Positions 1-64,000 of a stretch of DNA of 64,000 nt are shown one piece after another (the stretch's first letter is position 1; the number at the start of each line of letters is the position of its first letter). Source of the DNA: Fluviicoccus sp. (lineage in GTDB: Bacteria; Pseudomonadota; Gammaproteobacteria; Pseudomonadales; Moraxellaceae); the NCBI RefSeq assembly GCF_030646115.1, contig NZ_JAUSMX010000015.1:186001-250000 (forward strand), read 5' to 3'. A program made the position numbers and the translations under genes. The notes beneath the pieces were generated by a model that did no database searches, was not told the DNA's origin, and worked only from the letters and a program-made list of their open reading frames with translations.

Positions 1-166
1 GCGCCAGTACTTCCTCACAGAAACGACCGCACTCGCCCAGAATGGCGTCAACCATGTCCGGCGTGGCGTCACCGCCGTTGCTCAGGCCAGCATAGTGGGC
101 GGGAAAGTCGAACACTTCATTCATCAGGAAGCGCGTGTCGCGCAGGGGAGCCTTGTAAGTCGGCAT
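1..166 (-). CDS. Acyl-CoA dehydrogenase, N-terminal fragment (runs off the window)
   Basis: The reverse strand reads an open frame from ATG at 166 to the window edge, 55 codons. It begins MPTYKAPLRDTRFLMNEVFD, the characteristic opening of the roughly 600-residue acyl-CoA dehydrogenases with an extra C-terminal domain (DmdC/AidB-like branch). These are FAD flavoenzymes that oxidise acyl-CoA thioesters. No active-site residues are visible because only the N-terminal helix bundle is present. It is divergent from the methyltransferase at 396. Family assignment rests on this short stretch and exact substrate is unknown. Confidence 0.75.
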   Translation of the reverse strand, partial: MPTYKAPLRDTRFLMNEVFDFPAHYAGLSNGGDATPDMVDAILGECGRFCEEVLA

Positions 167-395
167 GGTTTTGACCTCGGATATACCTATGTGTCATCTA
201 TTGTACTGAAATCATGCGCCCCGGCATTGACACAACACGGCAAAGAGGCGGGCATTTTGGTGAATTCGGGCCAGAATCTGTCCCGGCTCTGTCCAGTCGA
301 AGCCTGTGGTCTTTTCTTTTTGACGTCCCGCCTATACATTCGTCCTCCCGGCCCGCCTTCTCAGGGGCCCCGACCGCTGTCCGACCGGAGCCTCC

Positions 396-1064
396 ATGAG
401 CCTTTCATCCTCCAGCCGTTCTGATACCGCCGCCGGTGCGGCCGTCTACAGCAAGTCCGCCCTGAAATTTTATGACTTCTGGGTGCATGGCGTCTCCAAC
501 CGCTGGTTTTGGGAGTGCTCGACCAACCGGCTGCACGCGCATTATGCCCGGCACATTTCGGCCAACCACCTGGAAGTCGGTGCGGGAACCGGCTTTTTCC
601 TGAAACAGGTGCGTTTTCCGGTATTGCGCCCGCGCGTGGTGTTCATGGACTTGAACCCGAACACACTGGAAACCGCCTCCGCCGCCATGGCCGCCGTGCA
701 ACCGGCCGGCGTCATTGCCGACATCCTGTCCGACCGCATGCCGCAGCTGCCCGGTTTTGACTCGATCGGCTTCAACTATGTCTGGCACTGCCTGCCCGGT
801 CCGCCCAAGCGCAAACAGCAGGCCTTCGCCAACCTGGCCGGACTGCTTAATCCCGGCGGAGTGCTGTTCGGCTCCACGCTGCTGGGCCGGGGTACACCGC
901 AGAATTTTCTGGCGCGCGGGGTCATGGCCATCTATAACCGGCAGGGCATCTTCGGCAACCGCGACGACTCCCCCGCCGCACTGGAGGCCGCCTTGGCAGC
1001 CTCCTTCAGCCGCTACGAAATCCATCAGGACGGCCTGGCCGCCCTGTTTACCGCCTGGAAATAA
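396..1064 (+). CDS. Class I SAM-dependent methyltransferase
   Basis: This 222-residue protein carries the SAM-binding motif I HLEVGAGTGFFL (about residues 59-70), an acidic motif II region FMDLNPNTLE (about 83-92), and the post-motif LLNPGGVLFGSTL (about 149-161), typical of a Rossmann-fold class I methyltransferase. There is no signal peptide, so it is cytoplasmic. The start is the ATG at 396, five bases after a CCGGAG ribosome-binding site. It lies 35 bases before an acyl-CoA dehydrogenase on the same strand and may be cotranscribed. The substrate cannot be read from the sequence. Related small methyltransferases act on lipids or quinone-like molecules. Confidence 0.8.
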   Translation: MSLSSSSRSDTAAGAAVYSKSALKFYDFWVHGVSNRWFWECSTNRLHAHYARHISANHLEVGAGTGFFLKQVRFPVLRPRVVFMDLNPNTLETASAAMAAVQPAGVIADILSDRMPQLPGFDSIGFNYVWHCLPGPPKRKQQAFANLAGLLNPGGVLFGSTLLGRGTPQNFLARGVMAIYNRQGIFGNRDDSPAALEAALAASFSRYEIHQDGLAALFTAWK

Positions 1065-1099
1065 TCCGGCAATTCCTTACAGAGCTCACGAGGCCCGCG

Positions 1100-2242
1100 A
1101 TGACCGACCACAACTCCGAACTTGAACAATTCCGCGACATGGTTCGCCGCTTTCTGGACAAGGAAATCAAACCGCATTACGACCAATGGGAAAAGGACGG
1201 CATCATTCCCCACGATGTCTGGCTGAAAATGGGCGAAAACGGCCTGCTGTGCGTCGACCAGCCCGAGGAGCTCGGCGGTTCCGGCGTGTCTTACCTGTAC
1301 TCAATGGTGGTGTTGGAGGAAGCTTCGCGCGCCAACTTCGCCTCGCTGGCCACCGGACTGTCGGTGCATTCCGACATTGTCGCTCCCTATGTGCTGCACA
1401 TCGGCAATGCCGCCCAGCATCAGCAATGGCTGCCGAAGATGGCCTCCGGGGAAGTAGTCGGCGCCATCGCCATGACCGAACCCGGCGCCGGTTCCGACCT
1501 GCAGGCGATCCGCACCTCCGCCATCCGTCAGGATGACCATTACGTATTGAACGGTTCCAAGACCTTCATCACCAACGGCCAGCACGCCGGCATGGTGATT
1601 GTGGCTGCCAAGACCGACCCCGCCGGCGGCGCCAAGGGCGTCAGCCTGTTCCTGGTGGACATGAGCCTGCCCGGCTGCGCGCGCGGCCGTAACCTGGAGA
1701 AGATGGGCCTGCATGCCCAGGACACCTCGGAGTTGTTCTTCGATAACGTCAAGCTGCCGCTGGACAGCCTGCTGGGCGGGGAAGGCCGCGGCTTCGCGAT
1801 CATGATGAATGAACTGCCGCGTGAACGCCTGAACCTGTCCGCCTGCGCCGTCGCATCGGCCGAAGGCTTACTGGCAGCAACCATTGCTTACACCCAGGAG
1901 CGCAAGGCGTTCGGCAAACCGATCAGCCAGTTGCAGAACACCCGCTTCGTGCTGGCGACCTGCCATACTGAAATCGCCATCAACCGCGCCTACATCGACC
2001 AATGTGTCCGTCAGTACATGGAAGGCAAGCTGGACGCCACCCAGGCCGCAGTCGCCAAGATGGCCAGCACTGACATGCAGGGCCGCGTAGCCGATGCCTG
2101 CCTGCAACTGTTCGGCGGCTACGGTTACATGCTGGAATACCCGGCTGCCCGCGCTTATGTCGATGCCCGCATCCAGCGCATTTACGGCGGCACCAATGAA
2201 ATCATGAAGGAGGTGATTGCCCGGTCACTGGTGGGTCGCTGA
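1100..2242 (+). CDS. Acyl-CoA dehydrogenase (380 aa, LCAD/IVD-like catalytic site)
   Basis: A full-length member of the family (usual length about 380). It oxidises an acyl-CoA to the 2,3-enoyl-CoA with FAD, passing electrons to ETF in beta-oxidation or amino-acid breakdown. Both family signatures are present: AMTEPGAGSDLQA (124-136) and the Q337-LFGGYGY stretch near 337-343. The usual MCAD catalytic Glu position is Gly here (IYGGTNEI, 361-368). Instead Glu242 in ELPRERL sits where long-chain and isovaleryl-CoA dehydrogenases carry their base, so a long-chain or branched substrate is the better guess. It lies 35 bases downstream of the methyltransferase. Confidence 0.93.
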   Translation: MTDHNSELEQFRDMVRRFLDKEIKPHYDQWEKDGIIPHDVWLKMGENGLLCVDQPEELGGSGVSYLYSMVVLEEASRANFASLATGLSVHSDIVAPYVLHIGNAAQHQQWLPKMASGEVVGAIAMTEPGAGSDLQAIRTSAIRQDDHYVLNGSKTFITNGQHAGMVIVAAKTDPAGGAKGVSLFLVDMSLPGCARGRNLEKMGLHAQDTSELFFDNVKLPLDSLLGGEGRGFAIMMNELPRERLNLSACAVASAEGLLAATIAYTQERKAFGKPISQLQNTRFVLATCHTEIAINRAYIDQCVRQYMEGKLDATQAAVAKMASTDMQGRVADACLQLFGGYGYMLEYPAARAYVDARIQRIYGGTNEIMKEVIARSLVGR

Positions 2243-2266
2243 TCCGCTTTCCGCCGGTTCAAAAAA

Positions 2267-2288
2267 GCGCCGTCCGGACGGACGGCGC
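2267..2288. other. Perfect 9-bp inverted repeat after acyl-CoA dehydrogenase
   Basis: GCGCCGTCC and GGACGGCGC flank a four-base loop 24 bases after the stop. Six A residues precede it (2261-2266), so on the minus strand it would be a hairpin followed by T6. There is no T run on the plus strand. It may still act as a transcript end for the dehydrogenase, or as a minus-strand terminator, but no minus-strand gene ends here. Confidence 0.5.
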
Positions 2289-2334
2289 ATAATCCCCGAC
2301 AGACTCCATTTCAATCCCCCCCGCTCACCTAATA

Positions 2335-2363
2335 TTGTCAAAATGTTTCAGACAGACTATAAA
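2335..2363 (+). promoter_or_regulatory. Sigma70-type promoter of the START-domain gene array
   Basis: TTGTCA (2335-2340) and TATAAA (2358-2363) are separated by 17 bases, the optimal spacing. Transcription would start near 2370, leaving a leader of about 90 bases before the first START gene. This is the only strong promoter seen ahead of the five-gene array. Confidence 0.65.
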
Positions 2364-2459
2364 TAATCACAAATCAACCCGAAGAACAGGAGTACTCTGG
2401 CTAAAGAATCGCCGGAAAGCCTGTTCCGGCAAAACAATAAATGCTCCTCCGGAGGATAT

Positions 2460-3182
2460 ATGCGGCGCACATTACGGACACTGCTGGCGGCATCCATGCT
2501 GGTTTCAGTCATCCCCCTGGCCCACGCGGTCGATGAGCAGGATGACCTGGACGAACTGCAGGGCAAACTCGGCAGTGAATGGGTTCAGGTCAAGAATGAC
2601 CGACTCCGCAACATCAAGACTTTTGCCAAACAGGAAGACGGCAAGCGCTACCGCTCCTTCAAGGTGGAGGCCGAGTTGGATGGAACCGCCGAAGCCGGAG
2701 CGCGGGTGCTTCTGGACTTCGACAATTTCAGCAAATGGTACTGGGAAGTCCTTGACTCGAAGCTGCTCAAGAAAGTCTCTGCCACCGAGTATTACATGTA
2801 CATGGTTCATCGTGCGCCGGGAGGGCTGCCCAACCGGGATGTCATCCTGCACGCCACCGTGGAGCCTCAATCCAAGGGCAAGAATTTCCTGATGCTGCGG
2901 GTCAAAGCCGTTGCAGATTATATGGAACACAAGCCGCCGTTGGTGCGCATGCCCGCTGAAGACATGACGGTGAAATTCACGCCCATGAACGGCAACAAGG
3001 TGCAGGTTGAAGCCGAGGGCTATATTGATCCGGGCGGAAGAGTGCCGACCTGGGCCATCAACTTCATCCAGCGCAGCGCCCCCTACAGCGTCATGGTGGG
3101 CCTGCAGCGCATGATGCGCCTGGATGAGTATCAGAAAGCCAAGACGCCGCTGCCGTTCCCGGTCTATAACAACATGAACTGA
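2460..3182 (+). CDS. Exported START-domain protein, paralogue 1
   Basis: A 240-residue protein with a cleavable signal peptide (cleavage probably after AHA, residue 23) followed by a single START/StAR-type lipid-transfer fold of about 200 residues. Recognisable family features are the DFDNFSKWYW segment, RAPGGLPNRDVILHA, and a C-terminal block with GYIDPGGRVPTW and FIQRSAPY. START proteins bind one hydrophobic ligand in a cavity; the ligand here is unknown. The start at 2460 is set by GGAGG at 2451-2455. It is the first of five tandem paralogues. Export implies a periplasmic role. Confidence 0.85.
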   Translation: MRRTLRTLLAASMLVSVIPLAHAVDEQDDLDELQGKLGSEWVQVKNDRLRNIKTFAKQEDGKRYRSFKVEAELDGTAEAGARVLLDFDNFSKWYWEVLDSKLLKKVSATEYYMYMVHRAPGGLPNRDVILHATVEPQSKGKNFLMLRVKAVADYMEHKPPLVRMPAEDMTVKFTPMNGNKVQVEAEGYIDPGGRVPTWAINFIQRSAPYSVMVGLQRMMRLDEYQKAKTPLPFPVYNNMN

Positions 3183-3272
3183 CAACTTCGCCCCACGGAA
3201 TTTGCCTTTTCCGTGGCGCAGCCTACGCTTGATAACAACTGAATAACAACGACAATAACCTGGAGATGAACC

Positions 3273-3986
3273 ATGAAAAAATGGTTGAAATTACTGACAG
3301 TTCCGCTCTGCATGCTGGCCGTTGCATCTCCGGCCCTCGCCTCCAAGGACGATCTGGATGAATTGCAGGACAGACTGGGTAATGAGTGGGTGCAGGTCAA
3401 GAATGACCGCCGCCACAACATGAAAACCTTTGTCAAACAGGAAGATGGCAAACGCTTCCGGTCGTTCAAGGTGGAGGCCACGTTTGAAGGTGAACTGGAC
3501 GATCTGGTCAGGGTCCTGCTGGACTTTGACAATTACCGGGACTGGTCATGGCATGTGCTGGACAACAAGACCTTGAAAAAGGTGTCGGCGACTGAATACT
3601 ACATCTATGTTGTGCATGACTCGCCCTACGGCGTGCCGGATCGCGACATTGCGCTGCGCATGGTTTTTGAGCCGCAAACGCCCTCCAAGCCTTTCATTAC
3701 GGTGCGAACAACGGCGGTTCCTGATTTCACGCCTGAAAAGCCGCCTTATGTCCGCATGATGGCGGAAGACATGGTCGCCAAACTGACTCCATTACCAGGG
3801 GGAAAGATCCTGATCACCAATGAAGGCTATGTCGATCCGGGCGGAAAAATGGCGCCATGGGCCATCAACTTCGTATCCCGCAATGCCCCTTACATCACGC
3901 TGTTGGGCATGCGGCGGGCGATGCAGCAGGACAAGTATGTCAACGACAAGTCCCCCTTGCCCTTCCCCGTCAACAACGCGCCCTGA
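3273..3986 (+). CDS. Exported START-domain protein, paralogue 2
   Basis: 237 residues, signal peptide ending at ALA (about residue 23), then a START domain. The N-terminal mature part (DDLDELQDRLGNEWVQVKND) is nearly the same as in paralogue 1, so the two are recent duplicates. Differences cluster around the predicted ligand region: WSWHVLDNK replaces WYWEVLDSK, and the 'RMPAEDM' block has become RMMAEDM. A clear ribosome-binding site (CTGGAG) precedes the ATG. The gene follows paralogue 1 by 90 bases without an obvious terminator. Confidence 0.84.
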   Translation: MKKWLKLLTVPLCMLAVASPALASKDDLDELQDRLGNEWVQVKNDRRHNMKTFVKQEDGKRFRSFKVEATFEGELDDLVRVLLDFDNYRDWSWHVLDNKTLKKVSATEYYIYVVHDSPYGVPDRDIALRMVFEPQTPSKPFITVRTTAVPDFTPEKPPYVRMMAEDMVAKLTPLPGGKILITNEGYVDPGGKMAPWAINFVSRNAPYITLLGMRRAMQQDKYVNDKSPLPFPVNNAP

Positions 3987-4189
3987 CCGGTTGCGGCCTT
4001 CGGACTCCATGCCGCAGGCCGCTCACTTTGTGGGATAACGCCTACGAGAAAACACCAACAGCACGGGAACTGAAGAGAGCGGCATGTCGCCTATCGGGTT
4101 TTCCAGTCATTTAGTCGGATTTCCGGTGTGCGTGGCCGCTCCGGCAAAGACAATCCTCCGCTGAACCAAGGCTCAAGGAAGTGCACTTC

Positions 4190-4909
4190 ATGCTTCGTAA
4201 GGCATGCGCCCTGCTGATTTCCCTATGGATGCTCCCATCCATCGCCAACGCTGATCAGGACTGGCGTGAAGTACAGTCACGCTTGGGCAATGAATGGCAG
4301 CTAATCAAGAATGACCGCCAGCGCCAGATTCGCACCTATGCCAAGCTGGAAGACAACAAGCGCATACGCTCCTTCAGAGTGGAAGGCATCCTCAACTCCC
4401 GCATGGAAACCATCGCCAGAGTGCTGCTGGACTTCCCCAATTACAGCAAATGGTACTGGGAGGTCATGGAGTCCCGGCTACTGAAGCAGACCAGCGCGAC
4501 GGATTATCATCTTTATCTGATACACCGGGCGCCTTATGGCCTGCCCAACCGTGACGTCATTCTCCATGCAACACTGGAGTTGCAGAACCGGGAGCGGAAT
4601 TTTGTCGTGGTCAAGGTCAGGGCCGAACCCGACTACCTGCCGCTCGTCCCGAAGCTGGTGCGCATGCCAGCCGAGGACATGACCATCCGCTTCACGCCGC
4701 TGCCCAACCACCGCGTGCAGATTGATGTGGAAGGCTATATTGACCCGGGTGGAAAGGTGCCGTCCTGGGACGCCAACCTGATTCAGCGCAATGCACCCTA
4801 CACGGTGATCATGGGTTTCCAGCGCATGGTCCTGCGCGATGAATATCGCCACAGCAATACGCCCGTCCCCTTTGCCGTCTACGACTTCGAGCAGACGGCC
4901 GCACCCTGA
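4190..4909 (+). CDS. Exported START-domain protein, paralogue 3
   Basis: I place the start at ATG 4190, because AAGGAAG at 4175-4181 is correctly spaced for it and would overlap the in-frame GTG at 4181. The 239-residue product has a signal peptide ending near ANA, then a START domain with DFPNYSKWYWEV, RAPYGLPNRDVILHA, RMPAEDMTIRFTP and GYIDPGGKVPSW. It starts 203 bases after paralogue 2, the widest gap in the array, so a separate promoter is possible. Ligand unknown; periplasmic by its signal sequence. Confidence 0.84.
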   Translation: MLRKACALLISLWMLPSIANADQDWREVQSRLGNEWQLIKNDRQRQIRTYAKLEDNKRIRSFRVEGILNSRMETIARVLLDFPNYSKWYWEVMESRLLKQTSATDYHLYLIHRAPYGLPNRDVILHATLELQNRERNFVVVKVRAEPDYLPLVPKLVRMPAEDMTIRFTPLPNHRVQIDVEGYIDPGGKVPSWDANLIQRNAPYTVIMGFQRMVLRDEYRHSNTPVPFAVYDFEQTAAP

Positions 4910-4988
4910 CATCGCCCAGGTGTCTTGCGGCAGCAGCTGAAACCGGTTAGGTTCAAAGCTCTACTTCCTCAGACTCTCCGGAGCGTGC

Positions 4989-5738
4989 ATGAGTTCCTGG
5001 CGGTTTTTGGTTCGGCGGTCATCCGGATTCGCGGCAGCCCTGCTGATAGGCACGGCCTTGCCATGGTCGCAGGCGTCAGCGCGTGACGACGACCTGCGTG
5101 AACTGCAGATACCGATGACGGCGGAATGGCAACTGGTCAAGGATGACCGGACCCGCAGCATCCGCACCTTTGCCCGTCTGGAAACTGGCAAGCGCTTCCG
5201 TTCCTTCAAGGTAGAAGCGGTCATTCCGGCATCCGCAGAAACCCTGGCGCGGTTGATGCTGGACTTCAGCAGTTACACCCGCTGGTATTGGTCCGTGCGG
5301 GAATCGCGCCTGCTGAAACAGGTTTCGCCCACCGAGTACTTCCTTTACCTGATCCACAATGCACCCTATGGCATGCCGGACCGCGATGTCATCCTGCATG
5401 CAGTCGTGGAGCCGCCAAACACCGGGCAGCCTTTTGTCCTGCTTCGTGTCAATGCGGTTCCGGACTACATGCCGCTGCAACCGCCCCTGGTGCGCATGCC
5501 CGCCGAAGACATGACCATCCGTTTTACCCCGCTGCCCGAAAACAAGGTTCGCATCGAATCGGAAGGTTATGTTGACCCGGGCGGGAAAGTACCGTCATGG
5601 GCGTCAAATTTTGTGCAACGCAGTGCGCCCTACAGTATTATTGTCAACATTCAGCGCATGGTCGAAAAAGAAGAATATGCGCGTAATGCGACCCCTTTAC
5701 CGTTCCCGGTGCAGCTCCCCGAGACGCCCCGGCCATAA
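4989..5738 (+). CDS. Exported START-domain protein, paralogue 4
   Basis: 249 residues with an arginine-rich N-terminus (RFLVRRSSGF), a hydrophobic segment and likely cleavage after ASA (about residue 31). The mature protein is a START domain with DFSSYTRWYW, APYGMPDRDVILHA, RMPAEDMTIRFTP and GYVDPGGKVPSW. The C-terminus ends in a short Pro-rich tail. It lies 79 bases after paralogue 3 and 33 before paralogue 5, consistent with one transcript. Confidence 0.84.
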   Translation: MSSWRFLVRRSSGFAAALLIGTALPWSQASARDDDLRELQIPMTAEWQLVKDDRTRSIRTFARLETGKRFRSFKVEAVIPASAETLARLMLDFSSYTRWYWSVRESRLLKQVSPTEYFLYLIHNAPYGMPDRDVILHAVVEPPNTGQPFVLLRVNAVPDYMPLQPPLVRMPAEDMTIRFTPLPENKVRIESEGYVDPGGKVPSWASNFVQRSAPYSIIVNIQRMVEKEEYARNATPLPFPVQLPETPRP

Positions 5739-5771
5739 GTAAAGCCCCCTGTTCCGAACCCTGGACTAGTG

Positions 5772-6497
5772 ATGAAACAAGCCTTTGCCTGGTTATTGAG
5801 CCTGTCGCTGCTGCTGACCGCCCTGCCCGCACGCGCCGTGGATGACGAAGAAAGCGACCTGGATGAACTTCGGACGCCGCTGAGCAATGAATGGCGATTG
5901 GTGCGGCATGACCGCAAGCGCAACATCAAGACCTGGATGCGGCAGGAGGATGGCAAGCAGTTCCGGTCCTTCAAGGTGGAGGCGGAATTGACCGCGTCGG
6001 TTGAGGCCATCGTGCGGCTGATGCTGGATTTCGCCACCTATGACAAATGGTACTGGCAAGTGAAGGAGTCCAAGCTGCTGAAGCAGGTATCGGCGACCGA
6101 GTACTACATTTATCTGGTCCACCGGGCGCCCGGCAGCCTGCCTGATCGCGACACCGTGTTGCGCGGCATTGTTTATCCGCAGACCAAAACCCAGCGTTAC
6201 GCCATGCTCAAGGTCAGCGCAGTACCGGACTATATTGCCGAAAAACCGCCGCTGGTGCGCATGCCCGCCCAGGAAATGTTCCTGAAATACACGCCGCTGG
6301 GCGGCGGCAAGGTGCTGCTGGAAACGGAAGGTTATATTGAACCCGGCGGACGGGTGCCGGCCTGGGCCTCAAACTTCATTCAGCGGTCGGCACCGTACAC
6401 CATTGTGCTGGCCATGCAGCGCCAGCTGTCCTCCGGGGAGTACGACAAAGGCAAAAAGCTGCCCTTCCCTGTTTATGATCTCAGTGACTATCAGTAA
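5772..6497 (+). CDS. Exported START-domain protein, paralogue 5
   Basis: ATG 5772 is preferred to the GTG just before it. The 241-residue protein has a signal peptide (cleavage probably after ARA, residue 23), an acidic mature N-terminus (VDDEESDLDEL) and the START fold with DFATYDKWYWQV, RAPGSLPDRDTVL and GYIEPGGRVPAW. The block that reads PAEDM in most paralogues is PAQEMFLKYTP here, so it has diverged most in this region. The upstream ribosome-binding site is weak, so translation may be coupled to paralogue 4, whose gene ends 33 bases earlier. Confidence 0.84.
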   Translation: MKQAFAWLLSLSLLLTALPARAVDDEESDLDELRTPLSNEWRLVRHDRKRNIKTWMRQEDGKQFRSFKVEAELTASVEAIVRLMLDFATYDKWYWQVKESKLLKQVSATEYYIYLVHRAPGSLPDRDTVLRGIVYPQTKTQRYAMLKVSAVPDYIAEKPPLVRMPAQEMFLKYTPLGGGKVLLETEGYIEPGGRVPAWASNFIQRSAPYTIVLAMQRQLSSGEYDKGKKLPFPVYDLSDYQ

Positions 6498-6555
6498 CCC
6501 GTATCGTCCGGATCAGGGTACGCACTGGCATTTTTGACTTTCCGGATCTTTTTTC

Positions 6556-7338
6556 ATGCCCCATTTTTGCGCCAACCTATCGCTGCTGTTTCGTGAGCAC
6601 CCGCTGATTGATCGCTTTGGGGCCGCTCGTGCGGCCGGTTTTGAGGCCGTGGAAATCCAGTTTCCCTACGAATTGCCTATAGAAGTCATCCAGCGCGAAC
6701 TTGAACTGCATGAACTGGAACTGGTGCTGATCAATGTGCCCGCCGGGGACCTCATGCTCGGCGGGGACGGGCTGGCCTGCGTCCCCGGGCGCGAACAACC
6801 GTTCCGCATGGGCGTGATGGAGGCGCTGCGTTATGCCGAAGCCCTGGATGTCAGCTGCGTCAACGTGCTGGCCGGCCGCCAACCGCACGCTACGGACTTG
6901 CTGCAATGCCTGCAGACGCTGGCGCAGAACCTGCGTTATGCCGCCGAAGCCTTCCAGTCGGCGGGCATCACCACCACCTTTGAAGCCGTCAACACCCGGG
7001 ACATGCCACGCTTCCTGATCAATACCGTGGCGCACATGCAGGAAATGCGTGAGGCGGTGGACCACCCTACCCTGAAGATGCAGTTTGACTGCTACCACAT
7101 GGCGCGCATGGGTGAAGACCTGCTCCCTGCCCTGCGTGAGAACCTGGATGCCATTGGCCATATCCAGTTTGCCGACACGCCGGGGCGTGGGCAGCCGGGA
7201 ACCGGTGAACTGGATTATCCGGCCCTGTTCGGATTACTGGACCGCCTGGGCTATCACGGCTATTGCGGCGCGGAGTATCACCCCACCGGACACACGGTGG
7301 ACTCGCTGGACTGGTTTGCACCGTATCGGGGGTATTGA
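6556..7338 (+). CDS. hyi: Hydroxypyruvate isomerase family TIM-barrel protein
   Basis: A 260-residue protein matching the Hyi/OtnI family in length and motifs. The two catalytic glutamates of the family fall at E143 (TFEAVN) and E240 (GAEYHP), the same numbers as in E. coli Hyi. Metal-binding motifs FDCYHMAR (177-184) and QFADTPGRGQPGTGELDY (204-221) are present. These enzymes interconvert hydroxypyruvate and tartronate semialdehyde, or isomerise related C4 acids; no glyoxylate-pathway genes are adjacent, so the substrate is open. Its TGA shares one base with the start of the HIT gene, indicating translational coupling. Confidence 0.88.
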   Translation: MPHFCANLSLLFREHPLIDRFGAARAAGFEAVEIQFPYELPIEVIQRELELHELELVLINVPAGDLMLGGDGLACVPGREQPFRMGVMEALRYAEALDVSCVNVLAGRQPHATDLLQCLQTLAQNLRYAAEAFQSAGITTTFEAVNTRDMPRFLINTVAHMQEMREAVDHPTLKMQFDCYHMARMGEDLLPALRENLDAIGHIQFADTPGRGQPGTGELDYPALFGLLDRLGYHGYCGAEYHPTGHTVDSLDWFAPYRGY

Positions 7339-7796
7339 TGAAATCCTGTATTTTTTGCGGCATTGCTTCCCGGGAAGCGCAGGCAAGCCTGGTTTACGAA
7401 GATGCCCTGTGCCTGGCCTTCATGGACCTGTTCCCGATGCGGCCGGGACATGTGCTGGTCGTCAACAAACGTCATGCGCAATTCGTGCACCAACTGACCC
7501 CGGAGGAACGGGCGCACTTGTTTGAAACCGGCAACCGCATCGGGCAGGCGCTACGGCAGACCTCGTTGAAGCCTGACGCCCTGCACTTCAACATCAATGA
7601 CGGCAAGGCAGCTCACCAGACGGTGCCGCATGTCCACCTGCATGTACTGCCGCGCTATGAAGGCGACCTCCTGGCCTTTGCGGGCGGCATCTTCGGCAAA
7701 CCATTGCAGATGCTGCGGGGCGGAACCAAACGGACGGTGCTGGACCGGCAGGCCGAAGAAATCCGTCTGGCGCTGGGATTCAGGTCGTTGCATTGA
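7338..7796 (+). CDS. HIT-family nucleotide hydrolase
   Basis: Start ATG 7338 overlaps the preceding stop (TGATG). The 152-residue protein has the histidine triad H98-V-H100-L-H102-V-L and an N-terminal CIFC pair (C4, C7), a zinc-binding feature of many HINT/HIT proteins. HIT enzymes hydrolyse nucleoside phosphoramidates or dinucleoside polyphosphates through a covalent nucleotidyl-His intermediate. The protein is cytoplasmic. Its overlap with the hydroxypyruvate isomerase gene is conserved-looking, but I know of no direct functional link. Confidence 0.92.
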   Translation: MKSCIFCGIASREAQASLVYEDALCLAFMDLFPMRPGHVLVVNKRHAQFVHQLTPEERAHLFETGNRIGQALRQTSLKPDALHFNINDGKAAHQTVPHVHLHVLPRYEGDLLAFAGGIFGKPLQMLRGGTKRTVLDRQAEEIRLALGFRSLH

Positions 7797-7883
7797 GGTG
7801 GTGTTTCCCTCATTTTCCCCTCCTTCAGGATTCTCCCGCACTCGCAGACTCCCTATTGAGTCCCCTACCCGGAACACATCCCC

Positions 7884-8264
7884 ATGAACCTTGAAAAAGT
7901 CATTTTTGCATTTTTTATCGTGCTGGCCGCGACCCTGAATTTCGGTTTTTTCATTGGCGACATTGACCGGCCTGAACTGCACCATGTTGGAGAATTTGCG
8001 GCGGCATTGGTGGTGAACCTGATCGCCACCTCGCTGAAATTCGGCGACCGCTCGCACATGGGCGCCACACAACTGGCCACCAGTCTGGTGGCGGTGCTGC
8101 AATTGATTGCCGCCTCCCTGCTCTGGGGTTACCAGACGCAGGTGGTGGGTGAAATGACACCCAGCGCCATGGCCAGCATTGTCTCCCTGGCCGGAGGCGC
8201 CATGCTGGCCAACTTTGTCTCGCTGATCCTGCTAATTGCCGAAACCGTGATGTTCCGCCGCTGA
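7884..8264 (+). CDS. DUF6394-type small integral membrane protein
   Basis: 126 residues with four predicted hydrophobic helices (about 6-26, 38-53, 60-83 and 92-121) and short charged loops. The length and position directly before a two-RCK potassium channel fit the DUF6394 family. The stop codon overlaps the channel start (CTGATGA), so the two are translationally coupled. A role as channel subunit or modulator is inference from this coupling; no catalytic motif is seen. Confidence 0.75.
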   Translation: MNLEKVIFAFFIVLAATLNFGFFIGDIDRPELHHVGEFAAALVVNLIATSLKFGDRSHMGATQLATSLVAVLQLIAASLLWGYQTQVVGEMTPSAMASIVSLAGGAMLANFVSLILLIAETVMFRR

Positions 8265-9955
8265 TGAATACCGCGCTGTTCATCGCCCTGCGGCGGCTGC
8301 GATTGCCCATTATCGCCGTCATTCTCAGCTACGCCGTCAGCGTCACGGGGCTGACGCTGATTCCCGGCGCCGATGGCGAAGGCCGACCGGTGGAGATGAG
8401 CTGGTTCCACGCCTTTTATTTCATGAGCTACACCGCCACCACCATTGGTTTTGGTGAAATACCCTATGCCTTCACCAATGCCCAGCGCATGTGGGTCACG
8501 TTCAGCATTTACCTGTCGGTGGTGGTCTGGGCCTGGTTGCTGGCCGCCATGATGGCGCTGGCCCAGGACCGCACATTTCTGGAAGCCATGAAGCGCGGCC
8601 GGTTCAGTCGGCAGGTACAGCGCATTCGCGAGCCGTTCTGGCTGATGTGCGGTTACGGCCAGACCGGCGCACTGCTTTGCGACCGCCTGGGTCATGAAGG
8701 ACAACGCGTCGTGGTGCTGGAAAAGCGCGAACAGGAAATTTTCGAGCTGGAACTGCACGATCATGGCCTGAGCATCCCGGCCTTGCTGGCGGATGCCCGC
8801 GATGCCGAAGTGCTGATGTCGGCCGGACTGTCCCATCGCGAGTTGGCAGGTGTGCTGGCCCTGACCTCCGACGATGCAACCAACCTGGGAATCGCCGCCG
8901 CCGCACGGGTGCTGAACCCCTATGTCCCGGTGTATTGCCGTTCGGAAACCCCCAGCATTGCCGCCAGCGCCCTGGCGTTCGGCACCGACATGCTGGTCAA
9001 CCCCTTCACGGCCTTCGCCGATGAGCTGCGCCTGCTGCTGGCCAATCCGGAAGCGCACACCCTGTTCACCCGCCTGACCCCCACCCATGGCACAGGCCGC
9101 CTCAGCGACCGCCCCTGCCCCGAAGGGCAATGGATCATCTGCGGCTATGGCCGCTTTGGCCGTCTGGTGGTGGATGCGCTGACGGACGCCGGACGCCCCT
9201 GCACACCCATCGACCCGACCTTGCTCAACCTGTCGCCCAAGGATATTGACGGTGTCTGGCAGCAGGAGCTGGACGAACTGCGGGATGCCCACCTGCCTTA
9301 TGCCGCCGGCATTGTGGTCGGCACTGCGGATGACACCCGCAACCTGGCGCTGGTGGCGCTGGCGCGGCAGGTCAATCCCGACATCCATATCATCCTCCGT
9401 CAAAACGATGATCACAGCGCGCTGCTGTTCCAGGCGCTGAAACCGGACATGCTGATGGTGCCCAGCGTGATGGTGGCCCGCCAATGCCTGGCCGCCATGA
9501 CCTCGGCCATGCTGACCCCCTTGCAGGAACATCTGCGGCAGATGCCTTCCGCCACGGTGCGCCGGTTACTGGAATACCTGCCGGACGAAGACACCCGCGT
9601 CTGGGAAGTCCGCCTGAATCATGACGAGGCTCCGGCTGTCTTTGCCTGGTTTGGCAGCCACAGGGAAATCCGGCTGGGGGAGTTGCTGCGCGACAACCGT
9701 GACCGCGACGAGCGACTGGGTCTGCATGTGGTGGCGCTGAAGCGCGGCGCGGAGTTCATGGCGGGACCCGATGAGGAATCCCTGATCCTGCTGCCGAATG
9801 ACACGCTGCTGATGGCCGGCGCCCCCGGCACACAATACCGGCTGGAACTGACCCTGCGTGACGCCCAGGTGCTGGCCTATGTCCTGGATGACATCAATCG
9901 CCCGGACGGCCTGATCTGGCGCTGGCTGGCCAACCGGAAAAACCGCAACGACTAA
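8264..9955 (+). CDS. Potassium channel protein with two RCK/TrkA-N domains
   Basis: A 563-residue protein. N-terminal TM1 (about 15-34), a pore loop with selectivity filter TTIGFG (59-64) and TM2 (about 76-100) form a 2TM channel. Two cytoplasmic NAD-binding RCK units follow, with Rossmann motifs CGYGQTGALL (near 126) and CGYGRFGRLV (near 288), each followed by DARDAEVL- or VGTADDTRNL-type helices. The C-terminal part resembles TrkA-C/RCK-C ligand-sensing folds. Ligand-gated K+ (or other cation) flux is the expected role. Tandem RCKs in one chain are like GsuK-type channels. Confidence 0.88.
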   Translation: MNTALFIALRRLRLPIIAVILSYAVSVTGLTLIPGADGEGRPVEMSWFHAFYFMSYTATTIGFGEIPYAFTNAQRMWVTFSIYLSVVVWAWLLAAMMALAQDRTFLEAMKRGRFSRQVQRIREPFWLMCGYGQTGALLCDRLGHEGQRVVVLEKREQEIFELELHDHGLSIPALLADARDAEVLMSAGLSHRELAGVLALTSDDATNLGIAAAARVLNPYVPVYCRSETPSIAASALAFGTDMLVNPFTAFADELRLLLANPEAHTLFTRLTPTHGTGRLSDRPCPEGQWIICGYGRFGRLVVDALTDAGRPCTPIDPTLLNLSPKDIDGVWQQELDELRDAHLPYAAGIVVGTADDTRNLALVALARQVNPDIHIILRQNDDHSALLFQALKPDMLMVPSVMVARQCLAAMTSAMLTPLQEHLRQMPSATVRRLLEYLPDEDTRVWEVRLNHDEAPAVFAWFGSHREIRLGELLRDNRDRDERLGLHVVALKRGAEFMAGPDEESLILLPNDTLLMAGAPGTQYRLELTLRDAQVLAYVLDDINRPDGLIWRWLANRKNRND

Positions 9956-9961
9956 CGCGCT

Positions 9962-10519
9962 TCAGCCCGCAAAATCATCCGGATGCCGCATCAGCCAGTC
10001 CTTGACCCGATGCAGGCGCAAGTCCGGATTGCACTCCTCCAGCAAGCGTTGCTGCTCGTCCAGCGACATCGGCAGCGCCTCTGCCAGCCGCCACGCCAGC
10101 GACCCGGCATCCTCCAGGCGATCGCCGCACTCGCTGAAGGAGTCCGCCACCGCTTTCAGGTGCGCTGGGATGGCCACCCACGGATCCGGCGGCAGCCATT
10201 CCACCGCCGCCCGTGTCAGGCCGTCCGCCTCCACCCGCAACGACAGGATGCGGAAGCGCCGGTCGCCCACCGCCTCTATCGCCAGACTGCCGTCTGCCAG
10301 CGCCACCCTCTGCACGACATAAGCGGCGCAACCGATATCGTAGGGGAAAGCCGCATCCCCCACCTCTTGCCCATAGCGAATCCGCACCAGTCCGAACGGC
10401 TGTGTCCGCCCGCATTCATCCAGCAAACGGCGGTAGCGCAATTCAAACACCCGCAACGGCACACCGCCGCCGGGAAACAGCACCTGATTCAATGGAAACA
10501 GCGCCAGCTCTGTGGTCAT
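9962..10519 (-). CDS. Lon N-terminal (substrate-binding) domain protein
   Basis: 185 residues beginning ELALFPLNQVLFPGGGVPLRVFELRY, the PUA-like fold and motif of the Lon N-terminal domain, with a helical bundle at the C-terminus. No ATPase or protease domain is attached, as is common for stand-alone members (about 190 residues, also called peptidase S16 family). It probably binds unfolded protein or another partner, but its role is not established. It is convergent with the potassium channel gene, with six bases between the stops. Confidence 0.88.
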   Translation of the reverse strand: MTTELALFPLNQVLFPGGGVPLRVFELRYRRLLDECGRTQPFGLVRIRYGQEVGDAAFPYDIGCAAYVVQRVALADGSLAIEAVGDRRFRILSLRVEADGLTRAAVEWLPPDPWVAIPAHLKAVADSFSECGDRLEDAGSLAWRLAEALPMSLDEQQRLLEECNPDLRLHRVKDWLMRHPDDFAG

Positions 10520-10711
10520 TCTTGCACCTGCACACCCCGAAAAACCTCGGTATCCTGAAAGCCTAGTTCAATTGCGGCGGAACGGGAGAGCTACGCAAGG
10601 CCAACGGAAAAAAATGCAGCGACTGCCAAAAAATGCGCTAGGCTAGATTACGGGTGTCATACACCCGGCCTATAACAAGAATCACTAAAAACAATCCGGA
10701 GAATGACTCTC

Positions 10712-13228
10712 ATGAATCGTCGTGACTTACTGAAGAATATGGGCTTCCTGACCAGCTCGGTGGCCGTTTTCGGCCTGACCGGCTGTATTGGCGACAATGA
10801 CAATGCTGAACCCGCCCTGACCGGTGACCCGCTCAGCCGCCCCGGCACCACCGGCAGTCACAAATTCCCGCAAGGGGTGGTTTCCGCCGACCCCAAGCCC
10901 GACTCCATCATTCTCTGGACTCGTGCACTGCTCGCCGCCGCCGATGATGTCACCCAGGTCAATGCCGGTGCGGATATCGCCGTGACGCTGGAAGTTTCCG
11001 GCAGCACCGCCTTCGCCGCCGCCAACACCTCTGTCACCAACCTGTCCGCCAAGGCCGTCAATGACAACTCCATTCGCCACAAGCTGACCGGCCTCAACCC
11101 CTTAACCACGTATTACTACCGCTTCAAGGCAGGCACCGGCATCAGCCGCATCGGCCGCTTCAAGACCGCCCCGGCCGAAGGTGCCGATGTCGCAGAACTG
11201 AATTTTTCCTTTGTCTCGTGTCAGGACTGGAGCGTCAACCACTGGGCGGGCATGAGCGCGCTGGCCAAGCAGGATCTCGACTTCCTGGTGCATCTGGGCG
11301 ACTACATCTACGAAGCCGCCGGGGACAGTTATCAGGCAGAAGGCGTTGAAAGCGCACACGACAAGCTGATGATCCCCAGCAACACCCTCAAGCCCGGCAG
11401 CACCACCGCCCGCGTGGCGACGACGCTGGAAGATTACCGCTACCTCTACAAGAAATACCGCACCGACCTGCGTTTGCAGGAACTGCATGCCCGCTGCGCC
11501 ATCATCGCCATCTGGGATGACCATGAATTTTCTGATGACTGCTGGCAGAACAATGAAACTTACGGCAATGGTTCGGTGATGCTGGTCAACGGCGTCCTGC
11601 CGGTGTCCAACGAACAACTGGGAGCACCCTCCGCCGCCGGAGCGGACACCCGCCAGACCGAACGCCGCCGCGCCGCCAACCGCGCCTGGTTTGAGTTCAT
11701 GCCCGCCGACATTCCGGATCTGGATGAGTCGGTCGCCGGCAATTTTGCCACCGTGAAGATTTACCGCGACCTCAAATTCGGGAAACTGGCGCATTTCGTG
11801 ATGACGGATGAACGCCTGTACCGCGCCGACCATGTGATTCCGGAAGCGGTGGACAACCCTGCCACACCCGGTGTCGCAGATCAGTTGGGCAGCATCGGCG
11901 CCCGCTATTTCGTACCGGAACCAACTTTCCTGCAGTTGCAGGGCGGCAAGATGCAGGCCGCTGTCGGTCAGGCCGCGCAAATGGCGGCAGGTGCCGGCGA
12001 TCAACAGACTGCCGATTTCCTGCAGGGCATTCTCGTCAAGCTGGGCGCCGACCCCACCGGCTCGACCCTGACCGCCGACGAAGCCGCTGCCTTCAACGAC
12101 ATCGGCCTGACGCTAGTCTCGATCATGGGTAAAACCCAGCGCGACTGGTGGAAAGGCAAGATGGCCGGCAGCACCTCCACCTGGAAGTTCTGGGGCAACG
12201 AAGTCTCGCTGCTGCGCATGGCGCTGAACCTGAATGCCTTGACCACCATTGTCGACCAGGCTGATGCCCTGGCCGCCGCCGGTAACCCGACGCTGAAGGC
12301 CATGCTCAACACCTACCTGATCAACGCCGACCAGTGGGACGGTTACGCCGCCGAACGCTCTAACCTCACCGGCTTCCTGAAGCAGAGCGGCATCAAGAAC
12401 GTGGTGGCGCTCACCGGCGACATCCATGCCTTCTATGCCGGGGAAGTGCCCGCCAGCTATGGCGCGTACACGCCCGGTGACGCCGCTCTGGTGGACTTGG
12501 TCACAGCGGGCATCAGCTCCTCCAGCTTCTGGAGCTATCTGGCCGGGGTGGTGGGCAGCTTTGAGGAGGAGGTTAATGCCGTCAAGACCGCCCGCAAGAC
12601 CGACCCGCTGGGCTATATCAATACGCTGGAAACCAGCGCCAACCCGTTCCGGGCGCTGCGACCCCTGGTGTACAGCTCCGTGAACATGCTGACTTATCAG
12701 GCCGTGCGCACTGAGGTAGTGAAGCAGATCACCACCCTGTTGCCCACCGGCTCCATTGATGTCGGCACGCCGGCGGGGCAGATTGCCTTTGAAAAACTGA
12801 CCGCCAAGCAGAAAACCGACATCAACCGTCTGGCTTTCGACAAGTATCTGGAAAGCGAATCAGCCGACGGACATACCCCGGTCAATACCCTCAATGAAAC
12901 CCTGGCGGGCGATATGGGCAACACGCTGCTGGCCATGATCAACGGCCTGCGGGCAAAAATGGGCTTGCCTGCCACTGACATCAACCCCTACACCGGCACC
13001 GTGACGCCGCCGGCGAAACAAAACCCCTGGATCAAGCAAGTCCAGACCGGAACCCAAGGCTTTGCAACCGTAAAAGTGACAAGCGCCAAAGTAGAGGCCA
13101 AGTTCCACCACACCATGCCTTTGAAAAAGGCGGCCGGCAGCGCCACGGCCCCCAGCGTCGAAGAAGTGGTGACGCTGGTGAAGACGGTAACCGTCAACAA
13201 GGACTCGACGGCGCTGACGATCAGTTAA
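10712..13228 (+). CDS. Tat-exported PhoD-like alkaline phosphatase family lipoprotein
   Basis: The start is ATG 10712; a CCGGAGA site (10696-10702) would lie too close to the earlier ATG at 10703. The 838-residue protein opens with a twin-arginine motif (NRRDLLKNMG) and a hydrophobic stretch ending LTGC, which could be a lipobox. An immunoglobulin-like N-terminal domain (about 45-150) precedes the metallophosphatase core: FSFVSCQDW, HLGDYIYE, WDDHEFSDDCW and TGDIHAFYAG carry its metal ligands. It is much longer than typical PhoD (about 500-580), with an extra block before the last motif and about 260 residues after it. Substrate is presumably a phosphodiester; not proven. Confidence 0.85.
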   Translation: MNRRDLLKNMGFLTSSVAVFGLTGCIGDNDNAEPALTGDPLSRPGTTGSHKFPQGVVSADPKPDSIILWTRALLAAADDVTQVNAGADIAVTLEVSGSTAFAAANTSVTNLSAKAVNDNSIRHKLTGLNPLTTYYYRFKAGTGISRIGRFKTAPAEGADVAELNFSFVSCQDWSVNHWAGMSALAKQDLDFLVHLGDYIYEAAGDSYQAEGVESAHDKLMIPSNTLKPGSTTARVATTLEDYRYLYKKYRTDLRLQELHARCAIIAIWDDHEFSDDCWQNNETYGNGSVMLVNGVLPVSNEQLGAPSAAGADTRQTERRRAANRAWFEFMPADIPDLDESVAGNFATVKIYRDLKFGKLAHFVMTDERLYRADHVIPEAVDNPATPGVADQLGSIGARYFVPEPTFLQLQGGKMQAAVGQAAQMAAGAGDQQTADFLQGILVKLGADPTGSTLTADEAAAFNDIGLTLVSIMGKTQRDWWKGKMAGSTSTWKFWGNEVSLLRMALNLNALTTIVDQADALAAAGNPTLKAMLNTYLINADQWDGYAAERSNLTGFLKQSGIKNVVALTGDIHAFYAGEVPASYGAYTPGDAALVDLVTAGISSSSFWSYLAGVVGSFEEEVNAVKTARKTDPLGYINTLETSANPFRALRPLVYSSVNMLTYQAVRTEVVKQITTLLPTGSIDVGTPAGQIAFEKLTAKQKTDINRLAFDKYLESESADGHTPVNTLNETLAGDMGNTLLAMINGLRAKMGLPATDINPYTGTVTPPAKQNPWIKQVQTGTQGFATVKVTSAKVEAKFHHTMPLKKAAGSATAPSVEEVVTLVKTVTVNKDSTALTIS

Positions 13229-13239
13229 CGGGAACGGGG

Positions 13240-13264
13240 TGTCGGGCTGAAGCCCGACCTACAG
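13240..13264. repeat. REP-type element, GTCGGGCTGAAGCCCGAC family
   Basis: The 25-base element holds the palindrome TCGGGCTGAAGCCCGA, flanked by TG and CCTACAG. The same element occurs twice more at 48313-48337 (inverted) and 48360-48384. Here it sits between the convergent phosphatase and comM genes, 12 bases after the phosphatase stop, so it may also serve as a transcript end. Confidence 0.85.
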
Positions 13265-13267
13265 GGA

Positions 13268-14758
13268 CTATTGCCGGTCCAGCAGGCGGAAGGTGATGGC
13301 TTCGGTTAGGTGCGCCGTCTGCAAGGACTCGGAACCCGCCAGATCGGCAATGGTGCGCGCCACCCGCAACACGCGGTGATAGGCGCGCGCCGACAACCGT
13401 AAACGCTGCATCGCCTGCTCCAGCAGACGCGCCTCCTTCTCACCCATCACACAATGGCAATTCAGCTCCGCCGGGCTCAGCGTCCGGTTAGTGGCGCCTT
13501 GCCGCGCCTGTTGCCGGGCGCGCGCCTGCAGCACCCGCTCCCGCACCACCGCAGACGCCTCGCCCGGTTTGGCCTCCCGCAGGGCCGAAGCCGGCAATGC
13601 CGGGACTTCAATATGCAAATCAATGCGATCCAGCAACGGCCCGGATAACTTTCCCCGATAACGCTGCACCTGCTCCGGTGAGCAGCGGCAACGCGGGCTG
13701 CCGTCACCCAGATATCCGCAGGGACAAGGATTCATGGCCGCTATCAGCTGGAATCCGGCGGGGAAGGTCGTCTGGCGGGCGGCGCGGGAAATCACCACAT
13801 GCCCGGACTCCAGCGGTTCGCGCAGCACTTCCAGCACTTTGCGGTCGAACTCCGGCAGTTCGTCCAGAAACAGTACGCCCTGATGCGCCAGCGTGATTTC
13901 GCCGGGACGCGGATTGGAGCCGCCACCGACCAAGGCGGCGGCTGAAGCCGTATGGTGCGGCGCGCGAAAGGGCGGCGTGCCCAGCGGATGATCCGGCTGA
14001 CCGGCCACCGAATGAATGGTCGCCACCTCCAGGCTGGCGGCTTCGTCCAGCTCGGGCAGGATACCGGGCAGGCGCGATGCCAGCAGGGTCTTGCCGGTGC
14101 CCGGCGGCCCCATCATCAGCAGCGAATGGCCTCCGGCGGCAGCGATCTCCAGCGCCCGCCGCGCCCGGTGCTGGCCCTTCACGTCCTCCAGGTCGGGCAG
14201 CTTGCGGACATGCAGCGGCAGAGAAGCCAGCGCGCGCGGCAACATGCGGTCGCCCTGCAGATGCGCACACAGCGACCCCAGGTCCGCCGCCCCGAACACC
14301 CGAGACTGCGGCGGCCGCGCCGCTTCACCGGCATTCTCCAGGGGCACAAACAGGGCGCGGTTGTCACGCCCGGCCGCCAGGCTGGCCGACAGCACCCCCG
14401 GCACCGCCCGCAACTCCCCGGTCAGCGCCAGCTCGCCCACAAACTCCCGGTCTTCCAGGGTTTCCACGGGTATCTGGCCGCTGGCGGCGAGGATGCCCAG
14501 CGCAATCGGCAAGTCATAACGCCCGCCCTCTTTCGGCAAATCGGCGGGGGCCAGGTTGATGGTAAGGCGGCGCTGGGGGAATTCAAAACCGGCGTTCTGC
14601 AGGGCCGAGCGCACCCGGTCCTTGCTTTCGCGTACGGCGGCTTCCGGCAGGCCGACGATGATCAGCGCGGGCAGGCCGTTGCTCTGGTGGACTTCAACCG
14701 TTATGAGGGGTGCGGACAAACCAATGGCGGCGCGCGTGCGCACGAGAGCGAGGGACAT
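13268..14758 (-). CDS. comM: YifB/ComM-family Mg-chelatase-like AAA+ ATPase
   Basis: 496 residues, standard length. An N-terminal ChlI-type fold is followed by an AAA+ core with Walker A MGPPGTGKT (about 215-223), Walker B GVLFLDELPEF (about 292-302) and a C-terminal four-Cys/His-like insert CPCGYLGDGSPRCRC typical of the family. ComM is a hexameric helicase that drives branch migration during natural transformation in Vibrio and Acinetobacter. The adjacency to ubiK matches Pseudomonas order. Being ATP dependent and cytosolic, it suggests but does not prove competence in this organism. Confidence 0.95.
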   Translation of the reverse strand: MSLALVRTRAAIGLSAPLITVEVHQSNGLPALIIVGLPEAAVRESKDRVRSALQNAGFEFPQRRLTINLAPADLPKEGGRYDLPIALGILAASGQIPVETLEDREFVGELALTGELRAVPGVLSASLAAGRDNRALFVPLENAGEAARPPQSRVFGAADLGSLCAHLQGDRMLPRALASLPLHVRKLPDLEDVKGQHRARRALEIAAAGGHSLLMMGPPGTGKTLLASRLPGILPELDEAASLEVATIHSVAGQPDHPLGTPPFRAPHHTASAAALVGGGSNPRPGEITLAHQGVLFLDELPEFDRKVLEVLREPLESGHVVISRAARQTTFPAGFQLIAAMNPCPCGYLGDGSPRCRCSPEQVQRYRGKLSGPLLDRIDLHIEVPALPASALREAKPGEASAVVRERVLQARARQQARQGATNRTLSPAELNCHCVMGEKEARLLEQAMQRLRLSARAYHRVLRVARTIADLAGSESLQTAHLTEAITFRLLDRQ

Positions 14759-14818
14759 AAGACACTTTCCATGTGAAAACGACGGGTTCGCCCGGCAGCC
14801 GGGCGAAACAGCGGCGGA

Positions 14819-15073
14819 TTATACCGGTTTTGCGCGAGCCTCCAAGTCCCGCAATTGCGACTCCAGGGACTGTAACTTCACCCGTGCCTCACTCAGCAAC
14901 ACGCTTTGCCGGTCGAATTCTTCCCGCGTCACCAGGTCCAGCTTGGCAAAAACCTCCGACAGCACCGCTTGCAGATTGCGGTCCAGCTCCTGCCAGGCGC
15001 CGCCTTGCCCTGCCTGATAAAAGCGCGCTTCCACCTGCTCGCGCACTGCTTGCACCAAATTGTCGATTGCCAT
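14819..15073 (-). CDS. ubiK: UbiK family ubiquinone-biosynthesis accessory factor
   Basis: The start is placed at ATG 15073, giving MAIDNLVQAVREQ and 84 residues; an upstream in-frame extension has no matching homology. The protein is all-helical with a long C-terminal coiled coil (about 45-80), the YqiC/BMFP architecture. UbiK binds lipid and the UbiJ scaffold and supports aerobic ubiquinone synthesis. It lies between comM and the divergent torF, as in Pseudomonas. Confidence 0.88.
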   Translation of the reverse strand: MAIDNLVQAVREQVEARFYQAGQGGAWQELDRNLQAVLSEVFAKLDLVTREEFDRQSVLLSEARVKLQSLESQLRDLEARAKPV

Positions 15074-15236
15074 GCTGCTCTCCGCCCGAAAAATGCACCA
15101 ATAAAAGGAAACCCGCTTAATTGCGCACCAATTTCGCACAAAACAACCCCTGAAAAGAAGCTTCCGGTGGTGCGCTCCGGAAGTATTTCAGTTTGTGTCC
15201 GTCTGTAAACCCTTTGTCACAAGGAATTTAGCGTTG
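15074..15236 (+). promoter_or_regulatory. Upstream activator region of torF-glnK-amtB with NtrC-like half sites
   Basis: Within the divergent region, three half sites resemble the NtrC recognition half TGCACCA: 15094-15100 (TGCACCA), about 15123-15130 (GCGCACCA) and, in the opposite orientation, about 15166-15173 (GTGGTGCG). They lie 70-150 bases upstream of a sigma54-like promoter, the usual place for enhancer-binding proteins. None forms a compact perfect dyad, so this is a suggestion only. Confidence 0.35.
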
Positions 15237-15253
15237 TTGGCACGGCTTCTGCA
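15237..15253 (+). promoter_or_regulatory. Sigma54-type promoter of torF-glnK-amtB
   Basis: TTGGCACGGCTTCTGCA has the conserved GG (15239-15240) and GC (15251-15252) separated by exactly ten bases and matches TGGCAC-N5-TTGC with one mismatch. Nitrogen operons in Gammaproteobacteria are commonly driven by RpoN and NtrC. Transcription would start near 15263, about 63 bases before torF. Confidence 0.7.
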
Positions 15254-15325
15254 AAGCATAACAGGCAAACCACTTTTTAGACTTTTCCAAGTCTGTTTAC
15301 AACGCTGTGTTAGGAGTCTTTAGAT

Positions 15326-16499
<1,174 letters not shown>

Positions 16500-16549
16500 T
16501 AACCCACCCAATCCTTTCGTCCTTTCTGGCAATCACGTGGAGAACCACC

Positions 16550-18058
16550 GTGAAAAAGATGCTTATTGCCCTGAGTTTGAGCACAGCCTTGTTTGGCGCC
16601 GCTCCGCTCTATGCCGAGGAGGCCGCCGCGCCCGCCCCGGCAACCGTCGCCGTCACGGCTGAAGCCGCACCGGCCCCTGAAACCGCTGCCCCCGCCCCGG
16701 CTGCCGCCGAAGCCGCTCCGGCTGAAGCTGCCGCTGCTCCCGCCCCGACCGCCAACAAGGCGGATGACGGCTTCCTGATGATGAGTTCCGCTTTCGTCAT
16801 CCTGATGTCCATTCCCGGCCTCGCCCTGTTCTACGGCGGTCTGGTGCGCAAGAAGAACATGCTGTCGGTGCTGATGCAGGTCTTCACCGTGTTCTCGCTG
16901 ATTACCGTGCTGTGGATGGTCTACGGTTACAGCGTCGCCTTCACCGAGGGCAATGCCTTCTTCGGCTCTCTGTCGAAGGTGTTCCTGAGCGGAGTGACGG
17001 CTGATTCGCTTGCCGCGACCTGGAACAAGGCGACGCCGATCCACGAAATGATCTACATCGTCTTCCAAGGTGCCTTTGCCGCCATTACCTGCGGCCTGAT
17101 CGTCGGTTCCTTCGCCGAACGCGCCAAGTTCGCCGGTGTGCTGGCCTTCACCGTCATCTGGTTCACCTTCTCTTACCTGCCCATGGCGCACATGGTCTGG
17201 TACTGGGCCGGTCCTGACGCCTACACCGACGCCGATGCCGCTACCGCTGCCACTGCAACGGCCGGCTGGCTGTTCCAGAAGGGTGCGCTCGACTTTGCCG
17301 GCGGCACCGTGGTGCACATTAACGCCGCTGTCGCTGCGCTGGTGGGTGCCTATGTGGTTGGCAAGCGTATCGGTTACGGCAAGGAAGCGATGCTGCCGCA
17401 CAACATGGTCATGACCATGATCGGCGCCTCGCTGCTGTGGTTCGGCTGGTTCGGTTTCAACGCCGGTTCGGCGCTGGAAGCCAACGGCATTGCCGGCCTG
17501 GCCTTCATCAACACCTGGGTCGCAACTGCCGCCGCCGCTGTAGCCTGGTCGTTCGCCGAGTGGATCTTCAAGGGCAAGCCCTCCATGCTGGGCGGCGCGT
17601 CCGGTGCGGTGGCCGGTCTGGTCGCCATCACCCCCGCCTGCGGTTTTGTGGGTGTGAGCGGCGCGCTGGCCATCGGCCTGCTGGCCGGTATCATCTGCCT
17701 GTGGGGCGTGCATGGCCTGAAGAAGGTCATGGGTGCTGACGATGCGCTGGATGTGTTCGGCGTCCACGGTATCGGCGGTATCCTCGGCGCCCTGCTGACC
17801 GGTGTGTTCGCGGCACCTTCGCTGGGCGGCACCGGTGTCTGGGACTACGTCGCCAACGGTGTGGCTCCTGGCTACGACATCTTCGGTCAAGTCAAGATTC
17901 AGGCCATCGGTGTGGTAACGACGATTGTCTGGTCGGGTGTGGTTTCCTTCATCGCCTACAAGCTGGTCGACATGACCATCGGCATGCGGGTTGACGAAGA
18001 GAACGAGCGTATCGGTCTGGATGTCACCTCGCACGGTGAGCGCGCCTACAACGACTAA
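16550..18058 (+). CDS. amtB: Ammonium transporter AmtB
   Basis: The GTG at 16550 is used because TGGAG (16538-16542) is seven bases before it. The 502-residue protein has a signal peptide (cleavage about AEE, residue 23-25), then an unusual Ala/Pro-rich stretch of roughly 45 residues before the eleven transmembrane helices. The twin-histidine pore residues lie in TVVHINAAVA and VFGVHGIGGIL, and FAERAKF and FGWFGFNAGS are family motifs. The trimeric channel conducts ammonium and is gated by GlnK encoded just upstream. A terminator follows at 18088. Confidence 0.97.
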   Translation: MKKMLIALSLSTALFGAAPLYAEEAAAPAPATVAVTAEAAPAPETAAPAPAAAEAAPAEAAAAPAPTANKADDGFLMMSSAFVILMSIPGLALFYGGLVRKKNMLSVLMQVFTVFSLITVLWMVYGYSVAFTEGNAFFGSLSKVFLSGVTADSLAATWNKATPIHEMIYIVFQGAFAAITCGLIVGSFAERAKFAGVLAFTVIWFTFSYLPMAHMVWYWAGPDAYTDADAATAATATAGWLFQKGALDFAGGTVVHINAAVAALVGAYVVGKRIGYGKEAMLPHNMVMTMIGASLLWFGWFGFNAGSALEANGIAGLAFINTWVATAAAAVAWSFAEWIFKGKPSMLGGASGAVAGLVAITPACGFVGVSGALAIGLLAGIICLWGVHGLKKVMGADDALDVFGVHGIGGILGALLTGVFAAPSLGGTGVWDYVANGVAPGYDIFGQVKIQAIGVVTTIVWSGVVSFIAYKLVDMTIGMRVDEENERIGLDVTSHGERAYND

Positions 18059-18087
18059 CCGATTCCGGTACAGTCAGCTACAATGAA

Positions 18088-18112
18088 ACGGAGGCTTCGG
18101 CCTCCGTTTTTT
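18088..18112 (+). terminator. Rho-independent terminator after amtB
   Basis: ACGGAGGC (18088-18095), a TTCG tetraloop and GCCTCCGT (18100-18107) are followed by a T run to 18112. The stem is perfect, and UUCG is an especially stable loop. It ends the torF-glnK-amtB transcript. Confidence 0.95.
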
Positions 18113-18167
18113 ATTGGCTGTACTTTAGCCTTGGTTAACGACATTGCCTGCCCGGCAAGGGGGACTC

Positions 18168-18632
18168 ATGCTCCGCTTCACGCCTCTTCTACTCGCCATG
18201 CTGCTGCCGGCCGCTCCCGCCGTCGCCGAAATCTACCAATGGAAAGATGCCGACGGCAAGGTGCACTTCACCGACCAGCCTCCCGCCAACCAGAAGAGCA
18301 ACACCGTCAACATCCGCACCGCCCCGACCTCCGATGCGCCTGCCGCCGCTCCCGCTGCTACAGCGACAGAGTCCCCGCTGGAGCGGCAGAAAAAGCTGCT
18401 GAAGGTGATGGATGAAGAACGGGCCGCCAAGGCAGAGAAGGACAAAAAAGCCAGTGGCGAGCGACAGAAACGGCAGATGGATTGCGCCCGCCTCAAGGAT
18501 CAGCAGCGTCAATTCGCCCAAGGCGGCCGCTATTACACCGTGGACTCCAAAGGCGAACGCATTTACAAAAACGATGATGAAATTGCGCAACAACGGGAGA
18601 AAGTCAACGACGCACTGAAGAAATGCCGTTAA
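18168..18632 (+). CDS. DUF4124-domain exported protein, copy 1
   Basis: The start is ATG 18168 with AAGGGGGA upstream. The 154-residue product has a signal peptide (cleavage after AVA, about residue 20), the DUF4124 core IYQWKDADGKVHFTDQPP, an Ala-rich linker, a charged helical segment rich in Lys/Glu/Arg (about 70-115) and a C-terminal block with conserved cysteines (MDCARLK, KKCR). The domain is small and extracytoplasmic with unknown function. A paralogue is at 43390. Confidence 0.85.
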   Translation: MLRFTPLLLAMLLPAAPAVAEIYQWKDADGKVHFTDQPPANQKSNTVNIRTAPTSDAPAAAPAATATESPLERQKKLLKVMDEERAAKAEKDKKASGERQKRQMDCARLKDQQRQFAQGGRYYTVDSKGERIYKNDDEIAQQREKVNDALKKCR

Positions 18633-20113
18633 GGACGGTCATGATGCGCGGCCGGAACAATACGCTCTTCCGGTAGCGGGAAACTCAGGCTGACGCGCAG
18701 GCCGCGCCCTTCCAGACCCTGCCCCAACTCAATGCGGGCGGCATGCAGCACGGCGATTTCCTTGACAATGGCCAGCCCCAGCCCGGCACCGTCACCGCCT
18801 TCATCGTTGCGGAAAAAACGTTCGAAGACCTTGTCACCTACTGCCGGATCAATACCAGGGCCGTCATCCTGCACCCACAACCCTGGCGTCGGCACGGCGC
18901 TGACGCCAATCACGACCCGCCCCGGCCGTGAGCCGTACTTGAGGGCATTATCAATCAGGTTGCTCAGCGCCTCGCGCAGCAAGGTGGCGTGCGCCTGGAT
19001 CCACACCGGCTGATCGGGGGCCTCCAGACTCAACTCTACGCCCATCGCCAGCGCGGGCGGTACCCACTCCATGCCTTCTTCACGCGCCAGATCCACCAGG
19101 TCCAGCAACGCCAGCGGTGTCTGCCGCAATCCTTCCGGCTCGGCGCGCGCCAGCATCAGCAACTGGCGGGAAAGGCGGATAGTCCGCTCCACCGAAGCCC
19201 GTAGATGCGCCTCAGCTTCCTGATGTTCCCGGCCAGGCGCCGAGGTCAGCAAGCGATCCAGATTAAGCCTGATGGCTGTGAGCGGCGTACGCAACTGATG
19301 GGCGGCGTTGGCCACGAATTTGCGTTGTGAGGCCAGCGCCTCATCCAGCCTGGTCAGGAGGTCATTGATGGCGCGCACCAGCGGCAGTACTTCCCGGGGA
19401 ACCCCTGTCCCGGGAATCGGGGCAATGCGCTGGTGGTTCTGGGCGTCCAGCGCCCGGCTCATGGCAGACAGCGGCCGCAGGCTGCGGTTGACCCCCAGGC
19501 TGACCACCAGAATGACAATCACGATCAAGGCCAGCTGCGGCGCCAGTACGCTCAGCAGGATTTTGCGGGTCAGTTTTTCGCGGCGGTGCTGCGTCTGCGC
19601 GACTTTGACCTGGACCGCCTGCCCCAGTTCGGGATGGTCGGCCACCAGAATGGCCACCCGCACCGGCGTCCCCTTGAACTCCCCATCAAAAATGAGAGTG
19701 TCGTAATATTTGAGAATGCGGCCGTGAGGCATAGGAAATTTTTTTTCCCCGGCGACCACCCGGTTGGCGGTGGAAATCTGGTAATACGTGGTGTCAAAAT
19801 CGTCCCACAGGAACATGCGCTTGGCTTGGCGCGGCATGTTCAGGGACACGCGCTTGCCGTGTTTCTCCACCAGTTGCGACAGCGAATGCACATGGTCATA
19901 CAGCGTCTGATCGTATTCGCTGTAGGCATAATAAACCGCCTGATAATAGGCAATGACGCCGGAGCAGCTCAACACCAGCAGCAACGGCAACAGCATCCAC
20001 AACAACAGGCGGCCGCGCAGGCTGTAGAGTCGGCGCAGCTTGCGGCGACGCCACCAGGCCGCAAACGTGGGCATGCTTTGCCGCCAGCGGCGGAACCCGC
20101 CAGGCTCAGCCAT
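18629..20113 (-). CDS. Sensor histidine kinase of QseC/TctE type
   Basis: Start ATG 20113 gives 494 residues and overlaps the response-regulator gene by eight bases. Domain order: TM1 (about 36-57), a periplasmic 2CSK_N-type sensor region (58-185), TM2 (about 187-207), HAMP (208-262), a dimerisation helix with His272 in AAHQLRTPLTAI, then an HATPase domain with N-box SNLIDNALKYG, DDGPGID and GAGLGLAIV. It autophosphorylates at His272 and passes the phosphate to the adjacent regulator. The stimulus is unknown; QseC/TctE relatives sense host signals, iron or tricarboxylates. The stop codon overlaps the end of the preceding DUF4124 gene. Confidence 0.92.
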   Translation of the reverse strand: MAEPGGFRRWRQSMPTFAAWWRRRKLRRLYSLRGRLLLWMLLPLLLVLSCSGVIAYYQAVYYAYSEYDQTLYDHVHSLSQLVEKHGKRVSLNMPRQAKRMFLWDDFDTTYYQISTANRVVAGEKKFPMPHGRILKYYDTLIFDGEFKGTPVRVAILVADHPELGQAVQVKVAQTQHRREKLTRKILLSVLAPQLALIVIVILVVSLGVNRSLRPLSAMSRALDAQNHQRIAPIPGTGVPREVLPLVRAINDLLTRLDEALASQRKFVANAAHQLRTPLTAIRLNLDRLLTSAPGREHQEAEAHLRASVERTIRLSRQLLMLARAEPEGLRQTPLALLDLVDLAREEGMEWVPPALAMGVELSLEAPDQPVWIQAHATLLREALSNLIDNALKYGSRPGRVVIGVSAVPTPGLWVQDDGPGIDPAVGDKVFERFFRNDEGGDGAGLGLAIVKEIAVLHAARIELGQGLEGRGLRVSLSFPLPEERIVPAAHHDRP

Positions 20114-20786
20114 CGGTCGCCGCAACCTGCAACATGACGCCGAAACCGCGAATGGTGCGCAATTGCACCCCACTGCCTTCCAGTCGCTTGCGCAAGCGGT
20201 GCATGTAGAGGTCAATGGCGGAGTCGCTGAGGTCGCTGTCCCAATCGCTGAGGTGCTCCTGGATTTGCGGCTTGCTCACCACCTTGCCGGCGCGGGTCAG
20301 CAGCAACTCCAGCAGGTTGTACTCGCGGGGAGAAAGACCCATTTCCTCCCCCCCGGCGAAGACGCGCCGCGCTGTGCGATCCATGCGCAAGTCGCCCAGC
20401 ACCAGCTCGTTGACCGCGCCACCCAGCGCGCGACGGGCCACCGCCCGGATACGCGCCAGCAGTTCATTGACATCAAAGGGTTTGGTCACATAGTCATCAG
20501 CGCCGCTGTCCAGACCCTGGATGCGGTCAGCCGCCTCGTCACGCGCCGTGAGAATGATGACTGGCGTTGCGATCTGGCGGTTGCGCCACTCCCGCAACAG
20601 GCTCAGCCCGTCCAGTCGCGGCAGTCCCAGATCCAGGATGATGACTTCGTAGACCACTTCATGGCGCAGGGCCTCACGCGCCAGCAAACCGTCAATGGCA
20701 ACATCCACGTGATACCCTTCACGATGCAGGGCGTGGCGCAGGCCCTCGGCAATGGGCCGGTCGTCTTCCACAAGAAGAATTCGCAT
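20106..20786 (-). CDS. OmpR-family response regulator of QseB/TctD type
   Basis: 226 residues: receiver domain with phosphoacceptor Asp52 (IILDLGLP), acidic pair E8/D9 and the conserved Lys in VTKPFDVNELLARI, then an OmpR-type winged-helix domain with LSPREYNLLELLL and RKRLEGSGVQLRTIRGFG. It binds DNA as a dimer after phosphorylation by the kinase whose gene overlaps it. It is divergent from ovoA across a 294-base region and could regulate that gene, but no binding site is obvious. Confidence 0.93.
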   Translation of the reverse strand: MRILLVEDDRPIAEGLRHALHREGYHVDVAIDGLLAREALRHEVVYEVIILDLGLPRLDGLSLLREWRNRQIATPVIILTARDEAADRIQGLDSGADDYVTKPFDVNELLARIRAVARRALGGAVNELVLGDLRMDRTARRVFAGGEEMGLSPREYNLLELLLTRAGKVVSKPQIQEHLSDWDSDLSDSAIDLYMHRLRKRLEGSGVQLRTIRGFGVMLQVAATDG

Positions 20787-21080
20787 AAGGCGGCTTTTTG
20801 TAAGGTTGGTGAAAGCTTGGTCAACTTATTATAACCGTGCGGCGAGGTTCAGGGGGTTGGCAGTAACAGTTCCCGGGATAAAGATGGTTTTGCGGCTGTC
20901 TGGTTCTCTTCCCCATTTCGGGAGTTGTTACTGTCTATGCCCCCTCTCTCTACCTCCTGTTCCTACCCTGCATCATCCCCCGTTTAATCTCTTTTGTCAC
21001 ATATCGCCTCCGCGATTTTTCGTCATATTTCCTCCGGCCGCCCTGCGTGTTAAGTTCAGGTATATTCCGGAGAGCCCCCG
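20787..21080. other. Divergent intergenic region between response regulator and ovoA
   Basis: This 294-base stretch holds no coding frame with support. It should contain both promoters. Pyrimidine-rich tracts occur at 20940-21060, and no clear dyad or -10/-35 pair stands out. Nothing else was recognised. Confidence 0.5.
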
Positions 21081-23189
21081 ATGCCGCCACGCCTTTTTCC
21101 CCGCACCCCGTTGCTGAACGGACCTGATGCGGAAACCGTCCGTCGTTCGCTGCGGGACTATTTCCTTGACACCTTCGACCGCTATGAAAGCCTGTTCGAG
21201 ACGCTGGCCGATGACGAAGCCTGGACCCGCAAGCCGATTGCGCTGCGGCATCCGCTGATTTTCTATTTCGGCCATACCGCGACCTTCTTCATCAACAAAT
21301 TGCTGCTGGCGCGGCTGGTGCAGGAACGGCTGAACCCGCGCTTAGAGTCGATGTTTGCGGTTGGCGTGGATGAGATGAGCTGGGACGACCTCAACGAGGC
21401 CCACTATGACTGGCCGACGGTTGCCGAAGTCCGGGACTACCGCCGCCAGGTGCGGGAGCTGGTCACAGCCGTCATCGACCACACCCCGCTGACCTTGCCC
21501 ATTGGCTGGGATCATCCTTGGTGGGCCATTGTCATGGGCATTGAACATGAGCGCATCCACCTGGAAACCTCGTCGGTGCTGATCCGCCAGCAGGCCTTGT
21601 CCTTTGTGAAACCGCATGCGGACTGGCAGCCCTCCCGCGACAGCGGCCCCGCGCCGGAAAACCGCCTGCTGCCGGTTGCCGCCGGGTCAGTGCGGCTGGG
21701 GCGGGAATTCAGCGACCCGTTTTATGGCTGGGACAACGAATACGGCATGCATCACGCCGATATCCCCGCCTTCGAGGCGGCCCGCTACCTGACCAGCAAC
21801 GGTGAATTCCGCGAATTTGTCGAGGACCACGGCTACAGCCGCCCGGAATTCTGGGATGAGGAAGGCCGAGGCTGGCTGGGTTTCACCGCCGCCACACACC
21901 CCACCTTCTGGCTGTGGCGCGACGGCGACTGGCAATTGCGGCTGATGACCGAAGAAGTGCCGATGCCCTGGGACTGGCCGGTGGAAGTGAACTGTCTGGA
22001 AGCACGCGCCTTCTGCCGCTGGAAGGCGGCGAAAACCGGCCGGCCGGTGCGGCTGCCCACCGAGGATGAATGGCGGCGGTTGTACGATGTCTGCGGCCTG
22101 GCCGATGTCCCGGCTGACCGGTCGGCGGCGGCCAACCTGCATCTGGATCATGGCGCGTCGTCGTGTCCGGTAAACCGTTTTGCCCATGGCGACTTCTTTG
22201 ATGTCACCGGCAATGTCTGGCAATGGACGGAGACACCCATTTACCCCTTCGACGGTTTCACCGTGCATCCGTGGTACGACGATTTCTCCACCCCCACCTT
22301 CGATGACCGCCACAACCTGATCAAGGGCGGCTCATGGATTGCCTGCGGCAACGAGGCGCGCGCAGACTCCCGCTATGCCTTCCGCCGCCATTTCTTCCAG
22401 CACGCGGGCTTCCGCTATATCGTCTCGGCCGCGCCAGCGCAGGTGCCGGGGTCGCTGTACGAAACCGACCGCCTGCTGTCGGAGTATGCCGAATTCCATT
22501 ACGGCGACCTGCATTACGGCGTCGCCAACTTCTCGGAAAGCCTGGCGAAACTGTGCATTGCGGCGCTGGGCGACCGTCCGGCACGCAACGCGCTGGATCT
22601 GGGCTGCGCCGCCGGACGCGCCACCTTCGAGCTGGCGCAACGCTTCGACCGGGTGACCGGCATTGACTTCTCGGCGCGCTTCATTGGCTTGGGCGTGCAA
22701 ATGGCCGAACAGGGCAAGCTGCGCTATACCCGCACTGACGAAGGCGAACTGGTGAGCTACTGCACCCGCACGCTGGCGGAACTTGGGCTGGAAGGCATAC
22801 AGCAGAAAGTGGAATTCTTCCAGGGCGACGCCTGCAACCTGAAGACGCCGTTCAGCAGCTATGATCTGGTGCTGGCCGCGAACCTGATTGACCGGCTGTA
22901 TAACCCGGCGTTGTTCCTGAACCATATTCACGAACGCATCAACCCCGGCGGCCTGCTGGTGCTGACCTCGCCCTACACCTGGCTGCCGGAACACACCCCA
23001 CGCGAGGCCTGGATTGGCGGCTTCAAGCGCGATGGCGAAACGGTGACGACGCTGGACGGTTTGAAGGTGATGCTGGGCGGGCACTTCCGGCTGGTGGGAG
23101 AGCCGGTGGACGTGCCGTTCGTGATTCGTGAGACGAAGCGGAAATTCCAGCACTCGGTGGCGGAAGTGACGGTGTGGGAGCGGGTGTAG
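21081..23189 (+). CDS. ovoA: OvoA: 5-histidylcysteine sulfoxide synthase / N-methyltransferase
   Basis: 702 residues, the length of bifunctional OvoA. An N-terminal DinB-like region supplies His65 (FYFGHTATF) and the pair His156/His160 (EHERIHLET), the three-His non-haem iron site of OvoA/EgtB enzymes. A formylglycine-generating-enzyme-like sulfatase domain follows (about 195-445, with GHAND-type blocks WLGFTA, NVWQWTETP and IKGGSW). The C-terminal SAM methyltransferase has ALDLGCAAGRATFELA (about 513-528). It couples Cys to His C5 using O2 and then methylates the mercaptohistidine, making ovothiol A, an antioxidant. The 5'-lyase that cleaves the sulfoxide is not in this window. Confidence 0.95.
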   Translation: MPPRLFPRTPLLNGPDAETVRRSLRDYFLDTFDRYESLFETLADDEAWTRKPIALRHPLIFYFGHTATFFINKLLLARLVQERLNPRLESMFAVGVDEMSWDDLNEAHYDWPTVAEVRDYRRQVRELVTAVIDHTPLTLPIGWDHPWWAIVMGIEHERIHLETSSVLIRQQALSFVKPHADWQPSRDSGPAPENRLLPVAAGSVRLGREFSDPFYGWDNEYGMHHADIPAFEAARYLTSNGEFREFVEDHGYSRPEFWDEEGRGWLGFTAATHPTFWLWRDGDWQLRLMTEEVPMPWDWPVEVNCLEARAFCRWKAAKTGRPVRLPTEDEWRRLYDVCGLADVPADRSAAANLHLDHGASSCPVNRFAHGDFFDVTGNVWQWTETPIYPFDGFTVHPWYDDFSTPTFDDRHNLIKGGSWIACGNEARADSRYAFRRHFFQHAGFRYIVSAAPAQVPGSLYETDRLLSEYAEFHYGDLHYGVANFSESLAKLCIAALGDRPARNALDLGCAAGRATFELAQRFDRVTGIDFSARFIGLGVQMAEQGKLRYTRTDEGELVSYCTRTLAELGLEGIQQKVEFFQGDACNLKTPFSSYDLVLAANLIDRLYNPALFLNHIHERINPGGLLVLTSPYTWLPEHTPREAWIGGFKRDGETVTTLDGLKVMLGGHFRLVGEPVDVPFVIRETKRKFQHSVAEVTVWERV

Positions 23190-23245
23190 TGGCTCTGCCA
23201 TGATGCTTTTGCTTTGACAACGGATATAGCCAACAGGAAATCCAC

Positions 23246-24049
23246 ATGGAAATAATCGGTCTGGCCCTCTTGGGCTGCATCGGCGTGGCGGCCGCATCCG
23301 GCTTGCTGGCCGCACGTCTCCGACGGATGCAACGGGGACAGGTTGCCGCTGTCTTTCTGCTGACATTGATCGTGACCGTATCCGGCACGGCCCGATGGCT
23401 GAAGCCGAGCTTTCCCTCCCTGGGTATCGGCAGCATGGCCACGGAACTGGCGGCCAGCCAACCGTTTGCGGAGCTAAGGCAACATGACGCCGAACTTTGG
23501 GAGAAAACGATTGCGCAAATAACCGCGCATGCCCATCACGGCCAGACCCGTGAAGATGCGGCCTCCATCATCAAGTCCGGCCTGTACTACGTCATGCGCC
23601 GAAAAATACCGGAAAGCAGCAATGAGACGGCCATCCAGTTCATATCCGCCCGGATGGATGAACTGGAGCATTATGCCAGCCAAGGGGAGGAACTCTGCTA
23701 CATGCTGATGGAGCCGCCACCCGGTCTGGTTTTCCGAAAGGCAGGAAAACCTCCGGCCGCACTGCTTCAGCAACTGGACTTAGCAATGTTCCGACTGATC
23801 CGCGAGGCGGCCCTCACCCCCCAACCCGTGCCGAACGAGGAAGAACTGGCCGCACTGCTGGAAAAATGGTCTAAGGCATACCCTCGAACGGAAGACCGGT
23901 CCGCCATGACTGCCACATCGGCCTCAAGGCCGGAACAGTGCCTTGCCACCGTGCGCGCAACACGCCTCCTGCTGGAGAGACCCGTGGATGAAGCCGGCCT
24001 GTATGTGCGCATGATGTACGGGCTCCCCGATGCACAGCTTCGGCGTTGA
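23246..24049 (+). CDS. Unknown protein with two N-terminal membrane helices
   Basis: 267 residues, not assigned to a family. Two hydrophobic helices (about 4-24 and 32-51) precede a soluble, mainly helical region of about 210 residues with no metal or nucleotide motif. It contains two Cys residues (CYMLMEPP and EQCLATV). Codon use and an ATG start look normal, so it is likely expressed. It converges on the next gene, also of unknown function, with 36 bases between the stops. Confidence 0.7.
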   Translation: MEIIGLALLGCIGVAAASGLLAARLRRMQRGQVAAVFLLTLIVTVSGTARWLKPSFPSLGIGSMATELAASQPFAELRQHDAELWEKTIAQITAHAHHGQTREDAASIIKSGLYYVMRRKIPESSNETAIQFISARMDELEHYASQGEELCYMLMEPPPGLVFRKAGKPPAALLQQLDLAMFRLIREAALTPQPVPNEEELAALLEKWSKAYPRTEDRSAMTATSASRPEQCLATVRATRLLLERPVDEAGLYVRMMYGLPDAQLRR

Positions 24050-24085
24050 CTCCTGTCGCCTGCCTCACACAACCGGCGGACAGGA

Positions 24086-24928
24086 TTACTTGCTGATCCA
24101 CGGGCCATCAATCGACACTTCATTATGAAAAACTGTCCGCTCATCAGAGTCGGCCTTGAAAGTGGCGGTCCCGATCACCGGCGGCAGGAGCGCCGGGTTA
24201 CCTCTGGCCGGTATGTCGTGCAGCAGGTTGCTCATCTCGGGATCAAACAGCGAGGGGGCCGGATTAATCACCTCGACATCATATTCAACCCCCATCAGGA
24301 TTTCGTTACCGGAACGAACGGGGGTCTGGTACTTGCGTATAGCATGGAGCCGGAGTCCCTCGGCAAAGCAGAAACCGACCCCGGTTTCCCCCTCCTTGGG
24401 AACCGGAGCCTTTGCTTCATCTTCGGGAATATACCGCTTCTCCCCGGGCTCACAGCCCCTGGCAACCGGGGGACGGCGAGTCGTCATTTCGGAAAAATAC
24501 AGCGGGCGCCCTGCCTCCGTCAGCCGGTAGACCGGGCGGGTCACGGCCTGACCCTCAGCATCCCTGAAGGTCAGTTCCGCCTGCTCAATCAAGCCCATCT
24601 TCAATAATATCGGGCACACAGCGCAGCCGGTCTTCAATCCGCCGGGCAAGCGATGTTCCCCGGTCACCCTGCATTCCGACAGCCCGTTGGGCGAACGCAC
24701 CCACTCTGTTTTCGGCAAGCCGTCGCCCACCGGGAAATGCGGCGCCGTTACACAGAACAGGTTGCCATAATCGGCGGCGTACCCGCGAATGAGTTCCTGC
24801 TCCAGCCTGGGCAGATATTGCTGGAGCAATGCCGCATCCCGATGCGCCTGCCACATCAGATACCCTTCCCGGCCTATACCCACCATAATCAGCAGAAAGC
24901 CGATCCTGTAAAGCCACTTCATGCGCAT
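24086..24928 (-). CDS. Unknown single-pass membrane-anchored protein
   Basis: 280 residues with one N-terminal transmembrane helix (about 6-24) and a large periplasmic-looking domain. Cysteines at CVTAPHFP, SECRVTG, CAVCPILLKMG, CEPGEK and FCFAEG suggest disulfides or metal binding. The stretch CPILLKMGLIEQAELTF with PVYRLTEAGRPLYF resembles a winged-helix fold. No known family is evident to me. The start codon lacks a clear Shine-Dalgarno sequence, so the exact start is uncertain; ATG 24922 is possible. Confidence 0.65.
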   Translation of the reverse strand: MRMKWLYRIGFLLIMVGIGREGYLMWQAHRDAALLQQYLPRLEQELIRGYAADYGNLFCVTAPHFPVGDGLPKTEWVRSPNGLSECRVTGEHRLPGGLKTGCAVCPILLKMGLIEQAELTFRDAEGQAVTRPVYRLTEAGRPLYFSEMTTRRPPVARGCEPGEKRYIPEDEAKAPVPKEGETGVGFCFAEGLRLHAIRKYQTPVRSGNEILMGVEYDVEVINPAPSLFDPEMSNLLHDIPARGNPALLPPVIGTATFKADSDERTVFHNEVSIDGPWISK

Positions 24929-25051
24929 TAACCCGGCTGAAAAAGTAAAGCCCGGGTTGTACCCCTTAATCGTATCCGGTGCAAGCCGTCACCCCGGAGG
25001 CCTTGCGGCAGGCCAATCCGCTCCCCTGGCTACGGCATCGGCAACTTCAGC

Positions 25052-28000
25052 CTAGCGCGATACCGCGATGTTATGACTGCCAACGGCGACAAATACGCTG
25101 CCGTTCCAGGCCACACTGGTAAAGGTGGCGCCCGGCGACGGCATCCTGTTCCAGTTAATCCCGATTTTCGACTTGGTGTAGATGCCGCCGGGGCCGACGC
25201 CCACCATCAGCGAGCCGGTGTTGATCATGCGGTTGGTATAAACCCCCTTGTAGTAGGGGCAGTCATGCCGGGAGTCGGGGTCCAGCTTGTAGTACACGCA
25301 ATGGTTTGCCCCGGTGCGCATGGCCGTTTTGACCGGCATGGCCGCAGGTCCGGCCTCCGGCAGCACCATCTCGCCTTCATAGGGCACCCAGGCCGTCAGA
25401 CCGTAAACCACCATGCCGGACGTGAGCAAGGGTTCACCCGAGAAGTCGAACAAGGCATCATTTCTGAAATCTGTCCCGACTTGGCCAGTCCCGAACTCCG
25501 ACCAGGACACCGCGTCCCCGGAGGTCAAAATATCGGTGTAACGGTCGCATTGTCCCATCGTTGCACAGTGTGTCGAATACCGCAGGAATATGAATTTCCT
25601 GGCTTGGGCATCGTAGCGCAGCCGCACCCCCGCATGTTGTGTTCCGCCGGGAATGAACGTAATGCTCTGTGCCATGAAACGCCAGTTCACCCCATCGACA
25701 GAGTCGTACAGGTCGTACAGATCCGCTCCGACAAATTTGCTGCCGTTCCACACCACGCCAAACATCCCCAAACCATCCGAACCGCCGGAAGCCGCCGCCG
25801 GGCGGGCTACGGGAGTCCAGGTCACGCCGTCACTGCTGGTGTAGGCCCAGTCACTTGACGCCGTACCACGCAAACTCGCCACAAACTTTTGCTGCCCCGG
25901 CAAGCCGCCCCAGGTAATGCCTGTGAAATCGTTGGTCGTCGTCACCGCCACCTTTGTCCAGTTGCTGCCGTTGACCGAGGTGTACAGCGTGCCGGCATTG
26001 CCAATGGCGACGAACATGCCGGCGCCCGGACCACCCCAGATGACCTCGGTGAAGGCCGTCAACGCGTTCGCGGTGACGGGCAAGGCGGTGGAGTTGCCTG
26101 CGCGCACCGTCCATGCCGCACCATCGGTCGAGGTGAGGATGGCACCCATTTCACCCACGGCAATCATCTCTCCCGTGGAGGTGTTGACGTTCACCCCGAA
26201 CAGCGCCTGCGGCAACGGGTTGGTGCGGCGCGTCCAGTTTTTACCGTCGCTTGAGGTGGCAATGATGCCGTTGGCCGCCGGAATCTTGTACTGCTTGTCG
26301 GCCTGATAGATGTACGCACTGCGGCTGCCGCCGGCGCCACCGACGGCCACATAGAGGTTTTTCACCGGGTTGTAGGTCACCATGTTCCATTCATTGCCGT
26401 CGGTCAACGCCATCTCGGGAGGAACGTATTTGGTGATGCCGCCATCTTCAGAAATCGTGACCACCGAGCTCAAGGGGGTGGGGCTTGGCAGACCGTTATT
26501 GGTGTACTGGCTGGAGTTGGATTTCAGCATGGAGCCACTGACCACCGACACAAAAGTGCTGGTGCCCGGCTTGTTGATCAGGTTTTGACCACCGCCCAGA
26601 TTGGTGATGAACGACTCGCCGCCGGCCGTCATCAGTTTCGAGACAGCGTTGCCATCGCTCACGAAGTTGTAAATATTCTGGGCGCTGATCACGAATTTGT
26701 TCTGGTAGCCCACAGGGTCCAGCAAATACGTAACACCGGGGGTCATGTCAAAGGCATGACTCCGGGTCCAGGTCACGCCATCGGGGGAGGACACCGCGTT
26801 ATCAGGGCCCACGGCCAGGTATTGCGTTCCGTTCCAGGCCACGCCGTACAGGTTGCCACTGCCCGAACCGCTCGCCGTGGTCCAGGCCACGCCGTTCGTC
26901 GAGGTGAGAATGCGGGCGCCCTCACCCACCGCGACAAAACGGCCACCGGCAAAAATCACCCGGTTCAGATTGAACTCGCCGCCGGTGGTTTCCACACCTG
27001 AAACACGTTGTGTCCAGGCCGCGCCGTCGGGCGAGGTTTGAATGACACCCCGGTCACCCACGGCAACGTAGAGTCCGTTGCCATAAGCCACGCTGTTGAA
27101 GTTGGCCGTGAGCAGTTTCCAGCTGTCAGCGTAGCCGCCTGCCGCAGGCAGCGCGGGCATGTTGGTGACGGCGGGACGGCTTGGCTTGACCACGGCCAGG
27201 GCGCTGGGGGTGGTGGCCAAACTGTAGTTTTTGCTGTAGGCGGTGGTCGTCGCAACCGTGCCGGAGGCATCCGGCACCAGCCCGTCCAGGCGGTTGATTC
27301 TCAGCGCATTATTACTGCTATCCACAGCATAGAGATAGTTGCTGAGGGTGTTGACCACGATGCGCTCGGCATTGCTGGCAAAGATATATGTAAGAACCGT
27401 GCCGTTGGCATCGAGGGCGCTGACATGGGTGTCGCGGGAACTGCTGACGTACACCCGGTCATCATTGGGGTTGACGAAAATATCGCTGGGGAAAAAGATG
27501 CTCGCGAAGGCGGAGCTGATCTTGGTGTTGCTGCCGGTATCAAAAATATCCAGATTGGCGTTCAGCAGGTTGATGACATAGAGCCGCTTCAATCGTGGGT
27601 TCAGCCCCAGGCTGCTGTAGGGGTTATTGGCAGCCGCACTGCTGTTTAGCGTGGCGCTAACGGTATTTGAGCTGGTATTGATCACCTTGACGCTAAAGTT
27701 ACCCAGCACATACAAGCGCTGCGCGGCTGTGTCGATCGCCATGCGCAAAGGGCCGGCATCGACCGAAACACTGGTTACGGCGGCCTGGGTGTCCGTGTTG
27801 AAGACTTGCACCGCGTTATTCGCCAGACTGGCATAAAGGCGGTGGGCGCCGGGGTCCATGACCACGTCAACCGGCTTGTCGGCCGTGGTGAGGGTTGACA
27901 CGACTTTATGCGTAATGGTGTCGATGACGGAGATGGTTTTCTCGCCGCCGTTGGCCACATAGGCCTTGTTGACGCTGTTGTCTACCGCGATGGCCGCCGG

Positions 28001-28255
28001 GGCTGCGCCAACGGGAATCTTGGCGAGCTCTTCATCCGAAGGGGCATTGATGACCCTCACCTTGTTACTGCCTTTTTCGACGATGTACACTTTGGTGGAG
28101 TAAGTGTATTTACTGACGGTGGGAACGACAGCTCCCCCGCCGCCGCTGTCGCCGCCTCCCCCGCCGCCGCCGCAACCCGCCAGAAAGAGGTAAGCACAGG
28201 CCATCATCAGCCATAAAATGCGGGTATCCCGGTATCCCTTGCGTAGTGCTTTCAT
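25052..28255 (-). CDS. Large lipoprotein with YVTN-type and WNG/BNR-type beta-propeller repeats
   Basis: 1067 residues. The N-terminus has a signal peptide ending LAGC, a lipobox, followed by a glycine-rich run (about 29-42), which fits an anchored outer-membrane or inner-membrane lipoprotein. Residues about 50-340 contain YVTN/YncE-type propeller blades (VDNSVNKAYVANGGEKTISV is one). Residues about 380-1060 contain many blades with the pattern S-x-D/N-G-x-x-W-T, for example TSTDGAAWTVR and TSVNGSNWTKV, and WNGxxFVAVG starts, like BNR or Ycf48-type propellers. Proteins of this kind scaffold or bind ligands outside the cell; no enzyme motif is visible. Confidence 0.75.
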   Translation of the reverse strand: MKALRKGYRDTRILWLMMACAYLFLAGCGGGGGGGDSGGGGAVVPTVSKYTYSTKVYIVEKGSNKVRVINAPSDEELAKIPVGAAPAAIAVDNSVNKAYVANGGEKTISVIDTITHKVVSTLTTADKPVDVVMDPGAHRLYASLANNAVQVFNTDTQAAVTSVSVDAGPLRMAIDTAAQRLYVLGNFSVKVINTSSNTVSATLNSSAAANNPYSSLGLNPRLKRLYVINLLNANLDIFDTGSNTKISSAFASIFFPSDIFVNPNDDRVYVSSSRDTHVSALDANGTVLTYIFASNAERIVVNTLSNYLYAVDSSNNALRINRLDGLVPDASGTVATTTAYSKNYSLATTPSALAVVKPSRPAVTNMPALPAAGGYADSWKLLTANFNSVAYGNGLYVAVGDRGVIQTSPDGAAWTQRVSGVETTGGEFNLNRVIFAGGRFVAVGEGARILTSTNGVAWTTASGSGSGNLYGVAWNGTQYLAVGPDNAVSSPDGVTWTRSHAFDMTPGVTYLLDPVGYQNKFVISAQNIYNFVSDGNAVSKLMTAGGESFITNLGGGQNLINKPGTSTFVSVVSGSMLKSNSSQYTNNGLPSPTPLSSVVTISEDGGITKYVPPEMALTDGNEWNMVTYNPVKNLYVAVGGAGGSRSAYIYQADKQYKIPAANGIIATSSDGKNWTRRTNPLPQALFGVNVNTSTGEMIAVGEMGAILTSTDGAAWTVRAGNSTALPVTANALTAFTEVIWGGPGAGMFVAIGNAGTLYTSVNGSNWTKVAVTTTNDFTGITWGGLPGQQKFVASLRGTASSDWAYTSSDGVTWTPVARPAAASGGSDGLGMFGVVWNGSKFVGADLYDLYDSVDGVNWRFMAQSITFIPGGTQHAGVRLRYDAQARKFIFLRYSTHCATMGQCDRYTDILTSGDAVSWSEFGTGQVGTDFRNDALFDFSGEPLLTSGMVVYGLTAWVPYEGEMVLPEAGPAAMPVKTAMRTGANHCVYYKLDPDSRHDCPYYKGVYTNRMINTGSLMVGVGPGGIYTKSKIGINWNRMPSPGATFTSVAWNGSVFVAVGSHNIAVSR

Positions 28256-28398
28256 AGCGCCCCTTGCAAAATATGGCTAAAATTTGATTCTCGACCTACC
28301 CCCGGCCGCTTACAACCCCGAAGCCGGGCGGGTTGACGGCCGTGAAGCTGTATGAAGGGGTCACATCGCGCTGACCCTCTTTTCTCCTGTTACTTGAA

Positions 28399-28438
28399 GC
28401 CCCCTTGGAAAGGGGGCGGCGCAAAGCGCCGGGGTTTA
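28399..28438 (-). repeat. Palindromic element at aldehyde dehydrogenase stop (family 3, copy 1)
   Basis: Hairpin GCCCCCTT/AAGGGGGC (28399-28417) is followed by a second stem GGCGC-AAA-GCGCC (28418-28430) and then GGGGTTTACG. On the minus strand the stop codon TAA of the dehydrogenase gene is within the shared sequence GTAAACCCC. A second copy lies at 60652-60683 in the same relation to another stop codon. Confidence 0.7.
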
Positions 28439-29893
28439 CGGCATCGGCAGCTTCAACGACGCCAGCGACGCCTTGATCACCTTCATGCGTCCGGCGTTGT
28501 AGGGCGAGAAGAACAACCGCACCAGCATGATGAACGAGGACTGCACCACCGCCCGCTCATGCGAGAAGGCCTTGAAGCCGAAGTGGCCGTGGGCGTGGCC
28601 GATGCCGCTGTTGTTGACGCCGCCGAAGGGCAGGTTGCCGTGCACGAACTGCATCAGGCAATGGTTGACGCAGGCCCCGCCGGAACTGGTGCGTTCAAGC
28701 ACGCGGTCAATGTTGGCCTGGGTGTGGCTCCAGACATACAGCGCCAGCGGCTTGGGCCGGGCGTTGATGTCGGCAATGACCTGATCCAGATCGGTGAATT
28801 CCACCAGCGGCAGCAGCGGCCCGAAAATCTCCTCCTCCATGATGCGCGCGCCGGACGGAACGCGGTCCACCAGCGTCGGCGACACCCAGCAATCGTCCAC
28901 ATCCACCTCGCCGCCGGTCAGCACCCGTGCGCCGCCGTCCACCGCCTCCTGCAGCAACGACGCCACCCGCCCGGCATGGCGCGGATTGACGATGCGCGTC
29001 AGGTCGGGGCTGCCCTTCTGCTCCGCCGGGGTTTGCCCGTAGCGCGCCGCCAGGATGGTGCGGCACTCTTCCACAAAGGCATCCTTCACCGAGGCATGGA
29101 CATACATGTAGTCGGGGGCCACGCAGGTTTGGCCGCCGTTGAGGAACTTGCCCCACATCAGGGTCTCGGCGGCCGTCTTCAGATTGGCGGAAGCGTCGAC
29201 GATGGTGGGGGACTTGCCGCCCAGTTCCAGCGTGACACTGGTCAGGTGCTTGGCCGCCGCTGTCATCACCACCTTGCCCACCAGGGGCGAACCGGTGAAG
29301 AAGATATGGTCGAAAGGAAGGTCGAGCAGCGCCTGCGAGGTGGGCAGGCTGCCTTCGAACAAGGCTACTTCGTTTTCCGGGAAGATATCGCGGATGATGC
29401 GCGCCATCACCGCCGACACCGACGGCATCATTTCCGAGGGCTTGATGATGACGGTGTTGCCCGCCGCCAGCGCCGACACCAGCGGCCCGAAGCAGAGGTT
29501 GAGGGGATAGTTCCACGGCGCAATGATCAGCACCCGCCCGCGCGGCTGGGACTGCACCCAGGCCTTGGTCATGATCATCAGGCTGGTAGGCCACACCCGG
29601 TGCGGCTTCATCCAGCGCTTCACCCGGCCAATGGCATGACGCATTTCGTCCAGCACCGGCATCAGCTCGGTGACGTCCACTTCCGCTTCCGGCTTGCGGT
29701 AATCCAGCGCAAAGGCTTCGTAGAAAGCTTGGCGGTTGGCCAGCAAAGCCTCACGCAGGCGCTTGATGCGGTCAATGCGCTGCGCAGCGGTGGACTGCCG
29801 CCAGCGCAGCGCGGTTTCCAGCTGGGCGTCAAAGACCGCGCGCATCTGCACGGGGTCGGCTTCGGTCATCGGGGCGGCAAGGGGGGCGTTCAT
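28436..29893 (-). CDS. Aldehyde dehydrogenase (coniferyl-aldehyde-dehydrogenase-like)
   Basis: From ATG 29893 the protein has 485 residues. Active-site Cys257 (GGQTCVAP), general base Glu223 (LELGGKS) and Asn128 (PWNYP) are all present, so it is an active NAD(P)+-dependent enzyme. The C-terminal extension (SHERAVVQSSF...LRLFFSPYNAG) is characteristic of the class 3-like/coniferyl aldehyde dehydrogenase branch, which also acts on fatty aldehydes and may be membrane-associated. The GGAG upstream is about 14 bases from the ATG, longer than usual. Given the many lipid genes here, fatty-aldehyde oxidation is plausible. Confidence 0.9.
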   Translation of the reverse strand: MNAPLAAPMTEADPVQMRAVFDAQLETALRWRQSTAAQRIDRIKRLREALLANRQAFYEAFALDYRKPEAEVDVTELMPVLDEMRHAIGRVKRWMKPHRVWPTSLMIMTKAWVQSQPRGRVLIIAPWNYPLNLCFGPLVSALAAGNTVIIKPSEMMPSVSAVMARIIRDIFPENEVALFEGSLPTSQALLDLPFDHIFFTGSPLVGKVVMTAAAKHLTSVTLELGGKSPTIVDASANLKTAAETLMWGKFLNGGQTCVAPDYMYVHASVKDAFVEECRTILAARYGQTPAEQKGSPDLTRIVNPRHAGRVASLLQEAVDGGARVLTGGEVDVDDCWVSPTLVDRVPSGARIMEEEIFGPLLPLVEFTDLDQVIADINARPKPLALYVWSHTQANIDRVLERTSSGGACVNHCLMQFVHGNLPFGGVNNSGIGHAHGHFGFKAFSHERAVVQSSFIMLVRLFFSPYNAGRMKVIKASLASLKLPMP

Positions 29894-30117
29894 GATTATT
29901 ATTAAAGCTCCACGCAGGTAGGTTTTCGGCCGCAAACACCACGACCACAATTTGGACTATAGTGCCACGACCTTGACGGCCGCCCCACTCCTTTTTATTG
30001 ATAGTTCCGGTCAACGCGGCCGTCATTAAAAATTCATCAAATTGTCGCTGCACGCCGGGCCGCGATATATTCCAATCCTGCCTTTTCCAGACCATAAACA
30101 GAGCGTGGGGGTGAAGC

Positions 30118-30882
30118 ATGAAGGTGCTTGCGTGTTACAGCATGAAGGGCGGCGTCGGCAAGACCGCGACGGCCGTGAACGTGGCCTGGCTGGCGGCCCA
30201 TGCCGGGCTGAAGACCTTGCTGATCGACCTCGATCCGCAAGCGGCGGCTTCCTACTATTATCAGGTGAAGCCCGCCAAGAAGGACTGGAGCGAACGCTTC
30301 TTCAAGGCCTATGAACACCTGCTGGAACACATCAAGCACTCGCAGTATGAACGGCTGGACGTGATTCCCGCCACGTTGGGCTTCCGCGAATTCGACGTGC
30401 TGCTGGAAAGCCTGGGCAAGCGCAAGCAACGGCTGGCGATGATCCTGGCCGGGCTGAAGGACGACTATGACCTGGTGATCCTGGACTGCCCGCCCACCCT
30501 CGGCAACCTGGCGGAAAGCATCTTCACCGCCGCCGACCACATCCTGGCGCCGGTGATTCCCACCACGCTCTCCGAACGCACCTTCGACCACCTCAATCAC
30601 TTTTTCGAGGAGCACGACTACCCGAAGAAGAAGTTGATGCCGTTCTTTTCGCTGGTGCAGGCGCAGAAATCCCTGCACCACCACACCATGGACACCCTGC
30701 GCCAGCGCAGCGACCGCTTCCTGCAAACCACCATTCCCTTTGCCTCCGACATTGAGAAGATGGGCGAGCATCAGCAACCGGTGGTGGTGAGCGCCCCGCG
30801 CAGCAAGGGCGGGCTGGCCTATGCCGCACTGTGGGCCGAAATTGCACCGGTGTTGCAGCCCGCCGCCCAGCAACTAGACTGA
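30118..30882 (+). CDS. Orphan ParA/MinD-like ATPase
   Basis: 254 residues with deviant Walker A KGGVGKTATAVN (10-21, signature Lys10), Walker A' DLDPQAAAS and Walker B LVILDCPPTLGNLA. It is a P-loop ATPase of the ParA/MinD group that positions cargo by nucleotide-dependent dimerisation on DNA or membrane. No ParB, parS or replication gene is adjacent, so plasmid partition is unlikely. The gene ends 75 bases before the phospholipase on the same strand, suggesting one operon and a role in positioning or a lipid-related system. The linkage is inference. Confidence 0.88.
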   Translation: MKVLACYSMKGGVGKTATAVNVAWLAAHAGLKTLLIDLDPQAAASYYYQVKPAKKDWSERFFKAYEHLLEHIKHSQYERLDVIPATLGFREFDVLLESLGKRKQRLAMILAGLKDDYDLVILDCPPTLGNLAESIFTAADHILAPVIPTTLSERTFDHLNHFFEEHDYPKKKLMPFFSLVQAQKSLHHHTMDTLRQRSDRFLQTTIPFASDIEKMGEHQQPVVVSAPRSKGGLAYAALWAEIAPVLQPAAQQLD

Positions 30883-30957
30883 AGTAAGGCCCTCTTTTCC
30901 CTATAACAATACTGACGCCGGTGCAGTACGGGCCTCCGGCCAACGGACCCGCCCGCC

Positions 30958-32826
30958 ATGCACTCCGCCACGCCCGTACCGCAAGCCACCCGCCAGCAGA
31001 CGCTGTTGTTCCGGAGCATTCTGCTGGGGTATTTCGGCAAGCTGGAGCACAGCGTGCTGGATGAAATCCTGGCGCAAAGCGAGTGGGTGGAGTGCGAAGG
31101 CGGCGACACGCTGTTTGCGCAGGGCGACCCCGGCGACGCCGCCTATTTCCTGATTTCCGGCCGCCTGCGCGCCATCCGCACCGCACCGGACGGCGTCCGC
31201 CAGATTCTGGGCGACATCAAGCCCGGCGAAACCGTGGGCGAAATTGCCGTGCTCTCGGACGATGTGCGCGGGGCAACGGTGATGGCCACCCGCGACAGCG
31301 TGGTGGTGCGCATGCCCACCGACCGCCTGCAACGCTGGTTCCTGCAATACCCGCAACTGCTGCTGCAAACCGCCAAGCTGGTGATTCGCCGCAACCGCAT
31401 CAACCAGGTGCGGCGGCGGCGGGTGGACCAGGTCACCAACATCACGATTTTGCCGCTGTCACCGCACATTGACCTGACCCGCTTTCGCGTGGAGCTGGCC
31501 AACGGCATGGCCGCCTGCGGCAAGACGGTGCTGCTGGACCCGGCGACGGTGGACCGCGAACTGGGCGAACCCGGCATCGCCTTTGTCGGCAAGCAGGACC
31601 CCGAACGCTACCGGCAGCTGAGCGCTTGGCTGGACACGCTGGAAGGCCCGAACGACTACGTGGTGTATCTGGCCAACCCCGGCGACGACGCCTGGACCCA
31701 GCGCTGCCTGCGCCAGGCCGACCGCGTGCTGCTGCTGGCTGACGCCGACGACAGCGCCCTGCCGCCCGCCTTTGAGCAACGGCTGATGAACGGCTCCCGC
31801 AACCGGTTGCAGGCGGACACGCTGCTGATGCTGTGGCATGCCCCGGAAACGCTGATGCCGCAAGGCACCGCCCGCTGGCTGGACGCCCGGCCGTGGGTGC
31901 GCGAGGCCATTCATGTGCGGCGCAACACCCCGCGCCACATGCAGCGGCTGGCGCGGCTGGTCACCGGCAAGGCTGTGGGGCTGGTGCTGGGCAGCGGCGG
32001 CGCGCGCGGGCTGGCGGCCATTGGCATCATCCGCGCATTGGAGGAAGCGGGCGTGCCCATTGACCGGGTGGGCGGCACCAGCATCGGGGCGATCATGGCG
32101 GCGGGCGTGGCGCTGGACCATCCAGTGGAGCGGCTGGCCGACAAGGTGCGGCATTCCTTCAGCCAGAACCCCACCCACCTCAACGACCTGAGCCCGCTGC
32201 CCATCCTGTCGGTGTTTCAGGGCAAGCGGCTGAACGGGCTGTTGCAGTCGGTGTTTCCGGAGGTGATGAACATTGAAGACCTGTGGATCAACTTCTTCTG
32301 CGTCAGCAGCGACATGGCCACCAATGGCGAGGTGGTGCACCGGCGCGGGTCGTTGTGGCGGGCGGTGCGGGCCTCGTCGGCGTTGCCGGGCATTTTCCCC
32401 ATGGTGCGGCTGGGCGACGGCCTGCACGTGGACGGCGCGTTCATGAATTCACTGCCGGTGGATGTGATGGCGGAGATGGCGGTGAAGAAGATCCTGGCGG
32501 TGGACTTTTCGTGGCTGCCCAGCGTCAAGCCGGAATTTGCCGACATTCCGGGGCCGGTGGATTTCCTGATGGACCGTTTCCTGAACGGGCGGCAGCGCAT
32601 GTACCGGGTGCCCACCCTGCTGTCCAGCATTGTGCAGAGTTCGCTGCTGGCCAGTTCGCAACGCAGCCTGCTGGCGCGGGCGGAAGCGGATGTGCTGTTC
32701 AGCCCGGACCTGCGGCGTTTTGAGTTGCTGGGCTGGAATTTCTTTGATGCGCTGGTGAAGATTGGCCATGAACATGCGCGGGAGGTGTTGGCGGCTGGGG
32801 ATGGAAATGCGGAGCGCGTGCCCTAG
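30958..32826 (+). CDS. NTE-type patatin phospholipase with cyclic-nucleotide-binding domain
   Basis: 622 residues. An N-terminal cNMP-binding fold (about 20-140, with GETVGEIAVLS containing the conserved E) is followed by a middle domain (160-330) and a patatin domain from 338. The oxyanion motif is GSGGARG (345-351), the nucleophile Ser375 in GTSIG, and the Asp partner is in DGAFMNS (near 489). This matches neuropathy-target-esterase-like proteins that cleave lysophospholipids or phospholipids. It probably acts at the inner membrane, though no transmembrane helix is seen. Confidence 0.92.
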   Translation: MHSATPVPQATRQQTLLFRSILLGYFGKLEHSVLDEILAQSEWVECEGGDTLFAQGDPGDAAYFLISGRLRAIRTAPDGVRQILGDIKPGETVGEIAVLSDDVRGATVMATRDSVVVRMPTDRLQRWFLQYPQLLLQTAKLVIRRNRINQVRRRRVDQVTNITILPLSPHIDLTRFRVELANGMAACGKTVLLDPATVDRELGEPGIAFVGKQDPERYRQLSAWLDTLEGPNDYVVYLANPGDDAWTQRCLRQADRVLLLADADDSALPPAFEQRLMNGSRNRLQADTLLMLWHAPETLMPQGTARWLDARPWVREAIHVRRNTPRHMQRLARLVTGKAVGLVLGSGGARGLAAIGIIRALEEAGVPIDRVGGTSIGAIMAAGVALDHPVERLADKVRHSFSQNPTHLNDLSPLPILSVFQGKRLNGLLQSVFPEVMNIEDLWINFFCVSSDMATNGEVVHRRGSLWRAVRASSALPGIFPMVRLGDGLHVDGAFMNSLPVDVMAEMAVKKILAVDFSWLPSVKPEFADIPGPVDFLMDRFLNGRQRMYRVPTLLSSIVQSSLLASSQRSLLARAEADVLFSPDLRRFELLGWNFFDALVKIGHEHAREVLAAGDGNAERVP

Positions 32827-33962
32827 CCTTCCCTGAACGGCAGCATCCCCCGCGCCTCTTCCGCATAACGCCGCACCGCCTCGCGCTCCTCCCCCAGAAA
32901 ATCGCCCACCGCCTCGCGGAAACCTTCGTGTTGCAGGGCGTGGAAGGAGTGCGTCAGCACCGGTTCGAAACCGCGCGGAATCTTGTGTTCGCCCTGCGCG
33001 CCGGGGTCGAAGCGGGTCAGGCCGCGTTCAATGCAGAATTCGATGCCCTGATAGAGGCAGGCCTCAAAATGCAGGCATTCCACCTCGCGCAAGGCGCCCC
33101 AGTAACGGCCATAGAGGGTGTCTTCGGAGAAGAAGCAGAGTGCGCCGCCAATGGCTTCATCGTCCTCGTCCCGCGCCAGCACCATCAGTACGCGGTGGCG
33201 CAGGTGGTGGTGGATGGCGTGGAAGAAGGCTTCGGTGAGGTAGCCGTCGTGGCCGCTGCGGCGCTGGTAGGTGTTGCGGTAGAAGCGGTAGAACTGGGTC
33301 CAGTGTTCGGGGGTGAGGTCGTCGCCGGTGAGGCGTTGCAGGCGGATGCCCTGGTCCTGCACGCGCTTGCGTTCGCGGCGGATTTCCTTGCGGCGCTTGG
33401 CGGTCATGACGCCGAGGAAGTCGTCGAAGCTGCGGTAGTCGCGGTTGAACCAGTGGAACTGGCAGCCCAGGCGGTGGCCGGGGGCGGCGTTTTGCCAGTG
33501 GGGTAATTCGGCGTCTTCAGGGAAGAGGATGTGCCAGCCGCTGGCGCCGGTTTGCCGGGTGTGGTGTTGCAGGGCTTGCTGCAGGTGCGGCCAGACTTCG
33601 GCGGGGTCGGCGTCGGGGTGCATCAGGACGCGCGGGCCGGGCGCGGGGGTGAAGGGGATGGCGGCGACCAGTTTGGGGTAATAGTCGAGGCCGTGGCGGG
33701 CGTAGGCGCGGGCCCAGTCCTGGTCGAAGACGTATTCGCCCCAGCTGTGGGTTTTGAGCCAGAGGGGCATGACGGCCTGTAGTTGGCCGTTTTGCTCCAG
33801 GATGAGGTGCTGCGGTTGCCAGCCGGTGCCGGGGCCGGTGCAGTGGGTGGTTTCGAGGGCGAGGAGGAATTCGTGCGAGAGGAAGGGGTAGCCCTGACCG
33901 GCCAGCGCCTCCCAATCAGCCGCGTCGATGGCCGTGATGCTGTTCAGAAAACGCGGCGTCAT
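32823..33962 (-). CDS. COG3146-type N-acetyltransferase
   Basis: 379 residues. The domain is the double-GNAT-like fold of the FemAB/COG3146 family, with motifs EYVFDQDWARAYARHGLDYYPKL, RREIRRERKRVQDQG-type segment and FLSEDTLYGRYWGALREVECLHFE. Such proteins are annotated as peptidoglycan biosynthesis/recognition or N-acyltransferases; the substrate is not established. The stop codon overlaps that of the phospholipase by four bases in a tail-to-tail arrangement. Confidence 0.8.
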   Translation of the reverse strand: MTPRFLNSITAIDAADWEALAGQGYPFLSHEFLLALETTHCTGPGTGWQPQHLILEQNGQLQAVMPLWLKTHSWGEYVFDQDWARAYARHGLDYYPKLVAAIPFTPAPGPRVLMHPDADPAEVWPHLQQALQHHTRQTGASGWHILFPEDAELPHWQNAAPGHRLGCQFHWFNRDYRSFDDFLGVMTAKRRKEIRRERKRVQDQGIRLQRLTGDDLTPEHWTQFYRFYRNTYQRRSGHDGYLTEAFFHAIHHHLRHRVLMVLARDEDDEAIGGALCFFSEDTLYGRYWGALREVECLHFEACLYQGIEFCIERGLTRFDPGAQGEHKIPRGFEPVLTHSFHALQHEGFREAVGDFLGEEREAVRRYAEEARGMLPFREG

Positions 33963-34071
33963 GAATAACCCCGCACCCGGTCAAGACCGCTGGTCACCCC
34001 TGAAATATCACTCATCTGCTTTCACCCCCAAATTCAGCTTGTTTTTTCGCCAAAAGCCCCTTTTTTTACAA

Positions 34072-34120
34072 AAACCCTCCCACCCCTTGCCGCTCCCCCT
34101 CCCAAGGAAGGGGCGATAAA
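34072..34120. other. Intergenic region before the peroxidase with GC-rich hairpin remnant
   Basis: Between the acetyltransferase and the peroxidase (33963-34205) no gene was seen. CTCCCCCTCCCAAGGAAGGGGCG at 34092-34114 contains an imperfect hairpin that resembles the extragenic repeat family 1 copies near 44.5, 45.9 and 61.9 kb, but too diverged to be sure. A TAATAT (about 34135-34140) could be a -10 element for the peroxidase, with no good -35. Confidence 0.4.
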
Positions 34121-34205
34121 TGCACATCCGTATTTAATATCGCCACGGACTGAGCATTATTCAGCCGCTCACCATACCAACAAAAACACCATAGAGGGAC
34201 ACCAC

Positions 34206-36950
34206 ATGGCAGTCTGGGTAACATGGCCTGCATGGACCAAGCTGGGAACACTGGGCATTGCCGCCGGCTTGATCACGCTGGGCGCGCAACGCGAAAGCCT
34301 GATGAAAAACAACCTGTTTGATCTGGAGAACTACCCCAAGCTCAACGGAACCATCACTTGCGACACCCGCAGCAAAACCGTCCGCACCGAAGACGGCACC
34401 TGCAACATCCTCAGCAACCCGGCGGAAGGCTCGGCCTACGTGCGTTTCGGCCGCAACGTCAACCCGACCTATACCCCCGGCGAAACCGAGGCCAACACCC
34501 TGCTGTCGCCCAACCCCCGCGAAGTCAGCAACACGCTGATGGCGCGCGGTGAATTCAAGCCCGCCCCCAGCCTGAACTTCATTGCCGCCTCGTGGATCCA
34601 GTTCATGGTCCACGACTGGGTGGATCACGGCCCCAACCCGGCGGCCAACCCGATCAAAGTGCCCCTGCCCTCCGGCGACGTGCTGGGCAGCGGTTATCTG
34701 GATGTGCGCCGCACCCAGGCCGACCCGTCACGCACCAGCGCCGACGCAGGCAAGGTCAACACCTACCGCAACCATAACACGCACTGGTGGGACGGCTCGC
34801 AACTGTATGGCAGCAGCAAGGCCGCCAACGACAAGCTCCGCTCCTTCGTGGACGGCAAGCTGAAGATCAATGCCGACGGCACACTGCCGACCGAACTGCT
34901 GAGCGGCAAGCCGGTGACCGGTTTCAATGAAAACTGGTGGGTGGGCCTGAGCATGCTGCACCAGATCTTCACCAAGGAACACAACGCCATTGCGACCATG
35001 CTGAAGCAGAAGTACCCCACCCAGAGCGACCAGTGGATTTATGACCGCGCCCGCCTGATCAACGCCGCGCTGATGGCGAAGATCCACACCGTGGAATGGA
35101 CACCGGCCGTGATCGCCAACCCGGTGACCGAGCGCGCCATGTACGCCAACTGGTGGGGCCTCATTGGCGACCGTTCCGGCCGTGACAAGTACCAGGCCGA
35201 AGTGCGCGCCATCAAGGACGACCTCGCCAAGAGCGACTCCCTGCTGAAGGCCCTGCTCGGCTTCAACCCGAACCTGTCCACCGGCGTCGGCACCACCTTC
35301 CTGGACCATGCCCTGGCCGGTCTGGTGGGTTCGGCCGCGCCGGACAATGCGGGCGTGCCCTACACGCTGACCGAGGAGTTCGTGGCGGTTTACCGCATGC
35401 ACCCGCTGATGCGTGACAAGGTGGATATCTATGATATTGGCTCGAACGTGGTCGCCAAGTCCGTGGCACTGCCGGATACCCGCGACCGCAATGCCGAGTC
35501 GCTGCTGGCCGGCGAGCACCCGGACCGCTTGTGGTATTCCTTCGGCATCACCCACCCCGGTTCGCTGACGCTGAACAACTACCCGAATTTCCTGCGCAAC
35601 CTGTCGGTGCCGCTGGTGGGCAATATCGACCTGGCCACCACCGACATCCTGCGGGACCGTGAACGCGGCGTGCCCCGCTATAACCAGTTCCGCCGCCAGA
35701 TCGGCCTGAATCCGATCACCAAGTTTGAGGACCTGACCACCGACGCCGCGACGCTGACCAAGCTGAAGACCCTGTACGGCAACAACATCGAACGTATCGA
35801 CACCCTGGTGGGCATGCTGGCGGAAACCACACGCCCGGACGGTTTCGCCTTTGGGGAAACCGCTTTCCAGATCTTCATTCTCAATGCCTCGCGCCGTTTG
35901 ATGACCGACCGTTTCTACACCACGGACTACCGCCCGGAAATCTACACGCCGGAAGGCATGGACTGGGTGGAAAACACCACCATGGTAGACGTGATCAAGC
36001 GCCATAACCCGACTTTGGCGCTGAGCCTGACCGGCATGGACAACGCCTTCAAGCCTTGGGGCCTGAATATGCCGGCGGAGTATGAAAGCTGGTCTGCCGG
36101 CGCCAAGGCCGACCATTTGTGGGTGAACGGTGCGCTGCGCACGCAGTACAAGACCACCATGCCCAACCTGAAGCCGGTGAATACGGGCGGGCTGATCAGT
36201 TCGATTTTGTGGAAGAAGGTGCAGAACCGCACCGATGTGGCTCCGGCCGGTTACACCAAGCCGATTCACCCGTATGGGGCCATGGCCAAGGTGAAGTTTG
36301 TGCCGGTTGCGGGCAATGGTTACACCGGTTTGTTCCAGGGTTCGGATTACGGTTTGCTGCGTTTGTCCGTGACCGAAAACCCGAGCGAGGGTGCGTTCCA
36401 GCCCGGTTTGGCCTGGAAGGCGCTGGTGAACGGCAAGCCGTCGGAGAATGTGTCGGCGTTGTATACGCTGGCGGGTCAGGGAGCCAACTACAATTTCTTC
36501 GCCAACGAGTTGTCAAACTATGTGTCCACGGACATCAACAATTCGGCCAGCACCATTTTGTTCTCGGCGGTGAGTTCCAAGCCGACGCTGGTGATTATGA
36601 ATGATATGGCGGAGGTGACGCAGGGCGGCGCGGTTGTGGCGACGCCGAAGGCTCCGACGCAGATTTATTTTGTGCCGCGTGCGGAGGTGAAGACGAAGTT
36701 TGCGACGACGGCGCATGATTTCCGTTATGACCTGGCGACGCTGGGTGCGGGTTCGCCGGTTTATGATGTGTATGCGACGTCGATGGAGATCAAGACGTCG
36801 ATCATTCCGTCCACCCATGCCCAGTATGCGAAGGATCGTCGCGCCAGTGCGAAGAAGATTGGGACGCTGGAGCTGACTTCGCCGATGATTGTGTCGGCTT
36901 TCGGGGATCAGGGGGTGTTCTTCAAGCATCAGCGGAATGAAGACAAGTAA
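34206..36950 (+). CDS. Haem peroxidase of the alpha-dioxygenase/COX-like family
   Basis: 914 residues. A hydrophobic N-terminus (about 6-27) suggests export or anchoring. Family motifs: distal His136 in FMVHDWVDH, NHNTHWWDGSQLYG, FTKEHNAIATML, RLINAALMAKIHTVEWTP and YRMHPL. Proximal His399 is three residues after Tyr396, the position of the catalytic tyrosyl radical in plant alpha-dioxygenase and cyclooxygenase. This suggests fatty-acid oxygenase rather than simple peroxidase. The extra C-terminal region of about 300 residues has no recognised motif. A terminator follows. Confidence 0.85.
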   Translation: MAVWVTWPAWTKLGTLGIAAGLITLGAQRESLMKNNLFDLENYPKLNGTITCDTRSKTVRTEDGTCNILSNPAEGSAYVRFGRNVNPTYTPGETEANTLLSPNPREVSNTLMARGEFKPAPSLNFIAASWIQFMVHDWVDHGPNPAANPIKVPLPSGDVLGSGYLDVRRTQADPSRTSADAGKVNTYRNHNTHWWDGSQLYGSSKAANDKLRSFVDGKLKINADGTLPTELLSGKPVTGFNENWWVGLSMLHQIFTKEHNAIATMLKQKYPTQSDQWIYDRARLINAALMAKIHTVEWTPAVIANPVTERAMYANWWGLIGDRSGRDKYQAEVRAIKDDLAKSDSLLKALLGFNPNLSTGVGTTFLDHALAGLVGSAAPDNAGVPYTLTEEFVAVYRMHPLMRDKVDIYDIGSNVVAKSVALPDTRDRNAESLLAGEHPDRLWYSFGITHPGSLTLNNYPNFLRNLSVPLVGNIDLATTDILRDRERGVPRYNQFRRQIGLNPITKFEDLTTDAATLTKLKTLYGNNIERIDTLVGMLAETTRPDGFAFGETAFQIFILNASRRLMTDRFYTTDYRPEIYTPEGMDWVENTTMVDVIKRHNPTLALSLTGMDNAFKPWGLNMPAEYESWSAGAKADHLWVNGALRTQYKTTMPNLKPVNTGGLISSILWKKVQNRTDVAPAGYTKPIHPYGAMAKVKFVPVAGNGYTGLFQGSDYGLLRLSVTENPSEGAFQPGLAWKALVNGKPSENVSALYTLAGQGANYNFFANELSNYVSTDINNSASTILFSAVSSKPTLVIMNDMAEVTQGGAVVATPKAPTQIYFVPRAEVKTKFATTAHDFRYDLATLGAGSPVYDVYATSMEIKTSIIPSTHAQYAKDRRASAKKIGTLELTSPMIVSAFGDQGVFFKHQRNEDK

Positions 36951-36982
36951 CGCCCGGCTGTGGTGCAATGCCATGCAAGGAG

Positions 36983-37004
36983 GCCCCCGGAAGGGGGCTT
37001 TTTT
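36983..37004 (+). terminator. Rho-independent terminator after the peroxidase
   Basis: GCCCCC (36983-36988), a GGAA loop, and GGGGGC (36993-36998) are followed by six T residues (36999-37004), 32 bases after the stop codon. Confidence 0.9.
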
Positions 37005-37247
37005 GTTGGGGGTACGTCTATTTTTTCAACAGCCATCCCCATGCTCTATGACAGCTGGTGGGCCAGAACTAGCATTCATGACTTGCCAACAAGAATAAGT
37101 TTGGCCTACAAGTACTCACATTAATAATTTTTGACCACTGGCCCGAATAACTCGGCAGTTGAGGCATTGATGGCTGACAGCCTCATTGTCTTGATTGGCA
37201 TTGCACAAATCATCCCAGTCTGTGGCCCCACCTAACCGGAGATTGAA
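37005..37247. other. Intergenic region at the left edge of the AT-richer defence-type segment
   Basis: 243 bases without a supported gene. Base composition drops here compared with the flanking genes. No integrase, transposase or long direct repeat was found. A CCGGAG at about 37236-37241 serves as the ribosome-binding site for the GTG start at 37248. Confidence 0.4.
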
Positions 37248-38774
37248 GTGTCCCAATTGACGCAAGAAATGGCATTACGCGATATCGTCAACAAATTCTC
37301 AGGTGATGCAAATGTTGCCGGGCTGCGGGTAGAGGATCAGATGGTCCGACGATTCTTTTCCAGTCTTTTGACCAAGCGCTTTCTCATTTGTACCGGGCTT
37401 GCTGGCTCAGGTAAAACCAAGCTGGCTCAGGCTATTGCCGTCTGGCTTAGCCCTCGAACACGCCTAGGCGATCCTTTCAAGGCAGGGAGTCTTATAGAGT
37501 CCGAACGAACAACTTACTATGTCAGATCTTCAGACTCGCTGGCCGTTGAGTTTTGGAACTCCGCTGATGAGCAAAATGCCATCAAGGTCGTTCTTCCCCG
37601 GAAGATGATTGAGGAATGGGCCGCATATATTGAAAACAACAATATTCCCAGAGAGACAGGTGCTCGTGATATTCGTGAAGCCGTTAAAAAAGGCAGTAAA
37701 TTCAGTGATCAGCTACATAGTTTTGAAACTCACTTAAAAGCCGCTGCCTTCGCCTTGTTGGCTCAACGGAAAGAAAAGACGGGAACAACATGCTACGAAA
37801 TCGTACCCGTTGGCGCGGATTGGTCAGGAAACGAAAATATACTTGGCTATGCCGATGGACTCGATCAAAACCGTTATGTGACAAGGCCTGCCCTTGACCT
37901 GATCATCAGTGCCAACAAGGCCCCAAATGTCCCGCATATCCTCATCCTTGATGAAATGAACCTTTCGCATGTGGAACGCTACTTTGCCGATGTACTTTCA
38001 GCAATTGAATCAGAGGAAAGCATTCAGCTTTATCGGGGTGAAGCGCGCCAAGCGGGCGCGGATATCATCCCGAACTTGATCGATCTGCCAAAGAACTTGT
38101 TCATTATTGGTACCGTCAACATTGACGAGACAACCTACATGTTTTCTCCGAAGGTTCTCGACCGTGCAAATGTCATTGAGTTCCGAATGACATCTGAGGA
38201 TTTAAAAGCGTTCCTGACCAGTCCATGCAAGCCAAATATGACTGATTTCTCGGGCAAAGGGTCACCATTCGCCAAGCTATTTGTGGAAACAGCCAGTGAG
38301 CCTTCGCAGCCCTTTTCAAATGCTCTGGCACCTGTCTTCGAGGCAGAAATGCTTCTATTTTTCGACGTATTGAAAGGTCACGGAGCTGAGTTTGGATATC
38401 GTGTGGCCCATGAAGCTGCACGTTTTATTAGTTTTTACGGAAAACTGGGCGACTTCGACAGTACCGACGAAGCTGATTTTGACGCCGCTTTTGACTGTGT
38501 CATCGTTCAAAAGTTCTTGCCTAAACTGCATGGCTCAAGGGCGAAACTTGGACCGTTGCTCAAAAAACTGTGGTTTCTATGCGTGAGTGACTCACATTCA
38601 AGGGGCTCCAATCCTTTCCAAGCCGCCGAGGCTTCGGCTCGCTCATCGGACAAAAACAGCGATCCTTCTCTCGCGATTCCTGAGACGGCCCCATACAAAA
38701 TCAGCGCCGAAAAGATTGCCCGGATGTGGCGCCTGCTCAATGAAAACGGGTTTGCATCCTTTGCAGAGGCGTAA
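37248..38774 (+). CDS. McrB-like AAA+ NTPase of a restriction-type defence pair
   Basis: GTG start at 37248. The 508-residue protein has Walker A GLAGSGKT (50-57) and the McrB-type Walker B LILDEMNLSHVERYF, with PVGADWSGNENILGY (about 190) as a family block. In McrBC the B subunit recognises modified DNA and uses GTP to drive translocation; no N-terminal DNA-recognition domain of the EcoKMcrB size is attached. The product is partnered with the DUF2357 nuclease 58 bases downstream. The gene's lower GC and unusual codons compared with neighbours suggest horizontal transfer. GTP rather than ATP use is inferred from the family. Confidence 0.88.
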   Translation: MSQLTQEMALRDIVNKFSGDANVAGLRVEDQMVRRFFSSLLTKRFLICTGLAGSGKTKLAQAIAVWLSPRTRLGDPFKAGSLIESERTTYYVRSSDSLAVEFWNSADEQNAIKVVLPRKMIEEWAAYIENNNIPRETGARDIREAVKKGSKFSDQLHSFETHLKAAAFALLAQRKEKTGTTCYEIVPVGADWSGNENILGYADGLDQNRYVTRPALDLIISANKAPNVPHILILDEMNLSHVERYFADVLSAIESEESIQLYRGEARQAGADIIPNLIDLPKNLFIIGTVNIDETTYMFSPKVLDRANVIEFRMTSEDLKAFLTSPCKPNMTDFSGKGSPFAKLFVETASEPSQPFSNALAPVFEAEMLLFFDVLKGHGAEFGYRVAHEAARFISFYGKLGDFDSTDEADFDAAFDCVIVQKFLPKLHGSRAKLGPLLKKLWFLCVSDSHSRGSNPFQAAEASARSSDKNSDPSLAIPETAPYKISAEKIARMWRLLNENGFASFAEA

Positions 38775-38832
38775 CCGATGTTAAGTAGCACGCCTACCGC
38801 CGCTATGTACGCCTCCGTAGAGGGCTGAGCAG

Positions 38833-41181
38833 ATGACCACTATGGAGAGTCTGGACTTTTGCAACGAAGCTGGCCAAGCCATTGCTAGATTGAAGATATA
38901 TGCTTTTAGCCAAGGCTCCTCCTCAACGGTTGCCAGCTTAATTCGGACAGACGACCTTGAGGCTCGTGAAAATGGTGAAGAGCCGCTTCAACTGCTGGAG
39001 GGCTGCCGCTACGAGTTCGAGTTTGAGCCGCACTGCTTCTCTCTGAGTATTGCTAACGCAGATAACGGCTGCATCATTGAAACCAGTCATCTTTCGGGCA
39101 GACGCCATACCGGTTTTCTGGCTACCGGACTGAATACAGGCCGACTGGCCCTCGTCGCGAAAACAGAATTACCTGATGGACCAACAGGCAAAGCCGCTGT
39201 TGAAGTGCGTTCACGAAAAGTCAGCTACCGCGAAGACTATCGCATTATGCTGGAGGACATTACCGATCAATGCATGGATCTTCTGCTTCAACTCCGTGCA
39301 CCCACCTCCCTGCGTTTAGTTCCTGATGCAGGTTCAACGCCACAGACCATCACGCAACGCTTTGCTTTCCTAAAAGCCATTATCGGCTCTGAAAACTTCC
39401 AAAATGCACTGCGTCGCATATCCAGCCATCCACATCAATGTTGGGAGCCGGAGGAAGTCGAAGTATCCATTCGACACGGCGTCAAACAAGATGGCCGGAC
39501 GCTTCGGCAACTTGCCAGCTCAACGAATCGAGAGTCATTACCGAACTCCCATCCACTTAAGTCCCGGATCGCCTCCCTCCCCAGAAGAATCACGGTCTAC
39601 CGACATACACGAAGTGAAGATACTCCCGAAAACCGCTTTATCAAATTTGCCCTGGAGACTTTTGACTCATTCCTCGGACAAATGTTGCAACGGTTAAATG
39701 AGATCGGCAGCCAAGATGCTCGCTTGCGAGAAGATATCGCCAGCCTGCAAAACCATCTTGAAAATGCCTTGGGAACTGATCTGATGCGATCCGTCTCGAA
39801 ACCCGACTTTCTTCCCTTAGGCAGCCCTGTGCTGCAAAGAAAAGAAGGTTACCGCGAGATTTATCAAGCCTGGATTAGATTCGACATGGCCGCGAGGCTG
39901 ATTTGGCATGGTGGCGACGATGTCTACCATGCGGGTCAGCGTGACATTGCCACCCTTTACGAATATTGGGTGTTTTTCAAGTTGCTGGATGTGTTTTCCG
40001 GGGTATTCCAACTTGAAAAACCCGAAATCAATGAACTCATTGAGGAAACCGAGGACGGGTTCAGTTTGAAACTGCGGTCTGGCAAACATCTCTGTTTTGA
40101 TGGTTTTTCTACACAACACGGTCGTCAACTGCGTGCCCAACTCGGCTACAACCGCACTTTTTCCCACAAGAGCCCGCAGACAACAATCTTGCCGAGTTCG
40201 TGGACAGAGCGCATGAGGCCGGACTATACCCTGAGCATCTGGCCCGGTGAATTTTCCGCCACAGAAGCCGAAGCCCAAGAGTTAATGGTACACATTCATT
40301 TTGATGCCAAATACCGAATTGACAACTTCAAGCAACTTTTCGGAGTTGATGACTCGGAGCTTGCTGAGGATGCTTTGGAGCAGGATTTGGCCGTCGAAAA
40401 ACAAGAACAGAAACGTGGAAGCTATAAACGCGCCGATCTGTTGAAGATGCACGCATATCGGGATGCTATCCGGCGTTCTCATGGGGCTTACATCATTTAT
40501 CCCGGTGACATGTCCAAGCAATGGACCAGTTACCATGAATTGTTGCCGGGACTTGGTGCCTTCCCGCTTAAGCCGGGAACGCAAACTACCGAGTTATCAG
40601 ACTTTATCCACGCCATCGTCCGGCATCTTTGCAACCGAGCCAATGCTCGAGAAAGGCTCAGTTACCACGTTGACCAGATCTACCACTCTCAAGATCAAGC
40701 AGCCCATTACGAAGTGCTTCAGCCAATACCCGAGAGATTGAACGAAGGAAATCGATTGCCTCCACCTTCGGAAACACACGTACTCGTCGGGTGGTACAAA
40801 ACCAACGAACACTTACAGTGGGTGTTGAAAAACAAACTGTATAACTTCCGCATGGACTCTTCGCGAGGCTCGCTGCGTCTGCCTCGTGAAGTTGCAGGTG
40901 CACAGTATCTGCTGCTTCACACAGACAAGGGCGTGACCTGCCCCACCCTGCTAAAAATCAGTGCAGACGGACCTCGTGTATTCTCACGGGAGCGTTTGAT
41001 TGAGAAAGCCTATCCCGGAAAGCCCAGCCAGCCCTTCTATCTAGTCTTTGACGTTGAACCTGCCCACGGATTTGAGGGATACCATTGGGACTACTTGAAG
41101 CTACCCGAAAGAGCTGCCGGAAGAAATTCGGCAACCCCGCAATGGCTGACGCTGGACGTGCTTATGCAGTCAACCAGATAA
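38833..41181 (+). CDS. DUF2357 protein with PD-(D/E)XK nuclease-like core (McrC analogue)
   Basis: 782 residues. The N-terminal half (to about 200) is a beta-rich region, followed by the DUF2357 signature RITVYRHTRSEDTPENRFIK and a nuclease-like core where HIHFDAKYRID (about 489-499) provides the D-x-K motif of the PD-(D/E)XK superfamily. Such proteins act as the nuclease partner of McrB-like NTPases in type IV-like restriction. I see no DNA methyltransferase next to it, which agrees with a modification-dependent or other antiphage system rather than a classical R-M system. It shares the low GC of the NTPase gene. Confidence 0.8.
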   Translation: MTTMESLDFCNEAGQAIARLKIYAFSQGSSSTVASLIRTDDLEARENGEEPLQLLEGCRYEFEFEPHCFSLSIANADNGCIIETSHLSGRRHTGFLATGLNTGRLALVAKTELPDGPTGKAAVEVRSRKVSYREDYRIMLEDITDQCMDLLLQLRAPTSLRLVPDAGSTPQTITQRFAFLKAIIGSENFQNALRRISSHPHQCWEPEEVEVSIRHGVKQDGRTLRQLASSTNRESLPNSHPLKSRIASLPRRITVYRHTRSEDTPENRFIKFALETFDSFLGQMLQRLNEIGSQDARLREDIASLQNHLENALGTDLMRSVSKPDFLPLGSPVLQRKEGYREIYQAWIRFDMAARLIWHGGDDVYHAGQRDIATLYEYWVFFKLLDVFSGVFQLEKPEINELIEETEDGFSLKLRSGKHLCFDGFSTQHGRQLRAQLGYNRTFSHKSPQTTILPSSWTERMRPDYTLSIWPGEFSATEAEAQELMVHIHFDAKYRIDNFKQLFGVDDSELAEDALEQDLAVEKQEQKRGSYKRADLLKMHAYRDAIRRSHGAYIIYPGDMSKQWTSYHELLPGLGAFPLKPGTQTTELSDFIHAIVRHLCNRANARERLSYHVDQIYHSQDQAAHYEVLQPIPERLNEGNRLPPPSETHVLVGWYKTNEHLQWVLKNKLYNFRMDSSRGSLRLPREVAGAQYLLLHTDKGVTCPTLLKISADGPRVFSRERLIEKAYPGKPSQPFYLVFDVEPAHGFEGYHWDYLKLPERAAGRNSATPQWLTLDVLMQSTR

Positions 41182-41355
41182 CCTCTTTTTCATGCATCAA
41201 CGCCGAATATCCGCAAAAATATCCGCAAGTTCACCGCACCAAACCGCCGCCTATCCAACACAACTCCCTGCTTTATAACAAAATAATTCCATGACAGAAT
41301 CCGCAAATAAATGCGCAAAAAAGCCCGAGGACGTCATGGAGCATCCCGCTTCCCC
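41182..41355. other. Intergenic region between the DUF2357 gene and hipA
   Basis: 174 bases, AT-rich, containing tandem-looking ATCCGCAA segments (about 41209-41230 and 41299-41307). No coding frame, RNA gene or attachment repeat is supported. It is convergent between a plus-strand and a minus-strand gene; no terminator was found. Confidence 0.4.
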
Positions 41356-42681
41356 TCACCCCATAACCAAATGCAGCCCCCCGATCTTCCCCACCTGATC
41401 CACCCCCAACCCCGCCTTCGCCGCATACCCCGGCCAATTCCGCACCGCCGCCGCCACCTCGCCAATCACCCGCCCCGCCGTCCCCACCCCAAAGCGACGC
41501 GCCTCCGCCAGCAAATCCTCCACCGTAAAATCCTTGAACTTACCGTTGGCGGACATCAAATGCTGATGCGTCCATTCCCCCTGCGGATTATGCGCAAAGG
41601 TCACGTCATACGCCGGGGCCAGCTCCCACGCCTGGCCTTCCTTCAACCGGAAAGCAAAGTTCTTGGAATGGTCATCGCAATTGCGGGCCATGATATTGAA
41701 AACCATGCGACGAAAGGCCTCCTCCATCGCCTCATAACCCAGACCCAGCGCCTGAATGGTCAGGAACAGCTGCGAATAGGCATTCACCCCCTTCAGCTTG
41801 TAGTCCAGATGACTCATGGCGCACAACGTCTGCACATGATGGCGCGTACCCGCACCGTCGCGATCAAAACGACGGGTCATGAAATGCGCCCGGCCGTTTT
41901 CCAGCAGCAGCCGGCAGTCCGTCATGGCAATACCGGCATCACGGGCCATTAAATGATAGGCGTATTCAATACGGCCATAATCCTGGGAAGCCCCCAGTTC
42001 GCTGTCAAACCCCATGCCGTCAAACTTCAGCAACCAGTGCTCAAAGCCCGGCGGCGCATCCAGCTGCCCGGATCGCATCTCATCCGTATCCGGGTTCCAG
42101 GCAACAACGGCTTTGGCGCGGGCGCCACCGGCCGAGGTGCCAACATCAATGATGCTGCGCAAGGCCGCGCTGGTTTCATGATCATCCCCCCAGTGACCAC
42201 TGACCGCTTTACGGGCTTCAGAGACCAACTGCCCCATGGAAACGGCTGTCGGCTCCAGACGGCGCGGTCCCCGGCCCGGCTTGAAACTCAAGGCACCCAT
42301 GGCGCGCGTGCCCATATAGGCCAGACGATCCAGCGCGGTAATGTTTTCCGGCGGAATCCCCTGGTCCGCCATGTAGCGGTTGATCAGGGCATTGCCGAAA
42401 TCATCGGGCAGCGCATCCGCCAGCAAGGCAGGCAGTCGTTTGTAGGTGGCAACCGGCAAATCGGTAAAGACAAAAACATCATCCGGCGCTTGAACAGACA
42501 TGCGCAAAGGCGACAGATTCATCCCGGTCTTGCGGAACTTCGGATCAAAGGCAAATACGTAATAGCCCAGACGGGGATCCAGCGCCACCGCACCGACAAG
42601 GCGGTTCCAGATGAACACCTCAATACGATGAACAGGCTTGTAGGGGGATTTCCGGTTGCTGCGGACCGTGGATTTCGCCAT
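41356..42681 (-). CDS. hipA: HipA family toxin kinase
   Basis: 441 residues, full length. Family motifs include GTSAGGARAKAVV (P-loop-like region about 188-200), FDGMGFDSELGASQDYG, the catalytic-loop NCDDHSKNFAF and YDVTF. HipA is a Ser/Thr kinase that phosphorylates GltX and causes growth arrest and persistence. Its ATG overlaps the hipB stop (TAATG), so it is translationally coupled to the antitoxin. The catalytic Asp/Asn and DFG-like residues look intact, so the toxin is probably active. Confidence 0.92.
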   Translation of the reverse strand: MAKSTVRSNRKSPYKPVHRIEVFIWNRLVGAVALDPRLGYYVFAFDPKFRKTGMNLSPLRMSVQAPDDVFVFTDLPVATYKRLPALLADALPDDFGNALINRYMADQGIPPENITALDRLAYMGTRAMGALSFKPGRGPRRLEPTAVSMGQLVSEARKAVSGHWGDDHETSAALRSIIDVGTSAGGARAKAVVAWNPDTDEMRSGQLDAPPGFEHWLLKFDGMGFDSELGASQDYGRIEYAYHLMARDAGIAMTDCRLLLENGRAHFMTRRFDRDGAGTRHHVQTLCAMSHLDYKLKGVNAYSQLFLTIQALGLGYEAMEEAFRRMVFNIMARNCDDHSKNFAFRLKEGQAWELAPAYDVTFAHNPQGEWTHQHLMSANGKFKDFTVEDLLAEARRFGVGTAGRVIGEVAAAVRNWPGYAAKAGLGVDQVGKIGGLHLVMG

Positions 42682-42986
42682 TACTCACTCCGGAGACGCT
42701 TGCTGGCGCGCTGCCGGGATTCGCCAATGCGCGGCATGGTCAAAGGGTTGATGCTGATCACGGGAGCCAGCGCGCCCAGCCATTCGGTCCGTTCCAGCGC
42801 CCGGACCACCAGCACAAGGGTGCGCAAGGTAGACCCTTTGCCGCTTTCAAGATTCTTCAGCGCATGCAGGCTGATGCCCGCACGTTCGCACAGGGTTTCG
42901 CGCGTCAGGTTACGCTGAAGCCGCAGTGACTTTATGTTGTCACCCAGCGTGGCCTCCAGCTCTTCAGGGGAATATACGCTTTCCAT
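42681..42986 (-). CDS. hipB: HipB-type antitoxin / Xre-family repressor
   Basis: 101 residues with a Cro/C1-type helix-turn-helix (about 13-66, including LTRETLCERAGISLHALKNLES). It pairs with HipA, the gene that overlaps it downstream. Antitoxins of this kind neutralise the kinase and repress their own operon with it. The start codon is 20 bases from the candidate operator region. Confidence 0.9.
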   Translation of the reverse strand: MESVYSPEELEATLGDNIKSLRLQRNLTRETLCERAGISLHALKNLESGKGSTLRTLVLVVRALERTEWLGALAPVISINPLTMPRIGESRQRASKRLRSE

Positions 42987-43006
42987 AACAGACCAAAATA
43001 AGTCTT

Positions 43007-43029
43007 TTGTGTGTCTTTATAGTACACAA
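43007..43029 (-). promoter_or_regulatory. Candidate HipB operator over the hipBA promoter
   Basis: TTGTGT (43007-43012) and ACACAA (43024-43029) form a perfect 6-bp dyad with 11 bases between. The spacer, read on the minus strand, contains TATAAAG, a -10-like element, so repressor binding would block transcription. It lies about 21-43 bases upstream of hipB. Confidence 0.5.
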
Positions 43030-43155
43030 GAAGCCTTAATTGGACTATTGAAAGATTTATTTTATGGCTGAGAACAGGTTCTCGAATACCGGAAGCCGCC
43101 GGTTCAGGGCTGGCGCGGACGCAGGGTAGCAATGGGGCAACGCCAGCCCCAAAAC

Positions 43156-43184
43156 AAAAAAACCCGCAAACTTTCGCTTGCGGG
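43156..43184 (-). terminator. Terminator after tRNA-Phe (minus strand)
   Basis: CCCGCAA (43163-43169) and TTGCGGG (43178-43184) form a 7-bp stem; on the minus strand it is followed by a run of seven T. It starts 16 bases beyond the 3' end of the tRNA. Confidence 0.85.
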
Positions 43185-43199
43185 GTTTTTCGGTATTCG

Positions 43200-43275
43200 T
43201 GGTGGCCTGGAACAGAATCGAACTGTTGACACGCGGATTTTCAATCCGCTGCTCTACCAACTGAGCTACCGGGCC
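43200..43275 (-). tRNA. tRNA-Phe (GAA)
   Basis: 76 bases including an encoded CCA end. Anticodon arm GCGGA-TTGAAAA-TCCGC gives GAA (Phe). The D-arm GCTC...GAGC and T-arm AACAG-TTCGATT-CTGTT are intact. The acceptor stem is GGCCCGG/CCAGGCC, in which position 5 (C) faces A rather than G at 68, a C-A mismatch. No copy of the 3' half was found elsewhere in the window. Confidence 0.97.
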
Positions 43276-43389
43276 ACATGAGGCGCATATTAAAACCAAT
43301 AAGACCAAAGGTGTCAAGCAATTTTCCAGCATGCCGCCGCCAACAGAACGCGCTACACTGAAAGCGAAGCCCCTTGCCCAGAGCCGCCC

Positions 43390-43815
43390 ATGAAACCCCT
43401 GTACCTGCTGCTGCTGACCACCCTGGCCCTGCCCTCAGCCGCCGACCTGTATAAATGGACTGACGAAAACGGCAAGGTTCACTTCTCGGACAAACAACCC
43501 GGCAACGCCGCCGCCAAGGTCATCCCCAAGCCGGAACCCCTGCGCACCGGCACCGGCGGCTCAGCCCAGAGCGCCGACGACGTCGCCCGCATAGCCGCCG
43601 AAAAACGGGAACAGCAGCAAGCCGACACCGATAACGCCCAGTCCAGGCAACGCAGTTGCGCCAACGCCCGCGAAAGCTACCAATACTGGCTGGACCGCAA
43701 ACCCTTCACCATCAACCAGCAGAACGGCCGCAAGGAATTCTACAGCGAACCCCGCCACGACCGCCGCCTGCGCGAAGCCAAGGAATACATGCAACGAAAG
43801 TGCAAGGACAAATAA
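43390..43815 (+). CDS. DUF4124-domain exported protein, copy 2
   Basis: 141 residues with a short signal peptide (ending about AD, residue 19), the DUF4124 core DLYKWTDENGKVHFSDKQP and an elongated helical tail (RIAAEKREQQQADTDN, about 75-90). It is a paralogue of the protein at 18168 with the same opening strand but a different C-terminus. Function unknown, extracytoplasmic. Confidence 0.85.
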   Translation: MKPLYLLLLTTLALPSAADLYKWTDENGKVHFSDKQPGNAAAKVIPKPEPLRTGTGGSAQSADDVARIAAEKREQQQADTDNAQSRQRSCANARESYQYWLDRKPFTINQQNGRKEFYSEPRHDRRLREAKEYMQRKCKDK

Positions 43816-43840
43816 ACACCGCACCACCCGCCGCCCAAGC

Positions 43841-44221
43841 TTAGTGGTGGCGCGCCGCCTCCATCTTCAACAGCCGCGCAATCGCCGTGCAGCCCGGCAC
43901 AAAACGCTGACGCCCCTCCTGCCGCTCCAGACGACAAGTCTCACTCACCAAACGGTCGGCAATACCCCGCCCCCGGTTGGCCGGATGCACCACAATCCAG
44001 CGCAACGTCCGCTCATCCTGCGGCCCCTCCGCCATGATGGACGACACCGCCTTACCGTTGAACCAACCCACATACACCAACCCGCCAGCTCCCAGAATAC
44101 GCTGCGCCTCGGCAACCGCCTCCTCCCCCCCCGCAAACTCCGGGCTGGACGCATACAACTTCGACAACCCGGCGCTCAACTCCGGCGAAAGAGACTTCTC
44201 AGCAGTCACGGAAACAGGCAT
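43841..44221 (-). CDS. Small GNAT-fold protein, possibly PanZ/PanM-type acetyl-CoA sensor
   Basis: ATG 44221 has CAGGAG 11 bases upstream. The 126-residue product has an acetyl-CoA-binding segment IVVHPANRGRGIADRLVSE and starts MPVSVTAEKSLSPEL, similar in layout to Pseudomonas PanZ-family proteins. PanZ triggers PanD maturation in response to acetyl-CoA. The residues specific for PanZ cannot be checked here, so a generic N-acetyltransferase is equally possible. Confidence 0.6.
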   Translation of the reverse strand: MPVSVTAEKSLSPELSAGLSKLYASSPEFAGGEEAVAEAQRILGAGGLVYVGWFNGKAVSSIMAEGPQDERTLRWIVVHPANRGRGIADRLVSETCRLERQEGRQRFVPGCTAIARLLKMEAARHH

Positions 44222-44535
44222 GGCGGACAAACTCCTGAACAGAAAAGAAAAAGACAAACCACAATAACCTGACGATAGCAGGGGCATTGCCAACCTGCCA
44301 AGCGTAAAGCCACCAAACCCAACACCAACGCCGTCCGCAGCCAACTGTCCGAGCCACACAACGCATTAAGAACCCAAAAAATCGCAGAACACACAGGTGC
44401 TGACACCAGACAGCCGAGCGCGAGTTTTGGCGTAGGACACGGTTTTGCTTCCTTTTGCCAAGACAAAAGGGAGGCCCGCGGCAGGCGGATGACAGTCGAC
44501 ACTAACCCGGCGTAGTGTTAGAGCCACTTTCCGTA

Positions 44536-44596
44536 CCCCTCTCCCCAACCCTCTCCCACAAGGGGCGAGGGGGCTACCCCACAAGTGGGGAGGGAG
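44536..44596. repeat. Extragenic palindrome family 1, copy a
   Basis: CCCCTCTCCCCAACCCTCTCCCACAAGGGG-type sequence with inner CCCCACAAGTGGGG. Same core CCCTCTCCC(A)CAAGGGGAGAGGG as at 45904-45946, 45988-46026 and 61889-62000, so it is a dispersed intergenic family. Confidence 0.8.
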
Positions 44597-44633
44597 ACTT
44601 TGTCCCGAATCGGCAAACCCCCCGAAAACCCGC

Positions 44634-44639
44634 TATAAT
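44634..44639 (+). promoter_or_regulatory. Candidate -10 element of the his operon
   Basis: A perfect TATAAT lies 33 bases before hisB. A -35 at the correct distance is poor (CGGCAA at 44611-44616), so an activator or an extended context may be needed. It would give a transcript start near 44646. Confidence 0.5.
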
Positions 44640-44672
44640 TCCCCCTTTCCCCCGGCCAGAGACCGACCCGCC

Positions 44673-45266
44673 ATGACCGCGCGCCGCGCCGACGTCGTCC
44701 GCAACACCAAGGAAACCCAGATCACCGCCTCCGTCAACCTCGACGGCACCGGCGTGGGCCACCTCAACACCGGCATGCCCTTCCTGGACCACATGATCGA
44801 CCAGATTGTGCGGCACGGGCTGATCGACATCAGCATCCACTGCACCGGCGACACCGAAATCGACGATCACCACAGCGCCGAAGACTGCGGCATCACCCTC
44901 GGCCAGGCCTTTGCCCAGGCCATTGGCGACAAGAAAGGCATCCGCCGTTACGGCCATGCCTACACGCCGCTGGATGAAGCCCTGTCACGCGTGGTGGTGG
45001 ACATCTCCGGCCGTCCGGGCCTGGAATTCCACGTCCCGTTCACCCGCGCCAGCGTCGGCGGTTTTGATGTGGACCTGTTCTACGAATTCTTCCAGGGCTT
45101 CGTCAACCACGCCAACGTCACGCTGCACATCGACAACCTGCGCGGCCGCAACACCCACCACCAAGTGGAAAGCGTGTTCAAGGCCTTCGCCCGCGCCCTG
45201 CGCCAGGCTGTTGAACTGGACCCGCGCATGGCCGGTCAAACCCCCTCCACCAAAGGCAGCCTGTAA
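44673..45266 (+). CDS. hisB: Imidazoleglycerol-phosphate dehydratase
   Basis: 197 residues, monofunctional form without the phosphatase domain. Metal-binding motifs [11 protein letters not shown] (about 31-41), [10 protein letters not shown] and the later FEHHxxEx-type segment [17 protein letters not shown] are present. It makes imidazole-acetol phosphate in histidine synthesis. The ATG at 44673 follows the promoter-like TATAAT. The stop abuts hisH. Confidence 0.96.
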
Positions 45267-45899
45267 ATGACCCGTGTAGCCGTTCTTGACTATGGCATGG
45301 GCAACCTGCACTCGGTGGCCAAGGCGCTGGAACATGTGGGCGCCTCGGAAGTCATCATCACCCACGACCCCGCCAAGGTGCGCGCGGCCGACCGCGTGGT
45401 GTTCCCCGGCGTTGGCGCCATGCGCGACTGCATGGCGGGCATGAAGGCGGTAGGCGTGGATGCGGAAGTGCGCGAAGCCGCGCTGCAGAAGCCGGTACTG
45501 GCCATCTGCGTGGGCATGCAGGCGCTGCTGGACCGCTCCGAGGAAAACGGCGGCGTCGACTGCCTGGGCATGTTTGCCGGTCAGGTCAAATTCTTCGGCA
45601 ACAACCTGGTGGAAAACGGCGAGCGCCTGAAGGTGCCGCACATGGGCTGGAACAACGTCAACCAGACCGTGGACCACCCGCTGTGGGCCGACATTCCTCA
45701 GGACAGCCGCTTCTATTTCGTGCACAGCTATTACGTGGCCGTGGAAGACAGCGGCCTGATTGCCGGTCGCACGCACTACGGCCTCGACTTCACCACCGCC
45801 ATCACCCGCGACAACCTCTTCGCTGTGCAGTTCCACCCGGAAAAGAGCCAGAAGTGGGGATTGCAGCTGTTGAAGAATTTTGTGGGCTGGAAGGCTTGA
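45267..45899 (+). CDS. hisH: Imidazole glycerol phosphate synthase glutaminase subunit
   Basis: 210 residues, class I glutamine amidotransferase with catalytic Cys81 ([10 protein letters not shown]), His190 and Glu192 (QFHPEKSQ). It supplies ammonia to HisF. The ATG directly follows the hisB TAA with no gap. The gene is separated from hisA by a pair of inverted repeats. Confidence 0.97.
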
Positions 45900-45903
45900 T
45901 TTT

Positions 45904-45946
45904 CCCCCTCTCCCCTTGTGGGAGAGGGCCGGGGAGAGGGGTGCGG
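45904..45946. repeat. Extragenic palindrome family 1, copy b (forms a pair with copy c)
   Basis: CCCCCTCTCCCCTTGTGGGAGAGGGCCGGGGAGAGGGG-type element, itself an inverted repeat. It is inverted relative to copy c (45988-46026), 40 bases away, so the two can form a larger cruciform between hisH and hisA. It may lower downstream his expression. Confidence 0.85.
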
Positions 45947-45987
45947 AAAGTCGCCCAAACACACGGCAACTTAAGGACGCATGCAGT

Positions 45988-46026
45988 ACCCCTCTCCCTA
46001 ACCCTCTCCCACAAGGGGAGAGGGGA
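45988..46026. repeat. Extragenic palindrome family 1, copy c
   Basis: ACCCCTCTCCCTAACCCTCTCCCACAAGGGGAGAGGGG-type sequence in inverse orientation to copy b. It ends 40 bases before hisA. Confidence 0.85.
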
Positions 46027-46065
46027 CTACCAGAATTTGCTGACATATTATTGTGAGAAACCCGA

Positions 46066-46797
46066 ATGCTGATCATCCCCGCCATTGACCTCAAGGACGG
46101 CAAGTGCGTCCGCCTGAAACAGGGCCGCATGGAAGACGACACCGTCTTCTCCGACGACCCCGTAAGCATGGGTAGCCACTGGGTGGCCCAGGGCGCACGC
46201 CGCCTGCATCTGGTGGACCTGAACGGCGCGTTTGCCGGCACGCCCATCCATGGTGACGTGGTCAAGGCCATCGCCAAGCGTCATCCCAGCCTGCCCATCC
46301 AGATCGGCGGCGGCATCCGTTCGCTGGACACCATTGAAGCCTATATCAGCGCCGGGGTGACCTGGGCCATCATCGGCACCAAGGCTGTGAAAGACCCGCA
46401 GTTCGTGATTGATGCCTGCAAGGCCTTCCACGGCCGCATCATTGTCGGCATCGACGCCAAGGACGGCTGGGTGGCCACAGACGGCTGGGCGGAAGTGTCG
46501 CAGGTGAAGGCCGAAGACCTGGCGAAGCAGTTTGCCGCCGCCGGGGTCAGCGCCATCGTCTACACCGACATTGCCCGCGACGGAATGATGCAGGGCGTCA
46601 ACGTCGAAGCCACCGCCGCCCTCGCCCGCGCCTGCGGCCTGCCGGTGATTGCGTCCGGCGGTGTCACCAACATGGATGATGTGGTGCGCCTGAAGAAGGT
46701 CGCGGCGGATGGCATCATTGGCGCGATTACCGGCCGTGCGATTTATGAAGGCACGATTAATCTGGCCGAAGCACAGGCGCTGGCGGACAGCGAATAG
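46066..46797 (+). CDS. hisA: Phosphoribosyl-ProFAR isomerase
   Basis: 243-residue (beta-alpha)8 barrel with catalytic Asp8 (IPAIDLKDG) and Asp130 (VGIDAKDG). Phosphate-binding glycines occur in QIGGGIRS and the late ASGGVTN and GAITGRA. It isomerises ProFAR to PRFAR. It is three bases from the next gene, which is not a histidine gene. Confidence 0.97.
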
Positions 46798-46800
46798 AGC

Positions 46801-47547
46801 ATGAACGTTAAATCGCTGCTACCACTGCTGCTGTCAGTCCTGTCATCGCAGGTCTGGGCTTGGGATGTGACAGTACTTGAAGGCGATATCGAGGCCTCAA
46901 TGGTTAAACAGGCCGTTGATGCCCAGCGTGACTGGTACACCCGGGCCATTAACGTCTGTATCGATCATGAGTATTGCAACAAGCCAGTGGTGATGGATTT
47001 CCGGATTGATGACAACGGTAAAGCCAGTGAGTGCGCTCTGATTGACTCTGATATCCGTCGCCCGGAAGTCGCTAGCCTTTTCTGCATGGTAGCTGTCAAT
47101 ACCCCGTATTCGAGCATCCGCTCTCCCGGCAAAGTCCGGGTTTCAGGTACGGTTCGTGTGTTTGGCGCCAATGGTCCGGAAAGCTGTCACGATGACAGCG
47201 GACGTAACCGGCTTGAATATCCAGCCATGGTATATGAATGTCTGGACAGGATTTTACCCGTCATGAATGCTATCCGCTCGTCCTCGGTCAACCAGTATGG
47301 CGGCGACCCGGTCCGGTTCGCTGGCCGGATATCGGTCGCCATGACTGTCAAAAGAAACGGAAAGGTCGGAGGCGTGGAGGAAATCAGTTCCGACATCCCT
47401 GCGAGGGAACTTCGCCGTGATGTCATACGAGTACTGGAGCGCCTTCGGTTTGATCCGGCCGACAACAAGGCCGTTTACCGTTTCACGGTTCCCATTCCCT
47501 TCAAGGCCATAGAACTGCCGGCCAACACGCAGGAAAATAAACCATGA
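46801..47547 (+). CDS. Exported protein with two TonB-C-like domains, inserted in the his operon
   Basis: 248 residues with a signal peptide (cleavage after VWA, about residue 20). Residues about 57-120 ([20 protein letters not shown] onward) and about 175-240 ([20 protein letters not shown] onward) both follow the TonB/AgmX C-terminal pattern: a beta strand, a 'DxNGK' turn, a helix and a further strand. Four or more Cys lie in the first half. The TonB N-terminal anchor and Pro-rich linker are missing, so it is not a normal TonB. The stop overlaps the hisF start (ATGA), so it is cotranslated with hisF. The role is unknown. Confidence 0.78.
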
Positions 47548-48308
47548 CCCTCGCCAAACGCATCATCCCCTGCCTGGATGTGGACAAAGGCCGTGTCGTC
47601 AAAGGCGTGCAGTTCCTGGACATCCGCGACGCCGGGGACCCGGTGGAAATCGCCAAGCGCTATGACGCGCAGGGCGCGGACGAGATCACCTTCCTCGACA
47701 TCACCGCCAGCCACGAAGGCCGCGACACCACGCTGAAGACGGTGGAACGCATGGCCTCGGAAGTGTTCGTACCGCTGACCGTGGGCGGCGGCATCCGCAA
47801 GCTGGAAGACATCCGCAACCTGCTCAATGCCGGGGCGGATAAAGTCAGCATCAACTCGGCGGCGGTTTATGACCCCGACTTCGTGCGCGCGGCGGCGGAT
47901 AAATTCGGCTCGCAGTGCATCGTGGTGGCGATTGACGCCAAGCGCGTGGCCCCTGGCCGCTGGGACATCTTCACCCACGGCGGCCGCAAGGACACCGGCA
48001 TTGATGCCGTGGCCTGGGCGGCGAAGATGGCGGAATACGGTGCAGGCGAGATTCTGCTGACCAGCATGGACGCCGACGGCACCAAGGCCGGTTATGACCT
48101 GGGCATGGTGCGGGCGGTGAGCGACGCGGTGAATGTGCCGGTGATTGCCTCCGGCGGCGTCGGCAACCTGGACCATCTGGCCCAGGGCATTTTGCAGGGC
48201 CATGCCGATGCAGTGCTGGCGGCCAGCATCTTTCACTTCGGGGAATACACGGTGCCGCAGGCCAAGGCGTATCTGGCCGCGCAGGGCATTGTAATGCGGG
48301 AAATCTGA
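47544..48308 (+). CDS. hisF: Imidazole glycerol phosphate synthase cyclase subunit
   Basis: 254-residue (beta-alpha)8 barrel with catalytic Asp12 ([11 protein letters not shown]) and Asp131 (VVAIDAKRV), and the phosphate-binding GGGIR and ASGGVGN motifs. With HisH it makes imidazole glycerol phosphate and AICAR. The start is within the stop of the preceding TonB-C-like gene. It is followed by a REP doublet. Confidence 0.97.
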
Positions 48309-48312
48309 CCCC

Positions 48313-48384
48313 CTGTAGGTCGGGCTTCAGCCCGACAACACTCTCCGATCGAAGGACATTGTCGGGCTGAAGCCCGACCTACAG
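48313..48384. repeat. REP doublet of the GTCGGGCTGAAGCCCGAC family
   Basis: Two 25-base copies in inverted orientation (48313-48337 and 48360-48384) separated by 22 bases. A third copy lies at 13240-13264. The paired arrangement is like a BIME. It lies between hisF and the convergent acetyltransferase gene, probably as a transcript end. Confidence 0.92.
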
Positions 48385-48431
48385 ACCGACTTGCAAGGAT
48401 TGCGGCCAGGTCGTGTCCGTGACCGGGCTCA

Positions 48432-49064
48432 TCACCATGGCGATTGCGGATTCCGCCACATCAACCACAGCGTCGGTCCGTTCGGGATACGGAGTTCTTC
48501 CGTCACCTTGAAGCCAAAGCGTTCGTAAATCGGGATATTGCTTGCCTTCGGCGTTTCCAGATAGGCGCCTGTCTGCATCTGGTCGCAAATCTCCAGCACC
48601 GGCTTCATCAGCGCCGACGCCCTTCCCTGCCCCTGCACCTCCGGATCAGCCCCGATCACCATCAAGTACCAATGCGGGGTGTGCGGATGCCTCGACTGGA
48701 TCTGCTCCACCGCCCGCCAGCGCGTCCACAGGTTCTTCAGGCCAATCACCTGCAGCCAGTCCGGCGCAAAGCGCAACTGCTGCATCAGCCCCAGCTCCCA
48801 GCATCCCGGCGGCGCCCACAGTGCGGTGGCCTTGCGGTCTTCGGTGGTCCAGACCTGTCCGTGCGGAAAGGCCAGATGATCCAGGTACGCGCCAAACAAC
48901 TTGCGGTAGCGCTGGTCGAAACGGTGGTCGCGCGCGGTGAGCCAAGTGTACATCGGGTCATCGGCAAAGGCGTGCACCAGGGTGTCAATCAAGGCCTCGC
49001 GGTCAGACGGGGTGGCTTGGCGAATGCTGACGGACTTGGGCGGGAGGTCGTTATGGGGCGACAT
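48432..49064 (-). CDS. GNAT family N-acetyltransferase
   Basis: 210 residues. Acetyl-CoA-binding motif A is WYLMVIGADPEVQGQGRASAL (Q/R-x-x-G-x-G/A type). A fungal-drug-resistance-like GNAT layout is seen (start SIRQATPSDREAL, ending with GFKVTEEL). The start ATG lies inside the end of the protease gene (14-base overlap), with GGAGGAGAAGG as its ribosome-binding site, so it is translationally coupled. Substrate unknown. Confidence 0.88.
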   Translation of the reverse strand: MSPHNDLPPKSVSIRQATPSDREALIDTLVHAFADDPMYTWLTARDHRFDQRYRKLFGAYLDHLAFPHGQVWTTEDRKATALWAPPGCWELGLMQQLRFAPDWLQVIGLKNLWTRWRAVEQIQSRHPHTPHWYLMVIGADPEVQGQGRASALMKPVLEICDQMQTGAYLETPKASNIPIYERFGFKVTEELRIPNGPTLWLMWRNPQSPW

Positions 49065-50532
49065 CGACCTTCTCCTCCACCGGCGCAGTCACCGGCAACT
49101 TGGCTTGCCAGAACAACGCCCCCTTCAACAGGTTCAACGCACCGTACATGGCGAAGTCCTCTTCCGACAGCGGCTTGGGCGCGGCGGTGGCCGACTTGTC
49201 CTCCGTCGCGTCACTGTCTGCCGGGGTGGAAACCACTTCCGGAACCGCCTTGCCTTTCTTGCGTTTCTTGCCCTCAACCGGCTTGGCGGGCTCCGCCGGA
49301 ACAACTGCTGGCGTTTCGACGGCCGGGGCCTTGTCCTTCTCGTTGGGATTGCTGAGATGCCCGCGCAGGTCGGCTTCGCGGAAGGCGTCATAGCCGCCCA
49401 GCACCTGCACTTTCGCCGCTTCCAGCACCACATCGGGACGAATGCCTTCTGCTTGGATGGAACGGCCGTTGGGGGTGTAATAACGGGCGGTAGTCAGCTT
49501 GATGCCTTTTTTCTCGCTGATGGGCAGCACGGTCTGCACCGAGCCCTTGCCGAAGGTGGTGGTGCCCGCAATCAGGGCGCGATGCTGGTCCTGCAGGGCC
49601 CCGGCCACAATCTCGGAAGCCGAGGCTGAGCCGGCGTTCACCAGCACCACCAGCGGCAGCCCGGGAATGACCTGACCTTCCGCCGCTTCAAAGCGCTGGA
49701 TGGAGTCCTCACTGCGGCCCTTGGTGTACACCACCAGCGCCTTGTCGAGGAAGGCGTCCGCCACGTCAATGGCGGCAGGCAGCACGCCACCGGGATTGTT
49801 GCGCAGGTCCAGCACCAGCCCCTTCAGCGGGTTGGCAGTGTTGTCGCGCAGCTTGGTCAGCTCGCGCACCAGGTCGCGGCCGGTGTGGGTCTGGAACTGG
49901 GTGATGCGGATGGCGGCGAAACCGGGCTCCAGCTGCTTGACCTTGATGCTGCTCGTTTCAATCCTGCCGCGCACAATGCTCAGGTCCCAGGGTTCCTTGC
50001 CCTTGCGCTGCACGGTCATCTTCAGCGGCTGGCCGATGGGGCCGCGCATGATCTCCACCGCCTGGTTCAGGGACATACCCTTCACCACCTTGCCTTCCAG
50101 CTTCAGGATGTAGTCGCCCGCCTGCAGGCCCGCCTTGGCGGCCGGGGTGTCGTCAATGGGGGAAATGACGCGCAGGATGCCGTCGTCCATGCCGATCTCG
50201 ATGCCGATGCCGCCGAATTCGCCGGTGGTGGCCGCCTTCAGATCGTCATAGTCATTTTCGTTGAGATAGGCCGAATGCGGGTCCAGCGCCGACAGCATGC
50301 CGCGAATGGCGTTCTCGAACAGCGTGCGGTCGTCCACCGGTTCCACATAGCTGGCGCGAATGCGTTCAAAGACATCGACGAAGGTGCGCAGGTCTTCCAG
50401 CGGCAGGGTTTGCGGCGCTTCGGCGGCAGGCTTGGCGGCTGTCGTCGGAGCAGGTGAGTCATCCCCGGCAAAGGCTGGGCCGTTCAGGGCCAGCAACGCC
50501 AGGGCAATAGCGCATGGTTTGTTCATAGGCAT
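49051..50532 (-). CDS. S41 carboxyl-terminal processing protease
   Basis: 493 residues: signal peptide (cleavage about AFA, residue 22), PDZ domain (about 101-190) with GGIGIEIG, and the S41 catalytic domain. Ser304 in AGSASASE and Lys329 in FGKG form the Ser-Lys dyad. A Pro/Ala/Lys-rich low-complexity tail region (about 390-440) is unusual in the family. It degrades or matures periplasmic proteins, including peptidoglycan hydrolases, in relatives. It precedes gpmI in the reverse direction, as in Pseudomonas. Confidence 0.95.
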   Translation of the reverse strand: MPMNKPCAIALALLALNGPAFAGDDSPAPTTAAKPAAEAPQTLPLEDLRTFVDVFERIRASYVEPVDDRTLFENAIRGMLSALDPHSAYLNENDYDDLKAATTGEFGGIGIEIGMDDGILRVISPIDDTPAAKAGLQAGDYILKLEGKVVKGMSLNQAVEIMRGPIGQPLKMTVQRKGKEPWDLSIVRGRIETSSIKVKQLEPGFAAIRITQFQTHTGRDLVRELTKLRDNTANPLKGLVLDLRNNPGGVLPAAIDVADAFLDKALVVYTKGRSEDSIQRFEAAEGQVIPGLPLVVLVNAGSASASEIVAGALQDQHRALIAGTTTFGKGSVQTVLPISEKKGIKLTTARYYTPNGRSIQAEGIRPDVVLEAAKVQVLGGYDAFREADLRGHLSNPNEKDKAPAVETPAVVPAEPAKPVEGKKRKKGKAVPEVVSTPADSDATEDKSATAAPKPLSEEDFAMYGALNLLKGALFWQAKLPVTAPVEEKVDVAP

Positions 50533-50640
50533 GGCGGATAAAGCGGATCAGGGCTGTAGTCGGCACAGAGTAGCAGGCTTGCACCGGCGGGGGGAACCGT
50601 CGGTGCTGGCCGCTGTTGGGTTATTGTTATTGACGGTGCT

Positions 50641-52179
50641 TCAGACCGCTTGCACCAGGTTTTTTCCGGTCATTTCAGGGGGAACCGGCACACCCATCAG
50701 GTTCAGCAGCGTCGGCGCGACATCGGACAAGACGCCGCCGCTGCGGATGACGGCTTTGCGGCCGCCGACATAGACAAAGGGCACGAATTCACAGGTGTGG
50801 GCGGTGTGCGGCTGGTCGTTCTCGTAGTCCACCATCTGCTCGACATTGCCGTGGTCGGCGGTGATCAGCATTTCGCCGCCGCTAGCCTTCACCGCCTCAT
50901 ACAGGCGTCCCAGGCACACATCCAGCGCTTCAACCGCCTTCACCGCCGCTTCAAACACGCCGGTATGGCCCACCATGTCGCCGTTGGCGTAATTGCAGAC
51001 GAGCACGTCAAAATCGCCGGACTGAATGGCCGCGACCAGTTTGTCGGTGACTTCAAAGGCGCTCATTTCCGGTTGCAGGTCATAGGTGGCCACCTGCGGC
51101 GACGGCACCAGGATGCGCTGCTCGCCGGGGTACAGGTCTTCGCGCCCGCCGCTGAAAAAGAAGGTGACGTGGGCGTATTTTTCGGTTTCGGCAATACGCA
51201 ACTGGGTCTTGCCCAGCGACGCCAGGTATTCGCCCAGAGTGTTGTGCAGACTGGCGGGTGCATAGGCTACCGGCGCCTTGATGCTGGACGCGTACTGGGT
51301 CAGCATCACCCAGGCGGCCAGTTGCGGGCGCAGGCTGCGGGTGAAGCCGGTGAATTCCTCGTCGACAAAGGCGCGGGTGATTTCTCGGGCGCGGTCGGCG
51401 CGAAAGTTCATGAACACCACGGCGTCGCCGTCGGCCAGCACCACGGGTTGCTCACCCTCGGCGGCAATCACGGTGGCCTTGACGAACTCGTCGTTCTCAC
51501 CGGCGGCGTAAGCGGCATCCAGACCGGCCATGGCGGTGGCGGCAGTGCGCACGGCCAAGCCTTCGGTCAGCAGCCGGTATGCCTGCTCCACGCGGTCCCA
51601 GCGGTTGTCGCGGTCCATGGCGAAATAGCGGCCAATGAGACTGGCGACGCGGCCCTTGCCGGTGGCGCGCACGGCGTCTTCCATCCTCTGCAGCGAGGGC
51701 ATGGCGCTCTTCGGCGGTGTATCGCGACCGTCGAGGAAGGCATGCACATACACTTGCTGCGCGCCGCGATCCACGGCCAGCTTCACCATGGCGTGCAGGT
51801 GGTCTTCGTGGGAATGCACGCCACCTTCGGACAGCAGGCCCAGCACATGCACGGCCTTGCCGGCGGCCACTGCCTTGTCCACCGCCGCCGTAATCACGGG
51901 ATTGGTATAGAAGTCACCATCACGGATGGCCTTGGTAATGCGGGTGAAGTCCTGATAGACGATGCGGCCCGCGCCCAGATTCATGTGCCCCACTTCCGAA
52001 TTGCCCATCTGTCCGTCCGGCAGGCCCACATCTTCCCCGGATCCGGAGATCAACCCGTGCGGGTTCTCGGCCAGAATTTGGTTCCAGTGGGGAGTGCGGG
52101 CCGCCTGGATGGCGTTGGAATCGGAGGCTTCACGATGGCCGAAGCCGTCAAGGATGATCAGGACGTGGGGTTTGCGCAT
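50641..52179 (-). CDS. gpmI: 2,3-bisphosphoglycerate-independent phosphoglycerate mutase
   Basis: 512 residues. Catalytic Ser61 lies in [10 protein letters not shown]. Metal-binding motifs ILDGFG (9-14), [18 protein letters not shown] ([15 protein letters not shown]), [12 protein letters not shown] and TADHGNVE complete the two-Mn site. It interconverts 3- and 2-phosphoglycerate in glycolysis. Confidence 0.97.
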
Positions 52180-52412
52180 GGCAGGCTGGACTCGGTGCAG
52201 CAGAAGGAGGCGCGCATTTTAGCAGCACTGGCGGCGAAAGATAAGAAATGGCGGCATTTCACGGATGAATGCCGGATTCCCCCAGGCATGCACGCTTATT
52301 CCCCAATCATTTCGAGGGAAAACCCTAATAGCCCTCTGCCTCGGAGGCTGCCTATGATCGAGACAGAACATCCCGCAACAGCCCTGCCAACAACAACAAT
52401 GGGGAACCTTTC
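52180..52412. other. Intergenic region between gpmI and the signalling cluster
   Basis: 233 bases without a supported gene. It should hold the promoter of gpmI on the minus strand. A GC-rich block around 52330-52350 and no clear dyad are seen. Nothing else was recognised. Confidence 0.4.
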
Positions 52413-52550
52413 ATGCCTGCCTTCAACCGCTTGACCCGGTTGCTGAAGAATTTCAGCGCCGACACCCGCTTTTTCCTGATGACCCTGGCGGCCGGCGACA
52501 GCCCGGAAGCTTGGCAGGGCTCGGCCTTGGAATTTCCACCTAAAACCTGA
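52413..52550 (+). CDS. Small unassigned reading frame ahead of the signalling cluster
   Basis: 45 codons from ATG 52413 with a GGGGAAC site nearby, beginning MPAFNRLTRLLKNFSADTRF. Not recognised as any family. It may be a short expressed peptide or an artefact, and its amino-acid use (basic N-terminus, hydrophobic centre FFLMTLAAG) could suit a membrane-active peptide. Confidence 0.35.
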   Translation: MPAFNRLTRLLKNFSADTRFFLMTLAAGDSPEAWQGSALEFPPKT

Positions 52551-52565
52551 GCATTACTTGGCTTT

Positions 52566-52579
52566 TTGATAAATGTCAA
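52566..52579 (+). promoter_or_regulatory. Candidate FNR/Anr box upstream of the signalling cluster
   Basis: TTGATAAATGTCAA matches TTGAT-N4-ATCAA with one change. It is 147 bases before the pseudo-receiver gene. A TAATAA at 52616-52621 could be a -10, placing the box centre about 55 bases before the transcript start, not the ideal 41.5. So evidence is moderate. Confidence 0.45.
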
Positions 52580-52725
52580 TCGGGGAAACCCCCTGCCTGA
52601 CACGGGAATCCCCATTAATAAAACAAGGGTATTCCCGAATGGGCGCTGCCCGGCTGACACGATATCGTCATCCCGAACAACAAGAAAAGCGCTCAGGCTT
52701 CCCTGTAGCGGCGAGGACAACGTAC

Positions 52726-53514
52726 ATGACCAAGATGACCCGTGTAATCGGCTGTGTTTCCAGTGAGCAGCGCCAACACCTCATTTTCCGGTCCATGGTT
52801 CGGGTTCTTGGCCAAGGCGCCACGTCAAGCCTAAAGCATCAGTGGTCGTTCAGCGATGTCGGCCCTTTCGATGTACGGATTGTGGACATTGATGATGAGG
52901 AACACGTCGCACTGGCCGACGAACAGGGACAAGGCGTGGTGGTGGTGCTGGCCGGCAACCAGCAGATTCTGGTCGGTCGTCAGTTCACGCTGTCCAAGCC
53001 GCTGCGCGGCAACGAATTTTTGCAACTGCTGCAAGCCATTGAGGCGGCGGGTTTCGAAGCCCGTGTCACTGCAGATGCCGCTGACATCCCGGTGGCCACC
53101 GCTCCCGCCGCACCGGCAGAACCCAATCCGTTGAAGACAGAGAGCAACGTCAAGACCGCCCCGACCATCTCCGCCCAGACCGAAATCCTGATCAGCCTGG
53201 AATCGTGGCCTGACCTTCCCCGCATGGCCGACGACATGCTGCATGACGCCGCCCGCATTTGTGCGCTGCTGTCGGTGCGGCCCAGCAGCCGTGAAACCAT
53301 CAGCCGTTTCCTGGACATTCCCCCGGAAAACGTCAATCGCGTGCTGAAAATCATCCCCGCCTGCTCCCACGCCGGGGACATCCGGACCTTGCACGAACAC
53401 CAGAGTGCGGCAACTGAAGCCAACAATGTCATTCCCCTGCACGATCAGGTCAGCGGCGGCAAGCCGTCCTCGCTACTGTCAAAACTCTGGAACCGCCTGA
53501 GAGGGGCCGCCTGA
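52726..53514 (+). CDS. Pseudo-receiver plus winged-helix-like signalling protein
   Basis: Start ATG 52726 (GAGGA upstream). The 262-residue protein begins with a receiver-like fold (residues 1-107): alternating strands, FDVRIVDIDDEE at the phosphoacceptor strand, VVVVLAG, and a final KPLRGNEFLQLLQAIE with the conserved Lys-Pro, but without the usual acidic pair after strand 1. An Ala/Pro linker follows. Residues about 150-230 (LISLESWPDLPRMADDML onward) look like a helical wHTH-type domain. It may be the DNA- or protein-binding output of the cluster. Two bases separate it from the GTPase gene. Confidence 0.7.
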   Translation: MTKMTRVIGCVSSEQRQHLIFRSMVRVLGQGATSSLKHQWSFSDVGPFDVRIVDIDDEEHVALADEQGQGVVVVLAGNQQILVGRQFTLSKPLRGNEFLQLLQAIEAAGFEARVTADAADIPVATAPAAPAEPNPLKTESNVKTAPTISAQTEILISLESWPDLPRMADDMLHDAARICALLSVRPSSRETISRFLDIPPENVNRVLKIIPACSHAGDIRTLHEHQSAATEANNVIPLHDQVSGGKPSSLLSKLWNRLRGAA

Positions 53515-53516
53515 TC

Positions 53517-54095
53517 ATGGAATGGAGCATCCTGTTCATGGGGCCGGTCGGGGCCGGTAAAACGGAAGCCATTCGCTCGCTGTCGGATATCGAGGTGGTG
53601 GACACCGACGTGGCCGCCACCGATGAAACCGCCCTGCTCAAGGAGAAAACTACCGTCTCCATGGATGTCGGCGTGCTTAATCTGGGCGGCGGCGACAGGC
53701 TACGACTCTACGGCGCACCCGGTCAGGGACGTTTCGACTTCATGTGGGAAATCCTGGTGGAACACACCAAAGGGCTGGTGATCATGCTCAATCACGCCAA
53801 CCCGGACCCCCTGCAGGACATCGCTTTTTATGCCGGCCGCCTGAAGGGCATGCTGGCGGGCCGCACCCTGCCGGTGGTGGTGGGCGTCACCCATACCGAT
53901 GAACGCACCGACCGCTCCATGACCCTGTATCTGGAGTACCTCAAGCAGCACCCGCTGCCGTTTGCCAGCGGCAAAGTGCCGGTATTCCGCGTGGATGCCC
54001 GGCAGCGCCATGATGCCAGCGCGCTGATGATGGCATTGGCCGCCATGCTGGAAATGAACGAGCGGCTGCCCCAGACCGTCCATGGGGTAGCTTGA
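53517..54095 (+). CDS. Small Ras-like GTPase (COG2229/MglA-like)
   Basis: 192 residues: P-loop GPVGAGKT (9-16), switch II region GAPGQGRF (66-73) in which the usual Asp-x-x-Gly Asp is replaced by Gly, and THTDE (125-129) in place of NKxD, so GTP preference and hydrolysis are modified. The family pairs with roadblock/LC7 GTPase-activating proteins, and three such genes are in this cluster. The stop overlaps the start of the next gene (TGATG). Confidence 0.85.
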   Translation: MEWSILFMGPVGAGKTEAIRSLSDIEVVDTDVAATDETALLKEKTTVSMDVGVLNLGGGDRLRLYGAPGQGRFDFMWEILVEHTKGLVIMLNHANPDPLQDIAFYAGRLKGMLAGRTLPVVVGVTHTDERTDRSMTLYLEYLKQHPLPFASGKVPVFRVDARQRHDASALMMALAAMLEMNERLPQTVHGVA

Positions 54096-55495
54096 TGCAG
54101 CACATCCTCGAACTGCAGGGTTACGGCCTGGCCTATAACGACAAGAAGGTGCTGCTGTCTATCGACATGACCGTCCCGGACACGGGCATCACCGCCATTC
54201 TCGGCCCTTCCGGCACCGGCAAGTCGTCCTTGTTGCGCACGCTGGCGGGTTTCAACGACAACCATCCCTCGCTGCTGACCTGGGGCGAAGTGAACTACCG
54301 GGGCGCGGGCCGCCCGGCGCTGGTGATGCAGAAGGCGGCGCTGATGGTGTCGACGGTGCTGGAAAACCTGCTGACCAGCCTGCCGCACCGTTCGTCATTG
54401 ACGCGACTGGAGCAGATTGAGTTGCTGAGCGGCTTCTGTACGGGACTGGATCAGGTCTGGGTCATCGAAAAACTGTCCCATCCGGTCACCAAGCTGGAAT
54501 TTTACGAGCAACGGGCGGTCGCCATTCTCCGCGAAGCCTTGGCCCGCCCCGCCCTGCTGATGCTGGACGAGCCCACCGAGAGCCTGAGCGATGACGCCGC
54601 CGGGAAAATTTGCCGGTTGATTCATGAAGTGGCTGCGCTGCAACCGGTGCTGATGATTTCACATCATCTGGCCCAGACGCAGCGGCTGGCTGACCACGTC
54701 GTGCTGTTCTCGGGCGGTATGGTGCAGGAAAGCGGCCCCACTGCCGCCTTCTTCCAGTCGCCCCGCAGCGAAGCCGGAAAGATTTTTATCCGCAGCGGCT
54801 CCTGTCCCGAAAGCTCACTGGAGCCGGTTGCCGAGGAAGACGAGGACTGCGCTATGGAAAGTATCCCGCAACCGCCGCGCGCCGAACATCTGGCGCCCGC
54901 GCTGACCGTCAAGAGCCGGTTCATGGGACCGCGCGGCTTTGTCTGGCTGATTCCCGGACGGCTGGCCGGAACTCCCTGGCCGGGTATTGTCCGCGATACG
55001 GATGAAGATCTGGACGCGTTGCGCAATGTCGGCATCACCCGACTTGTGTCACTGACCGAGATTCCGTTTGACGAAGTACAGGCGGCGCGATTCGGTATCC
55101 AGTGCGCCAATGTGCCCATTCCCGACATGCACGCCCCAACGCTGGCAGTCGCCTTTGACTTTTGCCGGGATACCGACCGCTGGCTGCAGGCAGGCGAAAC
55201 CGTCGCCATCCACTGCAAGGCCGGACTGGGCCGCACCGGCACCCTGCTGGCGGTCTATTGGCTGTGGACCGGCCAAGGGGAATACAACGCCATTGAAGCC
55301 ATTGAATACGTGCGGCGCATGGAGTCGGGAATGATCCAGTCCCAGGCGCAGGTGGACTTCCTGAGCGAGTTTGCCGAATCGCTGCAGACCGCCGCGCCTG
55401 CATCGCCGCACCAAACCCGAACGAGGCCGGGGGAAGCGCCTCACATGACAACCATAACCATAACCACCACTGAAAAACCAGGAGTTTTAATATGA
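54095..55495 (+). CDS. Fusion of degenerate ABC ATPase and dual-specificity-type phosphatase
   Basis: 466 residues. Residues 1-225 form an ABC-type ATPase: Walker A GPSGTGKS (37-44), Walker B LLMLDEP (154-160), a His switch in MISHHLAQT (188-196). The LSGGQ signature is lost (HPVTKLEFYEQR, 129-140), so ATP hydrolysis may be changed. Residues about 275-440 are a cysteine phosphatase with P-loop HCKAGLGRT (His373, Cys374, Arg380) and general-acid region near Asp344. No ABC permease is near. The fusion is unusual and may be a phosphorylation or nucleotide-controlled protein phosphatase. It overlaps the genes on both sides. Confidence 0.85.
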   Translation: MQHILELQGYGLAYNDKKVLLSIDMTVPDTGITAILGPSGTGKSSLLRTLAGFNDNHPSLLTWGEVNYRGAGRPALVMQKAALMVSTVLENLLTSLPHRSSLTRLEQIELLSGFCTGLDQVWVIEKLSHPVTKLEFYEQRAVAILREALARPALLMLDEPTESLSDDAAGKICRLIHEVAALQPVLMISHHLAQTQRLADHVVLFSGGMVQESGPTAAFFQSPRSEAGKIFIRSGSCPESSLEPVAEEDEDCAMESIPQPPRAEHLAPALTVKSRFMGPRGFVWLIPGRLAGTPWPGIVRDTDEDLDALRNVGITRLVSLTEIPFDEVQAARFGIQCANVPIPDMHAPTLAVAFDFCRDTDRWLQAGETVAIHCKAGLGRTGTLLAVYWLWTGQGEYNAIEAIEYVRRMESGMIQSQAQVDFLSEFAESLQTAAPASPHQTRTRPGEAPHMTTITITTTEKPGVLI

Positions 55496-55899
55496 GCAAG
55501 CTTGACGATGCCCTGCAACGCGCCATGACCAGCGTCCCTGATTGCGTCGCGGCCGGTTTTGTCGATCTGAGTTCCGGCATGGTACTCAGCGTCAAGACCG
55601 TGGACTCCCACCCTTCGGAAGTCTTCGACTTCCTGGCCGCCGCAACCACCGATCTGTTCCAGGGCCCCAATGTCGTGGCCATTGAAAACATCTTCAAGAA
55701 GGCGCGCGGGCTGCCCGAGTCCACTGAGATGCACTATTTCCAGGAGGTAATCGTCAACAGTGACAACCTGATCCATGTGTTCCTTCGCGGCAAGAAGCAA
55801 CAGCAAGTCGTGTGTTTTGTCTGCCGCAAGGGCGCCAACCTCGGCATGGTGCTGACCAAGGCCCGCGCGGGTATGCCAAGCGTCGAGCAGGCGCTCTGA
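55492..55899 (+). CDS. Small roadblock-fold-like protein, member 1
   Basis: 135 residues starting SKLDDALQRAMTSVPDCVAAGFVDL, with the five-strand, two-helix pattern of the roadblock/LC7 fold, in a diverged form. ATG overlaps the preceding stop (ATGA) and AGGAG lies upstream. Probably part of the GTPase control complex. The fold assignment is by pattern only. Confidence 0.68.
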   Translation: MSKLDDALQRAMTSVPDCVAAGFVDLSSGMVLSVKTVDSHPSEVFDFLAAATTDLFQGPNVVAIENIFKKARGLPESTEMHYFQEVIVNSDNLIHVFLRGKKQQQVVCFVCRKGANLGMVLTKARAGMPSVEQAL

Positions 55900-55920
55900 T
55901 CCGGATAGTGCGGTAACCGC

Positions 55921-55944
55921 CCCGGCGGCAGGAAGCCCGCCGGG
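55921..55944 (+). other. Intercistronic hairpin in the signalling cluster
   Basis: CCCGGCGG (55921-55928) and CCGCCGGG (55937-55944) form a perfect 8-bp stem, without a T run. It may stabilise the transcript or partly terminate it between two roadblock-type genes. Confidence 0.6.
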
Positions 55945-56036
55945 CGACAAGGGAAATACCGACACATCGGGCAACGCCGGCCGATGTTGCCGGAAGAAGT
56001 CAAGCAACGAGTCATCACAAGGGAAGAATCCACATC

Positions 56037-56435
56037 ATGACAATGGCAAACAACAAAGAGTCTTTCGCGCACAGCGCACGCAGCGTGCTCCGCGCCGTGC
56101 ATCAGGCGGAAGACAACATCGAGGCATCGGCCGTGGTTTCCCGCGACGGCCTGATTGTAGCCTCCCAGCTTTCCCACGGCGCCGATGCCGACCGTTTCGG
56201 CGCCATGTGCGCCTCCTTGCTGGCGCTGGCCTCCAAGGCGGCCACCGAGGTGGACCGGGGTGAGTTGCGCCAGGTGATCCTGGACGGCACCAAGGGCCCC
56301 ATGCTGCTGACGCATATCGGAAAGTTCGCCGTGCTTGCCGTCGCCGCCCGCCCGGCCAAGGCCAACCTCGGCAAACTGATCATGGAAACCCGCGCGGCGG
56401 CGGCAAAACTCACCGAGATTGGAAATGCCCTCTGA
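56037..56435 (+). CDS. Roadblock/LC7 (MglB-like) protein, member 2
   Basis: 132 residues. The best roadblock match of the three: EASAVVSRDGLIVASQL (about 30-46), GAMCASLLALASKAATEV and GPMLLTHIGKFAVLAVAARP are the usual strand-helix-strand pieces. Roadblock proteins of this type dimerise and act on small Ras-like GTPases such as the one at 53517. It overlaps the ferredoxin-globin gene by 11 bases. Confidence 0.85.
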   Translation: MTMANNKESFAHSARSVLRAVHQAEDNIEASAVVSRDGLIVASQLSHGADADRFGAMCASLLALASKAATEVDRGELRQVILDGTKGPMLLTHIGKFAVLAVAARPAKANLGKLIMETRAAAAKLTEIGNAL

Positions 56436-57582
56436 TAGTCCCTCCCGCGTGCTGCACTACCAAGGGCATGCCGTGGCCTGCCGCGACAACGAGACGGTGC
56501 TGGACGCCTTCCTGAGAGCGGGTGTCAACATCCCCTTCTCCTGCAAGAGCGGCATTTGTCATCGCTGCATGGTGCGCTGCGTGGACGGCGATATTCCACC
56601 CCACGCCCAGCGCAAACTGCCCGAACACCAGCGCGCGGCCGGTTGCCTGCTGTCCTGCCAGTGTCACCCCACCGGCCCCATGATGCTGGCGCCCCGCTCA
56701 CCGGAAGACAGTGTCACCCGTTGCCGCCTGGTGGAACTGACCCGCACCGTCAACGACCGCTGGCGAGTGGTTTTTGAGCCGTTCTCCACCCTGAATTACC
56801 GCCCCGCCCAGCTGGCCCGCCTGATGAGCGCCGGGCTGGATGGCGAATGTTCCGCCGTCTTCATCAGTGTGCCGGACGACGACTATTATACGGTCGTTGA
56901 GCTGGGCGACGGAGCCGGGCTGCCGGACTGGCTGCGTCAGCAATCCCTTGAAGATCTGGAGTTTTGCCTGCGCGGCCCCTTGCCGGTGGAGCAGTCGGAG
57001 CCGGTAACGCCGTTGCCGCCGGAACCGGCGTTGTGGGATGAGCTGGGCGGCGACGCCATGGTCCGGGCCGTGCTGGCCACGTTCTACGACAAGGTCTATG
57101 CCGACCCGGAGCTGCGGCCCTTCTTCGAGCGCGTCACCTTGGACCGCATCATCGGCAAGCAGTTTGCCTTCCTGAAGCAGCACATCAAGGACGAGCCGGG
57201 GTTTCTGGGGGAACAGCCGCACAACTCGCACAGCTGGATGGTGATAACCGACGCCCTGTTCGACCACCGGCAGAACCTGATGCTGCAGGCCATGCGCGAA
57301 CACGGTATCGACGAAGGACTGATTGCCCGCTGGTCGCGTTATGAAGAACAATTCCGGCCGGACATTGTCAAATACAAGCCCTGGCTGAAGCGCATGGGCG
57401 GCATGCTGGTGGATACCGAACAATACGAGGTCTGCCTGCTGGAAGAAGCCACCGTCTGCGATTATTGCAGCGGGGAAATTCCGGCCAACACCGTGGTTCG
57501 TTATCACAAGCGTATCGGCAAGATCGGCTGCGACACCTGTATCGGCGTCGCACCGGCGGAGGGAAGCCCATGTCAGCCATGA
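56425..57582 (+). CDS. Ferredoxin - truncated globin - zinc-ribbon-like fusion protein
   Basis: 385 residues. Residues 1-90: plant-type [2Fe-2S] ferredoxin, Cys40, Cys45, Cys48 and Cys78. Residues about 95-185: beta-rich segment resembling part of an FNR FAD domain, probably degenerate. Residues about 203-320: group I truncated globin with B10 Tyr221 and proximal His269 (PHNSHSWMVIT). Residues 345-372: CDYC...CDTC, a zinc-ribbon-like pair. A haem globin joined to an electron-transfer domain suggests NO or O2 sensing or NO dioxygenation. Start ATG 56425 is chosen over a TTG six bases earlier. Confidence 0.85.
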   Translation: MPSDSPSRVLHYQGHAVACRDNETVLDAFLRAGVNIPFSCKSGICHRCMVRCVDGDIPPHAQRKLPEHQRAAGCLLSCQCHPTGPMMLAPRSPEDSVTRCRLVELTRTVNDRWRVVFEPFSTLNYRPAQLARLMSAGLDGECSAVFISVPDDDYYTVVELGDGAGLPDWLRQQSLEDLEFCLRGPLPVEQSEPVTPLPPEPALWDELGGDAMVRAVLATFYDKVYADPELRPFFERVTLDRIIGKQFAFLKQHIKDEPGFLGEQPHNSHSWMVITDALFDHRQNLMLQAMREHGIDEGLIARWSRYEEQFRPDIVKYKPWLKRMGGMLVDTEQYEVCLLEEATVCDYCSGEIPANTVVRYHKRIGKIGCDTCIGVAPAEGSPCQP

Positions 57583-57956
57583 ACAAAACAACCCTGCTGT
57601 TCATTCGCAAGACGATGGAACAATGCAGCAGCTGCCCAGGCTTCTACGGGGCCGTGCTGTCGTCGCCCGACGGTCTGGTGCTGGCCTCCTCCGGCCAGTT
57701 TGACGGCGATGAATCAGCCGCCTGCGCCTCCAGCCTGATGGTCAACACCTCCTCCAGCCTCAACCAGCTGGCCTCCGGAGGGCCGACGGAAATGCTGATC
57801 TGGGGCGCGGACCGGAAAATCTGGAACGTCAGCGTACTGACCGGCGACTACATCCTGCTGATCGCAGCCAGCGATGCGGCGCATACCGACATGTTGCGAC
57901 GAATGATGACCCGTACATCGGACATGCTGAACCAGGCGCTGCGCATCCTGGTGTGA
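57570..57956 (+). CDS. Roadblock-fold-like protein, member 3
   Basis: ATG 57570 (GGAGGGA upstream) overlaps the fusion gene by 13 bases. The 128-residue product has a strand-turn-strand GAVLSSPDGLVLASSGQF like roadblock proteins, then a helix ACASSLMVNTSSSLNQL and a final pair of strands. Probably dimerises with the other members or the GTPase. Fold by pattern only. Confidence 0.72.
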   Translation: MSAMNKTTLLFIRKTMEQCSSCPGFYGAVLSSPDGLVLASSGQFDGDESAACASSLMVNTSSSLNQLASGGPTEMLIWGADRKIWNVSVLTGDYILLIAASDAAHTDMLRRMMTRTSDMLNQALRILV

Positions 57957-58039
57957 CTGCTCAGGAGCGACACTTTTTCGTGGAGATAGTACACACATTT
58001 ATGTCATGGTTATTGCCTGCACATACAAATTGAAGTCTA

Positions 58040-59407
58040 ATGAATACCTATACCCGCCCCTGTATGACACCCATGGAAACTGACCTGCTGCTGAGCCCGC
58101 TATTCCTGGCCCTGGCCAACGATCAGGATGACTGCCTGCTGGTTTGCGATGCCCACGGGAAGGTGATTCATGCCGTTGCCGGCAAGACTTTCGCTGAGCC
58201 GCCGGTGCTGCGGGGCGAGAATATCCACGACCGGCTGCAACTACCCGTCAACACCTTCACCGACCTTGGGACCAACATTCTGGGCCAGTTCCGCGAACAG
58301 CCCTGCGATATCCGGGTGCAACGCGTCGACATCCATCCCGAGCAAGCCCTGTACCTGTGCCGGGTGCGGCCGCTGAGCGGAGCCCTGTCGTGGCAGAACT
58401 GGCTGGAAAGCCTGCCCGCACCCATCGCGGTTCGTGACCGGAACGGTTATTTCCTGTGGGCCAACACCCTGTTCATCCGCCGTTTCGCCGGCAACGGCGC
58501 CTGCATTGCCGGGCGGCATATCCGCTCGGTGTTGTGTGCAGAGGATGCCGACAAGACGCTGGCGGCCGACCACTATGTGCTGGAAACCGGCCGATCCACC
58601 CTCTTTGAATATACCTGCAGCGATCGGCAATGCGCCGAAGGCCACTATCTGGTATTGCAGGGCCCCTGCCGATTGCCCGGCCAGGACGCAGGCATTATTT
58701 CAGTGGTGGAAGAGAAGGAAAAGCTGCGCATGGAAATGCCCAGCTTTCAGGAAACGGAAATCCGCTACCAGCGGCTGGCGAGGCATTTGATGGCCCAGCT
58801 GGACAACCACAATGCCGCTCTGGCGCGCGACCTGCACGATGTGCTGGGCCAGACGCTGATCGGCATCAAACTGGCCATCCACAATGCCATGGGCCGTCAG
58901 GATGTGCCCCCGTCCTTGGCAGAAGCCATGCAGTACTGGATGGTGCTGCTGGATGAAAGCATCACCTTCATCCGCAGTTTCACCAGCGGACTGCACCCCC
59001 GCCACTTACAGGAATTCGGGTTGAAGCGGACACTGCGCACCTGGCTGGAACAGAGCCGACTGCACTCCGATATCGCCTTTGACATCCGCATTGACGAGGA
59101 ACTGCCCAAACTCAACGCCGACGTCAAAAACGCCTGCCTGCGCATTGCCCAGGAAGCCGTGACCAACAGCCTGCGCCATGCCTCGGCCACTCGCGTGCAA
59201 GTGGATCTCCACCATCGCAACGGCTACCTGACCCTGAACATCATCGACGACGGCAACGGCTTCTGCGCGCAGGAGGCGCGTGAACATCAGGCAGGCCTGG
59301 GGCTGGTCAGCATGAGCGAGCGAGCCCATCTCTCCGGAGGAAAACTTAACATTACCTCCAACCCCGGTACTGGAACGACCATCACCGCCATCTGGCCCAT
59401 TACCTGA
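58040..59407 (+). CDS. Soluble NarX-type sensor histidine kinase
   Basis: 455 residues without transmembrane helices. Residues about 20-110 and 118-225 look like PAS-type sensor domains; the second contains VRDRNGYFLWANTLF. The HisKA_3 dimer helix has His266 in ARDLHDVLGQTL, followed by HATPase boxes QEAVTNSLRHA, IIDDGNGF and GLGLVSMSERA. It would phosphorylate the LuxR-type regulator nine bases downstream. Several Cys residues in the sensor region could be redox- or metal-responsive. It is not overlapped by the preceding gene (83 bases apart), so it may have its own control. Confidence 0.9.
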   Translation: MNTYTRPCMTPMETDLLLSPLFLALANDQDDCLLVCDAHGKVIHAVAGKTFAEPPVLRGENIHDRLQLPVNTFTDLGTNILGQFREQPCDIRVQRVDIHPEQALYLCRVRPLSGALSWQNWLESLPAPIAVRDRNGYFLWANTLFIRRFAGNGACIAGRHIRSVLCAEDADKTLAADHYVLETGRSTLFEYTCSDRQCAEGHYLVLQGPCRLPGQDAGIISVVEEKEKLRMEMPSFQETEIRYQRLARHLMAQLDNHNAALARDLHDVLGQTLIGIKLAIHNAMGRQDVPPSLAEAMQYWMVLLDESITFIRSFTSGLHPRHLQEFGLKRTLRTWLEQSRLHSDIAFDIRIDEELPKLNADVKNACLRIAQEAVTNSLRHASATRVQVDLHHRNGYLTLNIIDDGNGFCAQEAREHQAGLGLVSMSERAHLSGGKLNITSNPGTGTTITAIWPIT

Positions 59408-59415
59408 GATCCGAC

Positions 59416-60054
59416 ATGGTCAACATCCTGCTGGTCGACGACCACCAACTGGTGCGCAAGGGGCTGAAAGCCCTGCTGGAAAGCCATCCCGGCTACCAGG
59501 TGATTGCCGAAGCCGGCAACGGACGCGACGCCATGCTGATGATTGAAAGCCTGCGCCCGGACCTGGTGCTGCTGGATATCATGATGCCGGAGAAAAACGG
59601 CCTGGAAGTGGCCTCGGACATTTTGCGCCGCCCCTGCGCCCCGAAAATCCTGCTGCTGACCATGAGCCACATTGCCGAATACATCAGCGAGTCGCTGAAG
59701 CTGGGAATTCAGGGCTATGTGGTCAAGGAGGCGGCGCCGACCGAACTGTTCAACGCCATCGACACCGTGATGCGCGACGAAATCTACCTGAGCCCGTCTG
59801 TTTCCAAACAGATCATGGGCCTACTGCAGAAACGCAACGAAAAGGAAAACCTGCTCAGCAACCTCACCGCCCGCCAGGTGCAGATCCTGAAGCTGATTGC
59901 GCTGGGCTACTCCAGCAAGGCAATGGCTGATGAATTGAGCCTGTCGGTGAAGACCATTGAGGCGCACCGCAGTCAGTTGATGCAGCGGTTGGGTATTCGC
60001 GAAGTGGCGAGCCTGGTTCGATATGCAATGAGGATGGGGCTGGTGGAAGAATAA
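59416..60054 (+). CDS. NarL/LuxR-family response regulator
   Basis: 212 residues: receiver with Asp54 (LVLLDIMMPEK) and a C-terminal LuxR helix-turn-helix (LTARQVQILKLIALGYSSKAMADEL, LSVKTIEAHR). It forms a two-component system with the kinase immediately upstream (eight bases between the genes). The targets are unknown. It ends next to a strong minus-strand terminator. Confidence 0.93.
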   Translation: MVNILLVDDHQLVRKGLKALLESHPGYQVIAEAGNGRDAMLMIESLRPDLVLLDIMMPEKNGLEVASDILRRPCAPKILLLTMSHIAEYISESLKLGIQGYVVKEAAPTELFNAIDTVMRDEIYLSPSVSKQIMGLLQKRNEKENLLSNLTARQVQILKLIALGYSSKAMADELSLSVKTIEAHRSQLMQRLGIREVASLVRYAMRMGLVEE

Positions 60055-60089
60055 AAAAGCCACCCTGCCGTCTGCCGGACAGGATGGCT
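60053..60089 (-). terminator. Rho-independent terminator (minus strand, probably two-way)
   Basis: AGCCACCCTG (60058-60067) pairs with CAGGATGGCT (60080-60089) with one mismatch. On the minus strand it is followed by a T5 tract (60053-60057). It ends the gene at 60145 and may stop transcription from the response regulator as well. Confidence 0.8.
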
Positions 60090-60144
60090 GAAAGATTCCG
60101 AAGCCGGCAAAAGCAGGGGGAGACCGGACCCGGAATTCCGCGAC

Positions 60145-60564
60145 TCAGGCGACCGGCTTGCTGTCCACCGGCACGGCGTCCGCTACCCGCACTTGCGGTT
60201 CCACAGCGGCGGAGGAGTCAATGATTCTGGCCTGACCGGCCCGCTCCAGCTCCTGCAATTCGGCCGCTTCACGAATGTTTTTCTGGATGATCAGCTGGTC
60301 GTCCACGGCCTCAATGGCCTGGCTCGCCAGATCGCCGATTTCCTGGTTCACCCGGCGAATGACTTCGTAGACGTGGCCTATGCTCTTGTCCCACATCTCG
60401 TCACGCTTGTCGCTGTCCATATCCAGCAAGCCATTTTTTTCCAGCACTGACAACGGTAAATCCACAATGCTTTTATGAATTTGTTCAACCGTGCTGGCGC
60501 CTTGATTGATGGCGTCCTGCACCAGATCCTTCAGGGCTTCCAAACGGGTCAGGGTCTTGTTCAT
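60145..60564 (-). CDS. Unknown helical protein
   Basis: 139 residues, nearly all helix: LTRLEALKDLVQDAINQGAS and RRVNQEIGDLASQAIEA are amphipathic, with hydrophobic and charged residues alternating like phasins or coiled-coil accessory proteins. The C-terminal 40 residues are disordered (Ala/Val/Pro-rich). A phasin-like surface protein is possible but not established. It may be cotranscribed upstream with the desaturase genes, though a repeat lies between. Confidence 0.7.
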   Translation of the reverse strand: MNKTLTRLEALKDLVQDAINQGASTVEQIHKSIVDLPLSVLEKNGLLDMDSDKRDEMWDKSIGHVYEVIRRVNQEIGDLASQAIEAVDDQLIIQKNIREAAELQELERAGQARIIDSSAAVEPQVRVADAVPVDSKPVA

Positions 60565-60679
60565 GATCAGGCTCCAAACCCCGGCCTGCGGCCACCCCCT
60601 TTCCCAGAAGGCTGGCCGTCAGGCCGGGGCAGATTGTGTTCAATAACGAATCCCCCCTTGGAAAGGGGGGCCGGGGGGT
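60565..60679. other. Intergenic region with GC-rich palindromes
   Basis: Contains CCGGCCTGCGGCC...GGCCGTCAGGCCGG (about 60581-60627), a second GC-rich hairpin, and the family 3 repeat at 60652-60683. No gene is seen. Confidence 0.45.
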
Positions 60680-60683
60680 TTAC
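60652..60683 (-). repeat. Palindromic element at desaturase stop (family 3, copy 2)
   Basis: CCCCCCTT (60652-60659) pairs with AAGGGGGG (60663-60670), then CCGGGGGGTTTACG. The desaturase TAA is within the common part GTAAACCCC, as at the aldehyde dehydrogenase (28399-28438). Confidence 0.7.
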
Positions 60684-61855
60684 GCGGCAATCGCCTCACG
60701 CGATTTGCGGCGCGCCGGTATCGACACTGGCACGACTTCAGCCAAACGCGCAACCGCTGTTTCGGCGGAAGCCTGGACTTTCTGACCAAAGGTCGGCAAC
60801 GCGCCCTTGAAGATGCGGCCCCAGACGGTGGTGAACTGCTTGCGGAAGCTGCCGGTGTTGTAGTGCTGGCCGTACTTCTCGCAAATCTCGCGCACCTTCA
60901 CCGACATTTCGGCATAACGCATGCCGGGGATATCCGGGAACATGTGGTGTTCGATCTGGTGGCTGAGGTTGCCGCTCATGATGTGCATCACGGTGCCGCC
61001 GGTCAGGTTGCTGGAACCGCGAAGCTGGCGCAGGTACCAGTGGCCGCGGGTTTCATTTTCCAACACTTCCTTCGGGAACATCTCTGCGTCTTCGGTGAAG
61101 TGGCCGCAGAAGATGATGCTGAACGCCCAGACGTTGCGGATCAGGTTGGCGGTGAAGTTACCGGCAATGACCGGCAGGAACATCGGACCGGCGATCAGCG
61201 GGAAGAACACATAGTCCTTCGCGAACTGCTTGCGCATCTTGGCAAAGATCGGGGGCAGTTGCTTGCGCACATCGGCCCAGGTCTTTTCACCGGCCATGAC
61301 CTTTTCCAGCTCCAGCGACTGCAGCGACAGCGTCCACTCAAAGGTGACCGCCAGGATGGCGGCCATCAGCGGGTTGGCCAGGAAACGCGGTTCCCACTTC
61401 TGTTCTGGGAAGATGCGCAGCACGCCATAGCCGATGTCGTGGTCGACACCATCGACATTGGTGTAGGTGTGGTGCATGTAGTTGTGGGTATGACGCCAGT
61501 TGTCGGCGGTGCAGACGGTGTCCCACTCGTAACTGCTGCCGCGCAGGCTGGGTTCGTTCATCCAGTCATACTGGCCGTGCATCACGTTGTGGCCCAGTTC
61601 CATGTTCTCGACGATCTTGGAAACGCCGAGGGTGGCGGTGGCGGCCAGCCAGACCGGGGGCAACCAGCCCAGTGTCATCAGCGCGGCGCGGCTGCCGATT
61701 TCGCTGTAGCGCACAAAGTTGCGGATCTTGTAGATGTAGTCGGCGTCTTCCTTGCCCAGCTTGGCAATCGTTTCCTTGCGCAGCGTGTCCAGCTCTGCGC
61801 CAAAGGCCTGGATTTCGTCGTAGCTCAGTTCACGGCTTTTGCTGATGGTGCCCAT
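60680..61855 (-). CDS. desB: Fatty acid desaturase of DesB type
   Basis: ATG 61855 (GAGGA upstream) gives 391 residues. Three histidine boxes supply the di-iron site: GHNVMH (88-93), HTHNYMHH (122-129), and HQIEHH (299-304). It is a membrane-bound desaturase with four transmembrane helices expected, acting probably on acyl-CoA at the delta-9 position as in Pseudomonas DesB. The ferredoxin reductase encoded upstream on the same strand is its electron donor. The stop codon sits inside the family 3 repeat. Confidence 0.9.
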   Translation of the reverse strand: MGTISKSRELSYDEIQAFGAELDTLRKETIAKLGKEDADYIYKIRNFVRYSEIGSRAALMTLGWLPPVWLAATATLGVSKIVENMELGHNVMHGQYDWMNEPSLRGSSYEWDTVCTADNWRHTHNYMHHTYTNVDGVDHDIGYGVLRIFPEQKWEPRFLANPLMAAILAVTFEWTLSLQSLELEKVMAGEKTWADVRKQLPPIFAKMRKQFAKDYVFFPLIAGPMFLPVIAGNFTANLIRNVWAFSIIFCGHFTEDAEMFPKEVLENETRGHWYLRQLRGSSNLTGGTVMHIMSGNLSHQIEHHMFPDIPGMRYAEMSVKVREICEKYGQHYNTGSFRKQFTTVWGRIFKGALPTFGQKVQASAETAVARLAEVVPVSIPARRKSREAIAA

Positions 61856-61888
61856 GGTGTCGTCCTCGGTGTTCAATTAGTTTGGGTT

Positions 61889-62000
61889 CCCTCCCCCCTT
61901 GTGGGGGAGGGTTAGGGAGAGGGGTGCTGCGGTAGTTCAGCGAGGTGACCGCATTCCGCACCCCTCTCCCCGGCCCTCTCCCACAAGGGGAGAGGGGGCT
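61889..62000. repeat. Extragenic palindrome family 1, copies d and e
   Basis: Two inverted copies (about 61889-61932 and 61960-62000) of the CCCTCTCCCCTTGTGGGAGAGGG-type element separated by about 30 bases, between the desaturase and reductase genes. Possible mRNA-processing or dampening signal that gives different levels of the two products. Confidence 0.85.
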
Positions 62001-62006
62001 TTACAT

Positions 62007-63074
62007 TCAGATGTCCAGAACCACGGCGCTCAGCGGTTCGCTGACGCAGATGCGGACCTGGGTGTTGGGGCTGCTGTCGATGGCCCCGGTAATCTTGTCA
62101 CGCACCACACCGGACACCTTGGTGCAGCTGCACTGCTTGCAAACACCCATGCGGCAGCCGTAAGCGGGGCGTGCGCCACCGGCCTCGGCGCTTTCCAGCA
62201 GCGTCGTCTTGGTATGCAGCATGGCTTGCTGGCTGCGGCGCAGCGTGATGGGCATGGCGTTGCCCACGGCGTCACTGGCCAGGCCCACCGGTCCGAACAG
62301 TTCCTGCTTCAACTGTGCACTGATGCCCTTGGCGGCCCACAGGTCGGCGGCAGCTTTCATCAGGCCTTGCGGGCCGCAGATGAAGGCGGCGCGTTCAGCG
62401 AAGTCGGCGCAGACATTGCTGAGTTGCTGTTCACTGAACTTGCCGCCCTCGCCGCTGCTGAACAGGGCGTAGTTCAGCTTCAGGCCGGGATGCTTCACCG
62501 CCAGCTCCACCATTTCCTTGGCAAAGGCCAGGTCGTTTTCGGTATTGGCGTAGTAAACCACTGACACATCCAGCTCGGGACGGCGCTTCAGCGCTTCCAC
62601 CAGCAGGCTGTACACCGGGGTGACACCGCTGCCGCCGGCAATCAGCAACATCTTGGCGCACAGGGCTTCCGGCAGCACGAAGTCACCGGAGGCTTCGCCA
62701 AGCTCAATCAGGTCGCCCACAGCCAGATGGTCATGCAGCCAGTTGGACACCTTGCCGTTGGGCTGGCGCTTGACGCCGATCTCCAGCAGGCCGTCGGTCG
62801 GTTCGCTCACCAGGCTGTAGCAGCGCTCGTGGAAGATGCCGTCGATCTGCACCCGCACCGGCATGAACTGGCCGGCGGCAAAACCCTGCCAGTTGGCGTT
62901 GGGGCGGAACACGAAGCGCTTGATGTCCGGAGTTTCCTGGGAGATGGAGACCACTTCAGCCAACACGCGGTTGACGGCCAGCATCGGGTCGACATGCGAG
63001 AACACGAAATCCAGCCAGTCTTCACGTACGAATTTACCGGCGAGCTTTTTTGCGATGGGGCTGAAACTGGTCAT
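62007..63074 (-). CDS. desC: Ferredoxin reductase partner of the desaturase (DesC type)
   Basis: ATG 63074 has AGGAG eight bases upstream; 355 residues. FNR-type FAD domain (RCYSLVSEP), NAD(P) domain (LLIAGGSGVTPVYSLL), and a C-terminal [2Fe-2S] ferredoxin domain with Cys in YGCRMGVCKQCSC and RICVSEP. It passes electrons from NAD(P)H through FAD and the cluster to the desaturase. Its promoter contains the TetR-type operators described next. Confidence 0.93.
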   Translation of the reverse strand: MTSFSPIAKKLAGKFVREDWLDFVFSHVDPMLAVNRVLAEVVSISQETPDIKRFVFRPNANWQGFAAGQFMPVRVQIDGIFHERCYSLVSEPTDGLLEIGVKRQPNGKVSNWLHDHLAVGDLIELGEASGDFVLPEALCAKMLLIAGGSGVTPVYSLLVEALKRRPELDVSVVYYANTENDLAFAKEMVELAVKHPGLKLNYALFSSGEGGKFSEQQLSNVCADFAERAAFICGPQGLMKAAADLWAAKGISAQLKQELFGPVGLASDAVGNAMPITLRRSQQAMLHTKTTLLESAEAGGARPAYGCRMGVCKQCSCTKVSGVVRDKITGAIDSSPNTQVRICVSEPLSAVVLDI

Positions 63075-63095
63075 GGTCAGGCTCCTGTGTGCCTT

Positions 63096-63113
63096 GGTGA
63101 ACGTCTGTACACT
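63096..63113. promoter_or_regulatory. DesT-like operator half-conserved at the reductase leader
   Basis: GGTGAACGTCTGTACACT is the third, weaker match to AGTGAAC-N4-GTTGACT (from memory of P. aeruginosa DesT). It overlaps the predicted transcript start of the desC-desB operon, 22-39 bases before the reductase start. Confidence 0.45.
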
Positions 63114-63114
63114 C

Positions 63115-63142
63115 ATAATAGCGGATTATTGATTTGAGTCAA
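63115..63142 (-). promoter_or_regulatory. Promoter of the desC-desB operon
   Basis: On the minus strand TTGACT (63142-63137) and TATTAT (63120-63115) are 16 bases apart. The -35 lies inside the DesT-like operator at 63137-63154, so bound repressor would block RNA polymerase. Start of transcript near 63108. Confidence 0.6.
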
Positions 63143-63154
63143 CATGTGTTCACT
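63137..63154. promoter_or_regulatory. DesT-like operator at the desC promoter
   Basis: AGTCAACATGTGTTCACT, whose complement is AGTGAAC-ACAT-GTTGACT, matches the DesT palindrome as I recall it in both half sites. It covers the -35 of the desC promoter. Confidence 0.75.
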
Positions 63155-63351
63155 AAATTTTTTCACCTTTCGTCGCCTTCAACTACGCGCGACGCGCGTG
63201 CGAAAGGCAACCTTTTGTATTTGTTGTAATAATACAAAAACACCCGGCACAAACGAGTGAACAAACACCAGTACGCTGGTGACCATCTGTCGGCTGACCC
63301 GACCGTTCACCCTTCCCACCTCCCCAAAATCTGACAGTTTTGCTAAGATAT
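63155..63351. other. Divergent region between desC and the TetR regulator
   Basis: 197 bases with no gene. It includes GAGTGAACAAACACCAG at 63255-63271, which has another operator half site, and a short palindrome near 63271-63283 (CCAGTACGCTGG). The two strong operator matches flank this region. Confidence 0.5.
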
Positions 63352-63369
63352 GGTGAACAATTGTTGGCT
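63352..63369. promoter_or_regulatory. DesT-like operator before the TetR regulator
   Basis: GGTGAACAATTGTTGGCT, a second match to the same palindrome, ending 12 bases before the regulator start. It indicates self-repression. Confidence 0.65.
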
Positions 63370-63381
63370 GATTTGACGACC

Positions 63382-64000
63382 ATGAGTGCTCGTGACGAAC
63401 GCAAGCAGCAAACCCGGCAGACCCTGCTGGACGCCACCCTGAAACTGATGCAGGAAGGGCGTGGCTTTGTCAGCGTCAGCCTGCGCGAAGTAACGCGCGA
63501 GGCCGGTGTGGTGCCGACCGCCTTTTACCGGCATTTCCGGGACATGGACGAGCTGGGGCTGGCGCTGGTGGACGATGTGTCCCTGAGCCTGCGCAAGATG
63601 CTGCGCGAAGAGCGGGTGAAGGCGAAGGGCGCTGGGCATATTGCGCTGCAAAGCTCGGTGATGATGTTCCTGCTGTATGTGCGCCAGGAGTCGCAAAAGT
63701 TTGAGTTCCTGGTGCGTGAGCGCATGGGCGGTTCGCCGAAGGTGCGTGAAGCCGTGCAGCGGGAGATCCGGCATTTTGTGACCGATCTGGCCAATGATTT
63801 CCGCCTGTTTCCGGAGATGCAGAACCTGCCGAGCGATGATCTGGAGATGATTGCGGATCTGGTGATCAATACCGCGATCAACTGGAGCGGGGAGATTCTG
63901 GCGCTGGCGTCGGACCAGGTGCGGTTGCAGTATGAGTTGAGCATGCGGGCGGTGAAGCAGTTGCGGCTGATTTTTGTGGGGGCGAGGCATTGGAAGGTGA
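63382..64000 (+). CDS. desT: TetR-family regulator of unsaturated fatty acid synthesis (DesT type, cut by window end)
   Basis: ATG 63382, open to the window edge (206 codons, no stop reached). The N-terminal HTH has VTREAGVVPTAFYRHFRDMDEL (about 37-58), the recognition-helix pattern of FabR/DesT-type TetR regulators. The remaining C-terminal part senses acyl-CoA in homologues: DesT is released by saturated acyl-CoA and held by unsaturated. The length so far matches the approx. 210 residues of DesT, so few residues are missing. It is divergent from desC-desB with shared operators. Confidence 0.88.
   Translation, partial: MSARDERKQQTRQTLLDATLKLMQEGRGFVSVSLREVTREAGVVPTAFYRHFRDMDELGLALVDDVSLSLRKMLREERVKAKGAGHIALQSSVMMFLLYVRQESQKFEFLVRERMGGSPKVREAVQREIRHFVTDLANDFRLFPEMQNLPSDDLEMIADLVINTAINWSGEILALASDQVRLQYELSMRAVKQLRLIFVGARHWKV

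Follow-up and report, generated by a model that had tools for sequence, protein, structure and literature searches.

A conserved operon with an MglA-type GTPase, roadblock proteins, an ATPase-phosphatase fusion and a ferredoxin-globin in beta- and gammaproteobacteria

We identified a conserved operon with predicted cytoplasmic products comprising a winged-helix protein, an MglA-type GTPase, a fusion of an ABC ATPase with a phosphatase, the roadblock proteins RB1 and RB2, and a ferredoxin/globin/zinc-ribbon protein. It lies in a 64,000-nucleotide stretch of a Fluviicoccus sp. genome (contig NZ_JAUSMX010000015.1), referred to here as the window, and its hosts are many beta- and gammaproteobacteria, including named isolates of environmental species. 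By sequence, the GTPase, the MglBs and the winged-helix partner correspond to a system already in the literature, the Group 3 MglA system (PMC4316618). What is new here are the nearly constant pair formed by the fusion and RB1, the extreme conservation of RB1, and the redox globin. We consider the operon to be probably an extended Group 3-type MglA/MglB switch, for which we infer a haem/redox input and an action, probably, on type IV pili.

Layout and conservation of the operon

Nine reading frames, all open at the following places in the window, make up the region:

52726..53514, + strand: winged-helix protein with a pseudo-receiver-like N-terminus, 262 aa; the C-terminal domain is the conserved part
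53517..54095, + strand: MglA-family small GTPase, 192 aa; G1 GPVGAGKT, G3 GAPGQ, degenerate G4 THTD, G5 VDAR
54095..55495, + strand: fusion of an ABC ATPase and a dual-specificity-type phosphatase, 466 aa; Walker A/B and the switch His are retained, LSGGQ is not, and HCX5R is intact
55492..55899, + strand: RB1, roadblock/MglB-fold protein, the most conserved protein of the operon
56037..56435, + strand: RB2, MglB-type Robl_LC7 protein (3.4e-18) with a DG pair
56419..57582, + strand: 2Fe-2S ferredoxin, remnant of a reductase FAD barrel, truncated globin and four-Cys ribbon, 387 aa (Pfam, alignment)
57570..57956, + strand: RB3, second MglB-type Robl_LC7 protein (5.7e-7)
58040..59407, + strand: soluble PAS-HisKA_3 histidine kinase (PAS_4/HisKA_3/HATPase), a lineage-specific neighbour
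59416..60054, + strand: NarL/LuxR-type response regulator (REC-GerE, intact receiver motifs), a lineage-specific neighbour

The conserved gene set spans 52726-57956 on one strand, with mostly overlapping genes, and the kinase and regulator genes then run to 60054. A first-pass annotation of this DNA had placed the start at 52413, which was not borne out: the first clear gene begins at 52726, where the alignment with the relative L059 begins. Against the nearest relative all nine genes gave dN/dS values of 0.008-0.22, which are rough because dS was 0.96-1.8. The proteins encoded by the window operon have no TM-like segments (the highest Kyte-Doolittle mean over 19 residues is 1.35), and the operon holds no membrane permease partner for the ABC ATPase.

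Among 79 named loci, 72 encode the fusion on the same strand within 6.5 kb of RB1; the corresponding number is 63 for the GTPase, 63 for the winged-helix protein, 60 for RB2 and 50 for the ferredoxin-globin. Since these loci were picked by RB1 alone, the gene set is more than a chance assembly. The wider set of 84 loci confirmed an ordered co-occurrence of the genes across many genomes, with the RB1-fusion pair in 77, the GTPase together with a winged-helix homologue in 66 and RB3 in 15. The kinase and regulator genes, although present as annotated, do not belong to the conserved unit and are ruled out as core parts, being found in 2/84 loci (the window and one relative). Twelve of the 84 loci show exactly the layout in which RB2 is last and the globin is missing; the redox part is therefore dispensable. 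An apparent order of winged-helix protein, fusion and GTPase in L092, L099 and L114 was an artefact of ORFs called with over-long starts. When the neighbours were clustered de novo, no further family turned up in more than seven loci, except for one mixed cluster (receiver/GGDEF-like by eye), which is scattered over 23 loci. FNR-type control of the operon was not supported: upstream of the genes the window has a single FNR-like site, at 52566 with one mismatch, and L059 does not share it, having none from 6400 to its first gene. L059 has an exact FNR-type match inside the kinase gene.

Relation to Group 3 MglA systems and conservons

The Group 3 MglA system was described for beta- and gammaproteobacteria in 2014 by Wuichet and Sogaard-Andersen, with one or two MglBs and an adjacent receiver-like/winged-helix protein as partners (PMC4316618). 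Compared with this published description, the window GTPase displayed GxPGQ in G3, Thr replacing Arg in G2 (TT), a Lys-less G4 and DAR in G5, features that are invariant or frequent in 66 sequences. In the 66 aligned GTPases G66, P68, G69, Q70, T45, T46 and R162 are invariant and G4 is degenerate; the altered motifs initially annotated in the window (GAPGQ, THTD in place of NKxD, VDAR) were all recovered. RB2 and RB3, both Robl_LC7 proteins with DG, correspond to the one or two DG-bearing MglB homologues of the class. In the neighbouring protein, the winged helix proposed by the first-pass annotation stands (residues 151-210, pLDDT 90-97; best fold matches to winged helices, at Z 4.8-7.8 only), while its pseudo-receiver is suggested by a sequence pattern in a poorly modelled part. 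Motifs and published partner set thus fit Group 3, the class being matched through its description. The window GTPase also matched Pfam ATP_bind_1 (1.5e-7), and the Pfam Arf model had no match in its own genome. Searching the PDB with a GTPase profile built from three rows found nothing beyond Sec4-type Rabs at E<=1e-5, and therefore says Ras-like, not MglA.

The window operon shares with Group 3 the GTPase motifs, the MglBs, the winged-helix neighbour and the beta/gammaproteobacterial hosts, but adds the ABC-ATPase/phosphatase fusion, the near-invariant RB1 and the ferredoxin-globin-zinc ribbon. The main text of PMC4316618 uses neither the word "phosphatase" nor the word "globin". We found no open-licence PMC paper that names the fusion or the ferredoxin-globin together with a Group 3 system, a silence that is weak evidence; both the redox part and the phosphatase part appear to be undescribed. 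The only functional hint that we found for Group 3, in the available part of its source, is an orphan MglB of Snodgrassella. The MglA/MglB polarity module of Myxococcus and Thermus likewise joins a GTPase to a roadblock GAP, and RB1 shares the MglB fold, but the window GTPase lacks the G4 Lys, has Thr for the intrinsic Arg in G2 and belongs to a different gene set.

The cluster had at first been taken for the equivalent of a conservon. In the available text of PMC13343842, the actinobacterial conservon (AGPS) comprises CvnA-D with an accessory P450 (CvnE) or GAF protein (CvnF), and such accessory proteins are proposed as sensory inputs; we also found a P450 gene beside a conservon. The parts list does resemble this arrangement, with a GTPase, a roadblock, a winged-helix protein as a further small partner and a haem accessory protein, but the relationship does not hold. 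The kinase of the window is confined to two loci, has no TM-like segment and ends in ...ITAIWPIT rather than the C-terminal LPxR of CvnA. DUF742 (CvnC) was not detected at E<=1 in the nine window proteins, though the Streptomyces control L158 was positive, and the phosphatase fusion is an addition as far as the available conservon text goes. In a tree of beta/gamma relatives with two conservon and two Thermus/Deinococcus rows, the two Streptomyces conservon GTPases branch outside the beta/gamma GTPases (97/89; long-branch warning). Conservon membership was rejected, and it is extremely improbable that the cluster is a genuine conservon homologue whose CvnA is the NarX-like kinase. On the same tree, GTPases of the RB1/fusion type do not form one clade (2 changes; a single change in 0% of bootstrap trees), and the type was therefore gained twice or lost.

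RB1, the phosphatase fusion and the ferredoxin-globin

RB1 is a roadblock under extreme constraint that is missed by Pfam. It had no Pfam match, and a PDB sequence search gave chance-level matches only, so that a fold comparison was needed. The model (pLDDT 93) has the roadblock/LC7 fold, and its comparison with MglB of M. xanthus gave Z 16.6, with 118 residues aligned at 2.1 A. The initial count of three roadblock-like proteins therefore holds, RB2 and RB3 by Robl_LC7 and RB1 by its modelled fold. The Asp-Gly pair of the MglBs coupled to Groups 2-5 is absent from the window RB1. Across 135 residues only 1 change was seen, whereas the synonymous sites differ at 54%; the median pairwise identity is 0.68 for RB1 vs 0.42-0.45 for the fusion, RB2 and the GTPase. 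Cys18, Cys111, His81 and His95 are invariant. In the 274-genome class sample RB1 (>100 bits) occurred in 5 genomes, the same 5 in which a 252-genome search (at most 6 candidates scored per genome) matched the phosphatase half of the fusion.

The annotated ABC ATPase-phosphatase fusion was confirmed (ABC_tran 8.9e-12; dual-specificity-type phosphatase 4.1e-19, with PDB relatives to 9e-21). C374, R380 and D344 are invariant in 75/75 rows and H373 is kept in 74/75, so HCX5R and the general-acid Asp are kept and phosphatase activity is predicted. In the ABC signature, SGGQ occurs in 0/75 rows and [LIVMF]SGG in 1/75. The suggestion that this phosphatase removes the signal is unsupported: the constant partner of the fusion is RB1, not the GTPase, and in 8/13 genomes that have RB1 but no GTPase at the locus, no GTPase of this kind was detected at E<=1e-8 (the isolates Saezia, Frateuria and Acinetobacter populi, and five MAGs; of the 13 loci, four are at contig ends). 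The pair is therefore not obligatorily coupled to the GTPase.

The ferredoxin-globin-zinc-ribbon fusion was likewise upheld (Fer2 6.8e-14, Bac_globin 1e-10, four-Cys ribbon). Across 55 aligned rows, of which two are fragments without the globin, the ferredoxin Cys are kept in 53-54, the proximal His in 52 (L065 has Pro) and the ribbon Cys in 52; haem binding by the truncated globin is predicted. FAD_binding_6 and NAD_binding_1 gave no match at E<=1 in the window protein, and the full-length relatives L056 and L123 carry both. Judged by domain content, the window protein is a reduced form of a ferredoxin-FAD/NAD-reductase-globin protein. As a class-wide query the whole protein matched in 203/274 genomes, mostly through the ferredoxin or globin part alone, and the globin-ribbon part matched strongly in G124 and G197 only. 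By uniting ferredoxin, FAD, NAD and globin domains, the full-length homologues resemble flavohaemoglobin and the ferredoxin-type oxygenase reductases BenC and T4moF; they differ in having a truncated globin on the C-terminal side and a four-Cys ribbon, and the window form is without the FAD/NAD domains.

Proposed mechanism and alternatives

In the extended Group 3-type switch that we favour, RB2 (and RB3), with an Asp-Gly pair as in coupled MglBs, would be the GAPs controlling the GTP state of the GTPase. RB1, nearly frozen and without the DG pair, may form a standing complex with the fusion and a platform connecting phosphatase and GTPase. The haem/2Fe-2S protein would be the input, sensing O2, NO or redox state, whose occupancy or redox change would alter the roadblock/GTPase complex; this parallels the supposed role of the accessory haem (P450) and GAF proteins of conservons. 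Having lost its own NAD(P)H reductase, the window protein would therefore receive electrons from elsewhere or be a pure sensor. The kinase and regulator would be a local addition. Type IV pilus activity is the most likely output. A pilT-family gene is present in 47/47 GTPase-bearing genomes against a background of 247/274 (p 0.005, with no correction for either kinship or genome size). In 4 loci pilT is 1.6-3.4 kb away from the fusion-RB1 pair, and in 2 loci pilB is 2-3 kb away from the RB1 gene. The pilT gene occurs in 90% of the sample, and the pil neighbourhoods come from about two lineages.

A transcriptional output, with the winged-helix protein binding DNA under GTPase control, accords with the C-terminal winged helix and with the suggestion of Wuichet and Sogaard-Andersen that Group 3 may regulate transcription (PMC4316618). 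We consider it possible but somewhat unlikely, given the middling fold scores, matches that include GATOR1/SEA complex winged helices besides DNA-binding ones, and several Comamonadaceae frames that keep only ~124 aa, the N-terminus being freely variable. The ferredoxin-globin could instead be an enzyme that merely shares the operon, an NO dioxygenase or O2 reductase resembling a split flavohaemoglobin. Its full-length relatives do fuse oxygenase-reductase-type domains to the globin, and Tyr, Gln or Val, and His are kept in most globin rows at the expected positions, which we take to be B10, E7 and F8. Nevertheless, the reductase domains are lost or reduced in 26/53 rows with a readable globin, whereas the globin persists in 53/53 and the ferredoxin in most, and other globins are independently associated with roadblock/GTPase systems. 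Protoglobin genes stand beside an MglA-like GTPase and a roadblock on Thermus brockianus plasmid pTB1, and Methylacidiphilum HGbRL is a globin-roadblock fusion (PMC4476040); both belong to other globin families and gene sets. An enzymatic role therefore seems unlikely.

The core might also be RB1 and the fusion themselves, as a phosphoprotein switch of their own with an ATP-gated phosphatase on a roadblock scaffold and the GTPase and globin as optional attachments. The pair is more constant than the GTPase (77/84 vs 66/84 loci), stands beside pilT without a GTPase in four loci, persists in the genomes that gave no GTPase and includes the best conserved protein. We nevertheless regard this as rather unlikely, as the GTPase and winged-helix protein accompany RB1 in most loci. 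The 5 class-sample genomes with RB1 all have a GTPase, unlinked in 2. Distant RB1-like proteins adjoin GTPases without the fusion in 8/18 fetched loci, several of them picked for an earlier weak RB1 match there, and the ancestor of RB1 was therefore probably part of the GTPase system. Rather doubtful, too, is the bolder proposal that RB1 and the fusion form a new regulatory unit linking a haem/2Fe-2S gas/redox sensor to a Ras-like switch and type IV pili, as a device for surface aerotaxis or NO-taxis. Here the ATP-gated phosphatase would sit on a nearly invariant roadblock whose four invariant Cys and His residues could serve redox or metal chemistry.

Through its redox and phosphatase parts, the extended Group 3-type switch may come under the control of oxygen, nitric oxide or redox state. 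Haem, iron-sulphur, ATP and phosphate as candidate inputs and type IV pili as a candidate target come together within one genetic unit of named isolates, and the signals of small bacterial GTPases outside Myxococcus therefore become testable.

Layout and conservation of the operon

The operon is real and conserved, and is more than one odd cluster. Domain searches and reading frames upheld the cluster parts and frames of the first-pass annotation, while its start at 52413 did not hold, since the first clear gene begins at 52726. A simple hydropathy scan found no membrane-spanning stretch in the operon products. The features of the window are as follows.

52413-52550 (+): a frame of 45 codons ahead of the operon
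52566-52579: an FNR-like site, with a single mismatch, that precedes the first gene by 160 bases
52726-57956 (+): seven genes, for a winged-helix protein, an MglA-type GTPase, an ABC ATPase-phosphatase fusion, the roadblock-fold protein RB1, the MglB-type protein RB2, a ferredoxin-globin and the MglB-type protein RB3, with intergenic gaps in order of 2, -1, -4, 137, -17 and -13 bases
Beyond RB3: kinase and regulator, after gaps of 83 and 8 bases
60680-63116 (-): a fatty-acid desaturase close to a reductase whose C-terminal part is ferredoxin-like (by eye)

Among named relatives, the nearest met was L059, a MAG of Agitococcus (Moraxellaceae), in which the proteins of the nine genes are 55 to 99% identical to those of the window. 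Environmental isolates that carry the operon include Hydrogenophaga taeniospiralis (L064) and Marinobacter orientalis (L080). The 45-codon frame is partly conserved there (63% identity across 30 residues, E 3.7e-10), had no match at E<=0.05 in any of loci L060-L137 (78 in all), and is possibly a small Moraxellaceae protein. The FNR-like site has no counterpart in L059. By eye, the desaturase and reductase are an ordinary electron-transfer pair.

RB1, which is short, well conserved and without a Pfam match, served as bait in a scan that took a single genome from each species, and the best 80 of 225 confirmed relatives were kept, giving 79 loci. Together with four fusion-picked loci and the window these make 84; L056 and L137 among them are one and the same contig. 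Neighbour families were counted with profiles made from the loci; a match counted if it passed a score threshold and lay within 6.5 kb on the strand of RB1. The fusion was found at 77 of the 84 loci (72 of the 79 RB1-picked loci), the GTPase and the winged-helix protein at 66 each (63 each), RB2 at 62 (60), the ferredoxin-globin at 53 (50), RB3 at 15 (14), and the kinase and regulator at 2 each (1 each). Within the same 6.5 kb, the opposite strand held no above-threshold match of these families at the 84 loci. The commonest exact order (20/84) was winged-helix protein, GTPase, fusion, RB1, RB2 and ferredoxin-globin, followed by the same order with the globin absent (12/84) and by the full order plus RB3 (7/84). 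Among organism-labelled GTPase rows, 17 named beta- and gammaproteobacterial families are represented.

An Acinetobacter MAG (L062, 7346-10985) has three pseudo-receiver/winged-helix gene copies around RB1. A Cys-rich protein lies inside the operon at L117 (5368-5781) and at six other loci, 0.6-1.1 kb past the RB1 start; the L117 protein matches PF03692 (putatively zinc- or iron-chelating), and the seven loci may include near-identical relatives. The fusion gene is split across two reading frames in L069 (8508-9974) and L109 (7983-9378) and across three in L070 (8520-9983), through either sequencing error or decay.

RB1, the fusion and the ferredoxin-globin

The predicted model of RB1 is a roadblock (pLDDT 93) whose best fold match is M. 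xanthus MglB (Z 16.6). Compared with L059, 1 of 135 residues and 54% of synonymous sites are changed (dN/dS 0.008); the other eight genes gave dN/dS of 0.058 to 0.22, and some dS values are close to saturation. Median pairwise identity across 57 loci was 0.68 for RB1, 0.45 for the GTPase, 0.43 for RB2 and 0.42 for the fusion, a comparison that favours RB1 because the loci were chosen by RB1 similarity. Residues C18, H81, H95, C111 and R112, among others, are invariant in 90 RB1 sequences, and the DG pair present in window RB2 and RB3 is missing from window RB1.

Five genomes of the 274-genome class sample (G000, G124, G165, G197 and G224) match RB1 strongly (>100 bits), and ten more match it weakly. 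The same five were matched by the phosphatase half of the fusion among 252 genomes with at most six candidates scored per genome, and the ABC half alone was matched in seventeen others on that basis. The phosphatase half resembles DUSP23-, PTEN- and Cdc14-type enzymes, and its Cys, Arg and Asp are kept in all 75 fusion sequences, as are the Walker B Asp and Glu and the switch His; the Walker A Lys and Ser are kept in 73/75, and SGGQ occurs in none of the 75. Thirteen genomes have RB1 and no neighbouring GTPase. A GTPase lies elsewhere in five; the other eight, namely the isolates Saezia sanguinis, Frateuria defendens and Acinetobacter populi and five MAGs, gave no match at E<=1e-8, where three positive controls matched. 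Such genomes count against a pure GTPase account of the system.

The window ferredoxin-globin consists of a ferredoxin, about 100 residues of oxygenase-reductase likeness, a globin and a four-Cys ribbon. Its residues 21-156 match PRK05713 (1.8e-19), and the domain search found no FAD or NAD domain in it. L056 and L123 carry Fer2, FAD_binding_6, NAD_binding_1 and Bac_globin within a single chain, and the closest PDB chains to the first part of L056 are a P450 reductase, T4moF and BenC-type. When 55 aligned rows were sorted by ferredoxin-to-globin spacer, 27 had at least 269 residues (reductase size), with R-[SAP]-[YF]-S in 23; 15 had 125-142 residues, with the motif in none; 10 had 38-64; the rest were one row without ferredoxin and two fragments. 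In the aligned rows, the globin persists where the reductase has been lost, and the ferredoxin does so in nearly all.

Relation to Group 3 MglA systems

The core of the operon was already described in 2014. According to Wuichet and Sogaard-Andersen (PMC4316618), Group 3 MglA systems occur almost only in beta/gammaproteobacteria; their GTPase has GTPGQ at G3, a G4 often without Lys and DAR at G5, and its partners are one or two MglBs and a neighbour that combines a receiver-like with a winged-helix part. The window GTPase traits agree with this description. In the main text of the paper, the words "phosphatase" and "globin" are absent.

The GTPase is found in 47 of the 274 class-sample genomes, 42 of which lack a strong RB1 match. 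At 18 loci hand-picked among these genomes, the layouts were simpler: winged-helix protein, GTPase and RB2 plus a distant RB1-like protein (8/18), or winged-helix protein, GTPase, a gap and RB2 (8/18). The fusion was at none of the 18; thus, the window type reads as a more elaborate form of the Group 3 layout. A gonococcal record (L156) has a Group-3-like GTPase frame in two pieces.

On a 90-row GTPase tree, midpoint-rooted and with a long-branch warning, two conservon and two Thermus/Deinococcus GTPases fell outside all beta/gamma rows (97/89). On this tree, the RB1/fusion type does not form a single clade (2 changes). The window GTPase lies beside Agitococcus and Acinetobacter within a 25-row clade (100/100) whose other named rows belong to families of Burkholderiales. 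This placement suggests that the GTPase was acquired horizontally.

Proposed input and output of the switch

The presence of the globin, together with parallels in other systems, suggests that the ferredoxin-globin may be the input to the switch. HGbRL is a globin-roadblock fusion (PMC4476040). On Thermus brockianus pTB1, protoglobin, MglA-like GTPase, roadblock and EAL genes lie together by annotation, with Pfam matches for two globin genes; this cluster (L157) is an independent globin-GTPase association. Its order is DUF4388, MglA-like GTPase, protoglobin, weak protoglobin, roadblock, annotated protoglobin and EAL. A P450 adjoins a Streptomyces conservon, and conservon accessory proteins have been proposed as sensory inputs (PMC13343842).

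A pilT-family match was present in 47/47 GTPase genomes compared with 247/274 overall, by eye (hypergeometric p 0.005, uncorrected for kinship and genome size). The pilus-neighbour search covered only PilT-like ATPases and ProC. In L057, L121, L125 and L131, which share one common neighbourhood including proC, the fusion-RB1 pair has no local GTPase beside it, and pilT, at a distance of 1.6-3.4 kb, is followed by another gene of the PilT/PilU family. RB1 is 2-3 kb from pilB in L106 and L135, with a likely prepilin peptidase (by eye) between them. An orphan mglB in Snodgrassella that belongs to the Group 3 set has an effect on gut colonisation, potentially via pili (PMC11112851). The globin parallels and the pilus links are leads to the input of the switch and to type IV pili as its possible output, not proof of either.
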